From assembly GCA_019054805.1 (NCBI GenBank), contig JAHQIY010000004.1, positions 1,984,001 to 2,048,000 of the forward strand: a stretch of 64,000 bases of DNA. The letters are read 5' to 3'. This document shows, piece by piece, positions 1 to 64,000 of this stretch. The translations under genes and the position numbers were made by a program. Each line of letters starts with the position of its first letter. Positions within the stretch are counted from its first letter, which is position 1. The DNA is from Brachionus manjavacas (taxonomy: Eukaryota > Rotifera > Eurotatoria > Ploima > Brachionidae). The notes beneath the pieces are model-generated. The model was not told where the DNA came from, made no database searches, and was given only the letters and a program-made list of their open reading frames with translations.

Positions 1-442
1 TGAGTGAACTAATTAGTATTAATAGTTAAAATAAAATTTATTTTCGATACAATCAAAGTTTTTTAATAGTAAATAATATTTCAAAACTATAACAATCAAC
101 AATTTGATGTTATAATTTATATATTCATTATTCGCATCATCATTTAACAGAAATTATTAAGTTTTTTATGCATTGTAATTTTTAGTTATGAAATTTTATA
201 ATAATTTAATTATTAATTAATTAAATTAACTTTAACTTTTTTACAGACAAATTTTAAATTAGGGGAACTATTTTTAAAATTGGTGAACAAATTTTAGATT
301 ATGTGAACTAATTGTTCTACGCAAACTATACGGGTTTATTGAAGTATAACTACCTAAAAATTTGCCAAAATAGAGAGAAAAAAGGGTAAAATAAAAATAA
401 AAATAACTGATTGACAAATAAAAATAACTGATTGACATAGAT

Positions 443-490
443 TATTATTATTTATTTTTCATCTGTACCGAGCTAACGCTCCTTCAAAAT
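443..490 (-). mobile_element. LINE 3' tail fragment
   Basis: Contains ctgtaccgagctaacgctcc, the reverse complement of the conserved 3' terminus of the LINE copy ending near 63150, followed by an A-rich stretch. Only the last ~45 bp of the element is present. This is an extreme 5' truncation, as LINEs often show, or a decayed copy. Confidence 0.6.
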
Positions 491-773
491 AAACATAAGA
501 TCAAAGATGGAAAATTGTGTGTCTTTTAAAAGATCAGACAAAGCCTATAGATTATTAGCCGAGTTAACGAAACAGCGAACAAAAAGACCATCAAATTGAA
601 AAAAAAGTATGATTCTAATTTTTTGTGAAAAAATGTCAGACTTGCGCTGAAATAAGAAATAAAAGTAATTTTAAAGTCTTTTCAAAGTCAAGTCACTAAT
701 TTTACTTGAAATATTTTGTCTGAAAAAAGTCATTACAAAATTAAAATAAAAAAAATAAGACTAAATGATATTA

Positions 774-950
774 TGTCAATTAATATATATATATATGTCA
801 ATTAAAAAACAAATATTTGTCAATTAAAACAAGATAATTCGTCAGTTATACTAGTGTCAATCTGAAAAAATAAATGTCATTTAAATAAATGTTTTGTCAA
901 TTAGTTTTTATATTTGTCAATTAAAAAAAAATATTTGTCAATTTAATATA
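774..950. repeat. Degenerate GTCAATT-motif array
   Basis: The motif TTTGTCAATTA or close variants recurs about nine times at spacings of roughly 20-30 bp. Similar TGACA/TGTCA arrays lie inside the hAT element at 20786-21780 and in 52680-53016. This is probably the subterminal region of a related hAT copy whose ends are no longer recognisable. Confidence 0.5.
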
Positions 951-1089
951 AACAAATTTTTCAATGTAAAAAAATAATTTTTAAATTATAGAAGTATTTA
1001 TTTAATTATTTAAGAAAAATTTTTTTTGAAAATCAATTTTAAATAAAGAATTTTTTAATAAAATAAAATCGATTGTTTTAAAAAATTTA

Positions 1090-2165
1090 AAACAAACAAT
1101 TAAAACTTTCGCTCAATTCAAAAAGTCGATACGAGACAGTTTAGAATTTAAGTTTATTTAAGGCCTCATGATGCAAAATATTGGGAGCAGTATCATATTT
1201 TAGTTTTAGTATAAAACGAACTGGTGAGTTTTGTAAGACTTGAACCATTGGGATAAAGGTTAATTTTGAATTAAATTCTATACCTAAAAACTAGATTTAC
1301 TTTTGACTCTCAATTTTATTTTCATTAATTTTTAATTTTAAGTCAATATTTTCCTTATTATATTTAGTGAAGAAAATGAAGCAAGGCTTTTCAACAGATG
1401 TTTTCATCTTCCACTTGAAGAGCCATTTTTCTAGTTCGTCTAAGTATCTGTTTATCTTATTCTCTAGATTTCCTTTTTTCTTAATAATATAAAATGTAAC
1501 CAAGTCATCAGCAAAAAGAAGAGAATATTCACTATTTGTTTTATTTCTTTTAGGAATATCAATGATAAATAAACTGGTAGAATATAGACAATATCACAAC
1601 CAGAACTGATCACTTATTTGATAAATTCGTTGCCAAACGCCAATATCATGTTCAAATCATCAGCGACCTAAACGACTCTCGTAACATCATCACTCCTTTT
1701 GAGAAACTCAGGTACGCAGCCTGGTGCTTAAACGATCAAAATGATATCTTTAATTCTTCATAAAAATTGAAAAAATCTCTGAATTTTTTTTTTTCGAATT
1801 CAAGTTAATTCTATTTTTTTTGAATAATTTTTTTTTTAAACCCATTATGATTGTATTCAACACAAATCTGCCATGCGACTTAACAAACAAATTTTTAGTT
1901 AAAAAGAAAAAATTAAAATAATTTTGTTGAACATTTATTAGATTCTGTCTTTCAATTTTTTTTTTTTCATTTTATCAAAATCTATTTATCACAGGGGCTG
2001 AAAGGGAGGTTGGCGACCATTCCAAACTGCCCGGGGTCTTCCTCAAACTATAATTTTAATAAAAATAAAAAAATTGATAAATATACTAAAAAGTAATGGA
2101 CTAATTACCGATCCTTGAGGAACACCTGCAGTAATATGGTATTCATCACTTATGTGACCATTTAC
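1090..2165 (-). pseudogene. LINE reverse transcriptase relic (split)
   Basis: Decayed non-LTR retrotransposon. Read on the minus strand, positions near 2165-2083 give the RT motif GVPQGSVISPLLFSIFIN. After a 504-bp insertion the frame resumes with SLLFADDLVTFYI, the catalytic FADD box (about 1500-1545), then a region rich in LEKWLFKWKMKT and KPCFIFFTK typical of the RT thumb (1297-1503). Near 1100-1250 the DNA resembles the C-terminal region of the LINE copies at 60.4 and 62.7 kb. No continuous frame survives. Probably the same CR1/Jockey-like group as those copies. Confidence 0.8.
1571..2074 (+). mobile_element. Retroelement fragment inserted in LINE
   Basis: A 504-bp segment interrupts the LINE reverse transcriptase and is flanked by the 8-bp direct repeat tgataaat (1563-1570 and 2075-2082). 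It ends in an A-rich tail, so it looks retrotransposed on the plus strand. It encodes a short open stretch with PFEKLRYAAWCLND, which I do not recognise; it may be the C-terminus of another LINE. Confidence 0.55.
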
Positions 2166-2871
2166 ATTTACTTTAAATGATTGTTAATTCTAGTTTTATT
2201 TTAAATCTTGGTTGGACAATTTTTGCATATATTTTTTTCACACATGCTAAGAAAGTTAACCAAATAATGATGTATTAGCATTACAATTTATTTTAGTGTA
2301 ATTAGCAGCTCACAAAATCAATAGCCTAATATTTTTCTAATTAGGTGATAAAATTTTTTTAAATAACAGAAAATTAATTTTTACTTTTGTTAAAACAACA
2401 GTAGCTCTAAATACAACTTTTAATCGGATAAAAGTGACTTAATAACTTGCATTATTAAAAAAAAATTTATTCACACTTTCAAACATGACTTTCGCATGCT
2501 TAATAAAAAGCCAAATGTCTAAACTAAATGATGAGTCAATCGAATCTTTTCTGAATTAAATATTTACTAGGTTCTATTTGTTCCTTGAATTACAGTTAAA
2601 TATTTTTTAAAGTATTTTGTGTACATTTGACAATCTCTTGTTCAAATAACAAACAGAACAGAATAGCGGTCGTGCAAAGACCAATTAAGTCAATTGAAAT
2701 CAACAAAAAGCTGTTAATTTAACCAGAATCCTTTATTAAGCTCTTTTTTGTCTTCACGAATACCACCATTCATTGATTGGTTGCTTATCTTAATCAAGCC
2801 GCTCTTCCCAATTCACCGCATCATCATATTTAAAAGAAACATTTTATCCTTCACTTTAAATTAATAAAAAA
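2166..2871. promoter_or_regulatory. Upstream region of the receptor gene
   Basis: AT-rich and non-coding. Immediately before the start codon at 2872 is catcatatttaaaagaaac, a possible TATA-like core 40-50 bp upstream, then an A-rich leader. No other motif is convincing. Confidence 0.3.
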
Positions 2872-4305
2872 ATGATATTCCTCTTTTTACTTATTTCCAT
2901 AACCCACTGCCTCCAAATTAAACTTAGCTCAAATTCGAGCCTGCTAGTTTCACGTGGACAGGCAATTGATCTCGTCTGCCCACTAAGCTCTAACCAGTCG
3001 TCATTTTTGATCACATGGTACAAAGATGGAAACAAACTTTCAGCTGCACTGGCCAACAATCGATTTAAAATGCAATCAGCTAAATTAACGATTAGCCATT
3101 TCCTCAAAATTGACATGGGTACATACAGATGTGAGCTTATCACCGGCCAAGGCCAAATCTTGCACAGCTCTTTTGTTCAACTAATTAGCAATAGTGGACT
3201 GAACCAAACTTCTTACGAACAAGTCACACGATCAATTGATGGTCGCCAACCGCAATTTATCCATTCATACTATTCAACAAGCCAAAATCAATACCAAGGT
3301 GCATCGATTGAATTTGACTGTTTGGCCAGTGGATTCCCCAAGCCCAGTGTTCTATGGTACAAAAATGGCCGTGTGGTAAGCGAAGAAGAGTATGGTATAG
3401 TTCGAAATTTGATGGTGTTCAAATTGAATAAGCTATATCCCAGTGATAGCGGTGAATACAAGTGTCAAGTGTTCAACCAGTTCGGAGAAGTAAATAGACA
3501 CTTTAATCTAAATGTGATTAAAGTCGAAAAAGTGAGGGTTGATCGTAACAAAACAGTTAAATTGGAATGTTCGGATAGCATATCCAATTGGTTTGTAAAT
3601 TATAAAAATAAAGAGTATTCAAGAGAGAAAAAAATATATATAGGTGAAGATGAATTTTATTTATTAGCCTCTGGTTTAGTTGATCAAAAAAGTTTGTTGA
3701 TAAGACAACCAGATTGGTTCACTAATGGACTCTATGTTTGTTACGGTGAAAGCAAAGTCAAGTCAAGTGTGTACAACTTGGAAGTAGAAGGATTTGTTAT
3801 TGCTGACTATGAGGCAAGAGGATCTGGTAAAAAAAATGAAAAATCGCTATCGATTGACTACCCACTTCCGGTAATAATCATTATTGTGTTATCGCTTATC
3901 TCTTTTGTTCTAATTACACTTTTGGCAATGTATTATATGGTAAAATTAAGAAAAGGTTCACATACTAAGGAAAATTCGCAAGATATTAAGCGTTCTTTTG
4001 ATAATCATCAACTAGCTCATGGTCAAATTGATTATTTTAAGACTAGGAGATCTTTGATAGTTCCTTGTTCCTCAAATGTTCCAATGCATGTGTATCCGCT
4101 ACCAATGTTTCGCTCTCAAATGATTAGACCAACCCAGTCAACGCCCCAGTATTATCACTCTATTCGCCAGCAAGATTTGCCTAGCAATAACTCATCAAAT
4201 TCAGTCAAAAACAAATGGAGCCATTCTGGTGATTATCAATCGTCAAGGATCGATTCATCACCAGTATCACGATCAAATTCTTATAGATCATGTAGAAAAT
4301 TTTGA
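2872..4305 (+). CDS. FGFRL-like Ig-domain membrane receptor
   Basis: A 477-residue type I membrane protein in one uninterrupted exon. Residues 1-14 are a signal peptide (MIFLFLLISITHC). Three immunoglobulin domains follow: Ig1 about 20-105 (Cys36, WYKDG, DMGTYRCEL), Ig2 about 140-215 (FDCLASGFPKPSVLWYKNG, then DSGEYKCQVFNQFGEVN), and Ig3 about 218-305 (KLECSD, GLYVCYGE). A transmembrane helix lies near 333-356 and a tail of about 120 residues rich in Ser, His and Tyr closes the protein. The second domain closely follows the D2 domain of FGF receptors. With no kinase domain the closest known type is FGFRL1/nou-darake, which binds FGF ligands at the cell surface; ligand binding here is inferred. 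The start is the first Met and directly begins the signal peptide. Another I-set adhesion receptor is the alternative. Confidence 0.85.
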   Translation: MIFLFLLISITHCLQIKLSSNSSLLVSRGQAIDLVCPLSSNQSSFLITWYKDGNKLSAALANNRFKMQSAKLTISHFLKIDMGTYRCELITGQGQILHSSFVQLISNSGLNQTSYEQVTRSIDGRQPQFIHSYYSTSQNQYQGASIEFDCLASGFPKPSVLWYKNGRVVSEEEYGIVRNLMVFKLNKLYPSDSGEYKCQVFNQFGEVNRHFNLNVIKVEKVRVDRNKTVKLECSDSISNWFVNYKNKEYSREKKIYIGEDEFYLLASGLVDQKSLLIRQPDWFTNGLYVCYGESKVKSSVYNLEVEGFVIADYEARGSGKKNEKSLSIDYPLPVIIIIVLSLISFVLITLLAMYYMVKLRKGSHTKENSQDIKRSFDNHQLAHGQIDYFKTRRSLIVPCSSNVPMHVYPLPMFRSQMIRPTQSTPQYYHSIRQQDLPSNNSSNSVKNKWSHSGDYQSSRIDSSPVSRSNSYRSCRKF

Positions 4306-4959
4306 TTATTACTTCCTTAATTTTGGACCATTTTTTGCAAATTAAATTAATTTAAAAATTTTTTAAAAAAAATAATTTTTTATCTAGTAATTAAAAAACC
4401 TAAAAATATTATTTTTTCTAACATTTATAAAAAATATTTTTTTAATAAAATAATTATTTTGAACATATTTTTCAATAAAATTGTTTTAATTTTATGCGTT
4501 TGAATTAAAAAAAATGGAAAACAGAGCGTAATAAGTTTTTTAAACTACAAATTTTATCTTCAAGGATCATCATATCACAAACCCAAAGTCAAAATGTATA
4601 AAAAAAACAAACTTTTTCATGTTTGCAATACTAACTTAAAATAATATTTTTTTTAAATATTAAACAAAAAAAAGTTTATGGGATTAAATGACATAATTAA
4701 ATGTAGTGAATCAAGCATTTCATTACCATCATTAAATAGATACAATGGTCATTTTTTTTTCCAAAAGCGGTATCAGCTGTAATCAGATTCAATATCATGA
4801 TATAAACTGATATAAACTGAAAGTCTATCATTTTTTTCTATTCCTATTTTGGAAGATATTTCAAGTTATTTTACAAGTAAAAGTAATTAGATTAGTATTT
4901 TTTTAGTTTTTACCTCAGTTTATTATAAATCATCTCTGATCATGTATACATCATATCAT
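4306..4959. other. 3' flank of receptor gene, no gene seen
   Basis: Long A/T runs with several AATAAA-like signals (for example near 4445-4490) that could serve as the receptor poly(A) signal. No coding potential or repeat with recognisable ends. Confidence 0.4.
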
Positions 4960-5330
4960 TACATTTAGCTTAGATGGCTTTTTTATTTTTCATAAGACTA
5001 TCCCACATGATGATCATGTTGTCGTTTTGCTTATTTTCTCTTTTTTTTCTGGCTAGTGAACAATATACCCCTATGGCAATTGTGCTCCTAGATGCTTGCA
5101 CAAAGTACAGTGTATATAAATGTCTACCTCGTCTATAGTTGTATTTAAACGGTGCAAGTGTCAATACAGCTGGCAAAATATGACTTGTGGACTCTTCTGT
5201 CTTGTTGCATAGTTTACATTTATTATCTACATGCTATTTTATAATATTCTTTATGGTTTTTCCTGATGTTAAATGCCTTATCTTTTACTATCATGATTAA
5301 ACCTTCCATATCCTTTAAAATCGAAACTTA
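4960..5330 (-). pseudogene. LINE C-terminal (zinc-knuckle) relic
   Basis: On the minus strand the region reads VKDKAFNIRKNHKEYYK, then VDNKCKLCNKTEESTSHI, then LAPFKYNYRRGRHLY. This is the CxxC...ETxxHI...CPxLA...YxxRH pattern found C-terminal to reverse transcriptase in many metazoan non-LTR elements. The two parts are in different frames and stops are present, so it is a dead fragment. It is a different family from the LINE copies at 60-63 kb. Confidence 0.65.
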
Positions 5331-5703
5331 AAAAAATTAAGCTTTTCAATTGAAATCCATCAAATTTAAATGTTTTCTATTCTAATTGATCTTCTACGTT
5401 TTCCTTTTGACTATATTTTTTAAAAGTTTGGCTTATAATGTGCACGTCAAGACTTTTTTATTTCAAAAGTCCCACCAAAGACTTAAATTTTTTTTTCAAA
5501 AAAAACCTTTCTATTTTTGTGCTCCATTTTAGCCTTTACCGTGCTGACTTGGACAGGTTCATAATTTGATAAGATAATAAAAAAAATAAAAATTTAAGAT
5601 TATTTAAAATGTTTATTAATTTTAAAAAAAATTAAGTTTTTTTATTAAAATAAAAATAGACAATTAACAACCACCAACAACCAACAACAATACTACTACT
5701 ACT

Positions 5704-6064
5704 TGTGGTGTCTTGACAAAGACAACACAAAAGTCACCATCTGATTCAATCAGTTTCTTTTTATTGTGACTGACTAACGCGCATACGCAGATATTGCTGC
5801 AACCAAGCAGTTATGTCTGCTATCTCAAGACTGACATTTTTATTCGCATGCGTTAGTCAATCACAATATGAATTCAATTTTATATTTGATTCGAACCACA
5901 TTTTGTACACTTTTTTATGAATAAGGAACAAACAATTTTATTGACTTCGGCCTAATGTTTTATTTTAATTTTAGAACGGCCGTTTTCATATTTTTAAAAA
6001 TAAAGAATCTCGTAACAGTAAACCTTTTACTTTGTTGACGGATTTGTAAACGTGGAACACCACA
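5704..6064 (+). repeat. 5' LTR of Gypsy element
   Basis: 361 bp. Contains an internal near-palindrome around tgactgactaacgcgcatac and gcgttagtcaatcaca. A polyadenylation-like AATAAAG lies close to the 3' end. Reads identical to the 3' LTR. Confidence 0.93.
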
Positions 6065-6248
6065 TCTGGCGACGAGGATAAAAAAAAAAAAAAAAGAAGA
6101 AGAAATTTATGTTGGAAGGGGAGAAAGAGGAAGAAGAAAAAGCGAAAACAAGGAGCAACTTCTCACTCAACAACAAATCGTGCAGCAACAACTGCATTCA
6201 CAACAAATTGAGCAGCAACAAATACCCGCACAACAACAGGTAAATAAA

Positions 6249-9200
6249 ATGGCAGTAGCAATGCCAATGGAAATTTTCGACTATGGTCGAAACATGGATA
6301 CACTAGGATCCAGATGGAAGAGATGGCTCGACAAGTTTGAACTCCACATCACAGGAAATGCTCTCACAGACGAGGATATGATCAAGGCCCGCTTCTTAAT
6401 GAATATGGGGGACGCGGTCTATGATACAGCAGAATCACTTGGTTTAAACCTCAAAGATAAAACTCGCAAGGAAATTCATGAGGCTCTCACGAAACATTTC
6501 AACCCCGAAAAATCTGAGGTCAACGAAATCCTGAAATTTCGACGCGCGCTGAAGCACAAAGATGAACCAGTGAACAGCTACTACTTGCGACTCCGAGATC
6601 TCAGCCAACACTGCGGGTTTAGTACCGGACTGGAAAGAGAACTAGCTATCCAGTTTCTCTACGGATGTGGCATGGAGCCTGTGCACCGCAAAGGCGTAGC
6701 TCTGACAAAAGCTGAGTTCAAGCTGGACACAATCTTAGACTATGCCAGGGCTTACGAGAAATCCGAACGCAACGTCGGTGAGATTGCTCAGCACGGTTCC
6801 GAGCTTGCAGCCAAACAAAGTGTCAGCTTTGTAGCGAATAAAGGTTACAACCAGTCTCGCCCAAAGCAAGAGACCCGCGGAAGATGCGCCTGGTGCGGCG
6901 GAGAACGCCATGCTACGAGAGAGGCCTGCCCAGCGAACGGAAAAAAATGCGACAAGTGCGGCAAGCCGAACCACTTTGCAGCAGTATGCCTATTCGAACA
7001 AATGCCACGAAGCAGCCAACAATCGGCAAACAATGGCCAGACTCAACCCTTTCGAGGCGGAGGACAGCGCCATGGCAAAAACTCGAAGCCTACCTTAAGC
7101 CAACAGTACTCAAAACACAAAGGTCAAGTAAATGCGGTTGCCAGCAAGCAATCCGACAACGAACTGGCTGGCAAGGTCGTGCTTGACGAAGCCGAAGCCG
7201 CCTCATACCTCAAATATAAGAAGTTGGTCAACCTGGATATCTGTACCATCACCGACGACCCAAAGGTTCACCGGATCGAAGAAGAGAGGGATGAGCGATA
7301 TTTAGGAGCTGAATTGCAAGGCAGCAACGTTGTATGGCTCATAGACTCAGGATCGATGATAAACATCATCGATGAGCCGACCTACAAACAGCTCAAGCAT
7401 CAGCCAACCCTCAAGGCGTGCACGACTGGATACTACGCATACAAGTCAGCCGTACCGTTCCAGATGCTGGGCTGTTTCGAAACGACCATCAAACGAAACA
7501 GTAAGTCAACGAAAGCAAGTGTCATGGTAGTGCCGGGAAAGGAGCGGAACTTGTTAGGCTTTAGTACGTCGAAAGCACTCGGACTGGTAACTCTCAACGT
7601 CAACTCAGTGGCTGAAGGTAGCGGTAGCAATAAGCTAAGCAAGGACCAGCTAGCCGAGCGATTTCCAGCACTGTTCAGTGGGAAAATCGGCTGCGTCAAG
7701 GATGTCAAAGTTAAGCTGGACATTGACGAATCAGTAAAGCCAACACGCCAGCCGCAAAGACCTGTCCCGTTCTGTATGCGCGAGGCAGTAGAAATGGAAC
7801 TCTTGAAGCAGGTAGACGAGGGGATCATTGAAAGAGTAAGAGGTGGACACACTCCATGGGTGGCGAATCTGGTAATTGTCAACAAGGACAAAGGGGCCAA
7901 AACCGGCTCATCCATGCAATCGTCAACGCAAGAGCCGCCATCAGTCAGGCTAACGTGCGACTCAAGAGCGATGAACAAGGCCATAAGACGCACAAGATTC
8001 CCTTGTCGGACCGTGGAAGACCTTTGCACAGTGGTTCAGGGTGCCAAGCTGTTCAGTAAATTGGACATATCAAAGGCCTTTCACCAGCTTGAGCTTGATG
8101 AGGAATCCAGGCACCTCACCACGATCACCACGCATATAGGTCTTTTCAGATACAAGCGCCTACACATGGGTATCTCTTCGGCTTCCGAAGTCTTTACAGA
8201 AACGATTCGTGTGATGCTCGAGGACTTGCAAGGTCAAATAAACATGACTGACGATATCCTGGTCTTTGGAAAGACTAGGGAAGAACATCACACCAACCTC
8301 CTGGCAGTTCTGCAGCGACTCGAAGAAAGAGGTCTAACACTCAACAGAGAGAAATGCCAGTTTTACACGACCGAAGTAGAGTTTTACGGCTTGAAGTTCT
8401 CCGAAAACGGTATGTCTCCAACAGAGGACCGCTGCCGCGCTTTGAAGGAAGCGAATCCGCCGGCTAACGCAAAGGAGCTAAAAAGCTTCCTCTGCAGTAT
8501 GCAATTTAGCGCAAGATTCATGCCTAACTGGTGCTCTAAAGCATCTCCGCTGTGGGAACTGGCACGAGACGGCGTCGAGTGGAAGTGGGGACTGGAGGAG
8601 CAGAAGGCCTTTGATGAGGTAAAGGAGCTTGCTAGCAATAAGTGCTTTGCCTACTTCAATAAGAATTGGCTTACCGAGCTAGTCATCGATGCAAGTCCAG
8701 TCGGGCTCGGAGCCATACTATATCAGGTCAACCCAAACGATGCACAAGAGAGAGTCATGGTTGTGTGCGCCTCAAGACTGCTCACTGACGTCGAAAGGCG
8801 ATACAGCCAGTGCGAAAAAGAAGGGCTCGCTGCTATCTGGGCATGTGAGAAGCTAGCGATATATCTTCTCGGTAACCGATTCACTCTTGTCACTGACAAT
8901 CGAGGAATCCAGTGCATTCTTGCTAACACCAAATCTAGACCTCCACCCCGCATCGAGCGGATAGCTCTGCGCCTCTCTCAATTCAACTTCGACGTCAGGC
9001 ATGTGAAAGGAGAGTTGAATGCAGCTGACTACTATTCTAGGAAGCCGTCAGGAGCATGCACAGCCGCATATCTTGAAGAGATTTCGACCGAGAGACATGT
9101 GAACATGGTAGCCAGCTCAGCAGTGCCACCAGCAATGACACTTGATGAGGTCGCAAGGGCAACTCAATCGGATGATAATCTTCAAGTGCTCATCAACCTG

Positions 9201-10847
9201 GTAAGCAAGGGAGGCAGCAGCCACGATCTGATTGAAAGGCTAAGCGAGTATAAAGCGGTTTTCGATGAACTAAGTGTAACTGAGCGCGGCATCTTACTTA
9301 AAGGGCAACGTTTAGTGATTCCAAACTCTCTGCGAGACCGTGTAGTCGAGATAGCCCACATTGCTCACCAAGGAATAGTGAAAACGAAGGCCCTTATCCG
9401 GTCGCGCGTTTGGTTCCCAGGCATCGAGAAGAGAGTCGAAGAGCGGGTCAAATCATGTCGTGAATGCCAAGCGAACGCCGGCAAGCCAAGCTTTGAGCCA
9501 CTTAGACCATCAAAGATGCCAGCTGGTCCGTGGCAAGAGGTCAGCGGCGATTTCTACGGCCCAATGTCAACTGGTAAGTACTGGTTCGTCAACCATTGTG
9601 ACTACTCTCGTTGGATAAGCGTGAAGGAGATTACCACTGTCTCATTTCAAGCTGTATCAAACCACCTAACCAATCTCTTCAGCACCTTGGGAGCACCGCT
9701 GATCTATAAGGCAGATAACGGATCCCCTTTCCAGTCACACGACTTCGCCAACTTCGCAAAGCAGTGGGGTTTTACTCATCGTAAAATCGCACCCGAATGG
9801 CCGAGAGCAAACGCTGAGGCAGAAGCTACGATGAAAAAGCTTGGTAAAGTCGTGAGGACAGCAGAACTGTCCGGCATGAGCCGAACAGTGGCGCTGCAGC
9901 TATTCCTACGCCAATACAGAGAAACGCCACACGCTACCACCAAGGTAGCTCCAGCCATGCTTCTAATGGGATTCAGCCGCTCCTCAGGCATCCCACAACA
10001 TGAAACACCTACACCAGACATGCAACGATTAGCCCGACTTCACGAGTTTGCGAGAGCAAATGACGCTAAAGCCAAGCAGAGGATGATGGAGGACTATAAT
10101 CACCGCATGAGAGTAAAGCAGAGAGATTTAGCAGTAGGCTGGAGAGTGCTGCTGAAGAAAACGAGAACGAAGAAAACTGACTCGCTGTGGGATCCAGATC
10201 CGTACACCATCACCGAAATAAAAGGAAGTATGATCACAGCAACCCGTTTGTACCCGAGTCCTCATTCTTTGACGCGGAATTCGTCATTTTTTAAGCGCTA
10301 TTACGAATATGAACAGGATCTGCAACTGAGTTTGACACCAAAAGCGCTGCCAAATGCGGAATCAAACGCCCAATCAAACGCATGGTCAAGAGTGACGCCA
10401 AACGAGCTGCGAACTGCACCAACAAACTCGCTTCCCGTCCAACAAAACACTTCAATTGAGGATACCTACTCAACCATGCGAAATACAAAATCTAGCCAGC
10501 CAGCTCAGCAGCTATTGGATGAAGTAGGTGACTCAGAGGAAAGCGGGGAGATGTCCACGCCGCTACAGCCAGCCGAACCACAAAACAAAGTGGTTGCGGA
10601 GACTAAAACGCCGAAACGGGTCGGCAGGCCAAACAAGGCTATCGTAGAGGCTAACAAGAAGGCAAACCTCGAATCCAAGAACATCTACTATGAGTGGCGC
10701 GATAGCAACCCCCATGTCCGGACGTCCAAACGCAACCAAGCGAAACGCACTGGTCAAAGCAGCTCTGGAGGAGAGGGGAGATGTGGTGTCTTGACAAAGA
10801 CAACACAAAAGTCACCATCTGATTCAATCAGTTTCTTTTTATTGTGA
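6249..10847 (+). CDS. Gypsy gag-pol polyprotein
   Basis: Retrotransposon polyprotein, gag and pol fused in one frame. The first in-frame ATG is at 6249; the frame stays open upstream into a Gln-rich stretch from about 6070, so the true start is uncertain. Domains by position: capsid-like gag 6270-6800; two zinc knuckles (CAWCGGERH and CDKCGKPNH) 6885-6990; protease WLIDSGS near 7336; reverse transcriptase with FSKLDISKAFHQLEL and NMTDDILVFG (TDD variant of the YxDD box) 7780-8400; RNase H from LVIDASPVGLGAILY near 8680; integrase HHCC zinc finger 9350-9470 and DDE core (GDFYGP, KADNGSPF) 9540-9840. Near 10708 this copy has five Cs where the arm copy at 20 kb has four, shifting the last ~45 residues out of frame into the LTR. 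Most like Mag/K02A2.6-type Gypsy elements, by motif impression. Confidence 0.93.
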   Translation: MAVAMPMEIFDYGRNMDTLGSRWKRWLDKFELHITGNALTDEDMIKARFLMNMGDAVYDTAESLGLNLKDKTRKEIHEALTKHFNPEKSEVNEILKFRRALKHKDEPVNSYYLRLRDLSQHCGFSTGLERELAIQFLYGCGMEPVHRKGVALTKAEFKLDTILDYARAYEKSERNVGEIAQHGSELAAKQSVSFVANKGYNQSRPKQETRGRCAWCGGERHATREACPANGKKCDKCGKPNHFAAVCLFEQMPRSSQQSANNGQTQPFRGGGQRHGKNSKPTLSQQYSKHKGQVNAVASKQSDNELAGKVVLDEAEAASYLKYKKLVNLDICTITDDPKVHRIEEERDERYLGAELQGSNVVWLIDSGSMINIIDEPTYKQLKHQPTLKACTTGYYAYKSAVPFQMLGCFETTIKRNSKSTKASVMVVPGKERNLLGFSTSKALGLVTLNVNSVAEGSGSNKLSKDQLAERFPALFSGKIGCVKDVKVKLDIDESVKPTRQPQRPVPFCMREAVEMELLKQVDEGIIERVRGGHTPWVANLVIVNKDKGAKTGSSMQSSTQEPPSVRLTCDSRAMNKAIRRTRFPCRTVEDLCTVVQGAKLFSKLDISKAFHQLELDEESRHLTTITTHIGLFRYKRLHMGISSASEVFTETIRVMLEDLQGQINMTDDILVFGKTREEHHTNLLAVLQRLEERGLTLNREKCQFYTTEVEFYGLKFSENGMSPTEDRCRALKEANPPANAKELKSFLCSMQFSARFMPNWCSKASPLWELARDGVEWKWGLEEQKAFDEVKELASNKCFAYFNKNWLTELVIDASPVGLGAILYQVNPNDAQERVMVVCASRLLTDVERRYSQCEKEGLAAIWACEKLAIYLLGNRFTLVTDNRGIQCILANTKSRPPPRIERIALRLSQFNFDVRHVKGELNAADYYSRKPSGACTAAYLEEISTERHVNMVASSAVPPAMTLDEVARATQSDDNLQVLINLVSKGGSSHDLIERLSEYKAVFDELSVTERGILLKGQRLVIPNSLRDRVVEIAHIAHQGIVKTKALIRSRVWFPGIEKRVEERVKSCRECQANAGKPSFEPLRPSKMPAGPWQEVSGDFYGPMSTGKYWFVNHCDYSRWISVKEITTVSFQAVSNHLTNLFSTLGAPLIYKADNGSPFQSHDFANFAKQWGFTHRKIAPEWPRANAEAEATMKKLGKVVRTAELSGMSRTVALQLFLRQYRETPHATTKVAPAMLLMGFSRSSGIPQHETPTPDMQRLARLHEFARANDAKAKQRMMEDYNHRMRVKQRDLAVGWRVLLKKTRTKKTDSLWDPDPYTITEIKGSMITATRLYPSPHSLTRNSSFFKRYYEYEQDLQLSLTPKALPNAESNAQSNAWSRVTPNELRTAPTNSLPVQQNTSIEDTYSTMRNTKSSQPAQQLLDEVGDSEESGEMSTPLQPAEPQNKVVAETKTPKRVGRPNKAIVEANKKANLESKNIYYEWRDSNPHVRTSKRNQAKRTGQSSSGGEGRCGVLTKTTQKSPSDSISFFLL

Positions 10848-11142
10848 CTGACTAACGCGCATACGCAGATATTGCTGCAACCAAGCAGTTATGTCTGCTA
10901 TCTCAAGACTGACATTTTTATTCGCATGCGTTAGTCAATCACAATATGAATTCAATTTTATATTTGATTCGAACCACATTTTGTACACTTTTTTATGAAT
11001 AAGGAACAAACAATTTTATTGACTTCGGCCTAATGTTTTATTTTAATTTTAGAACGGCCGTTTTCATATTTTTAAAAATAAAGAATCTCGTAACAGTAAA
11101 CCTTTTACTTTGTTGACGGATTTGTAAACGTGGAACACCACA
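10782..11142 (+). repeat. 3' LTR of Gypsy element
   Basis: 361 bp, same ends as the 5' LTR, immediately after the purine tract. It lies inside the left palindrome arm and is mirrored by 19531-19892. Confidence 0.93.
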
Positions 11143-11293
11143 CTACTACTACTACTACTCATACTTTACTATTTATAATACTACTACTTTACTACTACAA
11201 CTACTACATTACTATTAAAAAGAAAATGACATGAATGATTTAGAAAATGACTAAATAAATTTTGATAAAAAAATGAAAGTTGATTTGTTTTAA
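11143..11293. repeat. CTA/TAC microsatellite next to LTR
   Basis: Imperfect (CTA)n run in which the Gypsy element inserted. Several LINEs in this window end in TAC or CTA repeats, so it may be an old LINE tail. Mirrored at about 19380-19530. Confidence 0.7.
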
Positions 11294-12095
11294 TCCATTG
11301 TTCTAAACAATCAAGAAGAGCTACTGATCGAAAACGAGGAAGATGAATCCATTGAAGATTTCTCAAGCTTTTTACCAGTATCCATAAAAAATCTTCATCT
11401 GACATACCAGACTTATTTTTAAGTCTAAGTCACAAAAATTTAAGTCAAAGTTATGACTTGACTAAAATTTTTTTTTTTTTTTAAGTCAAAATCATAACTT
11501 GACTTTAAATTTTTTTTTATTAAGTCAAGTCAATGACTTAAATTTTTTTTAGAAAAAGGCTAAGTAGAGCCAGTCAGCTTGACGGTCAAAATTTTGGACC
11601 GTTTAAAAAATCGGTAAAAAAAAAGCGGTTAGTCAAAGATACGGTCAACATTGTGGCAGGCGGTCTTTTAGCCGTTCAGCTTGGCGGCCAGAGTTTTGGA
11701 CTGCCGCGCTGAAAAAAAGAGGTTAAAATATCAAAAAAATATTAAAAAGTTAATATAATTAAATATGTTTATTAAAAAAAAAAAAAACCATATTTTAATT
11801 AGAAAAAAAAAAAAATACCAACGGTCATTAACTTGACTTAAAAAAAAAAAAAAATTAAGTCATTGACTTGAGTTAAGACTTGTGACTTAAAAACAACTCT
11901 GTGACATACAATTCAATTGATGACTTGAATGAAGTATCTTACCTTCTTCAGATGACTCGGCTCGAAAGTCTAAGTTTTGACAACAACCCATGTGTTTCTT
12001 ATGTATCTGACCTTAACAAAAGACGTTTTATCCATAATTGGATTGCTTACAGTGTTTTTGATAAAATATACTCAAGTAGCTTTTTGTACAGTTGA
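11294..12095 (+). pseudogene. LRR (CEP97-like) exon split by MITE
   Basis: Removing the MITE at 11408-11901 with one target duplication joins an open plus-strand frame: FSSFLPVSIKNLHLTYNSI, then LQMTRLESLSFDNNPC and RRFIHNWIAYSVF, then a stop at 12095. This is a leucine-rich repeat followed by the capping pattern NPC...R.(Y/F)I.NW seen in CEP97/LRRIQ-type cilia and centrosome proteins. The frame has a stop at 11291 and no upstream repeats, so only a last exon or fragment remains. With a transposon in the exon it is probably dead. Family assignment is tentative. Confidence 0.5.
11408..11901 (+). mobile_element. hAT-type MITE (left arm)
   Basis: 494 bp. Ends cagacttatttttaagtc... and, inverted, cagagttgtttttaagtc..., with flanking 8-bp direct repeats tgacatac (11400-11407 and 11902-11909). 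The 8-bp duplication and CAG-A/G-start ends are hAT hallmarks. The middle holds several cggtc motifs also seen in the hAT element at 20786. No transposase frame. Confidence 0.85.
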
Positions 12096-12427
12096 GTACT
12101 TAACGATTTTCAAATTAATGTAACTTACAGAATCAAACATTAGTTGAGAAAAATGTGAATTGATGTTCGCCTTAAATTTTGAACTGTGATTGTTTTGATT
12201 TAAATCAGTTTTAAATAGAATATAAAATAAATATTTTATATTTAATCATTAAAAAAAAGAAAAGTTTTTGGTTATTATTATTATTATTTTTTAAATAATT
12301 CGAAAAATTATAAAATATCAATTAATAATTAAATAAATTATGATGTATTAAAAAAATAAGCTACAACAGTTAACGAATCAAAGAATAAATATGACATAAT
12401 CAAGACTAATGCAACAAGCTTTATTAG
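12096..12427. other. 3' flank of LRR remnant, no gene seen
   Basis: AT-rich with an ATT microsatellite near 12275. Nothing else recognised. Mirrored at 18249-18575. Confidence 0.4.
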
Positions 12428-13380
12428 CACTAGAAGCGCCAAAATTTCTAATACTTAAAAGCATCGGCGATGTCATTTTGACACATCTTCAATGCTATCT
12501 ATCAAGTGCGAGTTATTTTACATAACTTTTTTAAAATGGATTAAAAATAAAAATTCTTATGTTAAAATGAACTATTTCATAAAACGAATTACAAAGATTT
12601 TTGCTTTCAAATCGTTTTGAACTAATTTTAAGTCATCTTAAAAATTGGATGAAAAATTAAAAAATCTTGAAAAAAATAATATAATATTAAAATAGACACA
12701 CAGTACTGCTATGAATTTCTGTTTTTAGGTAATTTCCTTAAAATTCATGATATTTTTACTTGTTAATTGAATTCGATTTTTACTATTTTTACTAAAATAA
12801 CCATTTTCAAATAAAATTTAATGTAAAATTACGTGAAAAAAATTAATTTTTTTTTCCGAAATCAGGCCCAAAAAATTGCAAAAAAGTCAAAAAATGTCAA
12901 AATTTTCAAAAAAGTTAGTATTTTTTGAAATTTTTACATATTACAAAAATTTATGTAATTTCTGGTAATTTTACGTTTATTTTGGTACAATCTGGTAAAT
13001 TTACTTTTTTTGATTTGGTAATTTCACGTAAAATTACGCAATTATAGAAAACCATAGCAGTACCTAACAAAAGTAGCTCTTCAGCGTTGTCCAATTATGA
13101 ATCATTGCTTAATGAAAGGGTCTAAAATGAAAAGAAAGCTTTATTTTTTATAATTCTGGAAAAATTTTTAAAGTAAAAATGACATCTACTCATGCTTTTC
13201 AGTATATTGGTCAATTTATCTTGAAATAAAATATCTGAAAAAAATATAGGATTTAATTTTGGCAAATAACAACAAAAACCTTATTTACAAATTTTCAGTC
13301 CTAAAAACGTCAATTTACTATATATTTAGATGAATCAAAACTCGAAATATGTCAAAATGACATCGCCGGTGCTTCTAGTG
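12428..13380 (+). mobile_element. piggyBac-type MITE (left arm)
   Basis: 953 bp. Terminal inverted repeats begin cactagaagc and both contain ggcgatgtcattttgaca. The right flank is TTAA (13381-13384) and the left flank ttag, a one-base variant. The ends resemble those of the larger piggyBac element at 46982-49787 (TTAA then yactrgaac). It has no transposase and carries a nested element at 12704-13062. Confidence 0.75.
12704..13062. mobile_element. Nested TA-type MITE (left arm)
   Basis: Ends tactgctatg and catagcagta are inverted repeats, compatible with TA target duplication. Inside are repeated ggtaatttnacg motifs. Related sequence, without clear ends, occurs at 27725-27900 and 54100-54260. 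Mirrored in the right arm at about 17612-17970. Confidence 0.6.
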
Positions 13381-13384
13381 TTAA

Positions 13385-13821
13385 ACAGGAAATATAAAAA
13401 CTTTTAATTTAAGAACTATAAATAACTAAAAATAGTTTAAGGCCTAGCATATTCTTGAATTTATGCGTATTTAGCTACCATTGAAGTTTTCCATGCAAGA
13501 CTTCTATTAATTATTATTATTGTTAAAAACCGAAATTCGAACTTCGACTTAAACTTATTTTCTTGTTTTTTTGTCCTATACGAAATTATAAAATTTTAAG
13601 GCTAATCAACAGGCTAGTGTCTTTGTCATCGTAAACGGTAAGACTTCGTCAATTTAAAAAAATATAAAAAATTAACAATTTTTTTTTAAATTTATTTTTT
13701 TAATACGAATCTTTAAATTTTAAAAATTCAATTTTTTTTTCAAAAAAAAATATTTGATTTTCATTTTTTCCAATTGCCGTATGTTCATAAAACAAAAAAT
13801 CACAAACATGCTTAGCTATCA
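13385..13821. other. Downstream flank of left scramblase gene
   Basis: AT-rich, no gene seen. Contains the 3' untranslated part of the minus-strand scramblase gene; no sharp poly(A) signal can be chosen. Confidence 0.35.
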
Positions 13822-14895
13822 TCAATCTTGTTCTTTTCCCTCAAAAAACATGAAATCCTAAAAATTATTAAAAATTGTAAATTAAAAAAAAAAAACTGCT
13901 CAAGCCCAAACTTACAATTAGGAGCAGAGCACCGATCAGAGTTCCTTTTGAATAAATTTAATTAACAATTACACAAGTAAGTTACGTATTTACCTTTGGC
14001 TTTCACCGATAAATCCATTGGAACTAAATTTGAAAAATTTTACTCGTAGAAACTTGAAACTTTAGGAAAAATAAGTTTACATGAAATTGAGAATTGATCT
14101 GCAACAGTAAATAACTCTTTTGCAAAGCCTGCATATTCTTTGGTAAGGCTTCCAATTTGAGTCATTCCATCGGCTGTTAATAATTTAAATTCATTATCAC
14201 ATGGACAACAAGCACCATCCCAAATACAGCACGGGCCTTCTATCTTTAAAATTACATTTTCTGTTTCGTCAAGAATATCATAGCTGGCTTTCCAAAATGA
14301 ACCCCTTTTTTTAAAATTTAAAAAAGAAAATTTTTAATCTAATTTTTTTATTTATACTTTTGTCTAATTGTGCCGATCAAATGTCCAGGTGGAGCCTCAA
14401 CTCTCACTTCAAAAGTACAGCACATGCAACAACCTGCACACCAGCAACATCCTGGACAACACTTAAATTCTCTAGTTATCATCATTACTTCCTAAAAGAG
14501 AGCATATTTTTTATCACAATTAAGGTGAAGTTAAATCATGTACTTGTTTAAGATTGTCCACAACATGGAACTTGAATCCACGTTGATTCTCACAGCAAAT
14601 TCTCATGCAAGTATCCGTTTCTATTTGCATAAAAAAAGTAAAAATTAAAATCAAATGAGATAGAATTACCTTCAAAAGCATAGAAAAATTGTTCATTGTT
14701 GGCATTGCGAAGGGCATACTTGTTGTTCCTTTCGAATCCAGTAAAAGCTTCAACTAAACTGACCAACTGCTTGACTTTAATTTTATCTAGCTGAGTCAAG
14801 TATTCTAAACCAGGTGGACAGCCAGGAATAGCTAAAGGCCGATTCATCCATTCATTTGCTGGACCAGGTTCTTGCGTTACCGAATGATTATTCAT
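13822..14895 (-). CDS. Phospholipid scramblase (left-arm copy)
   Basis: Mirror copy of the gene at 15786-16854, with the same seven exons and six short GT-AG introns. Start codon complement is at 14893-14895; exon 1 is about 14670-14895 and exon 2 about 14544-14620; the stop is at 13822-13824. The predicted 251-residue product is the same wherever I compared it. Intron 1 is one base longer here (seven Ts against six), with no effect on the protein. See the right-arm entry for domains. The two genes are head to head, with 890 bp between start codons. Whether both exist in the animal depends on the palindrome being real. Confidence 0.85.
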
Positions 14896-15785
14896 TCTTA
14901 TTAAGAGAAATTTTTTAAAAATTAGGTTTATTTTTTTTAAACTTTATGAAACATAGTTTAAAAATATCGATTGGAAAAGGTAACTAAGTAAATTTAAATA
15001 TTCGTTTTTCAATTTTTCTTATAATGAGCATTTTTCTTATATTTTAGCTTTTTGGTTCATTTTAAAATTCTAAATTACATAAATTTATTTTACTATTTAA
15101 CGAATTCTATTATTTAAAAAAAATATTTTTATATGGCCGATAAGGTTTCTCTGTGTATTAAACAAATTTAATCAAATAAAAACCTTGCTTCCCATATTCA
15201 AGTTTATTTAAGGATTAACTTTTATAATTTTAAGAAATCGACTTTAATGATTACATTTCCTCAAACGCAAAATAAAATAAAATAAATTTCGAAATTACTT
15301 ACCGAACAAGAAAGCTAAAATTTAATAAAATAAATGCTGCATAAAAAATGAAAAAAAAAAGGAAATGCCACCTCTTTAATTTTAATAAAAATTGGTTGAC
15401 AAACAATCTGAAAAATTCTAAATCATGATTAATAAAAAAAAATTTGTCAAATTTGATTGTTTATTTTGGAATAGCCCCCTGTATCTAAAACTTTATAGAT
15501 TTCATGAAAGCTTTTGGTAGCATACACAGAGAAACCTTATCGGCCATATAAAAATATTTTTTTTAAATAATAGAATTCGTTAAATAGTAAAATAAATTTA
15601 TGTAATTTAGAATTTTAAAATGAACCAAAAAGCTAAAATATAAGAAAAATGCTCATTATAAGAAAAATTGAAAAACGAATATTTAAATTTACTTAGTTAC
15701 CTTTCCAATCGATATTTTTTTAAACTATGTTTCATAAAGTTTAAAAAAAATAAACCTAATTTTTAAAAAATTTCTCTTAATAAGA
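14896..15785. promoter_or_regulatory. Shared divergent scramblase upstream region
   Basis: The 890 bp between the two start codons is made of mirrored flanks (14896-15158 and 15522-15785) around a unique 363-bp spacer (15159-15521). It must hold both promoters. I see no conserved core element beyond A/T tracts. Just upstream of each ATG is aatttctcttaataagaatg. Confidence 0.5.
15159..15521. other. Unique spacer at palindrome centre
   Basis: 363 bp not repeated in the arms. AT-rich and non-coding, with agaaagctaaaatttaataa and atagccccctgtatc as its only distinctive stretches. A real spacer of this size argues against a simple missed-adapter fold-back read. Confidence 0.8.
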
Positions 15786-16854
15786 ATGAATAATCATTCG
15801 GTAACGCAAGAACCTGGTCCAGCAAATGAATGGATGAATCGGCCTTTAGCTATTCCTGGCTGTCCACCTGGTTTAGAATACTTGACTCAGCTAGATAAAA
15901 TTAAAGTCAAGCAGTTGGTCAGTTTAGTTGAAGCTTTTACTGGATTCGAAAGGAACAACAAGTATGCCCTTCGCAATGCCAACAATGAACAATTTTTCTA
16001 TGCTTTTGAAGGTAATTCTATCTCATTTGATTTTAATTTTTACTTTTTTATGCAAATAGAAACGGATACTTGCATGAGAATTTGCTGTGAGAATCAACGT
16101 GGATTCAAGTTCCATGTTGTGGACAATCTTAAACAAGTACATGATTTAACTTCACCTTAATTGTGATAAAAAATATGCTCTCTTTTAGGAAGTAATGATG
16201 ATAACTAGAGAATTTAAGTGTTGTCCAGGATGTTGCTGGTGTGCAGGTTGTTGCATGTGCTGTACTTTTGAAGTGAGAGTTGAGGCTCCACCTGGACATT
16301 TGATCGGCACAATTAGACAAAAGTATAAATAAAAAAATTAGATTAAAAATTTTCTTTTTAAATTTTAAAAAAAGGGGTTCATTTTGGAAAGCCAGCTATG
16401 ATATTCTTGACGAAACAGAAAATGTAATTTTAAAGATAGAAGGCCCGTGCTGTATTTGGGATGGTGCTTGTTGTCCATGTGATAATGAATTTAAATTATT
16501 AACAGCCGATGGAATGACTCAAATTGGAAGCCTTACCAAAGAATATGCAGGCTTTGCAAAAGAGTTATTTACTGTTGCAGATCAATTCTCAATTTCATGT
16601 AAACTTATTTTTCCTAAAGTTTCAAGTTTCTACGAGTAAAATTTTTCAAATTTAGTTCCAATGGATTTATCGGTGAAAGCCAAAGGTAAATACGTAACTT
16701 ACTTGTGTAATTGTTAATTAAATTTATTCAAAAGGAACTCTGATCGGTGCTCTGCTCCTAATTGTAAGTTTGGGCTTGAGCAGTTTTTTTTTAATTTACA
16801 ATTTTTAATAATTTTTAGGATTTCATGTTTTTTGAGGGAAAAGAACAAGATTGA
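15786..16854 (+). CDS. Phospholipid scramblase (right-arm copy)
   Basis: Scramblases move phospholipids between membrane leaflets in response to calcium. Exons: 15786-16011, 16060-16136, 16189-16322, 16375-16598, 16656-16685, 16735-16763 and 16819-16854, all with GT-AG introns of 48-57 nt and consistent phase, giving 251 residues. Family signs: RPLAIPGCPPGLEYLTQLD at the start of the domain; RICCENQRG; the palmitoylation-type cysteine cluster at residues 112-126 (CCPGCCWCAGCCMCC); EGPCCIWDGACCPC; the calcium-loop region DQFSISFPMDLSVKAKG; and the C-terminal helix GALLLIDFMFFE followed by a short tail and stop. Length suits short scramblases without the proline-rich N-terminus. The ATG opens the conserved domain region directly. 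Homology is certain; transport activity is inferred. Confidence 0.93.
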
Positions 16855-17294
16855 TGATAGCTAAGCATGTTTGTGATTTTTTGTTTTATGAACATACGGC
16901 AATTGGAAAAAATGAAAATCAAATATTTTTTTTTGAAAAAAAAATTGAATTTTTAAAATTTAAAGATTCGTATTAAAAAATAAATTAAAAAAAAAATTGT
17001 TAATTTTTTATATTTTTTTAAATTGACGAAGTCTTACCGTTTACGATGACAAAGACACTAGCCTGTTGATTAGCCTTAAAATTTTATAATTTCGTATAGG
17101 ACAAAAAAACAAGAAAATAAGTTTAAGTCGAAGTTCGAATTTCGGTTTTTAACAATAATAATAATTAATAGAAGTCTTGCATGGAAAACTTCAATGGTAG
17201 CTAAATACGCATAAATTCAAGAATATGCTAGGCCTTAAACTATTTTTAGTTATTTATAGTTCTTAAATTAAAAGTTTTTATATTTCCTGTTTAA
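16855..17294. other. Downstream flank of right scramblase gene
   Basis: Mirror of 13385-13821. AT-rich, no further gene seen. Confidence 0.35.
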
Positions 17295-18244
17295 CACTAG
17301 AAGCACCGGCGATGTCATTTTGACATATTTCGAGTTTTGATTCATCTAAATATATAGTAAATTGACGTTTTTAGGACTGAAAATTTGTAAATAAGGTTTT
17401 TGTTGTTATTTGCCAAAATTAAATCCTATATTTTTTTCAGATATTTTATTTCAAGATAAATTGACCAATATACTGAAAAGCATGAGTAGATGTCATTTTT
17501 ACTTTAAAAATTTTTCCAGAATTATAAAAAATAAAGCTTTCTTTTCATTTTAGACCCTTTCATTAAGCAATGATTCATAATTGGACAACGCTGAAGAGCT
17601 ACTTTTGTTAGGTACTGCTATGGTTTTCTATAATTGCGTAATTTTACGTGAAATTACCAAATCAAAAAAAGTAAATTTACCAGATTGTACCAAAATAAAC
17701 GTAAAATTACCAGAAATTACATAAATTTTTGTAATATGTAAAAATTTCAAAAAATACTAACTTTTTTGAAAATTTTGACATTTTTTGACTTTTGCAATTT
17801 TTTGGGCCTGATTTCGGAAAAAAAAATTAATTTTTTCACGTAATTTTACATTAAATTTTATTTGAAAATGGTTATTTTAGTAAAAATAGTAAAAATCGAA
17901 TTCAATTAACAAGTAAAAATATCATGAATTTTAAGGAAATTACCTAAAAACAGAAATTCATAGCAGTACTGTGTGTCTATTTTAATATTATATTATTTTT
18001 TTCAAGATTTTTTAATTTTTCATCCAATTTTTAAGATGACTTAAAATTAGTTCAAAACGATTTGAAAGCAAAAATCTTTGTAATTCGTTTTATGAAATAG
18101 TTCATTTTAACATAAGAATTTTTATTTTTAATCCATTTTAAAAAAGTTATGTAAAATAACTCGCACTTGATAGATAGCATTGAAGATGTGTCAAAATGAC
18201 ATCGCCGATGCTTTTAAGTATTAGAAATTTTGGCGCTTCTAGTG
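17295..18244 (-). mobile_element. piggyBac-type MITE (right arm)
   Basis: Mirror of 12428-13380. Left flank TTAA at 17291-17294, then cactagaagc; right end gcttctagtg at 18235-18244 followed by ctaa. Three bases shorter than the left-arm copy. Confidence 0.75.
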
Positions 18245-18575
18245 CTAATAAAGCTTGTTGCATTAGTCTTGATTATGTCATATTTATTCTTTGATTCGTT
18301 AACTGTTGTAGCTTATTTTTTTAATACATCATAATTTATTTAATTATTAATTGATATTTTATAATTTTTCGAATTATTTAAAAAATAATAATAATAATAA
18401 CCAAAAACTTTTCTTTTTTTAATGATTAAATATAAAATATTTATTTTATATTCTATTTAAAACTGATTTAAATCAAAACAATCACAGTTCAAAATTTAAG
18501 GCGAACATCAATTCACATTTTTCTCAACTAATGTTTGATTCTGTAAGTTACATTAATTTGAAAATCGTTAAGTAC

Positions 18576-19379
18576 TCAACTGTACAAAAAGCTACTTGAG
18601 TATATTTTATCAAAAACACTGTAAGCAATCCAATTATGGATAAAACGTCTTTTGTTAAGGTCAGATACATAAGAAACACATGGGTTGTTGTCAAAACTTA
18701 GACTTTCGAGCCGAGTCATCTGAAGAAGGTAAGATACTTCATTCAAGTCATCAATTGAATTGTATGTCACAGAGTTGTTTTTAAGTCACAAGTCTTAACT
18801 CAAGTCAATGACTTAATTTTTTTTTTTAAGTCAAGTTAATGACCGTTGGTATTTTTTTTTTTTTCTAATTAAAATATGGTTTTTTTTTTTTTTAATAAAC
18901 ATATTTAATTATATTAACTTTTTAATATTTTTTTGATATTTTAACCTCTTTTTTTCAGCGCGGCAGTCCAAAACTCTGGCCGCCAAGCTGAACGGCTAAA
19001 AGACCGCCTGCCACAATGTTGACCGTATCTTTGACTAACCGCTTTTTTTTTACCGATTTTTTAAACGGTCCAAAATTTTGACCGTCAAGCTGACTGGCTC
19101 TACTTAGCCTTTTTCTAAAAAAAAAAATTTAAGTCATTGACTTGACTTAATAATAAAAAAAAATTTAAAGTCAAGTTATGATTTTGACTTAAAAAAAAAA
19201 AAAAATTTTAGTCAAGTCATAACTTTGACTTAAATTTTTGTGACTTAGACTTAAAAATAAGTCTGGTATGTCAGATGAAGATTTTTTATGGATACTGGTA
19301 AAAAGCTTGAGAAATCTTCAATGGATTCATCTTCCTCGTTTTCGATCAGTAGCTCTTCTTGATTGTTTAGAACAATGGA
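18576..19379 (-). pseudogene. LRR exon remnant (right-arm copy)
   Basis: Mirror of 11294-12095: same leucine-rich frame on the minus strand, split by the same hAT MITE. It is no more intact than the left copy. Confidence 0.5.
18770..19265 (-). mobile_element. hAT-type MITE (right arm)
   Basis: Mirror of 11408-11901, with target duplications gtatgtca at 18762-18769 and 19266-19273. Presence in both arms shows it inserted before the inverted duplication. Confidence 0.85.
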
Positions 19380-19530
19380 TTAAAACAAATCAACTTTCAT
19401 TTTTTTATCAAAATTTATTTAGTCATTTTCTAAATCATTCATGTCATTTTCTTTTTAATAGTAATGTAGTAGTTGTAGTAGTAAAGTAGTAGTATTATAA
19501 ATAGTAAAGTATGAGTAGTAGTAGTAGTAG

Positions 19531-19892
19531 TGTGGTGTTCCACGTTTACAAATCCGTCAACAAAGTAAAAGGTTTACTGTTACGAGATTCTTTATTTTTA
19601 AAAAATATGAAAACGGCCGTTCTAAAATTAAAATAAAACATTAGGCCGAAGTCAATAAAATTGTTTGTTCCTTATTCATAAAAAAGTGTACAAAATGTGG
19701 TTCGAATCAAATATAAAATTGAATTCATATTGTGATTGACTAACGCATGCGAATAAAAATGTCAGTCTTGAGATAGCAGACATAACTGCTTGGTTGCAGC
19801 AATATCTGCGTATGCGCGTTAGTCAGTCACAATAAAAAGAAACTGATTGAATCAGATGGTGACTTTTGTGTTGTCTTTGTCAAGACACCACA
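19531..19892 (-). repeat. Gypsy LTR in right arm
   Basis: Inverted copy of the 3' LTR, one base longer (six As against five in an A-run near 19598). On its outer side it joins the purine tract and pol sequence of the truncated element. Confidence 0.92.
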
Positions 19893-20666
19893 TCTCCCCT
19901 CTCCTCCAGAGCTGCTTTGACCAGTGCGTTTCGCTTGGTTGCGTTTGGACGTCCGGACATGGGGTTGCTATCGCGCCACTCATAGTAGATGTTCTTGGAT
20001 TCGAGGTTTGCCTTCTTGTTAGCCTCTACGATAGCCTTGTTTGGCCTGCCGACCCGTTTCGGCGTTTTAGTCTCCGCAACCACTTTGTTTTGTGGTTCGG
20101 CTGGCTGTAGCGGCGTGGACATCTCCCCGCTTTCCTCTGAGTCACCTACTTCATCCAATAGCTGCTGAGCTGGCTGGCTAGATTTTGTATTTCGCATGGT
20201 TGAGTAGGTATCCTCAATTGAAGTGTTTTGTTGGACGGGAAGCGAGTTTGTTGGTGCAGTTCGCAGCTCGTTTGGCGTCACTCTTGACCATGCGTTTGAT
20301 TGGGCGTTTGATTCCGCATTTGGCAGCGCTTTTGGTGTCAAACTCAGTTGCAGATCCTGTTCATATTCGTAATAGCGCTTAAAAAATGACGAATTCCGCG
20401 TCAAAGAATGAGGACTCGGGTACAAACGGGTTGCTGTGATCATACTTCCTTTTATTTCGGTGATGGTGTACGGATCTGGATCCCACAGCGAGTCAGTTTT
20501 CTTCGTTCTCGTTTTCTTCAGCAGCACTCTCCAGCCTACTGCTAAATCTCTCTGCTTTACTCTCATGCGGTGATTATAGTCCTCCATCATCCTCTGCTTG
20601 GCTTTAGCGTCATTTGCTCTCGCAAACTCGTGAAGTCGGGCTAATCGTTGCATGTCTGGTGTAGGT
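19881..20666 (-). pseudogene. Truncated Gypsy pol 3' end
   Basis: The last ~260 codons of pol, read on the minus strand from the arm breakpoint at 20666: integrase C-terminus (QRDLAVGWRVLLKKTRTKK) and the tail ending LVKAALEERGDVVS with its stop in the first bases of the LTR. This keeps the four-C reading that the complete element has lost, so it probably shows the original C-terminus. There is no 5' LTR, gag or RT, so the copy cannot be autonomous. Confidence 0.9.
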
Positions 20667-20722
20667 AAAAAGTAAAAATATTAAAATATATTTTAATATA
20701 TTTAAATATATTTAAAGCCGAA

Positions 20723-20758
20723 GCATTCAATACTTCGGCTGCAAGAAGTATTGAATGC
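20723..20758. repeat. 14-bp perfect hairpin
   Basis: gcattcaatacttc and its exact reverse complement flank an 8-base loop (ggctgcaa). It sits 56 bp outside the palindrome breakpoint and 27 bp before the hAT element. It may be part of another small element; no function can be assigned. Confidence 0.6.
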
Positions 20759-20785
20759 ATCAGCTTCATCTCTTTCGGCTATTAT

Positions 20786-21780
20786 TAGTGTTGGATACGG
20801 TCAAGACAAACCGGTCCAATAAACGGACGGTTTTTTTCGATCATTTGGCCGGTCAGCTAGGCGGTCTATTTTTCGGACCACCAAAAAAAACGGCTTTAAA
20901 AATACGGCCAAATTTTTGGCGGTTAGCCACTTAAATTCAAATTTTTTCGAAATAATGTTTTTAATTTTTAAAAAAATTACGGCCATCAATTAATGGACTG
21001 ACAAAAAAAATAAATTTTACTGACAAAAAAGACTAAATCTACTGACAAAAAAACTACATATGATGACAAATAAATTAATTGACTGATAAAATAATTATTT
21101 GAGTGACAAAAATACTTTTTTATTGACTAATCAATTATTTTTACAACAAATTAATGATTTTGAGGTCACAATAAAAATAAAAATCTTGAACTATAGCACC
21201 AAAATCAGAAGGAAGCTCCAGACGATTATGACAAACCGTTTTGTCCAAATCTCATCATCAAGCTAGAGTCATCTATGAGAAAACGTCACAATTTAAGTTC
21301 ATTCCTTACAATCTTAGAGAATTAAATTACTAAACAGCTTTCTTTTTTTTTCCTTATTAACTCCTTGTGAAGCATATGGTCATTACTTTTGATTTCAACT
21401 CAAGTCGAACTAAATACCTAAATTAGAACTAAAATAAAATAAAAATGAATAAAATTTTGTCAGTGCAAAATTATTAAATAGTCATCTCAATTTATATATA
21501 TTTGTCAGTCGTTAAGTTTTTTTGTCAGAATAATTAGTTTTTTATTGTCAGCTAAAATAGACTAAATTAGTCACCACTTTTAGTTAGTTTTGTCACCCCC
21601 AAAAAATTTAACCCAAAAATAACTAATTAAAATAGTAAAAAAAATTAAAAAAAAAATTTTTTTTAATTATTTTAAAAAGTTTTTTAAGATTTTTTCTTTA
21701 TTTTTCAAAATTTTACAAAAAATTTAGTGACGTGAAAATTTTGGCCGGTTAAGTGTCCGCTTGTACGGATCCCAACACTA
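20786..21780. mobile_element. Non-autonomous hAT element
   Basis: 995 bp flanked by the perfect 8-bp duplication gctattat (20778-20785 and 21781-21788). The ends are imperfect inverted repeats starting tagtgttgg. The left interior is rich in cggtc/ccggtcc, and the middle holds many TGACAAA or TTTGTCAG motifs at 15-30 bp spacing. No transposase. Homologous interior sequence lies at 52680-53016. Confidence 0.85.
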
Positions 21781-21788
21781 GCTATTAT

Positions 21789-22059
21789 AGTAAGTAATTC
21801 TTCTTTAACTGGCTGATTTTACAATTTTCTTTATTTTTTCTCATTATTTCGGTAATTTACCAATTTTTTAGAACTTTCTAAATAAAATTCACGAATTTAA
21901 AATTTTAAAACTAAAAAAATTAGATATTATATTAATAAGCTATCTTCTTTGTTTTTTTTCAAATACATTCTGCAACCGTTTCCAAAAATATTTGGGTTAT
22001 TTTTAAAATTTTCTCATTTTAATCCAAAAACATTTTTGATGCATAACAAATGAAATGGT
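21789..22059. other. AT-rich spacer, no gene seen
   Basis: Nothing recognised beyond A/T runs. Confidence 0.4.
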
Positions 22060-22462
22060 TCATAGATGAAACATCCATGAAGTCCTCGATCTTAGCTCGA
22101 TTGAGAAGTCTCTGCAAATCATCTAAATTAATCTAAGAGTTGCTACATCTGTGAAATTCAAAGCTAGCATCAGTTGGTACATTTTTCAAAACGAGTTCTG
22201 GGCCTAAATAAAAAAGATTTTTTCAATTTTTTAATTTTTAATGCCATTAATTTACCCAAATTTTGGTGAAATCGTCCTAAAAATGGGTCCTATAATTTTT
22301 CCATTTCACACTGCTGGATCACAAAGCCTTAATGGTTCACTCAAAAAGTATAGATCTAATTTTTGTAGATGATCAAAAAAATGAATTATGAAATATTCAA
22401 GTTTTAAAGTCGAATTGCTAATCACATGTTGCCAAACTCGGAAAACATTAGCCCAGACTTTT
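22060..22462 (-). pseudogene. Unrecognised decayed gene, two exons
   Basis: On the minus strand an open stretch reads VWANVFRVWQHVISNSTLKL, then HLQKLDLYFLSEPLRLCDPA and a stop. A further frame (PFLGRFHQN) runs to a GT-AG intron of about 60 nt (roughly 22206-22265), and after splicing gives ELVLKNVPTDASFEFHRCSN, a stop, and INLDDLQRLLNRAKIEDFMD. Composition and the well-placed splice sites look like real protein rather than chance, but there are at least two in-frame stops and a frame change. I do not recognise the family. It may be a host pseudogene or part of a transposon. Confidence 0.4.
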
Positions 22463-22671
22463 TTTTATCTATTAGCTCTTGACTTATCTATTTTGATGAT
22501 AAAATTTATTGAAATTAATTAAAATAAAGTACTCAAAGCAAAATGAAATAGCAAGATATCATAAAATAAGCTCAACTAAGTAATTCTTACTTATCACATT
22601 TGTTTGATATAAAAGAAAAATAAATTTTTGAAAAATTTTAAATAAAATTGAAGATTAAAAATCTAAAAAAG

Positions 22672-23385
22672 ATGTTTTTTAAAATTATCACTATTGGTTT
22701 GATATTTCAATTGGCCAACGCCAGTCTCCAAAGTAACTCGGGATACAGCTGATTTAATTTTGAATTCTTTCTTAATAATTTTCTTAGGTCGAGCTAGACA
22801 AAATTTTAATTGTGATGACAAAATAAATCAACAGATTGCCAAAGAGTTCGAGGCGTCACAGATCTATCTCTCGTTGGCCAACTATTTTGGGCATGATAGA
22901 GTTGCTTTGGAGGGATTTGCCAAGATGTTCAAACACAGCTGGAAAGAAGAATTGGAGCATGCTCAAAAATTGATAGAGTACGGTTTGTTGAGAGGCGCCA
23001 AAGTGGATACTCCGTCTGTGCCCAAGCCAGTTGATTCCAGATGGCTTGAAATGAATACTTGTCAAATAGTTGATTTTGTGCTAAATTTGGAAAAAAGCGT
23101 CAATGACCATCTGCTACAGGTTCACCGATGTGGTGAATCAGACCCTCAAGTAAATAATGTAAAACAAGAATTAAACAAAGCATTTATTTTTTTTTAAAGC
23201 TACAAGATTTCATCGAAGGTGAATACTTGAAGGAACAAGTTGATGCCAACAAAGAATTGTCTGATTTGTTGTCAAGACTCGAAAGAACAACCATGCACCT
23301 AAAATCAGACGGCAGCAAAACTTCCCTTTGTGATGGCCTGGGTCTCCATATTATTGATCAAGAATTATCGAAAAAATTCGCATAG
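22672..23385 (+). CDS. Secreted ferritin, heavy-chain type
   Basis: Iron-storage subunit, 202 residues. Exons 22672-22732, 22788-23149 and 23200-23385; introns of 55 and 50 nt with GT-AG ends. Exon 1 encodes a signal peptide (MFFKIITIGLIFQLANA), so the product enters the secretory pathway, as in other invertebrate secreted ferritins. The four-helix domain starts with RQNFNCDDKINQQIAKEFEA. Ferroxidase ligands are all in place by alignment to human H-ferritin: Glu of AKEFEA (E27), Glu and His of EELEHAQK (E62, H65), Glu of LEKSVN (E107) and Gln of LKEQVDANKEL (Q141). The oxidation site is therefore expected to work. No CAGTG iron-responsive loop is seen in the leader, as usual for secreted forms. 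The ATG is fixed by the signal peptide. Confidence 0.95.
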
Positions 23386-23852
23386 TTTGTTTATTTTTTA
23401 AGAAAATAATTTTAGATTTTGGTAAAATAAACTTTTTTAGTTTCTTATTTTTTGCTGTGATTAATCTAATTAAAAATTTTATTTTAAAATTTTAAATATC
23501 TAAAACAGATTTATAAAGCCTCTATTGTGATATTTTATTTATCAATTAATTTGTGAAAATTTTTTGACCAAAAATTCAATCAAATTTTTTTTTCAAAAAT
23601 TTTGACCATTGAGTTTGAAACTTTCTCTACTATCTTAAAATTTTAATAGTCACACGAGCTTTCTAAAATTAAGTTCAGTTTTTGTCCAAGTAGTGTACAA
23701 TTTAAATATTTAAAAAATCTCATGTAATTCGAAGATTTGAATTTTAAAATGTCTTTTTTTAATAACTCTCATTTTAATTATTGAAAGAAAAATGATTTAA
23801 GAAATTTTAAAAATACAGTTGTAATTTCATACAAAGATTTTACCATGTAATA
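23386..23852. other. 3' flank of ferritin, no gene seen
   Basis: Starts with the ferritin 3' UTR (possible poly(A) signal ataaac/aaataaac near 23425). AT-rich, nothing else recognised. Confidence 0.4.
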
Positions 23853-23983
23853 GGTTAATTTTCGTGATTTGATAAAGTTTTTCGATAATTCATGCAAATT
23901 AGGGTAAATACTAAAATAATTAACGAATTTACGGTAATTTACTTGAATTATCGAAAAATTTTGTCAAACCACGAAAATTAACC
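23853..23983. mobile_element. 131-bp mariner-type MITE
   Basis: Almost all inverted repeat: about 40-bp arms starting ggttaattttcgtg, with three mismatches, around a ~47-bp centre. TA flanks on both sides (23851-23852 and 23984-23985) suit Tc1/mariner mobilisation. A single decayed arm of the same family appears at about 25125-25168. Confidence 0.75.
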
Positions 23984-24196
23984 TACAATGCATTTGGTTT
24001 AAATTTTTGTGTCTGAATTACCAAATGTATCCAATGTTGAAATAACATTGAAAAAGTTCGATGTTTCAAATATTTTTTCCAGTTTCAAAAAAAAATAATT
24101 ATAAATTAATATTGCAAGCATTTTCATATTTGAAATTTAACTCTTTGGTGAAATAGAATGAGTTTAATTTTTGTCTGGAAATTTGAAAATTCTATT

Positions 24197-25060
24197 TTAA
24201 CTTTTAAAACAATTCATTTTTTTGTTTTTACCTAGCAAATGCTCCTTTTGAATAAAAATAAATGAAAAAACTAATCGAACGAGACTATCTTGACTTGATG
24301 ACGCTAATGATGAACGATTATTGATTCTTGAATTTGACGATTTAATTTTCACGGATGCCAAATCGAAAGATCTAGTCTCGTAATAGACCATTATTTGCTT
24401 CGTTGCATTGTTTTCTCAATACAAAGTGTAAAGTTCTTTAGGTTTCAGTCAAACCTGGACTGATAAAGACGGATTTGAGAGTATTTGAATCTCTAAACTT
24501 TTTGATTGAAAGGAGTTGTAGATTTCTGTTTGCCTCTTCATTGAGTTTTACTAGAATTGAGCCTGTTTTACTGTGGTCTTTAGATCTTAAACTTTCGAAG
24601 TCGCTTGCTTGACCTCTTTTTTCTAATTTTGATCAGAAACTGCTTGATTTTTTCTTCATTTCAGCGGTCTTATCTGTTAAAATATTCTTTTATCCTGGCA
24701 CACCATAAATAATTACATTCGAGTTCCTTCTTCTTATTCTTTCATTCATTTCGCTGATGTTTGCATTTGCTACAGCAGTCTTGTTAGCTAGCTTTATACT
24801 TTTTAGGATCCTTGTTTTACGACTTGAATCCATTGACTACTGATGTCGGATGAGTATGCTGTTATATTTGCATTTATTAATTTAGTTTTTAGTGTAATTA
24901 TTTCAATGATTTTCCATTTTTCTTTCTTCAAGATGTTTCACAATGGTTTAAAACCTCCAGGAAAAATCACTCATGCAAAGTTAATGAGTGCCCAGATGTT
25001 TCACCCTTTGCAAACGTTGGCCAGTTTTTTTGTGCTTTTCTTGTCTTGAGTTATGATGTG
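24197..25060 (-). pseudogene. LINE ORF1 relic
   Basis: Minus-strand remnant of a LINE first open reading frame (nucleic-acid-binding protein). Around 24780-24690 it reads NISEMNERIRRRNSNVIIYG, the usual coiled-coil-to-RRM junction of LINE ORF1 proteins, and near 24480 KFRDSNTLKSVFISPGLT, the typical RRM C-terminus. The frame is interrupted by several stops and shifts. No reverse transcriptase follows. Confidence 0.6.
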
Positions 25061-26437
25061 GTGAACAAGTTTCTTATTGGGATCTTTATGCTAAATTAAC
25101 TGTGCTTAGTGCGTTGTTCATTTGGGTGAATTATCTTAAAATTTTGTCAAAACACGAAAATTAGCGTATAATATGGTTAAAGTTTTGTATCGAATCACTA
25201 CTGTAGCCTAAAGAACACTAATCAATTCCGGAATAGAGAAATATTTATTTAACATGATTAATACATTTCTTCGTGGTTAAATGATCAACTTTGATTTTCA
25301 ATGCTTTAGTTTTCAATTTTCAATAGCATTAATTAAATTTTTACAGATTGTTTTGTAAAATTTGAATTATAACTAGCTAAATTTATTCAATTAGCAGACT
25401 TTAATTTAAAATTTATTAAAATTTTGAAAATTTTTAATTTTTGAAATGATTTCTATGTGGCTAGATGTGTGCCTGCTGAAAGACCTAAAAAACTTGAAAT
25501 CAAATATGTTAATATTTAATGTGGATATATTTCAGTTTTAAAAATACCAAAAGCTGAAGACTAAATGTTTATTTTAAAACAAGAGAAAATTTCAAACTTC
25601 AGCACTCAAAACATCAGCATTTTTTTATATGATTATTGATTTTATTGATTTTAAAAAAGAAAAAGAAAATTTAATTTTAGACAAAGTAGGTATTTGATTT
25701 ATATAATTTACTTTAATTTTTCCAAAAAGGAAGTTTAAAATTAATCTTTATATAAAATATTTGTCAAAGCAGGACCAGTTTTAAATCGTTGATTTGAAAA
25801 AATAAAACTTCGGCAATTTTTTATATGATTTTTAACTTTATTGATTTAAAAAAGATATTGGACTACAGGTAAATCTGGTCGAAGACAAATTCGAAGGGCG
25901 GGCAAAAATAGTTTTTACCTTACCATGAAAAAAACAGAATTGTTTTTTTAAGTCCCTAATAAAAGTCCAAAACCGGACTTATTTCATATGCCTTATTTTT
26001 TTTTGCTATTGTAAGAATATCATCATATTTATATTCAATTGAAGTTTGTTGAATTTTTCTTTTAAAACCTTTTGGATCACTCAATTTTTTTGAAATTTTC
26101 GATGCATAGAAAATATTTAATTATCATGGTGTTTTAATTTTAGAAATTTCTTAAAGTTATAAAAAACCAAATTTTAAAGTATTTTTCTTTCGAGTAAAGC
26201 GGTATTCGACTTCAACTAGTTTAACCGTATTAGAATATTTACTTTTACGAAAAAATGATAGTTTTTTTTTCTTAAAAATAATGAAATTCTTAAATTTGCA
26301 GTTAACCAAATAAATAAATATTTACAATAATTGTAGGATGAAATCGAACGTTATAATTTATAGGAACATTTCAAAATGAATAAAATGTTATCAAAATTTA
26401 TCTACTTTATAATTTTAAAAAATATTTTTAGATAGAA
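25061..26437. other. Spacer, partly shared upstream of orphan genes
   Basis: No gene. The stretch near 25640-25740 (tttactttaatttttcc...aaggaa and a GATTTTATTGATTTTAA run) resembles 40030-40130 upstream of the tandem-repeat paralogue, suggesting that the two orphan genes arose by a duplication including 5' flank. Confidence 0.4.
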
Positions 26438-26944
26438 ATGAAGTATCGTTCAAAAGTTTTTATTTATATTTTGTATTATGCTTTTCATCAACAAATAACA
26501 AGAACAAACAATGAAACATTGAAAATGTCCACTGAACTAGCTACAAAAAATACTATCACTCAAAAGGAAAATGAAAAATTTGATCCATCTCATTCAACTT
26601 ATGAGGCAGAAAATATTTTTTTGCCGATGGTAGAAGATTTAAATTTACGATATTTAGATTTTGAAATCAGCATTTCAAAAATTGATAATTCTGCTGTCAT
26701 CCTTAAAAAGTTTTTGTATGTTTTATATAATAATGATCAAAGGATTCTATCATTTTATAATAATTTCTTGATTTTAACAACATTTGATTCGAAAACTAAA
26801 TGTTTCAAAAAATGCTCTAAATTTAATTGTTATTATGTTGTCTTTAATAGCAAACTTTCTAGATGTGATTTATATTCCTTTTTTTATTCGGATTCTTTTA
26901 CTTTTAATTCACCTGGATTCTCTGTCTTTTCTTTAAAATCATAA
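26438..26944 (+). CDS. Secreted orphan protein, single-unit form
   Basis: 168 residues, one exon. Residues 1-25 are a likely signal segment (KVFIYILYYAFHQQI). An acidic Ser/Thr-rich middle (residues about 30-75) contains YEAENIFLPMVEDLNLRY, equivalent to one unit of the tandem repeat in the gene at 41540. The last ~80 residues (KKFLYVLYNNDQRILSFY onward) form a small domain with four cysteines, CFKKCSKFNC and RCDLYSFF, a spacing reminiscent of PAN/Apple modules. The same start context (atagaaATGAAG) and C-terminal domain occur in the paralogue. I do not recognise the family. Secretion and the PAN comparison are inference. Confidence 0.7.
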   Translation: MKYRSKVFIYILYYAFHQQITRTNNETLKMSTELATKNTITQKENEKFDPSHSTYEAENIFLPMVEDLNLRYLDFEISISKIDNSAVILKKFLYVLYNNDQRILSFYNNFLILTTFDSKTKCFKKCSKFNCYYVVFNSKLSRCDLYSFFYSDSFTFNSPGFSVFSLKS

Positions 26945-27724
26945 TTTTTTTTAATTCATTTTATTTTTTATTTTCTTATTACAAGATTTTAAAGAGTTGA
27001 TTTTTAAATTTTTGTTCATATATAAATAATTAATGGGTCTTGTCAAGTGTTTTCATTATGTTGCATTAAATGTTATCAGTGGGTATCGTACCGGTTTTGT
27101 TAACCGTCTGAAAAAAATCAAAAATAATTACAAAATTTCACCTTTTATTAATAAAAATATGATAACATAATAGTTGCAATATAAATAAATTTTATTTTCC
27201 TAAATAATTTTTTTTTATTTTTATCCTAGAAAACAAGCACATTTTTACGGGGTTTAGGTTAAAGTTTTGACATAAATTAATTTATTAAATGAATTAGTTA
27301 TTTGGTTAACTCTTTTTTTTTACTAATTTTTTACTCAATTTTTTCTGCATCAATATTTTGATAAAAAGAAAAATATGACCCAAAAAATAAAAAGTTTAAA
27401 TTAATTAAATAATTACTTTATTCTTTTATAATTCTATAATTCCTTTAAATTCTATAATTCCCAACAAAAGATCCGAAATGAAACCCAAACTAAACTTAAA
27501 AAACAATAAATGAAAAAAATTAATTAAAAAACTTAAAATATATTTAAACCTTAAAGCCATTGCTGATAAAATAACACAATGCTAAAAATGAATACTTATA
27601 ATATTTCTATTTTAAGTATTCATTTATCCACGATATTGGAAAAAAGGTGATAGATCCATCAATCAAAGATAAATACCACATTCGTGGCAAATTTATGAAT
27701 ATTTTTGACAAATACAGGAGTGAT
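26945..27724. other. AT-rich spacer, no gene seen
   Basis: No coding signal. Contains the 3' UTR of the orphan gene and low-complexity sequence. Confidence 0.4.
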
Positions 27725-27960
27725 TTGCTACTTGTGTTTTTAGGTTAATTTATGCAATTTTACGTAATTTTACGATTTTTTATTATTGAAAAATTAAAAA
27801 AAAAAACATTGAAATATTCGCAAAAAAATAATTAATCAAATTTTACTTTTTTTACGTAAATTTACGTTAAAAGCATTTTTTGAAATGGTAAAAAATAGTA
27901 AAAAAAAAGTAAAAATTTTTTATTTGATAAAATTTAAATTAAAAAAATTAATGATTTTAC
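27725..27960. repeat. Decayed TA-type MITE relative
   Basis: Contains tgtttttaggttaattt, then repeated acgtaattttacg and acgtaaatttacg motifs, matching the interior of the nested element at 12704-13062. The ends are not preserved. Confidence 0.4.
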
Positions 27961-28031
27961 AAATTTGCGTTTTTTTCGATCACTTAAGGTAACCTTTATC
28001 AAAAATATGAAAGCTTATATGAAATTATTTT

Positions 28032-29000
28032 AAGATTTAGGATTCTTTTTTTCCCTTTTGAAGGTGCTTTATTTTACTTTTGAGTTTTTCTATATCTAAG
28101 ATATTATTAAATTTGAAAATTGCTTTAATTACATCATCTTTTAGATCATTAGTTATTAGGTTATTTGTTATTATTTCACATCGTCTCACAGCTAAATAAA
28201 AGAAATTTTCTATTTCAATAAAGTAGCTAATTTCACCAAAAAATAAATTATTTTCAACACTATTTTTAATGATGCCACTTGATTTGTTTTTAGTGAGTTT
28301 TAATTATTTAATCGTAGTAAATAATTTGTTATTAATTCTTAATATATGTGCAATTGATAACATTTTTTCATAACTTTCTATTTCAAACATTTTAAGCTCA
28401 AACGAATTTATTTTTCTTTGTAATTGGTTCCAAAAGTCCGTTAAGACTTTGCAAACTTTGATATCATAAAGCTCTTTTATAAATTCACTACTCTCTTAAC
28501 TTAGATTAAAATCATCAATTTTATTTACAATCTCAAAATGAAGCAACGAATATTTAAAAAAAATTAATATTTTATTAATAAATATTTAATATTTTTTAGA
28601 ATTGCTAACTTTTTAAAATTGCGAGTCAAAACTTCGAGTGCCATTTAGACTTGTTCTATTAAATCCAAGACAGCTCTCAAGAACTGAACATCGAATGGCC
28701 AATGAGTGAACCATGAAGTTTAACGTCATTTACCAAATGTTTTGCAATACAATGAAAAGTAAAGATTAAATTTTCTGCCCATAATATTTGACATACCAAT
28801 TTGAAAAAACTTTTAATAATTTTTCATTCTTAGATAAACTGAATTCATCAACGAATTTGTGTAACAATTTGATAGCTGTAAGGAAATAATAAATCTTATA
28901 AATATTGGTAAAAATTTTAATTTTTATTAACCATAGATTAGACAGGCAAAGTTCCAATAGAATTACGGCTTCAAAATATTTCTCAATAATCGAAGACAAA
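28032..29000 (-). pseudogene. Unrecognised decayed coding region
   Basis: Several minus-strand stretches look like protein interrupted by stops: LLELCLSNLWLIKIKIFTNI and FVDEFSLSKNEKLLKVFSNW (28766-28999); then, with frame changes, VNDVKLHGSLIGHSMFSS; and finally FIKELYDIKVCKVLTDFWNQ to VRRCEIITNNLITNDLKDDV (about 28500-28032). The whole may be one dead protein of about 320 residues. No domain is recognised; a transposase of unknown type is possible. Confidence 0.35.
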
Positions 29001-29254
29001 TATACAAAAAAAAGTGCGATACTCTATCGCTTTCCATATTTTTACGCTTTTAAAGTCAAAATTTAATCTATTAATGGTATGTGGAAATATAAAATTTTTT
29101 AATTCACTTTTTAATTTTCTTTTGATGCATTGTTTATCATTTATTTTTATACAAAGATTATAGAAATAATTGAAATATTTTACAAAATTAAAAAAACCTA
29201 TTTAAAAATCTTCTTTAAGATTCGAACTATCAAACCAGTTATTTAGAATTGATA

Positions 29255-29461
29255 TAAAAATACCAAGACAAACATTATATCGATAGGTATCATATATAGA
29301 AAGATTATCCCCTGAGATCCAAAGAAAAATTTGAATTAGACTCTCAGATTGGTACAGAAAAACTACCTGAAAACGGTATAAAAGGAAAAATTACAATTTC
29401 AAAAAAACTGCGTTTACCAAATATGATACCTATCGATATAATGTTTGTCTTGGTATTTTTA
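29255..29461. mobile_element. Fold-back element with captured CACTA fragment
   Basis: Two perfect inverted repeats of about 38 bp (29256-29293 and 29423-29460; outer end aaaaataccaagacaaac) bound a ~129-bp core. The core is nearly identical to 29807-29938, part of the CACTA-type transposase 0.5 kb away. It looks like a small inverted-repeat transposon that picked up a transposase fragment. No clear target duplication. Confidence 0.7.
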
Positions 29462-29624
29462 AGAAAAAAGAAAAAGAAAAAAAAAAAATTGAAGAAGAAA
29501 AAAAATTTATTTTTGTAATTTATTGTAAAGAAAAAAATTTTTTTTTTAAGGTAAAGATTGCTATTTTAAATTGAATAAAATTTAATAGAAATTTTTAAGC
29601 ATACAATTTTTGAAATAAAATATG

Positions 29625-29945
29625 TGGGATACTTTGCGATACACCAGAAAAATTTATGGTCTTGAAAATGAATCAATTTAACGGTTACTTTGGTTGTGCC
29701 TATTGTTTAAATCCAGGTAAATTCAAAAATTTGCAAAAATTCCATTTAATTAATTTTTAAAAAACATAAGGAGACTATAAGAGTAGCTTTAAAAAAATGA
29801 CTTATTCTCAGAAAGATTATCCGCTGAGATCCAAAGAAAAATTTGAATTAGACTCTCAGATTGGTACAGAAAAACTACCTGAAAACGGTATAAAAGGAAA
29901 AATTACAATTTCAAAAAAACTGCGTTTACCAAATATGATTACCTC
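29625..29945 (+). pseudogene. CACTA (EnSpm) transposase relic with intron
   Basis: Reads CDTPEKFMVLKMNQFNGYFG, then CAYCLNPG. A 54-nt GT-AG intron at 29717-29770 follows, then DYKSSFKKMTYSQKDYPLRS and NGIKGKITISKKLRLPNM. The order NQFNGxxGCxxCLHPG...YPxR...GIKG...LP is typical of TNP2-like CACTA transposases in animals. Only this piece remains; the frame runs into non-homologous sequence after 29945. The splice sites remain usable, so decay may be recent or the fragment was captured. Confidence 0.7.
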
Positions 29946-30029
29946 CACAGGCTTATCCGATCGGGATGAACCCTCTTTTCAGCCTGCATGTTTAATGTTA
30001 GGCCTGCATTTAAATGTTTAGTAAAAAAT

Positions 30030-30205
30030 TAAAAGTGCTAGGCTAATGGTTAAACAAAATACTAGGATTAAAATCAAAAATGCTAGGTAAAAAATTTAGA
30101 ATTCTAGGTAAAAAAAAAACTAAGTTTCAGAATTAAAATGCTAGGTAGGTTATTTAAAATGCTAAGTCCTAAAATTAAAAATGTTTTGTAATTAATCAAA
30201 GTGCT
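30030..30205. repeat. Degenerate AATGCTAGG array
   Basis: The motif aaatgctaggtaaa or near variants recurs seven times in about 170 bp (for example near 30034, 30080, 30102, 30140, 30162, 30200). Short subterminal repeats of this kind are usual near CACTA ends, and a CACTA transposase relic lies just upstream. It ends where the segmental duplication begins. Confidence 0.5.
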
Positions 30206-30211
30206 AAGATA

Positions 30212-31699
30212 AAACAAATTGTTTTTTTATTTATCTGTGCCGCGCTAAAGCTCTTTCAGGTTGAAAATAAAATATAAAATTTAAAAAAGACAATTGCAGT
30301 CTTTAAATTTGTAAGTTTTAAAAAAATTATTCAATTATGGTATTTATTTCCGGCAGCGAAGCAACGTGGAACAAAAAGAAAAATAATAAAAATCTAAAAA
30401 AATTACCTTTAAATTTTTCCAGTTAAAATTTTATTTACTATTTTATTTCACCATGGATAATTTAATTAAATTTAATTTAGATTCATGTTTTTAAGGAAAC
30501 AATTTTTAAATTATCTATAATTTAATGAAAAACTCTGTAAAAATTCAGAATTTTGCGCTTCACTTGGTTACAAAAATAATTAGTAAAAAAATTTGAACCA
30601 TTTACTGTAACAGTTTTTGATCATGATCATTAAATTTGATCACAATCTTCAAATTATAATTTATTAATTTTTATTTTTGTTTCTTCTTTTTTAATTTTTT
30701 AAACATATTTTCACCTTTTTCATAATTTAAATAAACACACCAACTTCAAGGAAATTCTCATTTAATTTTTTCAAATGGAAAGAAAAATCTTCAATTTTAT
30801 GATGAATATAAAAATTAGTTTATTTGACACAGATCATAGAAAGCTTCGTTTAAAAACACTAATTCAAAATAGCTAATCCTAATGATCAGCTAATCCTAGC
30901 CTTTTTATCAAGTGAATCGAAAATTTTAATTTTTAAGGTACATAACTAACGTAATATATTAGAATAACTGTAAAAGTCTCATATTATATTCACTTAGAGT
31001 TTTTAATGGAAAATATTTAATTATCCTAAGGATCTTGTTCTGGATTTTCTGCAAAATTGTCCGAATATCTTAATAAATTCAGTACGAAACATGTAGAACG
31101 AAACATATAAAACGATCAAAACATAAATACAAAATACAAATTTCTCTTATTTTTTAACTTAATCTAAGAGAAAAAAAAATATTTAATAAAAAAGATAAAA
31201 AACATAAATTCAAAATCTCATTTTTAAATTTTTTTGATGAATTAAGAGAAAAACAAATATATTTTTAATTTCTTCATTAATCATTTTGTAAGTAATTTTT
31301 ATCAAATTATTAAAACTTTCAATAGGATTATTCGTCATAGAATACCTGCTGGCGTGGAAAAAAAATTTCCAATTATAGAATCCAGAATTTTTTCATTGTT
31401 ATTAAAATAGCTAGCAAAATTTTACAGATTATTTTTACCTTTGGAGCTATTCCCGGCAAATTGAAGTTGGAGATCAAGATCAAAAGATCAAAATATAAAT
31501 TGTAATATTTTTTTTTATAAAAGAAAAGAAATAAATTTTTTCCAAATCAAATACTTGACATGTCATGTCAATTTGCCTCATTTTTAAAATTTTTTTATGT
31601 CCCTTTTGATCGAACTTAAATAAGTTTAAATATTTTAATTGATTTTAATAAAAACTTACTTTTAAAAACAAAAAAATATACTATTTTAAATTATATTAT
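30212..31699 (+). repeat. Segmental duplication, copy A part 1
   Basis: Nearly identical to 54807-56315 over about 1.49 kb. Starts with a minus-strand LINE 3' tail (ctgtgccgcgctaaagctc). No gene is visible inside. Together with 34901-37230 it forms one duplicated block, separated here by 3.2 kb containing the MULE. Confidence 0.9.
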
Positions 31700-32318
31700 G
31701 TATATAAGTGGAAAAATAAAATTATTTAAGTTTGAATGAATGGAAAAAAAAGTTATAAATTTTATTTTTTGAATTAACTTAACCTGAATTGTTTAAATTG
31801 TTGATTGTTTGTGTTAAATAAATTAGAGATCATTTATTTTGATGTTAATTTGATAATGAACCGTTATTAGACGGCTTAAATTTTTTGAGGTTGATTTTTT
31901 TTAGCTTATTTACTTTATTTTGATTTTTTTTTTTATTTTGATTTTGATTTTTTAACTAATTCTGATGAAGCCCTAGCTCGGAATAAATACATAAAATAAA
32001 TAACAAAATTTAAGTTAATCTTTATCTTTATTTTCTTATTCAAAAAGTTTTAGAGTCTTTTAATAGAAATAAAAAGTCTGTTTTATTATTTATTTATTTG
32101 TTTTTCTGTTCGAGCATACGCTTCTTCAAGTTAAAAAAAAAAAAAAATAAATAAAAAAAATAAAATAAGATAAAATAAAATAACAGTTTAAAAAACTTTT
32201 ACATTTAAAGTAAGTTATTTTTCATTTATGAATTAAAAGGATGAGATACAAAAATAACAATTAAAGTGCTGGGAGAAAAAAGAAAAAAAAAAACAAAAAA
32301 TATAGATAAGATCTTTAG
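31700..32318. other. Spacer with LINE 3' tails
   Basis: No gene. Two decayed LINE tails are visible: plus-strand gatgaagccctagctcgg near 31963-31981 and a minus-strand form (ttctgttcgagcatacgctt) near 32104-32130. Confidence 0.5.
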
Positions 32319-34190
32319 GAATATGCCTGTTTTCGACAAGAATAAATTAGACATGATTTTAAGGTAAATTTTGGACAAGTTAATTTTGGACAACAATTAT
32401 ATCGACATCTATAATTTGGACAGGCATCTAAAATTTTGACATGTATGATTTAGACAGAAAAATTCAAAAATTTATTAATTAAAAAATACAAAAATATAAA
32501 TAAAAGAATTATAATTAGTCCATTTATCTATTAAATTCTATCAAGTAAAATTAAATTTTAAGGAAAAGATAAAGTTTTATTAAAAGTAAAATCAGAAATA
32601 GCTAGATTTAATTGCTCTTCCAAATAAATATAACCTGGCTTACGTCTGTTAGTACGACCAGAACACAACTTTATAAATTCATTTTCTGTATTTGATTGCT
32701 CTTACTTAAGACTATCAATTAAGCTTAGCAAATGTGGATGAGATTTTATTATAGATTTCAATCCATTATGCCAACCTTCTAAATTGTTATTTGTCCGTGG
32801 AAGTTCTTGTTTAGTGCGATCGTAACAATTCCAAAAATGAAATAGGATATCTTGCCTCTTTACGAGTTCCATATCGACCTCTTCATTTCAATCCAATATA
32901 TGTTTCTTCAAAATATTTGTATAATTTTTTAAGTTTAGCAGGAGCATTTTTTTGTAATAAAATAAAACAATCTAAAACATCATCAAATGGAACAAATGCT
33001 AAGCAAACTAACTTTTTACAGTACAACCAACTAAATTTTGCGAAATTGTCATGTCACAGTATTCTATCGAAAGACCTTCTTGTTGAATATGCCGCCATAT
33101 CGACTTTTTAAAATGAAAAAAGCACCCACATACTTTAGTTTCTGGAAAAATTTCTTCAATTGAATTAATTATTGCTAATTCGAGATCAGTAGAGATAGTT
33201 TTTGGTGAATTTGTAATTTTATTTTTTATGTAACCAAAAAATTGGTTGTATGTAGTCTCTAGCTTGTTTACAAATAAACCGTAGACTAAAGGCAAACTCT
33301 TACCGTTTTTAATGATATGAACTGAAAACATTTGAGTAAATATAGATGGTGGTACATCAAAAGTCCCATCACATAACCAGTGAGGATACTCATTTAAAAG
33401 TTGAAGATTTTTCTCAGTGGAGAATATCAGCATACGATTTGTATTATCACTATCTTCAAAATTGTCATGCAACAAGAAACATTCTCCTCTTAAAGATTTA
33501 GTAAAAATTCCATTTAATTCAAAATTAAGATCAGTTGGTATATCATAATTCTCATACGGATCAACACGAGCACTATTATACAACTGCCTGCATGCATTAT
33601 ATGTAGGGAGATTAGCAGCCACTTCTTCACTCACAGATTTCTGACACTCTATAATAATTTTTCTCGGCTTTGTATCTTGATTTTTTTCTGCCATGTCTTT
33701 AATTGATGCTTTTACAAATTTTACTTGTGTTTTGATGGTGTTTATATGCTCATGTTCTCTCAGATTTTTTATCGGCTTTTTATGACCAAATGTAAAAACA
33801 GCTCCTTGACAATTGGGATATGATGTATTATTGCAACGACATGTGATTTTTCCATCTTTACCCTCATAGCTTACTTTATATTCAAAAAAATTTTCGTCAA
33901 TAAGTATCCAACTTGGACTCACGTCTTTTTTGCTTCTAGAAGATTTGATTAAATTAAGGTTTAAATTTAAATTTTCAAACAAATTTGTTATGCCATCCAT
34001 TTTTTTTTAAAACTATAAACAAATTCAAAATTAAATTTTATTTTTTTATGTCGAAAAACTACATGTCGAATTTATTTTTGTCGAGTATAAAATAATTTGT
34101 CTTAATTAGTTATGTCGAATTCAGACAAGTCGAGTTTTTCATGTCGAATTTATATCTGTCGAAATTAACTTGTCAAAAACAGTTGCAACC
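32319..34190 (-). mobile_element. MULE DNA transposon
   Basis: 1872 bp, flanked by a 9-bp duplication with one mismatch (gatctttag 32310-32318; gatcttaag 34191-34199), the size expected for Mutator-like elements. The outer 22 bp are imperfect inverted repeats sharing ctgttttygacaag. Both subterminal regions (to about 32460 and from about 34030) carry repeated TCGACA/GGACA and TGTCGAATT motifs. Confidence 0.8.
32586..34000 (-). pseudogene. MULE transposase, frameshifted
   Basis: Transposase of the surrounding element. The intact N-terminal 330 residues (34000 to 33008) contain a FLYWCH-like zinc finger (CRCNNTSYPNCQGAVFTF...HEH) and the MULE catalytic core: WLCDGTFDVPP (first Asp), TISTDLELA (second Asp) and VCGCFFHFKKSIWRHIQ. 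Beyond 33008 the protein goes on in shifted frames with FEETYIG and RTNNNLEGWHNGLK, both typical of this family, to about 32586. At least two frameshifts and one stop, so it is presumed inactive unless they are sequencing errors. Confidence 0.85.
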
Positions 34191-34199
34191 GATCTTAAG

Positions 34200-34572
34200 A
34201 GTCAGAAAATCCATACGTATGACTTGTGTTTAGAATCATTATCATGATAAAGTTTAAAATTTTCGTTTAAATTAGAAGTAACAAACAGAAATAAATATTC
34301 TGCCAAAATAGCAATTTACAAATTTTTTATCAATTGATCCAAATTTTATTTAAATACCTTTTTAATTTAGAAATGAAAACGAAAGAACAGTATTTTTTAA
34401 GAAATAAAATATACTGCGAGTTCTGTAATCCTTTACGAGATATCCCATCCTATTTATGAATTTTACTCTTAAACTTAAAAAAATAGAATTAAAAAATTGA
34501 AATTTTTCTGGCCTTTCCTTTTTAACAATTTTTACGCTAATTCTAAATTTACGTAATTTTACGTAAATTTGC
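34200..34572. other. AT-rich spacer, no gene seen
   Basis: Contains a tttacgtaattttacgtaaa motif near 34548 shared with the TA-type MITE family. Otherwise nothing. Confidence 0.4.
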
Positions 34573-34865
34573 ATAAGGCGACTTTTTGAGTTGAGTGAGA
34601 GATATTTCAAGGCAGGATTGTGTCATTCCGTTCAATTGATCGTCTGACTGGTGGAAGAATATTGAGAAGATTTTGAATCAAGATTTATCGAATATCAAAC
34701 TCAATTGTGTATTAGCTACCTAACAATTTCTTCTTTTTTTCCTTAACTATTAAATATTTAAACATGTCTAGCCTAAAGCTAATTCTACATATCGTTTTTA
34801 ATTTCCCTTTTATTTTTTAAATTCTCAAGGAGCTAGCACGGTACAGATAAACAAATAAATAATAA
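34573..34865 (+). pseudogene. LINE 3' end, decayed copy
   Basis: DNA-level match to the C-terminus and 3' UTR of the LINE at 62600-63150: starts gactttttgagttgagtgag and ends ggagctagcacggtacagat followed by an AAATA-rich tail. Too mutated to translate. Confidence 0.7.
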
Positions 34866-35760
34866 TTAATTTTTAGTACATTACAAACACAAATTAGCGA
34901 CCAGTGAAACGCCTTACAACTTCAGCTTTTGGTAAATTTTGGTTACTTTTTACAAATTTGTAAAAATCTTTTTTGATAGTTTCGTACATTTTTTACTCAC
35001 AACTTATCGAAAATTCAACTTTATGATTTAATTTAATAATAATAAAAAAGAGCTTCAGCAAGCGAGCTTGCGGAGATAGCTTACTCGGAAGCCATCTATG
35101 GTAGCTAATTGCACAAAAATCGAGAGATAAATTAAGGAACTACAATAAAAGTTACAGAGACGAAACTGAGATACAAGACGAATACGAGAGATTATACAGA
35201 TTGATGAGTTAAGTAGATTTAAAGTAATTCAAAAAAATTTGTCATTAATAAGAAATTGATAAAAAATAAATTAAATAATTGTACAATAGTATAAAAAACT
35301 AATAAGAGATGAGTAACTTCATATAAAGGTACAATTTATTAGGAAAAAAAGAATTTAAAGAGACACAGAAATTACATAAGATTATAGAGAACATCAAGGG
35401 TAAAGAAAAAGATAAATAGAAAATAATTTACAGAAAAAATAGCTACAATTTTAAAAATAGATAGAAAATTTCGAATAAATAGATACAAGATTGTATAAAG
35501 AGATAGGTGTTTAGTAAAATTTATGTACAAAAGTTTAGTTGAATTTATTTTAAAGCTAGGATCAGCCTGATTTTAAATTTTGAAAAAAATTTGTAAAGGT
35601 CTTGTCCATTATTAAAGCAAATTAAACTAAACTTTTGTGCCATCTTTTATTCTGCGCCCGTTAGGTTGTACAACAACTAATGCCTGATATCCTTTTCACT
35701 ACAGGAATTTTTATATTAGAGTTCAACTAACAATATTGAGTAATGGCATTTAAGAATAAG

Positions 35761-36058
35761 CAGACTTGTTTACAAATCACAGTTTTAAGTCTAAGTCACA
35801 AAAATTTTCGAGTCATGACTTGCACAAAAATTTTTATCAATACCTGCTTCATCTGGACCAGTCGAAAGAATTATTTTTTAAATCTGGTTACATTTAGAGA
35901 CCACATTTGTCAAGATAAACGGCCAGGAATTGGGAAGCAACTACTTAATTGGTATCAAATATGGATATATTAAATCGTTGACCTGACTTTTAAAAAAAAA
36001 AAAAATTTAAGTCATTGACTTGACTTGACTTAAGACTTGTGACTTATAAACAAGTCTG
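35761..36058 (+). mobile_element. hAT-type MITE (duplication copy A)
   Basis: 298 bp, ends cagacttgttt in both orientations, perfect 8-bp duplication agaataag (35753-35760 and 36059-36066). Same family as 11408-11901. Also present in copy B at 57560, so it predates the segmental duplication. Confidence 0.88.
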
Positions 36059-36115
36059 AGAATAAGCAAAATTCGGGAATTTGAAAATTGTTAAAATTAT
36101 TGAGATTTTCAAAAT

Positions 36116-36507
36116 GGAACAAAATAGAATGGAAGATGATGATATTTGCCTTTTTAGTGGAAAGCGATAAAAACTTGAGTCTATAAAAACTGAAAATTTG
36201 CAACGCGAGTCAGAAATAAAACCTCTAGTAAATGTGTATGAAAGTTGTCACCTAGAACAGTATTTAAATGGATTTGCAAAAATTGTAACTAAAAAAATTG
36301 ACAATTTTTCAATTTATTTTTTTACAAAAATTATTCTATGAATATAAAATTCGCTTATTATATATTTCTGTTAAATTTTTTAAAAAGTGTTTAAACCCTT
36401 TTGCCGATGTCATTTTTTTAATGGAAGGAAAAAAATCCAAATATTTTCCGTTACCATGTTCAAATATAAATTTTTATTGTTTTATAAAATGCTCAATTTG
36501 CCATTAG
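36116..36507 (+). pseudogene. Possible BTB-domain gene fragment
   Basis: Reads MEQNRMEDDDICLFSGK, then, with a stop and shift, VNVYESCHLEQYLNGFAK, and further on CLNPFADVIFLMEGKKSKYF. The last phrase resembles the beginning of a BTB/POZ domain (NPxFSDVxFxVEGK). The pieces are not in one frame and no rest of a domain follows. Equivalent sequence lies in copy B (57929-58333). Weak evidence. Confidence 0.3.
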
Positions 36508-36667
36508 TTTATCCGACTTAATCTATTTTACATATTTGAATGAATTGTAAACTCTTAGCAAAATTCGACTAATAATAACTCGATGTTATAACAACTTCCT
36601 CTTTTTTAGAAAACGTATTAATTTGAAAAAAAATTTAATTATTAACAAAATAAAATCAAAGTCAATT

Positions 36668-37230
36668 ATGGTTCTAATGAATGCAAGTGTATCTTCTTTT
36701 GAATGGAGATACAATGTAAATCAAAGTTTACTGCAAATAGCCTTGTACTCTCTAATGCCAATTGGAGTGGCGATGAACACCATTCAAATTTGTGTGTATT
36801 CGCGCAAAAAATTTGTAAAAAATTCAATGAATCCATTCCTAATCGCGTTGCCATTAAACAGCATTTTTGTGTTGATCTTAATCAGCCTCCGCTTTGCCGA
36901 CACAATTCAAATTTTCAACTATGAACAAAACACTGATCTTGGCTGCAAGTTTGCCTCTTTTTCTATTCGACTTTTTTTAAGTGGATGTTTTTGGCTTAAC
37001 TTTTTGTTGACAATTGACCGTCTATTTTTTATTCTGTACCCAAATAAATTCAAAAAATTACAACACACCAAAACCATGATAAAAATAATTCTCCTAATGT
37101 ACTTTGTGCTAGCAATCTTATGAAGTCCGAGCTTTTTTTTCAACAGCTCTCGAACTTTAAACAACAAAACAAATGAGACAAAATTAAGTTGTGTAGCACA
37201 TCCAGCTCTGTCAATATCGAGGATAGCAAT
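36668..37230 (+). pseudogene. GPCR, truncated copy A
   Basis: Same gene as 58492-59490, carrying transmembrane helices 1-4. Compared with the intact copy, the Cys codon at the end of helix 4 is a stop (tga at 37121-37123 against tgc). About 107 bp later the gene is cut by a LINE at 37231; helices 5-7 are not found anywhere downstream. A few missense changes precede the stop. Confidence 0.9.
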
Positions 37231-38164
37231 CTCGATTTTGAGAAGGCGTTCGATAAGGTGTCACATGAGCTGCTACTCATCAAACTGGCTGCGTACGGTC
37301 TTCCCGTTCTGATCATCAAATGGATAAGTGCCTTCTTGAGTGATCGTTAGAAGCGGGTTGTTGTTTGCGATGTAGTGTCGGATTGGATACCGGCGACGAG
37401 GGGCGTTCCCCAAGGGTCAGTCCTGGACCCTCTTCTCTTTGTCATTTTTATAAATGACATGCCAGAAGTATGAAGCTCTATTTGCAAACTATTCGCGGAT
37501 GATAGTCAGCTCTTGAAAGCAGTTCTACGTGACGAGGATATAGTAAATCTTCAAAGAGATCTCGACAACTTGTTGGAATGGTCAAATATGTGGGAAACAA
37601 GTTTTAATCAAGAAAAGCGCGTTTTTTATGCATCTTGGCAACAACAAGTGCAATGACTACCATCTACGAGACCATATACTCGTAAAGACCAAGCATGAAC
37701 GCGATCTTGGCATTATTATCACAATTGATCTCAAACTAGGTGAGCAAGCTAATCGTGCGGCGGCAAGAGCAACGATGATGGCATATCTCATCAAGAACAC
37801 TTTTAACCACTTCTCACAGTACTTGGTCATTTTGCTCTATAAATCGTTCGTTCGACCTCACCTTGAGTTTGCAGTAGCAGCCTGGAACCCGTACCTACGT
37901 AAAGGCGGCGATCTCATCCATCTCCATAAGATTCAGCATGGACACAACCGAGTACATTTCGTAAATGGCATCCAAATGTTGGCATCAAATGGACTGGTTC
38001 TTTAGACAGTCCAGCGGGTCGTACCCGAAATAATCATCTTGCCAAAGAGAGGCAGCTGGTTATCTATTAAGACATATTTTAAAATCAGACAGCTACCATA
38101 GCAAGGCTAGCTATAGCATTGCACAGCAGTAAGTCTACTGTAGCTTTATTATTATTATTATTAT
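37231..38164 (+). pseudogene. 5'-truncated LINE inserted in GPCR copy A
   Basis: Reverse transcriptase fragment: LDFEKAFDKVSHELL and VLIIKWISAFLSDR, a stop, TRGVPQGSVLDPLLF and INDMP, a stop, then KLFADDSQLLKA (catalytic FADD), NLLEWSNMW, and after a frame change KHERDLGIIITIDLK and RPHLEFAVAAWNPYL. The 3' end after about 38005 finishes in a (TTA)n tail, into which the Tigger element has inserted. CR1/L2-like. 5' truncation is typical LINE behaviour. Confidence 0.88.
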
Positions 38165-38166
38165 TA

Positions 38167-39306
38167 CAGTCAATCTTCCGTATAACGAGACCCTATATAA
38201 CGAGAAACCTTTTATAACGAGCAACTTGGCTAGAACCGATTACGAGCTATAGAAAATGATACAAAAATTAATTCGATATAACGAATTAGAAGTATAAGCT
38301 CGTTATATCATTACATCAACAATCAGTATTAGTATTTCATTATAAGCTCGTTATATCAAGTATATAACGAGCTTATAATGAAATACCGCTTAATCATTTT
38401 CTTAAGAATAAAAACTTCCTATAACGAGCTTGAACAAAAGAAATTTTTTCACACTTTTTATTTAAAAAAAATTAAAAATAAAACAATTAACTTATCTTCA
38501 TGAATAACTATAAATCACCAGAAAAAATTTCCTATCTAATTGTTAATAAAAAATGTCCAATCTTAATCAAAAAAAAAGAAAGTGTATTTCACTTGAAACA
38601 AAAGTTGAAATAATAAAAAAACATTGCGAACAAAAAATCGCTACTTCAATTCTCGCAAAAGAGTATAGCGTCAACACATCGACCATTTCGACAATTCTCT
38701 CGTCTAAAGAAAAATTTTAGAGCACTTTGAGAAGAACTAGTGCGGTACAGAGAAAAAAAAGAATCAAATTATCGAGTTTCGATGATGTCGATAAAGCCGT
38801 TTTTTTTTGGTTCGAACAAGTTCAAAAGTATAGCAACGTAACTTTGAGTGGAAGATGTTGAGATCATCAGTTCAGTTAACAATACAGCACAAAATGATGA
38901 CAGTGATTCTGATGTCGAAGAAATCGAAAAACCTAAAAAACCTGTTATAAGCTCAAAAGAAGCTATCGATAAAATTAATGATTTAAAAGATTTTTTTTTG
39001 AATAAAAACCAAGGTTTCTCAAAAATAGTTGATTTTTTGTTTAATATTGAAAATGTTGTGATTGAAAAATGTAATACCAAACAAACATCTATTAAAGATT
39101 TTGTAAAAAAACAATAATTTTGTATTTTTTTCCTTTTTTATTTATTTTTTTCCTTTTTTATTTATTTTTTTACTAAAACCAATAAACATTTTGAAAAAAA
39201 AAATTTTTTTGCCCATCTTTTTCATTGCAATTTCGATACAACGAGTTTCGATATATAGAGCAACGAAATTTTCGCCCAACTTGCTCGTTATATCGAGGAT
39301 TGACTG
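38167..39306 (+). mobile_element. Internally deleted Tigger/pogo element
   Basis: 1140 bp with inverted ends cagtcaatctt / ggattgactg, inside TA duplications (38165-38166 and 39307-39308). Both subterminal regions repeat the motif tataacgag many times. The transposase has lost its central DDE part (next entry). Confidence 0.85.
38554..39117 (+). pseudogene. Tigger transposase lacking catalytic core
   Basis: N-terminus from 38554 (MSNLNQKKRKCISLETKV) is the CENP-B/Psq helix-turn-helix, with LAKEYSVNTSTISTILSSKE. After a stop it continues RIKLSSFDDVDKAVFFWFEQ, the start of the second DNA-binding domain. It then jumps at about 38850 to the acidic C-terminal tail (DSDSDVEEIEKPKKP ... KQTSIKDFVKKQ). 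The ~300-residue DDE domain is missing, so the element could move only with a transposase supplied in trans. Confidence 0.82.
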
Positions 39307-39440
39307 TACTTAACTTTATTTTTTATATATTGCTAATAAACTGGTCGTAGGCAATTATAGCAGGACGTCTACTGTCGTCACTGCTTGAGGAGCGAAGTTC
39401 CTCAATAGCATTAAATACTACTACTACTACTAAAGTTCCT
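39307..39440 (+). repeat. LINE 3' tail with CTA repeats
   Basis: Sequence ending gcattaaatactactactac, preceded by ggagcgaagttcctcaatag, which can fold into a short hairpin. Looks like the 3' end of a TAC-tailed LINE family (compare 63660-63730). Confidence 0.5.
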
Positions 39441-41539
39441 TCAAATTAAAAAAAAAACAAAAAAAAAAAATTTTTATATCAGTTTCGAGAATTAGGCATT
39501 CTATTAAATAGATTTATTCATTTTTTTAATATTATCTAAAAATTCTTCGTCTAATTCTATTTTTTTTTCTCTTTAATGCACATTTTCTATTCTTTTTATT
39601 TATTTTATTTCATAATATTTAACTTTATTTTTAGTTTTTTCATATGTTTTTATTCTTAAGGAGTATCTGCTTGTTAAAAAGAATAAAAGAATTGTTTAAA
39701 AGTTAAAAAAAGAATTTTCAATACCTTTTTTTAATTTTTCAAATTAAAATTAAACTCATTTTATTTCACTAAAAAAATTAATTTCAAATATAACATATAT
39801 TTCAACATTGGATACATTTTGTAATTCTAAGACAAAAAATGAGACCACCTTTTCTCTGATATTTTTTTTTTAACGGTAGAAGTTCGAATAAGTGGCGTTG
39901 TTAAATTCAGTAAAAAATAATTATTTCATTTATTGAAAAATTAAGAAAATTGCACCAACTTAATCTCTAAACCGAAAATAAATTTTTTGAATGACCAAAA
40001 GTCAAAAACTAAAACATCTTGATCCTTATTTGGTTGATTGATTGATTTTAAAAAAAAAAGTTAATTTTATTCAGACAAAAAAGTTTTTTTTTTATTATTC
40101 ACTTTAATTTTTCCCAAAAAAAGGAAATTTTTTTGTTTGATTTGAATCTGATATTGACAGCGACTAAATCTCCCAACAATTCCTAAAACGTCTAAGTGTA
40201 AACACATAATTTTTTGAATATATGATCGCGTTCTGGAGCTGAATTTCTTTAACGTATTTTAAATGTTATTTTCAACTATTTACTAGTCTAATATTTATTC
40301 ATCACTAACTGTTTAGTTTTTATTATTTGCTGTTTTAGTCTTTATTATTTATATATGTTTTTTTTCAAATTTAAGAAATAGCTGCCAATAATATATATAA
40401 ATTTTGGAAAAATACTGCGTCATGCATCATACATTTTTTATAAATGTGATTAATTTTTAAAATATAATGCTAAGCCATTTTCAGATATTTAATTTAAAAA
40501 AAATTTCAAGAAAGACTTTCAATTAGTTTAGAAAAGTCTTGGAATGAATCAAAAAAATTCCATCCAAATCTAAAATTTGCCGATGAGTATCAAACAAGTT
40601 TTGACATTTTAGAAAAAAAAAATTTAAGTTTTTACATTTATTCTTTTATTCTTTTTTCAGTTTATCAAAACTCTTTCTTCTTTAATTTTAACTTGCAAAG
40701 GTATAAAAAATATGTTACGAAAATTCAAGCGCATTTGGATTCTACCTCTTTCATCGCCATAATTTGTTTTTAAACCTGAAAAAAAATTTAATTCATATTT
40801 GATTTGTTAAGCTCCCTTTTTTTTCATCATCTCTATTTGTTTAAAAACTTAATCACTTAATTTTCTTCTAATAAAATCAATTATTTTTGAAGGTTAGGTT
40901 TAATAAACTAGAACTAAATAAAAAAGAGAATTTAGAAAAGAAGCTCTTAAAGCTAAAAAATTAAAATCTTTATCTTAATTATTTAAATAACTATCAAGAA
41001 ATACTTATTTTCCACTTAAAGGATGTTTTGGAATATCAATTTCAAATTTTCAACTGCAATTGAAAAATTTTAGGCAAGAAATAATCCTAAAATTTTTAAA
41101 ATAAAAAACTTATCAAGATCTGGTCTAACAAACTAAATTGAAAATAATTTTATAATTCATTAAGTAAGTAAGACTAATTAGAATTAATATTCGACTAGAG
41201 TATTTTAACCGAAATTTAAAGATTTATGTGTTAAACAGATTGAGTACACAGGAGAATAAAAATAAAGCAAATTTTTTAGTTTTCATTTCTGAAAGAGGCC
41301 TTAAAAAAAAGCATTAAAATAAATGTGAAAAAATTAGTAAATTAAAGGACAAATGGGTGAATTGAACTAAGAGAGTAAAATGAAAAAACATCAATAATGA
41401 AAATTTAAAAGGATTTATAGAATAAGAAAAAATAAAACAGAAGGGATAAATCAAGAATGAAAATTTAAATTTAAATTACAAAAAATATAAGAAAGCCAAA
41501 AAAAGTTTATTTTTATAAAACAAAAAATTCTAGATTGAA
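39441..41539. other. Spacer upstream of tandem-repeat gene
   Basis: No gene. AT-rich, with a stretch near 40030-40130 resembling 25640-25740 upstream of the single-unit paralogue. It must hold the promoter of the gene at 41540; no core element stands out. Confidence 0.4.
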
Positions 41540-44500
41540 ATGAAGAATCATATAAAAAAATTAATAGGAATATTATATTTTTATGTTCTTTATCAGCAAA
41601 TAAAAATGACTAACAGTGAATTGTTGGAAGTAAGCACTGAATTAGCTCCTTTAAGTGCTATTATTCAAAAGGAAAGTGATAAAACTGATTCGTCTTATTC
41701 AACTCCTGAAGCAGAAAATATTTTGATGCCGATGGTAGAAGAAAATGCTGTTTATCCAATGGAATCTTTAAATTTACCATATGATGAATTACAGAATACT
41801 ATTTTAGAAACTGATCATGAGTTTAGCACTTCAATAAATACTTTTTTCAAAAGGAAAGTGATAAAACTGATTCGTCTTATTCAACTCCTGAAGCAGAAAA
41901 TATTTTGATGCCGATGGTAGAAGAAAATGCTGTTTATCCAATGGAATCTTTAAATTTACCATATGATGAATTACAGAATACTATTTTAGAAACTGATCAT
42001 GAGTTTAGCACTTCAATAAATACTTTTTTTCAAAAGGAAAGTGATAAAACTGATTCGTCTTATTCAACTCCTGAAGCAGAAAATATTTTGATGCCGATGG
42101 TAGAAGAAAATGCTGTTTATCCAATGGAATCTTTAAATTTACCATATGATGAATTACAGAATACTATTTTAGAAACTGATCATGAGTTTAGCACTTCAAT
42201 AAATACTTTTTTTCAAAAGGAAAGTGATAAAACTGATTCGTCTTATTCAACTCCTGAAGCAGAAAATATTTTGATGCCGATGGTAGAAGAAAATGCTGTT
42301 TATCCAATGGAATCTTTAAATTTACCATATGATGAATTACAGAATACTATTTTAGAAACTGATCATGAGTTGAGCACTTCAATAAATACATTTTTTCAAA
42401 AGGAAAGTGATAAAACTGATTCTTCTTATTCAACTCCTGAAGCAGAAAATATTTTGATGCCGATGGTAGAAGAAAATGCTGTTTATCCAATGGAATCTTT
42501 AAATTTACCATATGATGAATTACAGAATACTATTTTAGAAACTGATCATGAGTTTAGCACTTCAATAAATACTTTTTTTCAAAAGGAAAGTGATAAAACT
42601 GATTCGTCTTTTTCAACTCCTGAAGCAGAAAATATTTTGATGCCGATGGTAGAAGAAAATGCTGTTTATCCAATGGAATCTTTAAATTTACCATATGATG
42701 AATTACAGAATACTATTTTAGAAACTGATCATGAGTTTAGCACTTCAATAAATACTTTTTTCAAAAGGAAAGTGATAAAACTGATTCGTCTTTTTCAACT
42801 CCTGAAGCAGAAAATATTTTGATGCCGATGGTAGAAGAAAATGCTGTTTATCCAATGGAATCTTTAAATTTACCATATGATGAATTACAGAATACTATTT
42901 TAGAAACTGATCATGAGTTTAGCACTTCAATAAATACTTTTTTTCAAAAGGAAAGTGATAAAACTGATTCGTCTTATTCAACTCCTGAAGCAGAAAATAT
43001 TTTGATGCCGATGGTAGAAGAAAATGCTGTTTATCCAATGGAATCTTTAAATTTACCATATGATGAATTACAGAATACTATTTTAGAAACTGATCATGAG
43101 TTTAGCACTTCAATAAATACTTTTTTCAAAAGGAAAGTGATAAAACTGATTCGTCTTTTTCAACTCCTGAAGCAGAAAATATTTTGATGCCGATGGTAGA
43201 AGAAAATGCTGTTTATCCAATGGAATCTTTAAATTTACCATATGATGAATTACAGAATACTATTTTAGAAACTGATAATGAGTTTAGCACTTCAATAAAT
43301 ACTTTTTTTCAAAAGGAAAGTGATAAAACTGATTCGTCTTTTTCAACTCCTGAAGCAGAAAATATTTTGATGCCGATGGTAGAAGAAAATGCTGTTTATC
43401 CAATGGAATCTTTAAATTTACCATATGATGAATTACAGAATACTATTTTAGAAACTGATAATGAGTTTAGCACTTCAATAAATACTTTTTTTCAAAAGGA
43501 AAGTGATAAAACTGATTCGTCTTTTTCAACTCCTGAAGCAGAAAATATTTTGATGCCGATGGTAGAAGAAAATGCTGTTTATCCAATGGAATCTTTAAAT
43601 TTACCATATGATGAATTACAGAATACTATTTTAGAAACTGATCATGAGTTTAGCACTTCAATAAATAAATTTTTTCAAAAGGAAAGTGATAAAACTGATT
43701 CGTCTTATTCAACTCCTGAAGCAGAAAATATTTTGATGCCGATGGTAGAAGAAAATGCTGTTTATCCAATGGAATCTTTAAATTTACCATATGATGAATT
43801 ACAGAATACTATTTTAGAAACTGATCATGAGTTTAGCACTTCAATAAATAAATTTTTTCAAAAGGAAAGTGATAAAACTGATTCGTCTTATTCAACTCCT
43901 GAAGCAGAAAATATTTTGATGCCGATGGTAGAAGAAAATGCTGTTTATCCAATGGAATCTTTAAATTTACCATATGATGAATTACAGAATACTATTTTAG
44001 AAACTGATCATGAGTTGAGCACTTCAATAAATACATTTTTTCAAAAGGAAAGTGATAAAACTGATTCGTCTTTTTCAACTCCTGAAGCAGAAAATATTTT
44101 GATGCCGATGGTAGAAGAAAATGCTGTTTATCCAATGGAATCTTTAAATTTACCATATGATGAATTACAGAATACTATTTTAGAAACTGATCATGAGTTT
44201 AGCACTTCAATAAATAAATTTTTTCAAAAGGAAAGTGATAAAACTGATTCGTCTTATTCAACTCCTGAAGCAGAAAATATTTTGATGCCGATGGTAGAAG
44301 AAAATGCTGTTTATCCAATGGAATCTTTAAATTTACCATATGATGAATTACAGAATACTATTTTAGAAACTGATCATGAGTTTAGCACTTCAATAAATAC
44401 TTTTTTTCAAAAGGAAAGTGATAAAACTGATTCGTCTTATTCAACTCCTGAAGCAGAAAATATTTTGATGCCGATGGTAGAAGAAAATGCTGTTTATCCA

Positions 44501-45649
44501 ATGGAATCTTTAAATTTACCATATGATGAATTACAGAATACTATTTTAGAAACTGATAATGAGTTTAGCACTTCAATAAATACATTTTTTCAAAAGGAAA
44601 GTGATAAAACTGATTCGTCTTTTTCAACTCCTGAAGCAGAAAATATTTTGATGCCGATGGTAGAAGAAAATGCTGTTTATCCAATGGAATCTTTAAATTT
44701 ACCATATGATGAATTACAGAATACTATTTTAGAAACTGATAATGAGTTTAGCACTTCAATAAATACTTTTTCAAAAGGAAAGTGATAAAACTGATTCGTC
44801 TTTTTCAACTCCTGAAGCAGAAAATATTTTGATGCCGATGGTAGAAGAAAATGCTGTTTATCCAATGGAATCTTTAAATTTACCATATGATGAATTACAG
44901 AATACTATTTTAGAAACTGATCATGCGTTTAGCACTTCAATAAATACTTTTTTTCAAAAGGAAAGTGATAAAACTGATTCGTCTTTTTCAACTCCTGAAG
45001 CAGAAAATATTTTGATGCCGATGGTAGAAGAAAATGCTGTTTATCCAATGGAATCTTTAAATTTACCATATGATGAATTACAGAATACTATTTTAGAAAC
45101 TGATCATGAGTTTAGCACTTCAATAAATAAATTTTTCAAAAGGAAAGTGATAAAACTGATTCGTCTTATTCAACTCCTGAAGCAGAAAATATTTTGATGC
45201 CGATGGTAGAAGAAAATGCTGTTTATCCAATGGAATCTTTAAATTTACCATATGATGAATTACAGAATACTATTTTAGAAACTGATCATGAGTTTAGCAC
45301 TTCAATAAATAAATTTTTTCAAAAGGAAAGTGATAAAACTGATTCGTCTTATTCAACTCCTGAAGCAGAAAATATTTTGATGTCGATGGTAGAAGGGGAT
45401 TTCAATCTCAAAAAGTTTTTGTATGTTTTATTTAGGTCTGATCAAAGGATTTTATCATTTTTTAACAATTATTTAATTAATTCATCATTTATGTCCAAAT
45501 TTAAATGTTTCAAGAAATGTTCTAATTACAATTGTTTTTTTGTTGTATTTAATAATGAATTTTCTAGGTGTGATTTATATTCTTTTTTTCTCTCGAAGTC
45601 ATTTACTTTTAATTCATCTGGATACTCAATTTATTTTTTAAAATATTAA
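41540..45649 (+). CDS. Secreted orphan protein with ~20 tandem units
   Basis: Paralogue of 26438-26944. N-terminus with a hydrophobic segment (LIGILYFYVLYQQI, likely signal), then 20 full and one partial copies of a 61-residue (183-bp) acidic unit, then the same ~80-residue four-cysteine C-terminal domain (FKCFKKCSNYNCFF ... RCDLYSFFLS). The unit includes STPEAENILMPMVEENAV, ESLNLPYDELQNTILETD and HEFSTSINTFF; it varies only at Tyr/Phe, His/Asn, Phe/Leu and Thr/Lys positions. The frame is broken five times, always by missing Ts in the T-run coding for FF at a unit junction (41842, 42756, 43121, 44767, 45132). If these are sequencing errors the product is about 1370 residues, repetitive and rich in Glu/Ser/Thr. 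A structural or adhesive secreted role is possible but unproven. Not a family I recognise. Confidence 0.7.
41666..45396 (+). repeat. 183-bp coding minisatellite, ~20.4 copies
   Basis: Head-to-tail array; the marker gatgccgatggtagaag recurs 20 times at 182-183-bp intervals and once as gatgtcgatgg in the last, partial unit. Units are nearly identical, indicating recent expansion or homogenisation by unequal exchange. Confidence 0.97.
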
Positions 45650-45869
45650 TTTTTTTTTATATTTTTTACTCTTTTTCTCAAGTTTTGAAAAAAATAATAT
45701 TTAAAAATTTGATTTTTTAATCCTTTTTAATAATTTGATTTTCTAATGCGACCCGTTAGTAGTGATTACATCTTTAGAATTTTTTGTATTTGTTTTCCAA
45801 TTTCCTTTTCATAACCAGAATGAAAATGTTTTTTTTTATCATTATCTGACGCCATAATAATTAATAATA

Positions 45870-46150
45870 ACTGTCTCTATTCTATCCTTGTGGATAATGG
45901 GTAGGCGCTCATCTCCTTTTAAAATCCCTTTTGGAGCAACGGCTTCAATCTGACTCAGAGGCAACTGCATCGACGTGATGATGTTCACCGCAATTATTAC
46001 CCAGTCGAAACTGGTCCCCCTTTTTTTATGATGAAAAAGGTTTTTAACATTCGCCCCATATTGCAGAGATATTTTGAAGATTATTTACCCTCATCGATTT
46101 TTAAACCCTCGATCCTCTGTTTGCATGACTAATACGCAAACTAATTGATA
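45870..46150 (-). mobile_element. tRNA-derived SINE
   Basis: Read on the minus strand, a tRNA-like head (about 46150-46080: agtttgcgtattagtcatgc, then a B-box-like gagggtttaaaaatc) is followed by a body containing tcgactgggtaataattgcg and ending in gataaggat-type sequence near 45890. Shares head and body with the plus-strand copy at 60045-60238. The A box is degenerate. Confidence 0.65.
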
Positions 46151-46977
46151 CTAATACTATTTAGTACCTGTAATAATACTGATACTAATAGAAACTTAAT
46201 GCAGAGATAAATATTCTATGATAACATTATTTTTTCGTATTTACATCATAAATATTTTATAAAAATTACTATTTCATAACTTAAAATATTCTATGATAAC
46301 ATTATTATGTTAATGATTACATTATAGTTGAAATTTAATAAAAAAATTTTCTTTCGTATTGATATTTTTAATTTTTATCTTAGAATACGTGTTCTTTTAT
46401 AATACAAATACCGTATAATTGCCTTCTCTAAAAAAAATGATAAAAAAACTGTTGTATTATAGATTGGTCGACCGGTTTTTTATTAAATGATAAATATATT
46501 AATAAAAGTCAAAATAATATTCTACTTTTTAAAAATCTCTATCCAATCTTTCTTATTTTTAAAGTTTGAACACTAAAATTGCTAAAGCAGACGTGATCAC
46601 CAATCAAGTGATTACAGATTGTTCACAGAACTAGATTGATCCTTATAAATATTGAATAATAAGATTATTTACCTTTATTTATTAAATTAAGAGATTCATA
46701 GTCTGATTTCTTGAGCCGGTTGCAAAATTCTTAAAAAATCTCTACAAATCATGTGATTTTTAACAAATTTGTATAATAATATTCTTTTGATATTTTTTTC
46801 TAAATTTTACTAAAAACTTACCTAAGTATAAATAAAAATTAATGGATAGACAATGAGATTAAAGTTTTAAAAAACCATTTTCCTTTTATTGCCTTTTGTA
46901 TTTTATCTTAATTTAAATTTATTGAACCCTGTTCCTTTTTGTACTTTTTTTAATTAATGGTAATTTTAAACATTATA
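46151..46977. other. AT-rich spacer, no gene seen
   Basis: A decayed direct repeat (ttctatgataacattatt, near 46213 and 46290). Otherwise nothing. Confidence 0.4.
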
Positions 46978-47106
46978 TTAATACTAGAACACCCGATTAT
47001 TTTTATTCCTAAAACGTCCGGGGTTTAAAAAACCCTCACTAAATCCTTCAATTAAAAAGTTTTTTAACATAATGTTTAAAAAAATTTTTTTATAATATGT
47101 AAAAGT

Positions 47107-47820
47107 AGTAGTAGTAGTTCTTGCTGCGACAACTAACATGTAGATTGTCTAAGCCCATCACCGCCAAATGGCCGTGTAGAGCTGTAGCAGCCGATTCCAT
47201 TGAACTTATCTAAAGCCATTTTAAAATTAGCTGTTGACTTGGATTTCACCACGTTTTCTGGCAACCTATTCCAATGCGGAACTACTCTGTTTGAGAAAAA
47301 TACATGTCTAGCATTTATTGCCGCCACAAAATCGTTCCTAATTTTAGCTGGGAAACTTTCTCTCTGGACTCTGATGCTATTTCCTCTTAACGCCCCGGCT
47401 GGTCCCTTGTTTTCTGATTTATTCACTAGATTCTTGACCAAGCTTATTTTTTCTATTCCATTCACTAGTTTGTTCATTTCAATCAAGTCCCCTCTCACTC
47501 TTCTTTAACTCAGCTTTGTCAGTCCTAATCTTGGCAGCCTCTTTTCATACGGCATGTTTCTTACAGACAAAGGTATTTTAATTGCCCTCTCTTGCACCTT
47601 TTCAAACGCATTCACGTCCATTTTCATACTTGGATTCCAAACCTGCACTGCGTAATCTAGGTGGGGTCACCATGGATATATATAATCTTACCCACAGTCT
47701 TTCCTCTCTACTTGTACAAGCAAAAGCACTTTTCACTTGGCTGGTCCACTTTAAATCTGATGAAACCATCATTCCAAGATCCCTTTCACAATCTCTGGTC
47801 GAAAAATTTGCTTAATATAT
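47107..47820 (-). pseudogene. LINE nested in piggyBac element
   Basis: Minus-strand reverse-transcriptase C-terminus: RDLGMMVSSDLKWTSQVKSA from 47810, then after shifts KRGDLIEMNKLVNGIEK-like sequence, RHVFFSNRVVPHWNRLPENV and TANFKMALDKFNGIG (47498-47133), ending in a CTA-repeat tail (47107-47118). Typical CR1/L2-type 3' end, 5' truncated. Confidence 0.85.
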
Positions 47821-48099
47821 TTATTAAATTGTTCCGAATAAATATTTAGATAATTTTTCATTTATATAGCAAATTAATTAATTTAAAACAAAAATTATAA
47901 ATTAAATTACCAAAAAAAACATTTAATATTAGTCAAAAATCTTTTTTCCTTTTTCAAAAAATTTTTGACAAAGAGCTGTTGTCTTTAGTGTATTACAATA
48001 TGGACCAAAGTAAAATTTTTTACAAGCGATGTAGGTAATATTAGTTTTATTTTGATTAAATGACTTTATTTGACATTTTTTCTTATCATCATTAGAACA

Positions 48100-49544
48100 C
48101 AATTTTTTCGATGGAGTAGATTTTTGCTTTCAACCGAAACGAGTCTTCTCTAGTACTGGCGTCGAAGGATTTGATGATTGAGAATTTGATTGCTCAGATT
48201 GAGATAAATTAATGTTCTGAGTATGCTCAAGTAGCTCTTCTATAAGTTGAATCATGAAGTTTCGTCTAGGCATTTTTGAATTATTCACTTCCTTATATAG
48301 AACCCAGCTGTTTATGACACCAATGTTTAGAAAGTTGAAAAACACATGATTTGGTCATTATTTTTGTCGATTTTACCTTGATAAACAGTAAGCACTACAC
48401 CGTTTTTATCTTCATAAGATGATGTGTGATAAATTTTTTGTTTTGAATTCACTATTTTTGGGAGCTCAGGCTTGTTACTTTTAAATGTTCCAATAAACGT
48501 TATTTTCAATTCAAGTAGTTGCATTACTAGACTTAAGAAAGTAAAAAAAATATCAGTGGTGACACAGTATCCTTTATTTTTATAAGTCTCCTTTAATTTT
48601 TCGACGACGTATTTCTTTGTAGTTTGCCATTTGGGTTGTCATGATTTTTTCCCAAATAAGGAAAACAATTCAAAATATACTTGGATGAAACATCAACCTA
48701 CAGCCAAAATTTTATACAAAATTTATCAGGTTTATTTGGCATATATTGTAAGAAGCTGCATCTACATTTTTATGGCAATAATTGTTCATCAACACTAAGG
48801 AATTGTTATGGTCGGTAGCAGGCCTTTGAGTTTTCAATCAAACGTTCCCATATATCTCTCACCATACAAAAACTGTCTAATGAAACTCGTTGTGATTTTG
48901 ATGACTTATTGACAAATCGCTGGTATTTCATAATTTGTAAAAAACGATTTCTAGACATGAAACTTTAAATTATTGGTATACCATAGTTTTTTGACCACAA
49001 TTCTTTTACAGGGATTCCTCAACAAAAAACACCTCTACTGAGTAAAACTCCAATAAAAGAAAGAATGTTCTATTTGAAAAGGAAATGCTTCGGTCAATGG
49101 AATGAGCAAATGCATTTGTGCATTCAAGCACCATTTTCAGTATTGACAAATCAAAAATTAGTAAAAAACTTACAAAGAACTTTTATCAAAACGTGAAGTT
49201 GCATAACTTGTTGAACCAGCTTTTTCATTGAAAGAAATCCTTTTTCTTATTTTTGACACATCACCATCATTTATAATTTTCCGATATAAATCCTGATTTG
49301 GATGTTTCATCTATTTCTAAAGGTTGTCCAGATGTTCGAGGCTCACCATTTGAAAAACAAAAGACGCTTCGACATTATTTTCATCATCGGATTCATCATT
49401 TGTTGAATCTGACAACTCAAAAAGATATGTTTCAGATTCAAAAATATCTTCTTCAAAATCAGACTCCCCTGAAGGATCTGAATCATCATCATTAGCTTTA
49501 GTTAGCTGTTCCAAGGCAAGTTTAGCTGAAGCTCGCTTTGACAT
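48100..49544 (-). pseudogene. piggyBac transposase, broken
   Basis: Start at 49544 with a Ser/Asp/Glu-rich N-terminus (DDDSDPSGESDFEEDIFES), usual for this family. In shifted frames further on: DEQLL-like and QYMP/NKPDKFGIK-type sequence near 48800-48700, then ITFIGTFKSNKPELPKIVNS and VVLTVYQGKIDKNNDQ (48524-48327), and NIGVINSWVLYKEVNNSKMP with the helical C-terminus (48345-48130). All are landmarks of the piggyBac DDE domain in the right order. Multiple stops and shifts make it inactive. Confidence 0.82.
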
Positions 49545-49791
49545 TATATATTTATTTATTTTTCTTATAATTAATATATGAGTATAAATAAAAAAAAGCT
49601 AATATATTTAATTTCAATGGGGGTTTAAAAAAACCCCTTCGGGCGTTTATGTAAAAGTTTTTTTTCTAATGTAATTTTTTGAAATTTAAAATTTTCAAAA
49701 ATATAATCACAAAATTAAATTTTAAAATAAGGGAAAAAATCCAAAATTTTTTTTTAAGCAATTAAAAAACTCCCCGGCGTTCCAGTGTTAA

Positions 49792-50619
49792 AAATCAAAC
49801 GGGGCGGAGTCTTGGTTTAGGGATTTGGGTATGCTGAAGGTTGGTGCTTTGCATCGCTGGATGCAAAGCATAAAAATAAAGAAAAAAAGTAAAATAATCT
49901 AAATATTTTTATAGTAAAATTAAAAAGAAGTATCGTAAAATTAATTTCTCGATGATGTTGAAGAAGATGAAGCTTAAAGCATCAATGGTTTTAATTCTGG
50001 TGAAGAATTAACACTTGAAGGGATCGGTACTGCTAGACCAGATGAGAGCGAAGAAGACTCTGAAATGGAACTTGAATCATTATTTTTTTTATTTTTCTTA
50101 ATATTATTTAAATCGAATAGTCTTTGTATAAGCCTAGGCAAATTTTTCATAACCACATTTCCCAAAATAAACTTTTTAATTAAACCCCCGGGTCATTGAT
50201 TGTTTTTTGGGAATAAAATTTATAGGAGTAAACCTTTTTTTTTAAATTAGTAATCCATCATTTTTTTTTGGAAGCTCAGTTTCTGATGTTTTACGGTAAC
50301 CATAAATTAAAACTCTTTAAATGATATCTATTTTTTGCCTAAGTATTAATTTATCTTTTTTTCTAGATTTTCTTTTTCTAATGATTAAAGAATGTAACAA
50401 AAAAAGGAGAAATTAAAAAAATTAGTGTCACAGTATGAATAATGATGCTCTTTTAAAAACCTTTTTTCTTTTAAATAATGTCTAAGTTAGAATAAATTGA
50501 TTAACTAAATGAAAGTTTGTAAACAATTTTAACCAAAGAAGAAACAAAAAATTTTAAAAAATATTATAAAAAAAAGAAATAGGTGTTTAATAACTAGACA
50601 TATTTTACCCTGAGTTGTT
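49792..50619. other. Spacer, no confident gene
   Basis: Contains a perfect 10-bp hairpin gctttgcatc/gatgcaaagc (about 49847-49870) and a Ser-rich 63-codon minus-strand frame (49974-50165) that I do not believe is a gene. Otherwise AT-rich. Confidence 0.4.
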
Positions 50620-52440
50620 GATTTCTTTGGTCTACCTCGTTTTTTTGGTAAATCCACTGTAGCTTCGACTGTAGCTTGTACTGTAGCTTCAGTAACATAT
50701 TCTTTCTCAATGACTGAGTCGCTACGAGGCTCTTGTTTGACTACTGCTAGCTCGGGATTGGATTAATTTACTGAACTGCTCAAATCACAATCATTTTGGT
50801 AAAACAAAGCTGCTTTTTGTTTTTTTGGTCTGCCTCTTTTGCGTTTTTCACCGATTGAAATTGTTTTAGCTTCTTCTGGGATAATGCAAAGCTTGTAACG
50901 GTATGCAAGGCCAAGAACATGAATGCAGATGTAGTGTTTAGCAAATTCTCTACAATTGCATTTGCTTTGTTTCCAATCATCGGAACATAGAATGGTCTCG
51001 TTGATCTGGCAAAATTGAGAGTAGTCATTAAATGTACGCCAAGATAAATTTTGATTTGTTAAAATATAGTCGTTAACTGTTTCTTTTGTCAGCTTTAGAT
51101 TGAGATCTTGATGACTATAAAAAATACGACCATTAGAGGAAGAAATTTTGATAATATAGTCTGTTTTTATATTGCTAGTCCATTGAAAAGCGGCAGTATA
51201 CAATTGTAGATCGCAATTAAATTCAGTGTAAAAAATTGCACGATTCACGTTTTCGGGATGTCTATCTCTTGACCAACGCCCAATAATGTCATTCTCTAAG
51301 ATTTAAGAAATGAACTTAAATTGTGACGTTCGCATTGATATCTTGTCTAATTGAATACTTTATGGCTTTCTGGGCTTCAGTGGTGAAACGATTCAGTTGC
51401 GCGTCTACTTTACGTATAACATGAGCAAAGCACATAACTCTCTTTTCATATATATCAGGGAATGCTTCTTGAAAACCATTGGTGATTGCATCGGCACCAT
51501 CTGCTATTACGATCTGTGGCGAATACTGCAGTTGCATCACATCGAAAACAACTTTTTTGATGTGATTCAAAAAGGAATTTGAAGTCATCTCCTGTTTCGT
51601 TGGTTGAAATACAAATACCAAACGGATGAAAGTGCTTTTGGCGATCATTAGTACCAATCATCAAGACTGGGAAACCTTGCCAAATGAGTTTGTAGGTAGC
51701 ATCTACTGTTAAATGCTTTGTCTTGTCCGCATTGCTAATCAGTCGCTTGGTGGTGATAAAAATTCGGAAAAACATGAGCTGATCGTTATCTACAGCTTTC
51801 TCGAAACTTGGCCAAAATGGTTAGTCATAATCGTCTGGAACCTCCTTCCGATTTTGGTGCCATAGTTCAAGATCTCGAACGTTTATTTGTGCCGGACCGT
51901 AGTTATCTTTACGTATAATAGCCAGATAGTTACTTAAAGTTTTTATTTGTGGTTGTTGTAGTCCATCATGATCGAGTGCTCTCAGTATGGCTTTTGGAGT
52001 TGTTATTTTCATTTCGAAGTAGCGCTTGATCTGCTATTTTATTTCTGTTGGTATACCTCTTTCAGTTTTGTCCTTGTGCTCATGTTTATCATCACTGATG
52101 AATAAACATACTTCGTCATCAGAAGTAAGGTGATAATAAGCCATTGTGCTGCAGCTCGACTATGGTGGCGAACAGAGGAAATAATAGCAAATAGTGTCAA
52201 TTCGTTTGCGCTTGTATTGGTATTTCCATAAGTTGGTATCGTGGCTAAATTTATTAATGAATCCTTGCTTGTTCATTGTAGCATTTTTTGCTGAATAAAT
52301 TCAGTCAACTTAATGATTGCTGCCTCTTGATATAAAATTCCTTTCCCACGATTTTTTAGTGGTTCTACATCTTCTTGGTCTATATCAAGCATTGTGTCCT
52401 CTTCATTGAAATTGGGAATTACTGATTCAGTGCTAGACAT
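50620..52440 (-). pseudogene. MULE transposase with SWIM and AT-hooks
   Basis: Start near 52440 (MSSTESVIPNFNEEDTMLDI). Following in shifted frames: KAILRALDHDGLQQPQIKTL (52012-51821); then, after one in-frame stop, LTVDATYKLIWQGFPVLMIG with the first catalytic Asp; QIVIADGADAITNGFQEAFP with the second; VMCFAHVIRKVDAQL; and finally a SWIM zinc finger CNCREFAKHYICIH and AT-hooks KRKRGRPKKQK and, beyond a stop, KKRGRPKKS near 50630. The order DDE core then SWIM is the Mutator family layout. At least three frameshifts and two stops. Element ends were not found. C-terminal pieces of a relative lie at 59925-60015 and 60240-60322. Confidence 0.85.
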
Positions 52441-52499
52441 TTTTTATTTCTTATCGATAAGTATTTATTTTTTGCTTTATATGGAAGAGATTATATGGA

Positions 52500-52570
52500 T
52501 TATTTTTAATTTATTTATTTGTTTTCTGTACCGAGCTAAAGTTCCTTCAGAATAAATTAAAAATAAAAAA
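52500..52570 (-). mobile_element. LINE 3' tail fragment
   Basis: ctgtaccgagctaaagttcc preceded by tttatttatttg, the inverted 3' terminus of the LINE family ending at 63150. Confidence 0.65.
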
Positions 52571-52679
52571 AATAAAATAAAAATAAAATTAAAGTTAATA
52601 AAATTAGATAAAAAAAAAAAAAAGATAATTATTTATTTTATCTGTTAATATACAATCTTATCAATTAAAATTATATCAC

Positions 52680-53016
52680 TTTTAAATTTTTGTCACCTAT
52701 TAATTGTCACTCAATTAGTTTAAATATCAGTGAAGTAGTTTGTTTGTCACCTAGTTTAGTGTTTATTAGTCATTAGTCATTAATTAAATTAGTCACCATT
52801 TTTTTGGTTAATCTGTCATCCCGAAAATATTTAATTTGTCGGTCAATTAGTTTATCTGTCAGTCAGTTGGTTTATTGTCACTAAATTAGTTTAATTATCA
52901 GTGTAGTAGTTTGTTTGTCACCTAGTTTAGTTTTTTTGTCAGAAAATCTAGTCTTTTTTGTCAGTAAAATAGGAATTTTTTTGTCAGTCCATTAAATGAT
53001 GGCCATTTTTAAATAA
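52680..53016. mobile_element. hAT element fragment with GTCA array
   Basis: Homologous in inverse orientation to the interior of the element at 20786-21780: gtcagtccatta and ggccatttttaaataat match 20975-21005, and aaattagtcaccatttttt matches about 21572. Contains more than a dozen TGTCA/GTCAG motifs. No ends preserved. Confidence 0.65.
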
Positions 53017-53024
53017 TATTTCCC

Positions 53025-53110
53025 TTTTGTATCCCAGCGGATAATGGGAAGGTGCTCATCTCCTTTTCCAGTATTTTTTTGAGCAACGACTTCTACTTGA
53101 CTCAAAGGTT
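53025..53110 (-). mobile_element. SINE fragment
   Basis: tatcccagcggataatggga and gtgctcatctcctttt match the distal part of the SINE at 45870-46150 in the same orientation. Confidence 0.6.
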
Positions 53111-54806
53111 ATAGCAGACATAATTTGAAGATTTAATAAGTCACTTTAATTTCTTAAATTTTAAAATCAATATTTTTTTGTTTTAATAATTTACACAGCT
53201 GATTTATACCTAATAGACGACACTAAATAGTTTAATTAATTTTAAAGTTGTTTCCTGCATAATAAATATCACATAATAAAAATTTCAATAGCTTTTTACA
53301 ACCCGTTATTCTTTTTTTTAACTATTATTAGAGTAGCTATTAAAAATTGGTCTGCACACTTTTATTGAAAAAAATATAATCAAAATGTACCATACTGCGC
53401 CAAATCATCTAGCTTTTTAATTAACTAATTTGGAGCAACCTTTAAAATCATTGAAGTTTAGCCATAATTATTTTAATTCAAAATTTATACGCCTAATATA
53501 TTACAAATTTTTAATTTTTATTGACTAAAAAAATTTTTTATCATAAAAATTAATTATCAAGTTAAACGCAAATTAATAAGCGATATATGTGAAACAATAT
53601 TTCTAATAAGTGTTAATTTATATTTTACACTAAAGGAACGGGAATTAAAATAATTACAAAAATTCCTATTTTCAACTTATTTAATATTATTAAACAGGTA
53701 AGCAGCAATGAATTTGCTCAGAGACATGTTTTTATCCAAAAAAAATCTAATATTGGAACAAAATATTTTATTTGTTTTTATTTTAAAGAAAAAGATAATA
53801 GTTCTAATCAATGCAATAAGAAAGAATTAGAAAAATTTATATTAAAAAAAACTTACCGTAACTTTAAATGATTGCAAATTATCCCCGAGTTGTGGTGTCA
53901 AAAAAGTCATAAGCTCAGTATGATTCGGTTACAATTCTGTTTTTTTCTATTTAATTTTCAATTTAACCTATGAGCCATTCTATTTATTTATTTCAATTAC
54001 GCGAAGAAAAGATTATTTAAGAACAAAAATTTCAATTATCATACATTATTTCCACAGTAATCCCAGTGTTCTATTTTTATCATAAAGTCTCATTGGATCA
54101 AAAAATTGAAAATTTTAACTTTTTTGAGAATTTTGACATTTTTTGAGCCTGAATTCGGAAAAATGTTGGCTGACCAGTGGCTTGACCACCAGTTATGAGT
54201 GGAAAAAATAAAATAAAATTTTCCGGCAATTTTACGTAAGTTGAGGAAATTGACATTTTAATTAAACTATTAGAAACTTACTTTAAGCTGTTTGTAACAT
54301 TTTGAATCATTCTTTGTAAAATTATCACCTTTAACATTAATATATTCCATTTTATAAAGTTCTTGAGTTACAACTATTGCATGGGTTACTTATCTCTCTG
54401 ATTTTAATTCTCTCGAACCTTTTTCTATTTGGCTTTTTGATTTCTTTTTATTAAGTTTTTTTTATAGTATTTAAAGAAAATGGAAATTTTTATTTTACAA
54501 TTTTCTTAAAAAAAGTTTAGAAGACTAAAAATCTTCATTTTTTTCAGCTTGCAACTTTTTTTTGGAGCTTTTAAAACAAAACAATTAGCTTTCAAAACCT
54601 TATTGTTTTCTCTATTAAAACGAGCTGTTGCTTTACCAATTAACAAATTCCAAAGACCAAAACTTAAACATGTTGGAGTATTAATGAATCAGTCTTTACG
54701 CACGTTGCTTTTTTGAAAGTAACTAACAAAAAAATCTAAAATGTTATCTCAATCATCTGAAAAATTTTATTAAAATAATGTCTAAGAGGTTGTATAAAGA
54801 GGTTCT
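53111..54806. other. Spacer, decayed MITE piece, no gene
   Basis: No coding signal. About 54105-54165 (gagaattttgacattttttg, gcctgaattcgg) and 54225-54245 (caattttacgtaag) match the interior of the nested MITE at 12704-13062. The rest is unremarkable AT-rich DNA. Confidence 0.45.
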
Positions 54807-56315
54807 AAACAAATTGTTTTTTTATTTATCTGTTCCGCGCTAAAGCTCTTTCAGGTTGAAAATAAAATATAAAATTTAAAAAAGACAATTGCAGTCTTTA
54901 AATTTGTAAGTTTTAAAAAAATTATTCAATTATGGTATTTATTTCCGGCAGCGAAGCAACGTGGAACAAAAAGAAAAAATAATAAAAATCTAAAAAAATT
55001 ACCTTTAAATTTTTCCAGTTAAAATTTTATTTACTATTTTATTTCACCATGGATAATTTAATTAAATTTAATTTAGATTCATGTTTTTAAGGAAACAATT
55101 TTTAAATTATCTATAATTTAATGAAAAACTCTGTAAAAATTCAGAATTTTGCGCTTCACTTGGTTACAAAAATAATTAGTAAAAAAATTTGAACCATTTA
55201 CTGTAACAGTTTTTGATCATGATCATTAAATTTGATCACAATCTTCAAATTATAATTTATTAATTTTTATTTTTGTTTCTTCTTTTTAATTTTTTAAACA
55301 TATTTTCACCTTTTTCATAATTTAAATAAACACACCAACTTCAAGGAAATTCTCATTTAATTTTTTCAAATGGAAAGAAAAATCTTCAATTTTATGATGA
55401 ATATAAAAATTAGTTTATTTGACACAGATCATAGAAAGCTTCGTTTAAAAACACTAATTCAAAATAGCTAATCCTAATGATCAGCTAATCCTAGCCTTTT
55501 TATCAAGTGAATCGAAAATTTTAATTTTTAAGGTACATAACTAACGTAATATATTAGAATAACTGTAAAAGTCTCATATTATATTCACTTAGAGTTTTTA
55601 ATGGAAAATATTTAATTATCCTAAGGATCTTGTTCTGGATTTTCTGCAAAATTGTCCGAATATCTTAATAAATTCAGTACGAAACATGTAGAACGAAACA
55701 TATAAAACGATCAAAACATAAATACAAAATACAAATTTCTCTTATTTTTTAACTTAATCTAAGAGAAAAAAAAATATTTAATAAAAAAGATAAAAAACAT
55801 AAATTCAAAATCTCATTTTTAAATTTTTTTGATGAATTAAGAGAAAAACAAATATATTTTTAATTTCTTCATTAATCATTTTGTAAGTAATTTTTATCAA
55901 ATTATTAAAACTTTCAATAGGATTATTCGTCATAGAATACCTGCTGGCGTGGAAAAAAAATTTCCAATTATAGAATCCAGAATTTTTTCATTGTTATTAA
56001 AATAGCTAGCAAAATTTTACAGATTATTTTTACCTTTGGAGCTATTCCCGGCAAATTGAAGTTGGAGATCAAGATCAAAAGATCAAAATATAAATTGTAA
56101 TATTTTTTTTTATAAAAGAAAAGAAATAAATTTTTTCCAAATCAATTACTTGACATGTCATGTCAATTTGCCTCATTTTTAAAATTTTAATATGTCCCTT
56201 TTGATCGAACTTAGATAAGTTTAAATATTTTAATTGATTTTAATAAAAACTTACTTTTAAAGACAAAAAATATACCGTGAACACGAGTTTACGGTACTAT
56301 TTTAAATTATATTAT
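54807..56315 (+). repeat. Segmental duplication, copy B part 1
   Basis: Counterpart of 30212-31699. The only conspicuous change is an extra 22 bp at 56275-56296 (a 20-bp sequence plus TA). No gene seen. Confidence 0.9.
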
Positions 56316-56706
56316 TTCCTGGCATAGCGGTGTTGCCAAGAGTGAAATATGATTCATCATCAATTATTAATTAATGTTTTCTATATTTTAAAATCATTCG
56401 TCGAGATTTTGGCCTGGCTGCCTTCCCTTAGTTAGCATTTAAATTAGGTCTCTTGTGTTTTTTATACTTTTGATGTTTGTATACATCTTAAAATTTTTCC
56501 GATATAAATATAGTGGCAACTAAACTTTCTAGCCATCTTTCTTTGCAAAAGTCCCTTTTTATGATTGAAATAGGCTCAAAGTTTGGCAAACCATTAGTTT
56601 CGTCGCAATTTTAGCAGGTCTACCTCTTCCTTTTTTTCTTTTGAAAGCTAAGTCTCTTTCTATCACATCTATCCAACGATAAACAGAACGTTTTTTGTAT
56701 CCAAAA
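56316..56706 (-). pseudogene. Transposase helix-turn-helix relic
   Basis: Minus strand near 56700-56600 reads GYKKRSVYRWIDVIERDLAF, then KKGRGRPAKI, like the N-terminal HTH and GRPR linker of Tc1/mariner (IS630-type) transposases. Stops and shifts follow. It occupies the position taken by the MULE-containing 3.2 kb in copy A. Confidence 0.45.
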
Positions 56707-59054
56707 CCAGTGAATCGCCTTACAACTTTTGGTAAATTTTGGTTACTTTTTACAAATTTGTAAAAATCTTTTTAGATAGTTTCGTACATTTTTTACTCAC
56801 AACTTATCGAAAATTCAACTTTATGATTTAATTTAATAATAAAAAAAAAGAGCTACAGCAAGCGAGCTTGCGGAGATAGCTTACTCGGAAGCCATCTATG
56901 GTAGCTAATTGCACAAAAATCGAGAGATAAATTAAGGAACTACAATAAAAGTTACAGAGACGAAACTGAGATACAAGACGAATACGAGAGATTATACAGA
57001 TTGATGAGTTAAGTAGATTTAAAGTAATTCAAAAAAATTTGTCATTAATAAGAAATTGATAAAAAATAAATTAAATAATTGTACAATAGTATAAAAAACT
57101 AATAAGAGATGAGTAACTTCATATAAAGGTACAATTTATTAGGAAAAAAGAATTTAAAGAGACACAGAAATTACATAAGATTATAGAGAACATCAAGGGT
57201 AAAGAAAAAGATAAATAGAAAATAATTTACAGAAAAAATAGCTACAATTTTAAAAATAGATAGAAAATTTCGAATAAATAGATACAAGATTGTATAAAGA
57301 GATAGGTGTTTAGTAAAATTTAAGTACAAAAGTTTAGTTGAATTTATTTTAAAGCTAGGATCAGCCTGATTTTAAATTTTTAAAAAAATTTGTAAAGGTC
57401 TTGTCCATTATTAAAGCAAATTAAACTAAACTTTTGTGCCATCTTTTATTCTACGCCCGTTAGGTTGTACAACAACTAATGCCTGATATCATTTTCACTA
57501 CAGGAATTTTTATATTAGAGTTCAACTAATAATATTGAGTAATGGCATTTAAGAATAAGCAGACTTGTTTACAAGTCACAGTTTTAAGTCTAAGTCACAA
57601 AAATTTTCAAGTCATGACTTGCACAAAATTTTTTATCAATACCTGCTTCATCTGGACCAGTCGAAAGAATTATTTTTTAAATCTGGTTACATTCAGAGAC
57701 CACATTGGTCAAGATAAACGGCCAGGAATTGGGAAGCAACTACTTAATTGGTATCAAATATGGATATATTAAATCGTTGACCTGACTTTAAAAAAAAAAA
57801 AAAATTTAAGTCATTGACTTGACTTGACTTAAGACTTGTGACTAACACTTAAGACTTGTGATAAACAAGTCTGAGAATAAGCAAAATTCGGGAATTTGAA
57901 AATTGTTAAAATTATTGAGATTTTCAAAATGGAACAAAATAGAATGGAAGATGATGATATTTGCCTTTTTAGTGGAAAGCATAAAAAAAACGATAAAAAC
58001 TTGAGTCTATAAAAACTGAAAATTTGCAACGCGAGTCAGAAATAAAACCTCTAGTAAATGTGTATGAAAGTTGTCACCTAGAACAGTATTTAAATGGATT
58101 TGCAAAAAAAGTAACTAAAAAAATTGATAATTTTTCAATTTATTTTTTTACAAAAATTATTCTATGAATATAAAATTTGCTTATTATATATTTCTGTTAA
58201 ATTTTTTAAAAAGTGTTTAAACCCTTTTGCCGATGTCATTTTTTTAATGGAAGGAAAAAAATCCAAATATTTTCCGTTACCATGTTCAAATATAAATTTT
58301 TATTGTTTTATAAAATGCTCAATTTGCCATTAGTTTATCCGACTTAATCTATTTTACATATTTGAATGAATTGTAAACTCTTAGCAAAATTCGACTAATA
58401 ATAACTCGATGTTATAACAACTTCCTCTTTTTTAGAAAACGTATTAATTTGAAAAAATTTAATTATTAACAAAATAAAATCAAAGTCAATTATGGTTCTA
58501 ATGAATGCAAGTGTATCTTCTTTTGAATGGAGATACAATGTAAATCAAAGTTTACTGCAAATAGCCTTGTACTCTCTAATGCCAATTGGAGTGGCGATGA
58601 ACACCGTTCAAATTTTTGTGTATTCGCGCAAAAAATTTGTAAAAAATTCAATGAATCCATTCCTAATCGCGTTGCCATTAAACAGCATTTTGGTGTTGAT
58701 CTTAATCAGCCTCCGCTTTGCCGACACAATTCAAATTTTCAACTATGAACAAAACACTGATCTTGGCTGCAAGTTTGCCTCTTTTTTTATTCGACTTTTT
58801 TTAAGTGGATGTTTTTGGCTTAACTTTTTGTTGACAATTGACCGTCTATTTTTTATTCTGTACCCAAATAAATTCAAAAAATTACAACACACCAAAACCA
58901 TGATAAAAATAATTCTCCTAATGTACTTTGTGCTAGCAATCTTATGCAGTCCGAGCTTTTTTTTCAACAGCTCTCGAACTTTAAACAACAAAACAAATGA
59001 GACAAAATTAAGTTGTGTAGCACATCCAGCTCTGTCAATATCGAGGATAGCAAT
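56707..59054 (+). repeat. Segmental duplication, copy B part 2
   Basis: Counterpart of 34901-37230, with very few substitutions. It runs on without interruption into the 3' half of the GPCR; the true end of the duplication is unknown because copy A is cut there. Confidence 0.9.
57560..57873 (+). mobile_element. hAT-type MITE (duplication copy B)
   Basis: 314 bp with the same 8-bp duplication agaataag (57552-57559 and 57874-57881) as copy A. An extra ~16 bp near its right end is a short internal duplication (acttaagacttgtg twice). Confidence 0.88.
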
Positions 59055-59490
59055 TGTTCAGCTTTTTGGAATGTTTATTCCGTTTTTTTTGATGTTTGGA
59101 ACAAATATTGTGCTGATCCGAAAAGTGGCAAAATCAAGGAAAAAGTTCGCCTCAGCAAAAGAGATGAATTTTGCTTTTACTTTAATAATTTCGAATGTTT
59201 TATTTTTAGTTTCTTTTATTCCTTTTTCCATTTTTTTGATTTCAAACCTGCTCAAAGTCATAAACCCAAGGATAGCAAAGGACCCAGAAATAGGCTCACT
59301 AATAGCGCTCTATGATACATGTGCATTTATTATTGCCTGCTACAACTTTTCCTTAGGACTCTTGGTGCAGATTATATTTAACAAATTATTCCGCAAAGAG
59401 TTCACAAATATGATAGGCGATTTGGTTTTAATGCTAAGAATTGGTAAAAAGGTTTCATCGTCTTCTATTTCTGACCAGACTTTGAAGTAA
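58492..59490 (+). CDS. Rhodopsin-like GPCR, intact
   Basis: 332-residue seven-transmembrane receptor in one exon. Helices by sequence: TM1 LLQIALYSLMPIGVAMNTVQ; TM2 NPFLIALPLNSILVLILISL; TM3 from Cys in LGCKFASFF to LLTIDRLFFILY, where DRL replaces DRY; TM4 IILLMYFVLAILCSPSFFF; extracellular loop 2 with KLSCVAHPA, giving the second disulfide Cys; TM5 IVQLFGMFIPFFLMFGTNIV; TM6 LIISNVLFLVSFIPFSIF; TM7 ALYDTCAFIIACYNFSLGLL, without a clear NPxxY. N-glycosylation sites precede TM1 (NAS, NQS). Likely a peptide or chemosensory receptor at the plasma membrane; ligand unknown. Met1 and Met4 are both possible starts. Promoter region is shared with the dead copy A. Confidence 0.88.
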   Translation: MVLMNASVSSFEWRYNVNQSLLQIALYSLMPIGVAMNTVQIFVYSRKKFVKNSMNPFLIALPLNSILVLILISLRFADTIQIFNYEQNTDLGCKFASFFIRLFLSGCFWLNFLLTIDRLFFILYPNKFKKLQHTKTMIKIILLMYFVLAILCSPSFFFNSSRTLNNKTNETKLSCVAHPALSISRIAIVQLFGMFIPFFLMFGTNIVLIRKVAKSRKKFASAKEMNFAFTLIISNVLFLVSFIPFSIFLISNLLKVINPRIAKDPEIGSLIALYDTCAFIIACYNFSLGLLVQIIFNKLFRKEFTNMIGDLVLMLRIGKKVSSSSISDQTLK

Positions 59491-59924
59491 ATTTTATTCA
59501 ATCAAATAAATTAATTAAAATAAAATATTTATTGATTATTATTTTTTTTGTATAATCTTTATTCTGAAAAGACTCATTAGCAACGGTAGTTAAATATGAT
59601 AATGGGTTCGGACAAAGTTTGTGTTGTCACAACTTCCTAATTTTAAATGCAATTTCAAATCTGAAGACATATTTGAAATGCTCAGAATTTGTTTAGTATA
59701 TTTAACTTGAAATAATAATTTTATTGACTGTTCCATACAATTAAGTGTATGTAAACGACTGACAAATTTATTTATTGAGATGATTTTTAAATAATTTTTC
59801 ACTGACAAAATAAAACCTTATTTTTAGACAAAAGAAACTAATTTTAGTGACGAAAATATTTATTTAAATGACAAAATATAAAAAATTATAAAAAATATTA
59901 ACGATTAATTTTTTTTTGATTTAT
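59491..59924. other. 3' flank of GPCR, no gene seen
   Basis: Poly(A) signals (aataaa near 59507 and 59521). Some TGACAAA motifs near 59800-59875 resemble the hAT subterminal arrays. A 72-codon minus-strand frame (59590-59808) is not recognised and may be chance. Confidence 0.4.
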
Positions 59925-60015
59925 TTACCTGAGTTGGTGATTTCTTTGGTCTTACTCGTTTACTTGGTAAATCCTCTGTAGCTTCTACTGAAGCTTTTAC
60001 TGAAGCAATTTTTAT
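59925..60015 (-). pseudogene. MULE C-terminal fragment, part 1
   Basis: DNA match to 50630-50700 (gttggtgatttctttggtct, ggtaaatcctctgtagcttc), the AT-hook end of the SWIM-type MULE. Continues after the SINE insertion at 60240. Confidence 0.6.
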
Positions 60016-60044
60016 ACCCTGATTTTATTTTTTTAGACCTCAAA

Positions 60045-60238
60045 TAAACATTTATAGAGCCCGTATAGCCGAATCGTTTGCGTTTTAGTTATGCAAGCAG
60101 AGAATCGGGGATTCAAAACCAGCTAAGGGTGAAAAAATCTTCAAAATATCTTTGCAATACAGGGCGAATGTTTAAACCTCTTTCATCATAAAAATAGGGG
60201 GACTTTTTTCGACTGGGTAATAACTGCGGTAATAACTT
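60045..60238 (+). mobile_element. tRNA-derived SINE, plus-strand copy
   Basis: Head about 60056-60130 looks like a decayed tRNA: tatagccgaatcg (A-box-like), an anticodon-arm-like tttgcgttttagttatgcaa, and cggggattcaaaacc (B-box-like). The body includes tttgcaatacagggcgaatg and gactgggtaataactgcggt. It separates two parts of a MULE fragment, showing insertion. tRNA gene rejected: the arms do not pair fully. Confidence 0.65.
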
Positions 60239-60239
60239 G

Positions 60240-60322
60240 GTAAATCCATCCATCAGCTTCTACTGTAACTCGAGCTTCAGCAACATATGCTTTCTCAATG
60301 ACTGAATCGCTACGAGGCTCTT
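60240..60322 (-). pseudogene. MULE C-terminal fragment, part 2
   Basis: Matches 50690-50735: gcttcagcaacatatgcttt and gactgaatcgctacgaggct. The minus strand reads EPRSDSVIEKAYVAEA. Confidence 0.6.
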
Positions 60323-60770
60323 AATAGATAGGGCTCCTTCAGAATAAATTAAAAAATCAAAATCAAAATAAAAATTAAAAATTAATTTAAATAAAATGAG
60401 AAAATAAAAATAAAGAACATGTTGTACATGTTTCCATAGTTCAGGTTTCAGGAAAAAAAGAAGAAACAGTAAGGTAGCAATTACACAATGGAATTGGGTA
60501 TTCAATATATCTTGATTCGAAACCTTCTTTGTATTCTTTCACCAGTCTTTCAACCAATGGAATAGAATGACTCAGTCCTGTCCCAACATATCTCTCACTC
60601 AACTCAAGAAGTCGATTCGAGAGTGTCAGTAATTTAAGTTTATTAAAAGCCTCCTGATGCATGATGCTGGAGGGAGTATCATATTTGAGTCTGAGGATAG
60701 ACCTGACTGCTGTATTCTGGATTGTTTGTAACTTTTTGATATTATTTTCTGAAAATGAATTCAAGCAAGG
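60323..60770 (-). pseudogene. 5'-truncated LINE 3' end
   Basis: A 107-codon frame (60764-60441) encodes a reverse-transcriptase C-terminus: NIKKLQTIQNTAVRSILRLK, then LTLSNRLLELSERYVGTGLS and LVKEYKEGFESRYIEYP. The 3' UTR runs to gagcc/ctccttcag near 60328. Roughly 95 percent identical by eye to 62620-63150, so this is a recently active family. Confidence 0.85.
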
Positions 60771-61869
60771 AAACGAATAGTCTAGAATTGAACCAACTGC
60801 GCTTCAAATTTCAGTTCAAATTTATTTCAGAAATTTTTTATTTTAAATGATAAAGAACTTGGTGCAGTTTTTTTTTCAATTGTCTTACAAATTTAAATTA
60901 GTGAGGTTGTTTTTGCTTGGTTTTGTGGTAGGCTAATTTTGGTTAACCAAAAACCAGATTAGCCAAAATTTGTTTTTGTAAATTTAAAAGTTATTCAAAT
61001 AAATACTTATTTAAAAAAATAATTTATTTTAATGAAAAGGATTCTCTAAAATTAAATTTGTAAAAAAAATATAATAGTATTTTGTTTTAATTAATTACAA
61101 AAATTTAATAAAATTTAAAAAATATGGATTTAAAGGAATTTATTTTTACACCCAAATAATTAATGTAAATACCCATTTAATATTAATCCGAAAATATTTG
61201 GGCATCAGTAAAAATTTTAATGTCGATCATAAATGGCAAAATTTTTTGGTAAAATCTCCGATCTGACACAGAGGTATCTGCATCGAGTTGATCATCTACA
61301 CCGCAATAATTTTGATTTGAATTATTGTAAAAAAGTTTAAGTAGCTTTATGAGAAAACCTATTCAATTTTTAAAGAGAGCTTAATTTATTTTGTTCAACG
61401 AGCCATTCCTCGACTAACTTTTCAGGTCTCTTTAATTTCAGCTTTTTTTTGTTTGATTTGATTTTTTATTTTTGATTGATTTTTTATTATAAAATAGCTT
61501 TGAGTAGTAAAAATCCTTTCGCCATTGTAATTTAAAGATTTTCTTTAAAAATGTTTAAAAAAAAATTAATTTAAATAGAGGCATTAGAAAGTTAGCACAA
61601 TTCGAAGAGGAAAAGGAAGAAATTTGAGTTATAATTAAAAAAATGAGTAACAACTTTTTAACCAAAAACCAAAAGAAAAATCAGATTGAATAACTAAAAA
61701 TTAAATCTAAAAACCGAATTTATGGCTAACTTGATTTTTAGTAAACCAAAATTTACAAAATTGGTTAACCAAGCAGTCAATAACTAACATTATAATTTAA
61801 ATGTGCTGATTCAGGGTTGTTAAAAAGTCCAAAATTAAAGTTCAAGTGATTAACACTAGAAGTGTTAGA
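60771..61869. other. Spacer with SINE body fragment
   Basis: No gene. About 61225-61325 (tgacacagaggtatctgcat, ctacaccgcaataat) matches the middle of the SINE at 45870-46150, minus orientation. The rest is AT-rich. Confidence 0.5.
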
Positions 61870-62590
61870 GCCTGAATGGCTTTGATACGCTTAATAGACT
61901 TAATTCAAATATACAAATTACTATCAATGATCTACCAAAAGGAATATAGAATCTTGTCAAATGTTACTAAAATATTCTCGCAAACGGTATCAGAAATAAG
62001 CGCAGTGAAACTACAATCAGATTTAGATTTGATTTTCAAGTGGACTCAAGATCGGCTTCTTCTCTTCAACACATCAAAATGTGTGGTAATGCATTATGGT
62101 CATAAAAACAAAGAACTCACTTATTTTATTAATGGAAAACAGTTATCAACGTCTGAAACCGAAAGAGATCTTAATTATCGAAATTATTTTCAATACAAAT
62201 CTTAAATGCAAAAATCAAGTGATAGAGGATACAAACAAAGCTAATTAAATTTTGGGTCGCATCAGGAAATCTTTCGCTCGTTTTGATTGTAAGTTATTTA
62301 GATCATTGTATTTAACTTATGTTCGTCCTTTTTTGAAATTTGCGGTGCCTTGATGGTCTCCAATTCTTAAGTCGGACTGTGAGAATGTTGAAAGGATTCA
62401 ACGCAGCTACGAAATTTGCTTCTTCAATTAGAAACAAACCGTATGAAAGCAGATTGAAGGCTTTGAACATTTCAAATCTGGTGGAAAGAAGAAAAAGAGG
62501 TGATCTAATTCAATTATACAAGTTCATGCATGGAATAGAACTGGTTGAAAAAAAGGCATTGTGAATTTTGAAGCAAAAAACAAAATAACT
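61870..62590 (+). pseudogene. Older LINE reverse transcriptase, part 1
   Basis: Reads LQSDLDLIFKWTQDRLLLFN, TSKCVVMHYGHKN, then in other frames SFARFDCKLFRSLYLTYVRP and NKPYESRLKALNISNLVERR, RGDLIQLYKFMHGIELVE. This is the thumb-to-C-terminus order of CR1/L2-type LINEs. It appears to continue at 63390 after two later insertions. Confidence 0.75.
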
Positions 62591-62599
62591 TCTTTAAAA

Positions 62600-63150
62600 T
62601 GAAATAACTTTTTTAATATTAAATAATATCAAAAAACTACAAACAATCCAGAATACAGCAGTCAGGTCTATCCTCAGACTCAAATATGATACTCCCTCCA
62701 GCATCATGCATCAGGAGGCTTTTAATAAACTAAAATTACTAACAGTCTCGAATCGTCTTTTTGAGTTGAGTGAGAAATATGTTGGGACAGGACTGAGTCA
62801 TTCTATTCCATTGGTTGAAAGACTGGTGAAAGAATACAAAGAAGGTTTCGAATCAAGATATATTGAATACCCAACTCCATTGTGTAATTGCTACCTTACT
62901 ATTTCTTCTTTTTTTCCTGAAACTTGAACTATTTAAACATGTGCCACATGAAACAATCTTTTCCAATTTATGTCTTTTCAACTTTAATTTTTCTTAGCTT
63001 ATTTACTCTATTTTGATTCTTTTTTTTTTTATCTAATTTTATTTACTTTAATTTTATTTTTATTTTATTTTTTTTATTTTATTTTTAATTTATTCTGAAG
63101 GAGCTTTAGCTCGGTACAGAAAACAAATAAATAAATAAAAAATAAATAAT
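62600..63150 (+). pseudogene. Younger LINE 3' end nested in older LINE
   Basis: Same family as 60323-60770: frame 62706-62927 (VGTGLSHSIPLVERLVKEYK), a T-rich 3' UTR, then the conserved terminus ggagctttagctcggtacag (about 63102-63121) and an (AAATA)n tail. The terminus can fold with gagc/gctc pairing around ttta. Confidence 0.85.
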
Positions 63151-63151
63151 A

Positions 63152-63362
63152 AAGGTCTAAAAATAGTTCTGCAAAATGTATCAGCTGGTACAAACTTTGT
63201 ACCACCCAAATTTAGTCTCTGTAACAACTCTGCAATTTAATTTTTATGATCATCTAATACTTTTAGTGCTTTGCAGACTTGCAGAGTTTTTGCATAGTCT
63301 TAATTTGGGTGGTACAAAGTTTGTACCTGCTGATACATTTTGCAGAACTATTTTTAGATCTT
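63152..63362. mobile_element. Mariner-type MITE
   Basis: 211 bp with inverted repeats of about 60 bp (outer end aaggtctaaaaatagttctg; two or three mismatches) between TA duplications (63150-63151 and 63363-63364). It sits directly against the LINE A-rich tail. Each repeat holds an internal near-palindrome ggtacaaactttgtacc. Confidence 0.82.
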
Positions 63363-63389
63363 TAGTAAAAAAGTTCTTTCATTTTAAGA

Positions 63390-63730
63390 TTATTGTTTTT
63401 GTTCTTTGTTCCAAAATTCACAATGCCTGAAAAAAGCAACAATTGTAATGTCACCAAAATCCAAGGAAAAAGTTACTGCTTCAAATATCACATAGAAATT
63501 TCTAGGCTCCATCATAAAGAGTACTTTTTTTTCAACAGAACCGCTAACAAATGGAACTCGCTGCCAAATCAATTAGTTGAAGCTCCCAATGTTAAAGGCT
63601 TTAAAGCTGTAAAGCTGATTGATTGCTGGATGAGCAACAATCAATCACGTCAGCTGTCTTAGTGTGGCCTATCAGCACACTCGCTGGCTAGCCAGCAACA
63701 GCTACACTAAACTAGTACTACTACTACTAC
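63390..63730 (+). pseudogene. Older LINE, part 2 and 3' tail
   Basis: Frame to 63662: IQGKSYCFKYHIEISRLHHK, FFFNRTANKWNSLPNQLVEA and FKAVKLIDCWM, the classic last domain of CR1/L2-type LINEs. The 3' UTR holds agcacactcgctggctagcc and ends in a (TAC)n tail at 63716-63731. Confidence 0.8.
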
Positions 63731-64000
63731 AAAATTTTAAAAGGTTTAGAAAAAGTATCAAATTTAAATGGTAACAATTTCGCTTGTGGTGTAAAAAAAC
63801 TTAAGAAGATCACATGACAATAGATTAGTCCGAGAAATAAAACGCAGAGGCTCTTTAAGATATAATTTCTTAACAAATCGCTGTGTAAAATTATGAACAA
63901 TAAATAGCTTTAAAGCAGTATTGACAATGAAGTTTTTGGAATGTTGAAAAGCAAAGTCTGCCAATGCCTTAGTTTATAAGGCTAAACGCTTTCAAACGTT
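63731..64000. other. Window end, no confident gene
   Basis: A 66-codon minus-strand frame (63964-63764; NFTQRFVKKLYLKEPLRF) could be the edge of a gene or LINE lying beyond the window. Not recognised. Confidence 0.3.

Follow-up and report, generated by a model that had tools for sequence, protein, structure and literature searches.

The array gene and its paralogue

The 64,000-nucleotide stretch of DNA analysed here, called the window, is part of contig 4 in the assembly of Brachionus manjavacas, which comprises 114.17 Mb in 61 contigs of an AT-rich genome. The window contains a duplicated pair of genes, one with a single copy of a repeat unit and the other with a long tandem array of it (Table 1). 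Tandem Repeats Finder reported a 183-bp period at 41664-45395 (20.4 copies, 98% matches), and splitting the sequence at the fixed word GAAAGTGATAAAAC yielded 20 complete units and an incomplete last unit that continues into the C-terminal end of the gene, in agreement with a preliminary description of the locus that had claimed about 20 near-identical units. The same description mentioned a paralogue at 26438 with one unit between the same two ends, which is confirmed as an open frame of 168 codons with a shorter and diverged unit. The chance that a given frame is open over 168 codons is about 7e-7, as estimated from the base composition. The N-terminus is hydrophobic in both copies, as judged by eye, and the two proteins are likely to be secreted. 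The C-terminal ends are 69% identical, and all four cysteines are retained.

Table 1. Positions in the window of the features that make up the array gene and its paralogue.
Feature	Positions	Strand	Description and basis
Paralogue	26438..26944	+	Uninterrupted frame of 168 codons; signal-like N-terminus, one shorter, diverged unit, C-terminal end with four cysteines; open reading frame list, translation, alignment, dN/dS
Array gene, start	41540..41663	+	ATG, signal-like N-terminus and lead-in to unit 1; resembles the N-terminus of the paralogue
Tandem array	41664..45395	+	20 complete units of 181-183 bp and one partial unit; Tandem Repeats Finder, unit split
Complete units, counted from GAAAGTGATAAAAC	41672..45325	+	20 units; T-run shortened and frame shifted in units 1, 6, 8, 17 and 19; unit lengths and haplotypes
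Array gene, C-terminal end	45407..45649	+	Four cysteines, PAN/apple-like, stop codon; identity to the paralogue, dN/dS, PAN tests

The 183-bp unit has a length that is a multiple of three, corresponding to 61 codons, and is open in one of the six frames only (frame 0). Its translation contains nine Glu, four Asp, seven Ser, six Thr and four Pro residues (Ser/Thr 13/61, Asp/Glu 13/61), with a pI of 4.05 and no N-glycosylation sequon, and is thus acidic and rich in Ser, Thr and Glu, as had been proposed. From this composition, the unit appears to resemble a disordered acidic segment rather than a folded domain. Only 7 of the 183 positions vary among the 15 full-length units, so that the earlier wording "conserved in almost every base" holds as a description. 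No higher-order repeat was found over lags of 1 to 13 units, where the identity was 0.62-0.72 without a clear peak. A single unit had no match in Pfam, and the repeat stretch of 533 residues exceeded the cut-offs of FH2, DUF7701, WH_MCM3_C, SH3_6 and DUF7605. Since no single stretch passes on its own and the lone unit matches none of them, these five scores represent sums over the repeats and not a credible family. No RNA families or tRNAs were found in the window.

We searched the assembly with DNA and protein queries. The first 361 bases had 21 matches among the best candidates scored, 20 of which were located at the array and one in the paralogue (76% identical). With the paralogue protein as query and an E limit of 1, 22 matches were obtained, all within the two genes, and the last 80 residues, with a limit of 10, retrieved the same two genes only, in both cases among the best candidates scored. 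Among the best candidates scored, the repeat matches only the array locus and, in diverged form, the paralogue, and so does not resemble a dispersed satellite or transposon. In viral contigs, a peptide pattern search matched 242 stretches, none of which was confirmed as a relative, and a single exact 18-mer match was at about chance level by our own estimate. A literature search with broad terms returned no paper that we recognised as describing the family of the array gene and its paralogue. The protein is best read as a lineage-restricted secreted protein.

The window also contains several mobile and duplicated sequences. An LTR retrotransposon at 5704-11142 has identical 361-bp ends that enclose an open frame of 1555 codons, in which reverse transcriptase, RNase H and integrase domains were identified, and an additional LTR copy is located at 19531-19892. 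On the minus strand, a MULE transposase domain and a SWIM zinc finger were found in separate open frames at 33008-34000 and 50763-51248. A dispersed element of about 270 bp at 45870-46150, SINE-like by size, was represented by the best 40 of 993 candidates scored, the other 39 of which were 86-89% identical. Immunoglobulin and rhodopsin-type receptor domains, suggestive of an animal genome, were identified by Pfam. A duplication at 34900-37230 and 56706-59054 (97.4% identical) extends into rhodopsin-type receptor genes, where the frame at 58492-59490 has 332 codons and that at 36623-37123 only 166. Elsewhere in the assembly, contig 21 contains a row of bacterial-type cytochrome oxidase genes near 120555, and may in whole or in part come from an associated bacterium. 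The first approximately 170 bases of contig 30 are a telomere-like array that mixes CCCTAA and CCCTAAA units, the only such contig start among the 11 contigs that were looked at. A search of the assembly for a rotifer spliced-leader sequence, allowing one mismatch at most, gave no match.

The C-terminal end and PAN/apple domains

The preliminary description assigned the protein to no known family and suggested a profile search with the C-terminal 80 residues and one unit. As far as Pfam is concerned this assessment stands, as nothing credible was found for the unit or the ends. At E up to 10, the end of the array gene matched PAN_3 with 13.4 bits (E=0.069), below the cut-off of 21.1. The end of the paralogue alone had no Pfam match, and hence none to PAN, and the whole paralogue matched only the unrelated Mycobact_memb weakly (E 0.12). 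No Pfam match to a ZP domain was obtained. The assessment is less apt for the cysteine pattern of the C-terminal end, which resembles that of PAN/apple domains in profile tests.

For these tests, we identified 44 PAN_1 matches in the genome at E <= 0.01 and built a profile from the 38 of them for which the complete stretch was retrieved. An hhalign comparison of the two ends with the 38-domain profile placed the four cysteines in register, with a probability of 37% and an E-value of 3.5e-4 for a single comparison. The core pattern C-x3-C ... C ... C-x-L is in register with these 38 PAN domains in both ends. The ends scored 15.1 and 14.7 bits against the HMM, and the full-length or longer proteins 9.5 and 9.1 bits; these scores include a large composition bias term, and most of the score is given by the cysteine spacing. 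None of 500 shuffles reached the score of either end, and with the cysteine positions fixed, 2/500 and 0/500 did so. A phmmer search of the two ends against the 38 domains found one of them, on contig 8 at 4770033, with E-values of 1.7e-5 and 1.7e-4. A search of the genome with PAN_3 gave no match at E <= 0.001, and the control genomes were likewise without a match. Among solved structures there were two matches, at chance level only (best E 0.18), and the AlphaFold model of the whole paralogue, with a mean pLDDT of 35.6, was uninformative. These results suggest, weakly, that both ends are PAN-like, mainly through the cysteine pattern, and that they might adopt a PAN fold.

Selection and the reading frame

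We compared the two genes codon by codon. The C-terminal 80 codons have a dN of 0.196 and a dS of 0.592 (dN/dS 0.33), which shows that the C-terminal end is constrained. The dN/dS ratio of the N-terminus is 0.49, and its codon use in frame is -0.13 bits per codon, slightly under the background. For the unit, the ratio is 1.29 in the first half (24 codons) and 0.94 in the second half (20 codons), both based on few sites. Five of the seven variable sites among the units change the residue, which is near the neutral expectation of about 80%, and the sameness of the units is thus due to recent copying and not to constraint. The earlier claims of an expanding or homogenised array in one copy of a paralogous pair with a conserved four-cysteine end are in this way supported, and the signal-like start is seen by eye.

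The preliminary description treated 41540..45649 as one gene, which is not a single open frame as assembled. Translation from the ATG at 41540 ends after 122 codons, and the open reading frame list gives three stretches that start at TTG, 41905-42822, 43184-44785 and 45194-45649. The unit lengths are 183 bp (15 units), 182 bp (four units) and 181 bp (one unit), and no unit exceeds 183 bp. All shortfalls in the five short units are located in one T-run (T5-T7) directly before CAAAAG: units 1, 6 and 8 have T6 for T7, unit 17 has T5 for T7, and unit 19 has T5 for T6. The losses sum to six bases, and the first and last codons of the array gene are therefore in phase, by coincidence. Four unit haplotypes carry the five shortened T-runs, and the same haplotypes are also found with the run unshortened. 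The changes are without exception losses relative to the majority length. These observations suggest that the five events were independent and that none was spread by homogenisation.

Duplicated pairs in the window served as controls for error or decay. The inverted 5.1-kb duplication 10007-15158/15522-20666 differs by a single mismatch, as against 14 gaps, 13 of which are in homopolymers. By our own count, 7 of these 13 are in runs of 6-7, and one copy of the duplication contains 34 A or T runs of this length, which corresponds to about one tenth of the 6-7 runs affected per copy, compared with 5/20 in the array. The pair 30212-31681/54807-56275 has 6 mismatches and 3 gaps, all three in homopolymers, and no homopolymer excess is seen in the pair 34900-37230/56706-59054, which differs by 25 mismatches and has two of its 5 gaps in homopolymers. 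The two 361-bp LTRs are identical, and a pair of 330 bp differs by 15 mismatches, without gaps. Homopolymers that are in phase in the other open frames of the window provide only a circular control, as open frames had been chosen. Residual errors in long-read assemblies are most commonly in homopolymer length and often persist in repeats, as described for bacterial assemblies in the Polypolish study (PMC8812927). Given the single mismatch and the many homopolymer gaps in the 5.1-kb duplication, the five frame shifts in the array are most likely homopolymer-length errors of an assembly that was presumably made from long reads, in a repeat beyond the reach of short-read polishing. In vivo, the array probably forms a single open frame with a length of about 1,370 codons.

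Interpretation and comparison with known systems

Our preferred reading, to which we assign a probability of roughly 55%, is a duplicated pair of secreted-protein genes in which the array has expanded recently, the true frame is intact and the product has a matrix-type role. A local gene duplication would have given rise to two genes, each encoding a signal-like start, an acidic spacer rich in Ser, Thr and Glu, and a PAN/apple-like end with four cysteines. Recent slippage or unequal exchange would then have amplified the 183-bp segment of the spacer in the gene at 41540, which resulted in about 20 near-identical copies. The signal-like start, the acidic repeat without sequons or dibasic sites and the PAN-like end together point to a spacer outside the cell that carries a binding module. 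The product may be a component of an extracellular filament or gel, in which the array would form an extended, negatively charged spacer whose length is free to drift, and the C-terminal module may anchor this spacer to a partner in the matrix. A matrix or mucus role is a guess.

The reading that weighs most against an intact frame takes the frame shifts as genuine, so that the array gene would be a pseudogene in decay or encode only a truncated protein of 122 residues, and the paralogue at 26438 would do the work. We consider it unlikely, but a serious alternative. The assembled frame is indeed broken in 5 of the 20 units, the units look neutral, and homopolymer slippage occurs in vivo too. 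However, the end past the array is open, constrained as seen in its dN/dS ratio, and in phase with the start through the net loss of six bases, and each of the five breaks is a T-run loss; differences of this type also predominate in one recent duplication within the window. If the T-run changes were real, the array could also be a contingency device, in which slippage in the 20 T-runs switches the PAN-like end on and off by shifting the frame; we find this the least probable of the readings considered. It would imply short and long secreted forms in different animals or cells, like the products of phase-variable genes in bacteria.

According to another reading, the unit consists of a 63-nt exon and a 120-nt intron (from GTAGAAG to the T-run and CAAAAG), whereby the T-run length would be harmless and the protein would contain repeats of 21 residues. 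Repeated exons are on record, as described for exon 2 of SmPoMuc (PMC2576457). The GT and AG are plausibly placed, the T-run would serve as a polypyrimidine tract, and the second half of the unit is near-neutral in the comparison with the paralogue. By eye, GTAGAA is present at one putative PAN-exon end of the genome and AAAG or TAAG acceptors are apparently used, but the putative introns of the PAN genes appear to be shorter than 120 nt. The putative span, moreover, has lengths of 120 nt (unit), 81 nt (paralogue) and 27 nt (last junction), in all three cases a multiple of three and free of stops, and 27 nt is too short for splicing. At an intergenic stop frequency of 0.073 per codon, the chance that 228 nt are free of stops is about 0.003 before the phase requirement, although this is not a strict probability, since the spans are homologous. 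The phase of the span lengths and the open frame in three contexts lead us to largely reject the intron, which we regard as very unlikely. A polyprotein from which some 20 copies of a secreted peptide are cleaved would agree with the many near-identical copies after a signal-like start, and repeat-bearing peptide precursors are known (PMC5850478). As two joined units contain no dibasic site, neither within the unit nor over the unit junction, we reject this reading as highly improbable. Just as improbable is a non-coding satellite or mobile DNA that is open by chance. The length of 183 bp is satellite-like, and among 2000 intergenic 183-mers that were sampled, 346 were open in any of the six frames and 90 were open with a codon score at least as high as that of the unit. 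A satellite is rejected on account of the single locus in the genome search, where the only other match among the best candidates scored was the paralogue, and the array is flanked by homologous gene ends, one of which is under purifying selection.

If the frame is intact, as we prefer, the two genes would form a clean pair, with one unit versus twenty, that illustrates the birth and homogenisation of a coding minisatellite beside a constrained end. The locus would also be an example of how homopolymer errors in a hard-to-polish repeat can disrupt a gene in the assembled sequence.

Secreted proteins in which a repeat has expanded are already familiar. The polymorphic mucins of Schistosoma mansoni (SmPoMuc), with from 1 to about 55 repeat units in the cDNAs described, follow the same plan of a signal peptide, variable tandem repeats and a remainder, and the repeat number differs greatly from gene to gene (PMC2576457). 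As described there, their 9-residue repeats are encoded by a 27-bp exon that is repeated with its introns in genomic units of about 1 kb, and the genes form a multigene family at four locations (PMC2576457). The rotifer unit, in contrast, has 61 residues and its array looks intronless, and the likeness is one of plan and not of descent. This is also the case for LET-653 of C. elegans, which is bound to the luminal matrix by its PAN domains (PMC4970718). Like LET-653, the array gene product is probably secreted and has a PAN-type module beside a low-complexity spacer, but LET-653 is described as having two PAN domains, a ZP domain and a linker rich in Pro, Thr and Ser (PMC4970718), while the array gene has one weakly PAN-like C-terminal end and a tandem array. 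The kringle IV-2 array of lipoprotein(a) is described as an in-frame unit in near-identical copies that vary in number (PMC7613587), as the copies in the rotifer array likely do too; the unit of the latter is apparently a disordered acidic segment, unlike the folded kringle IV-2.
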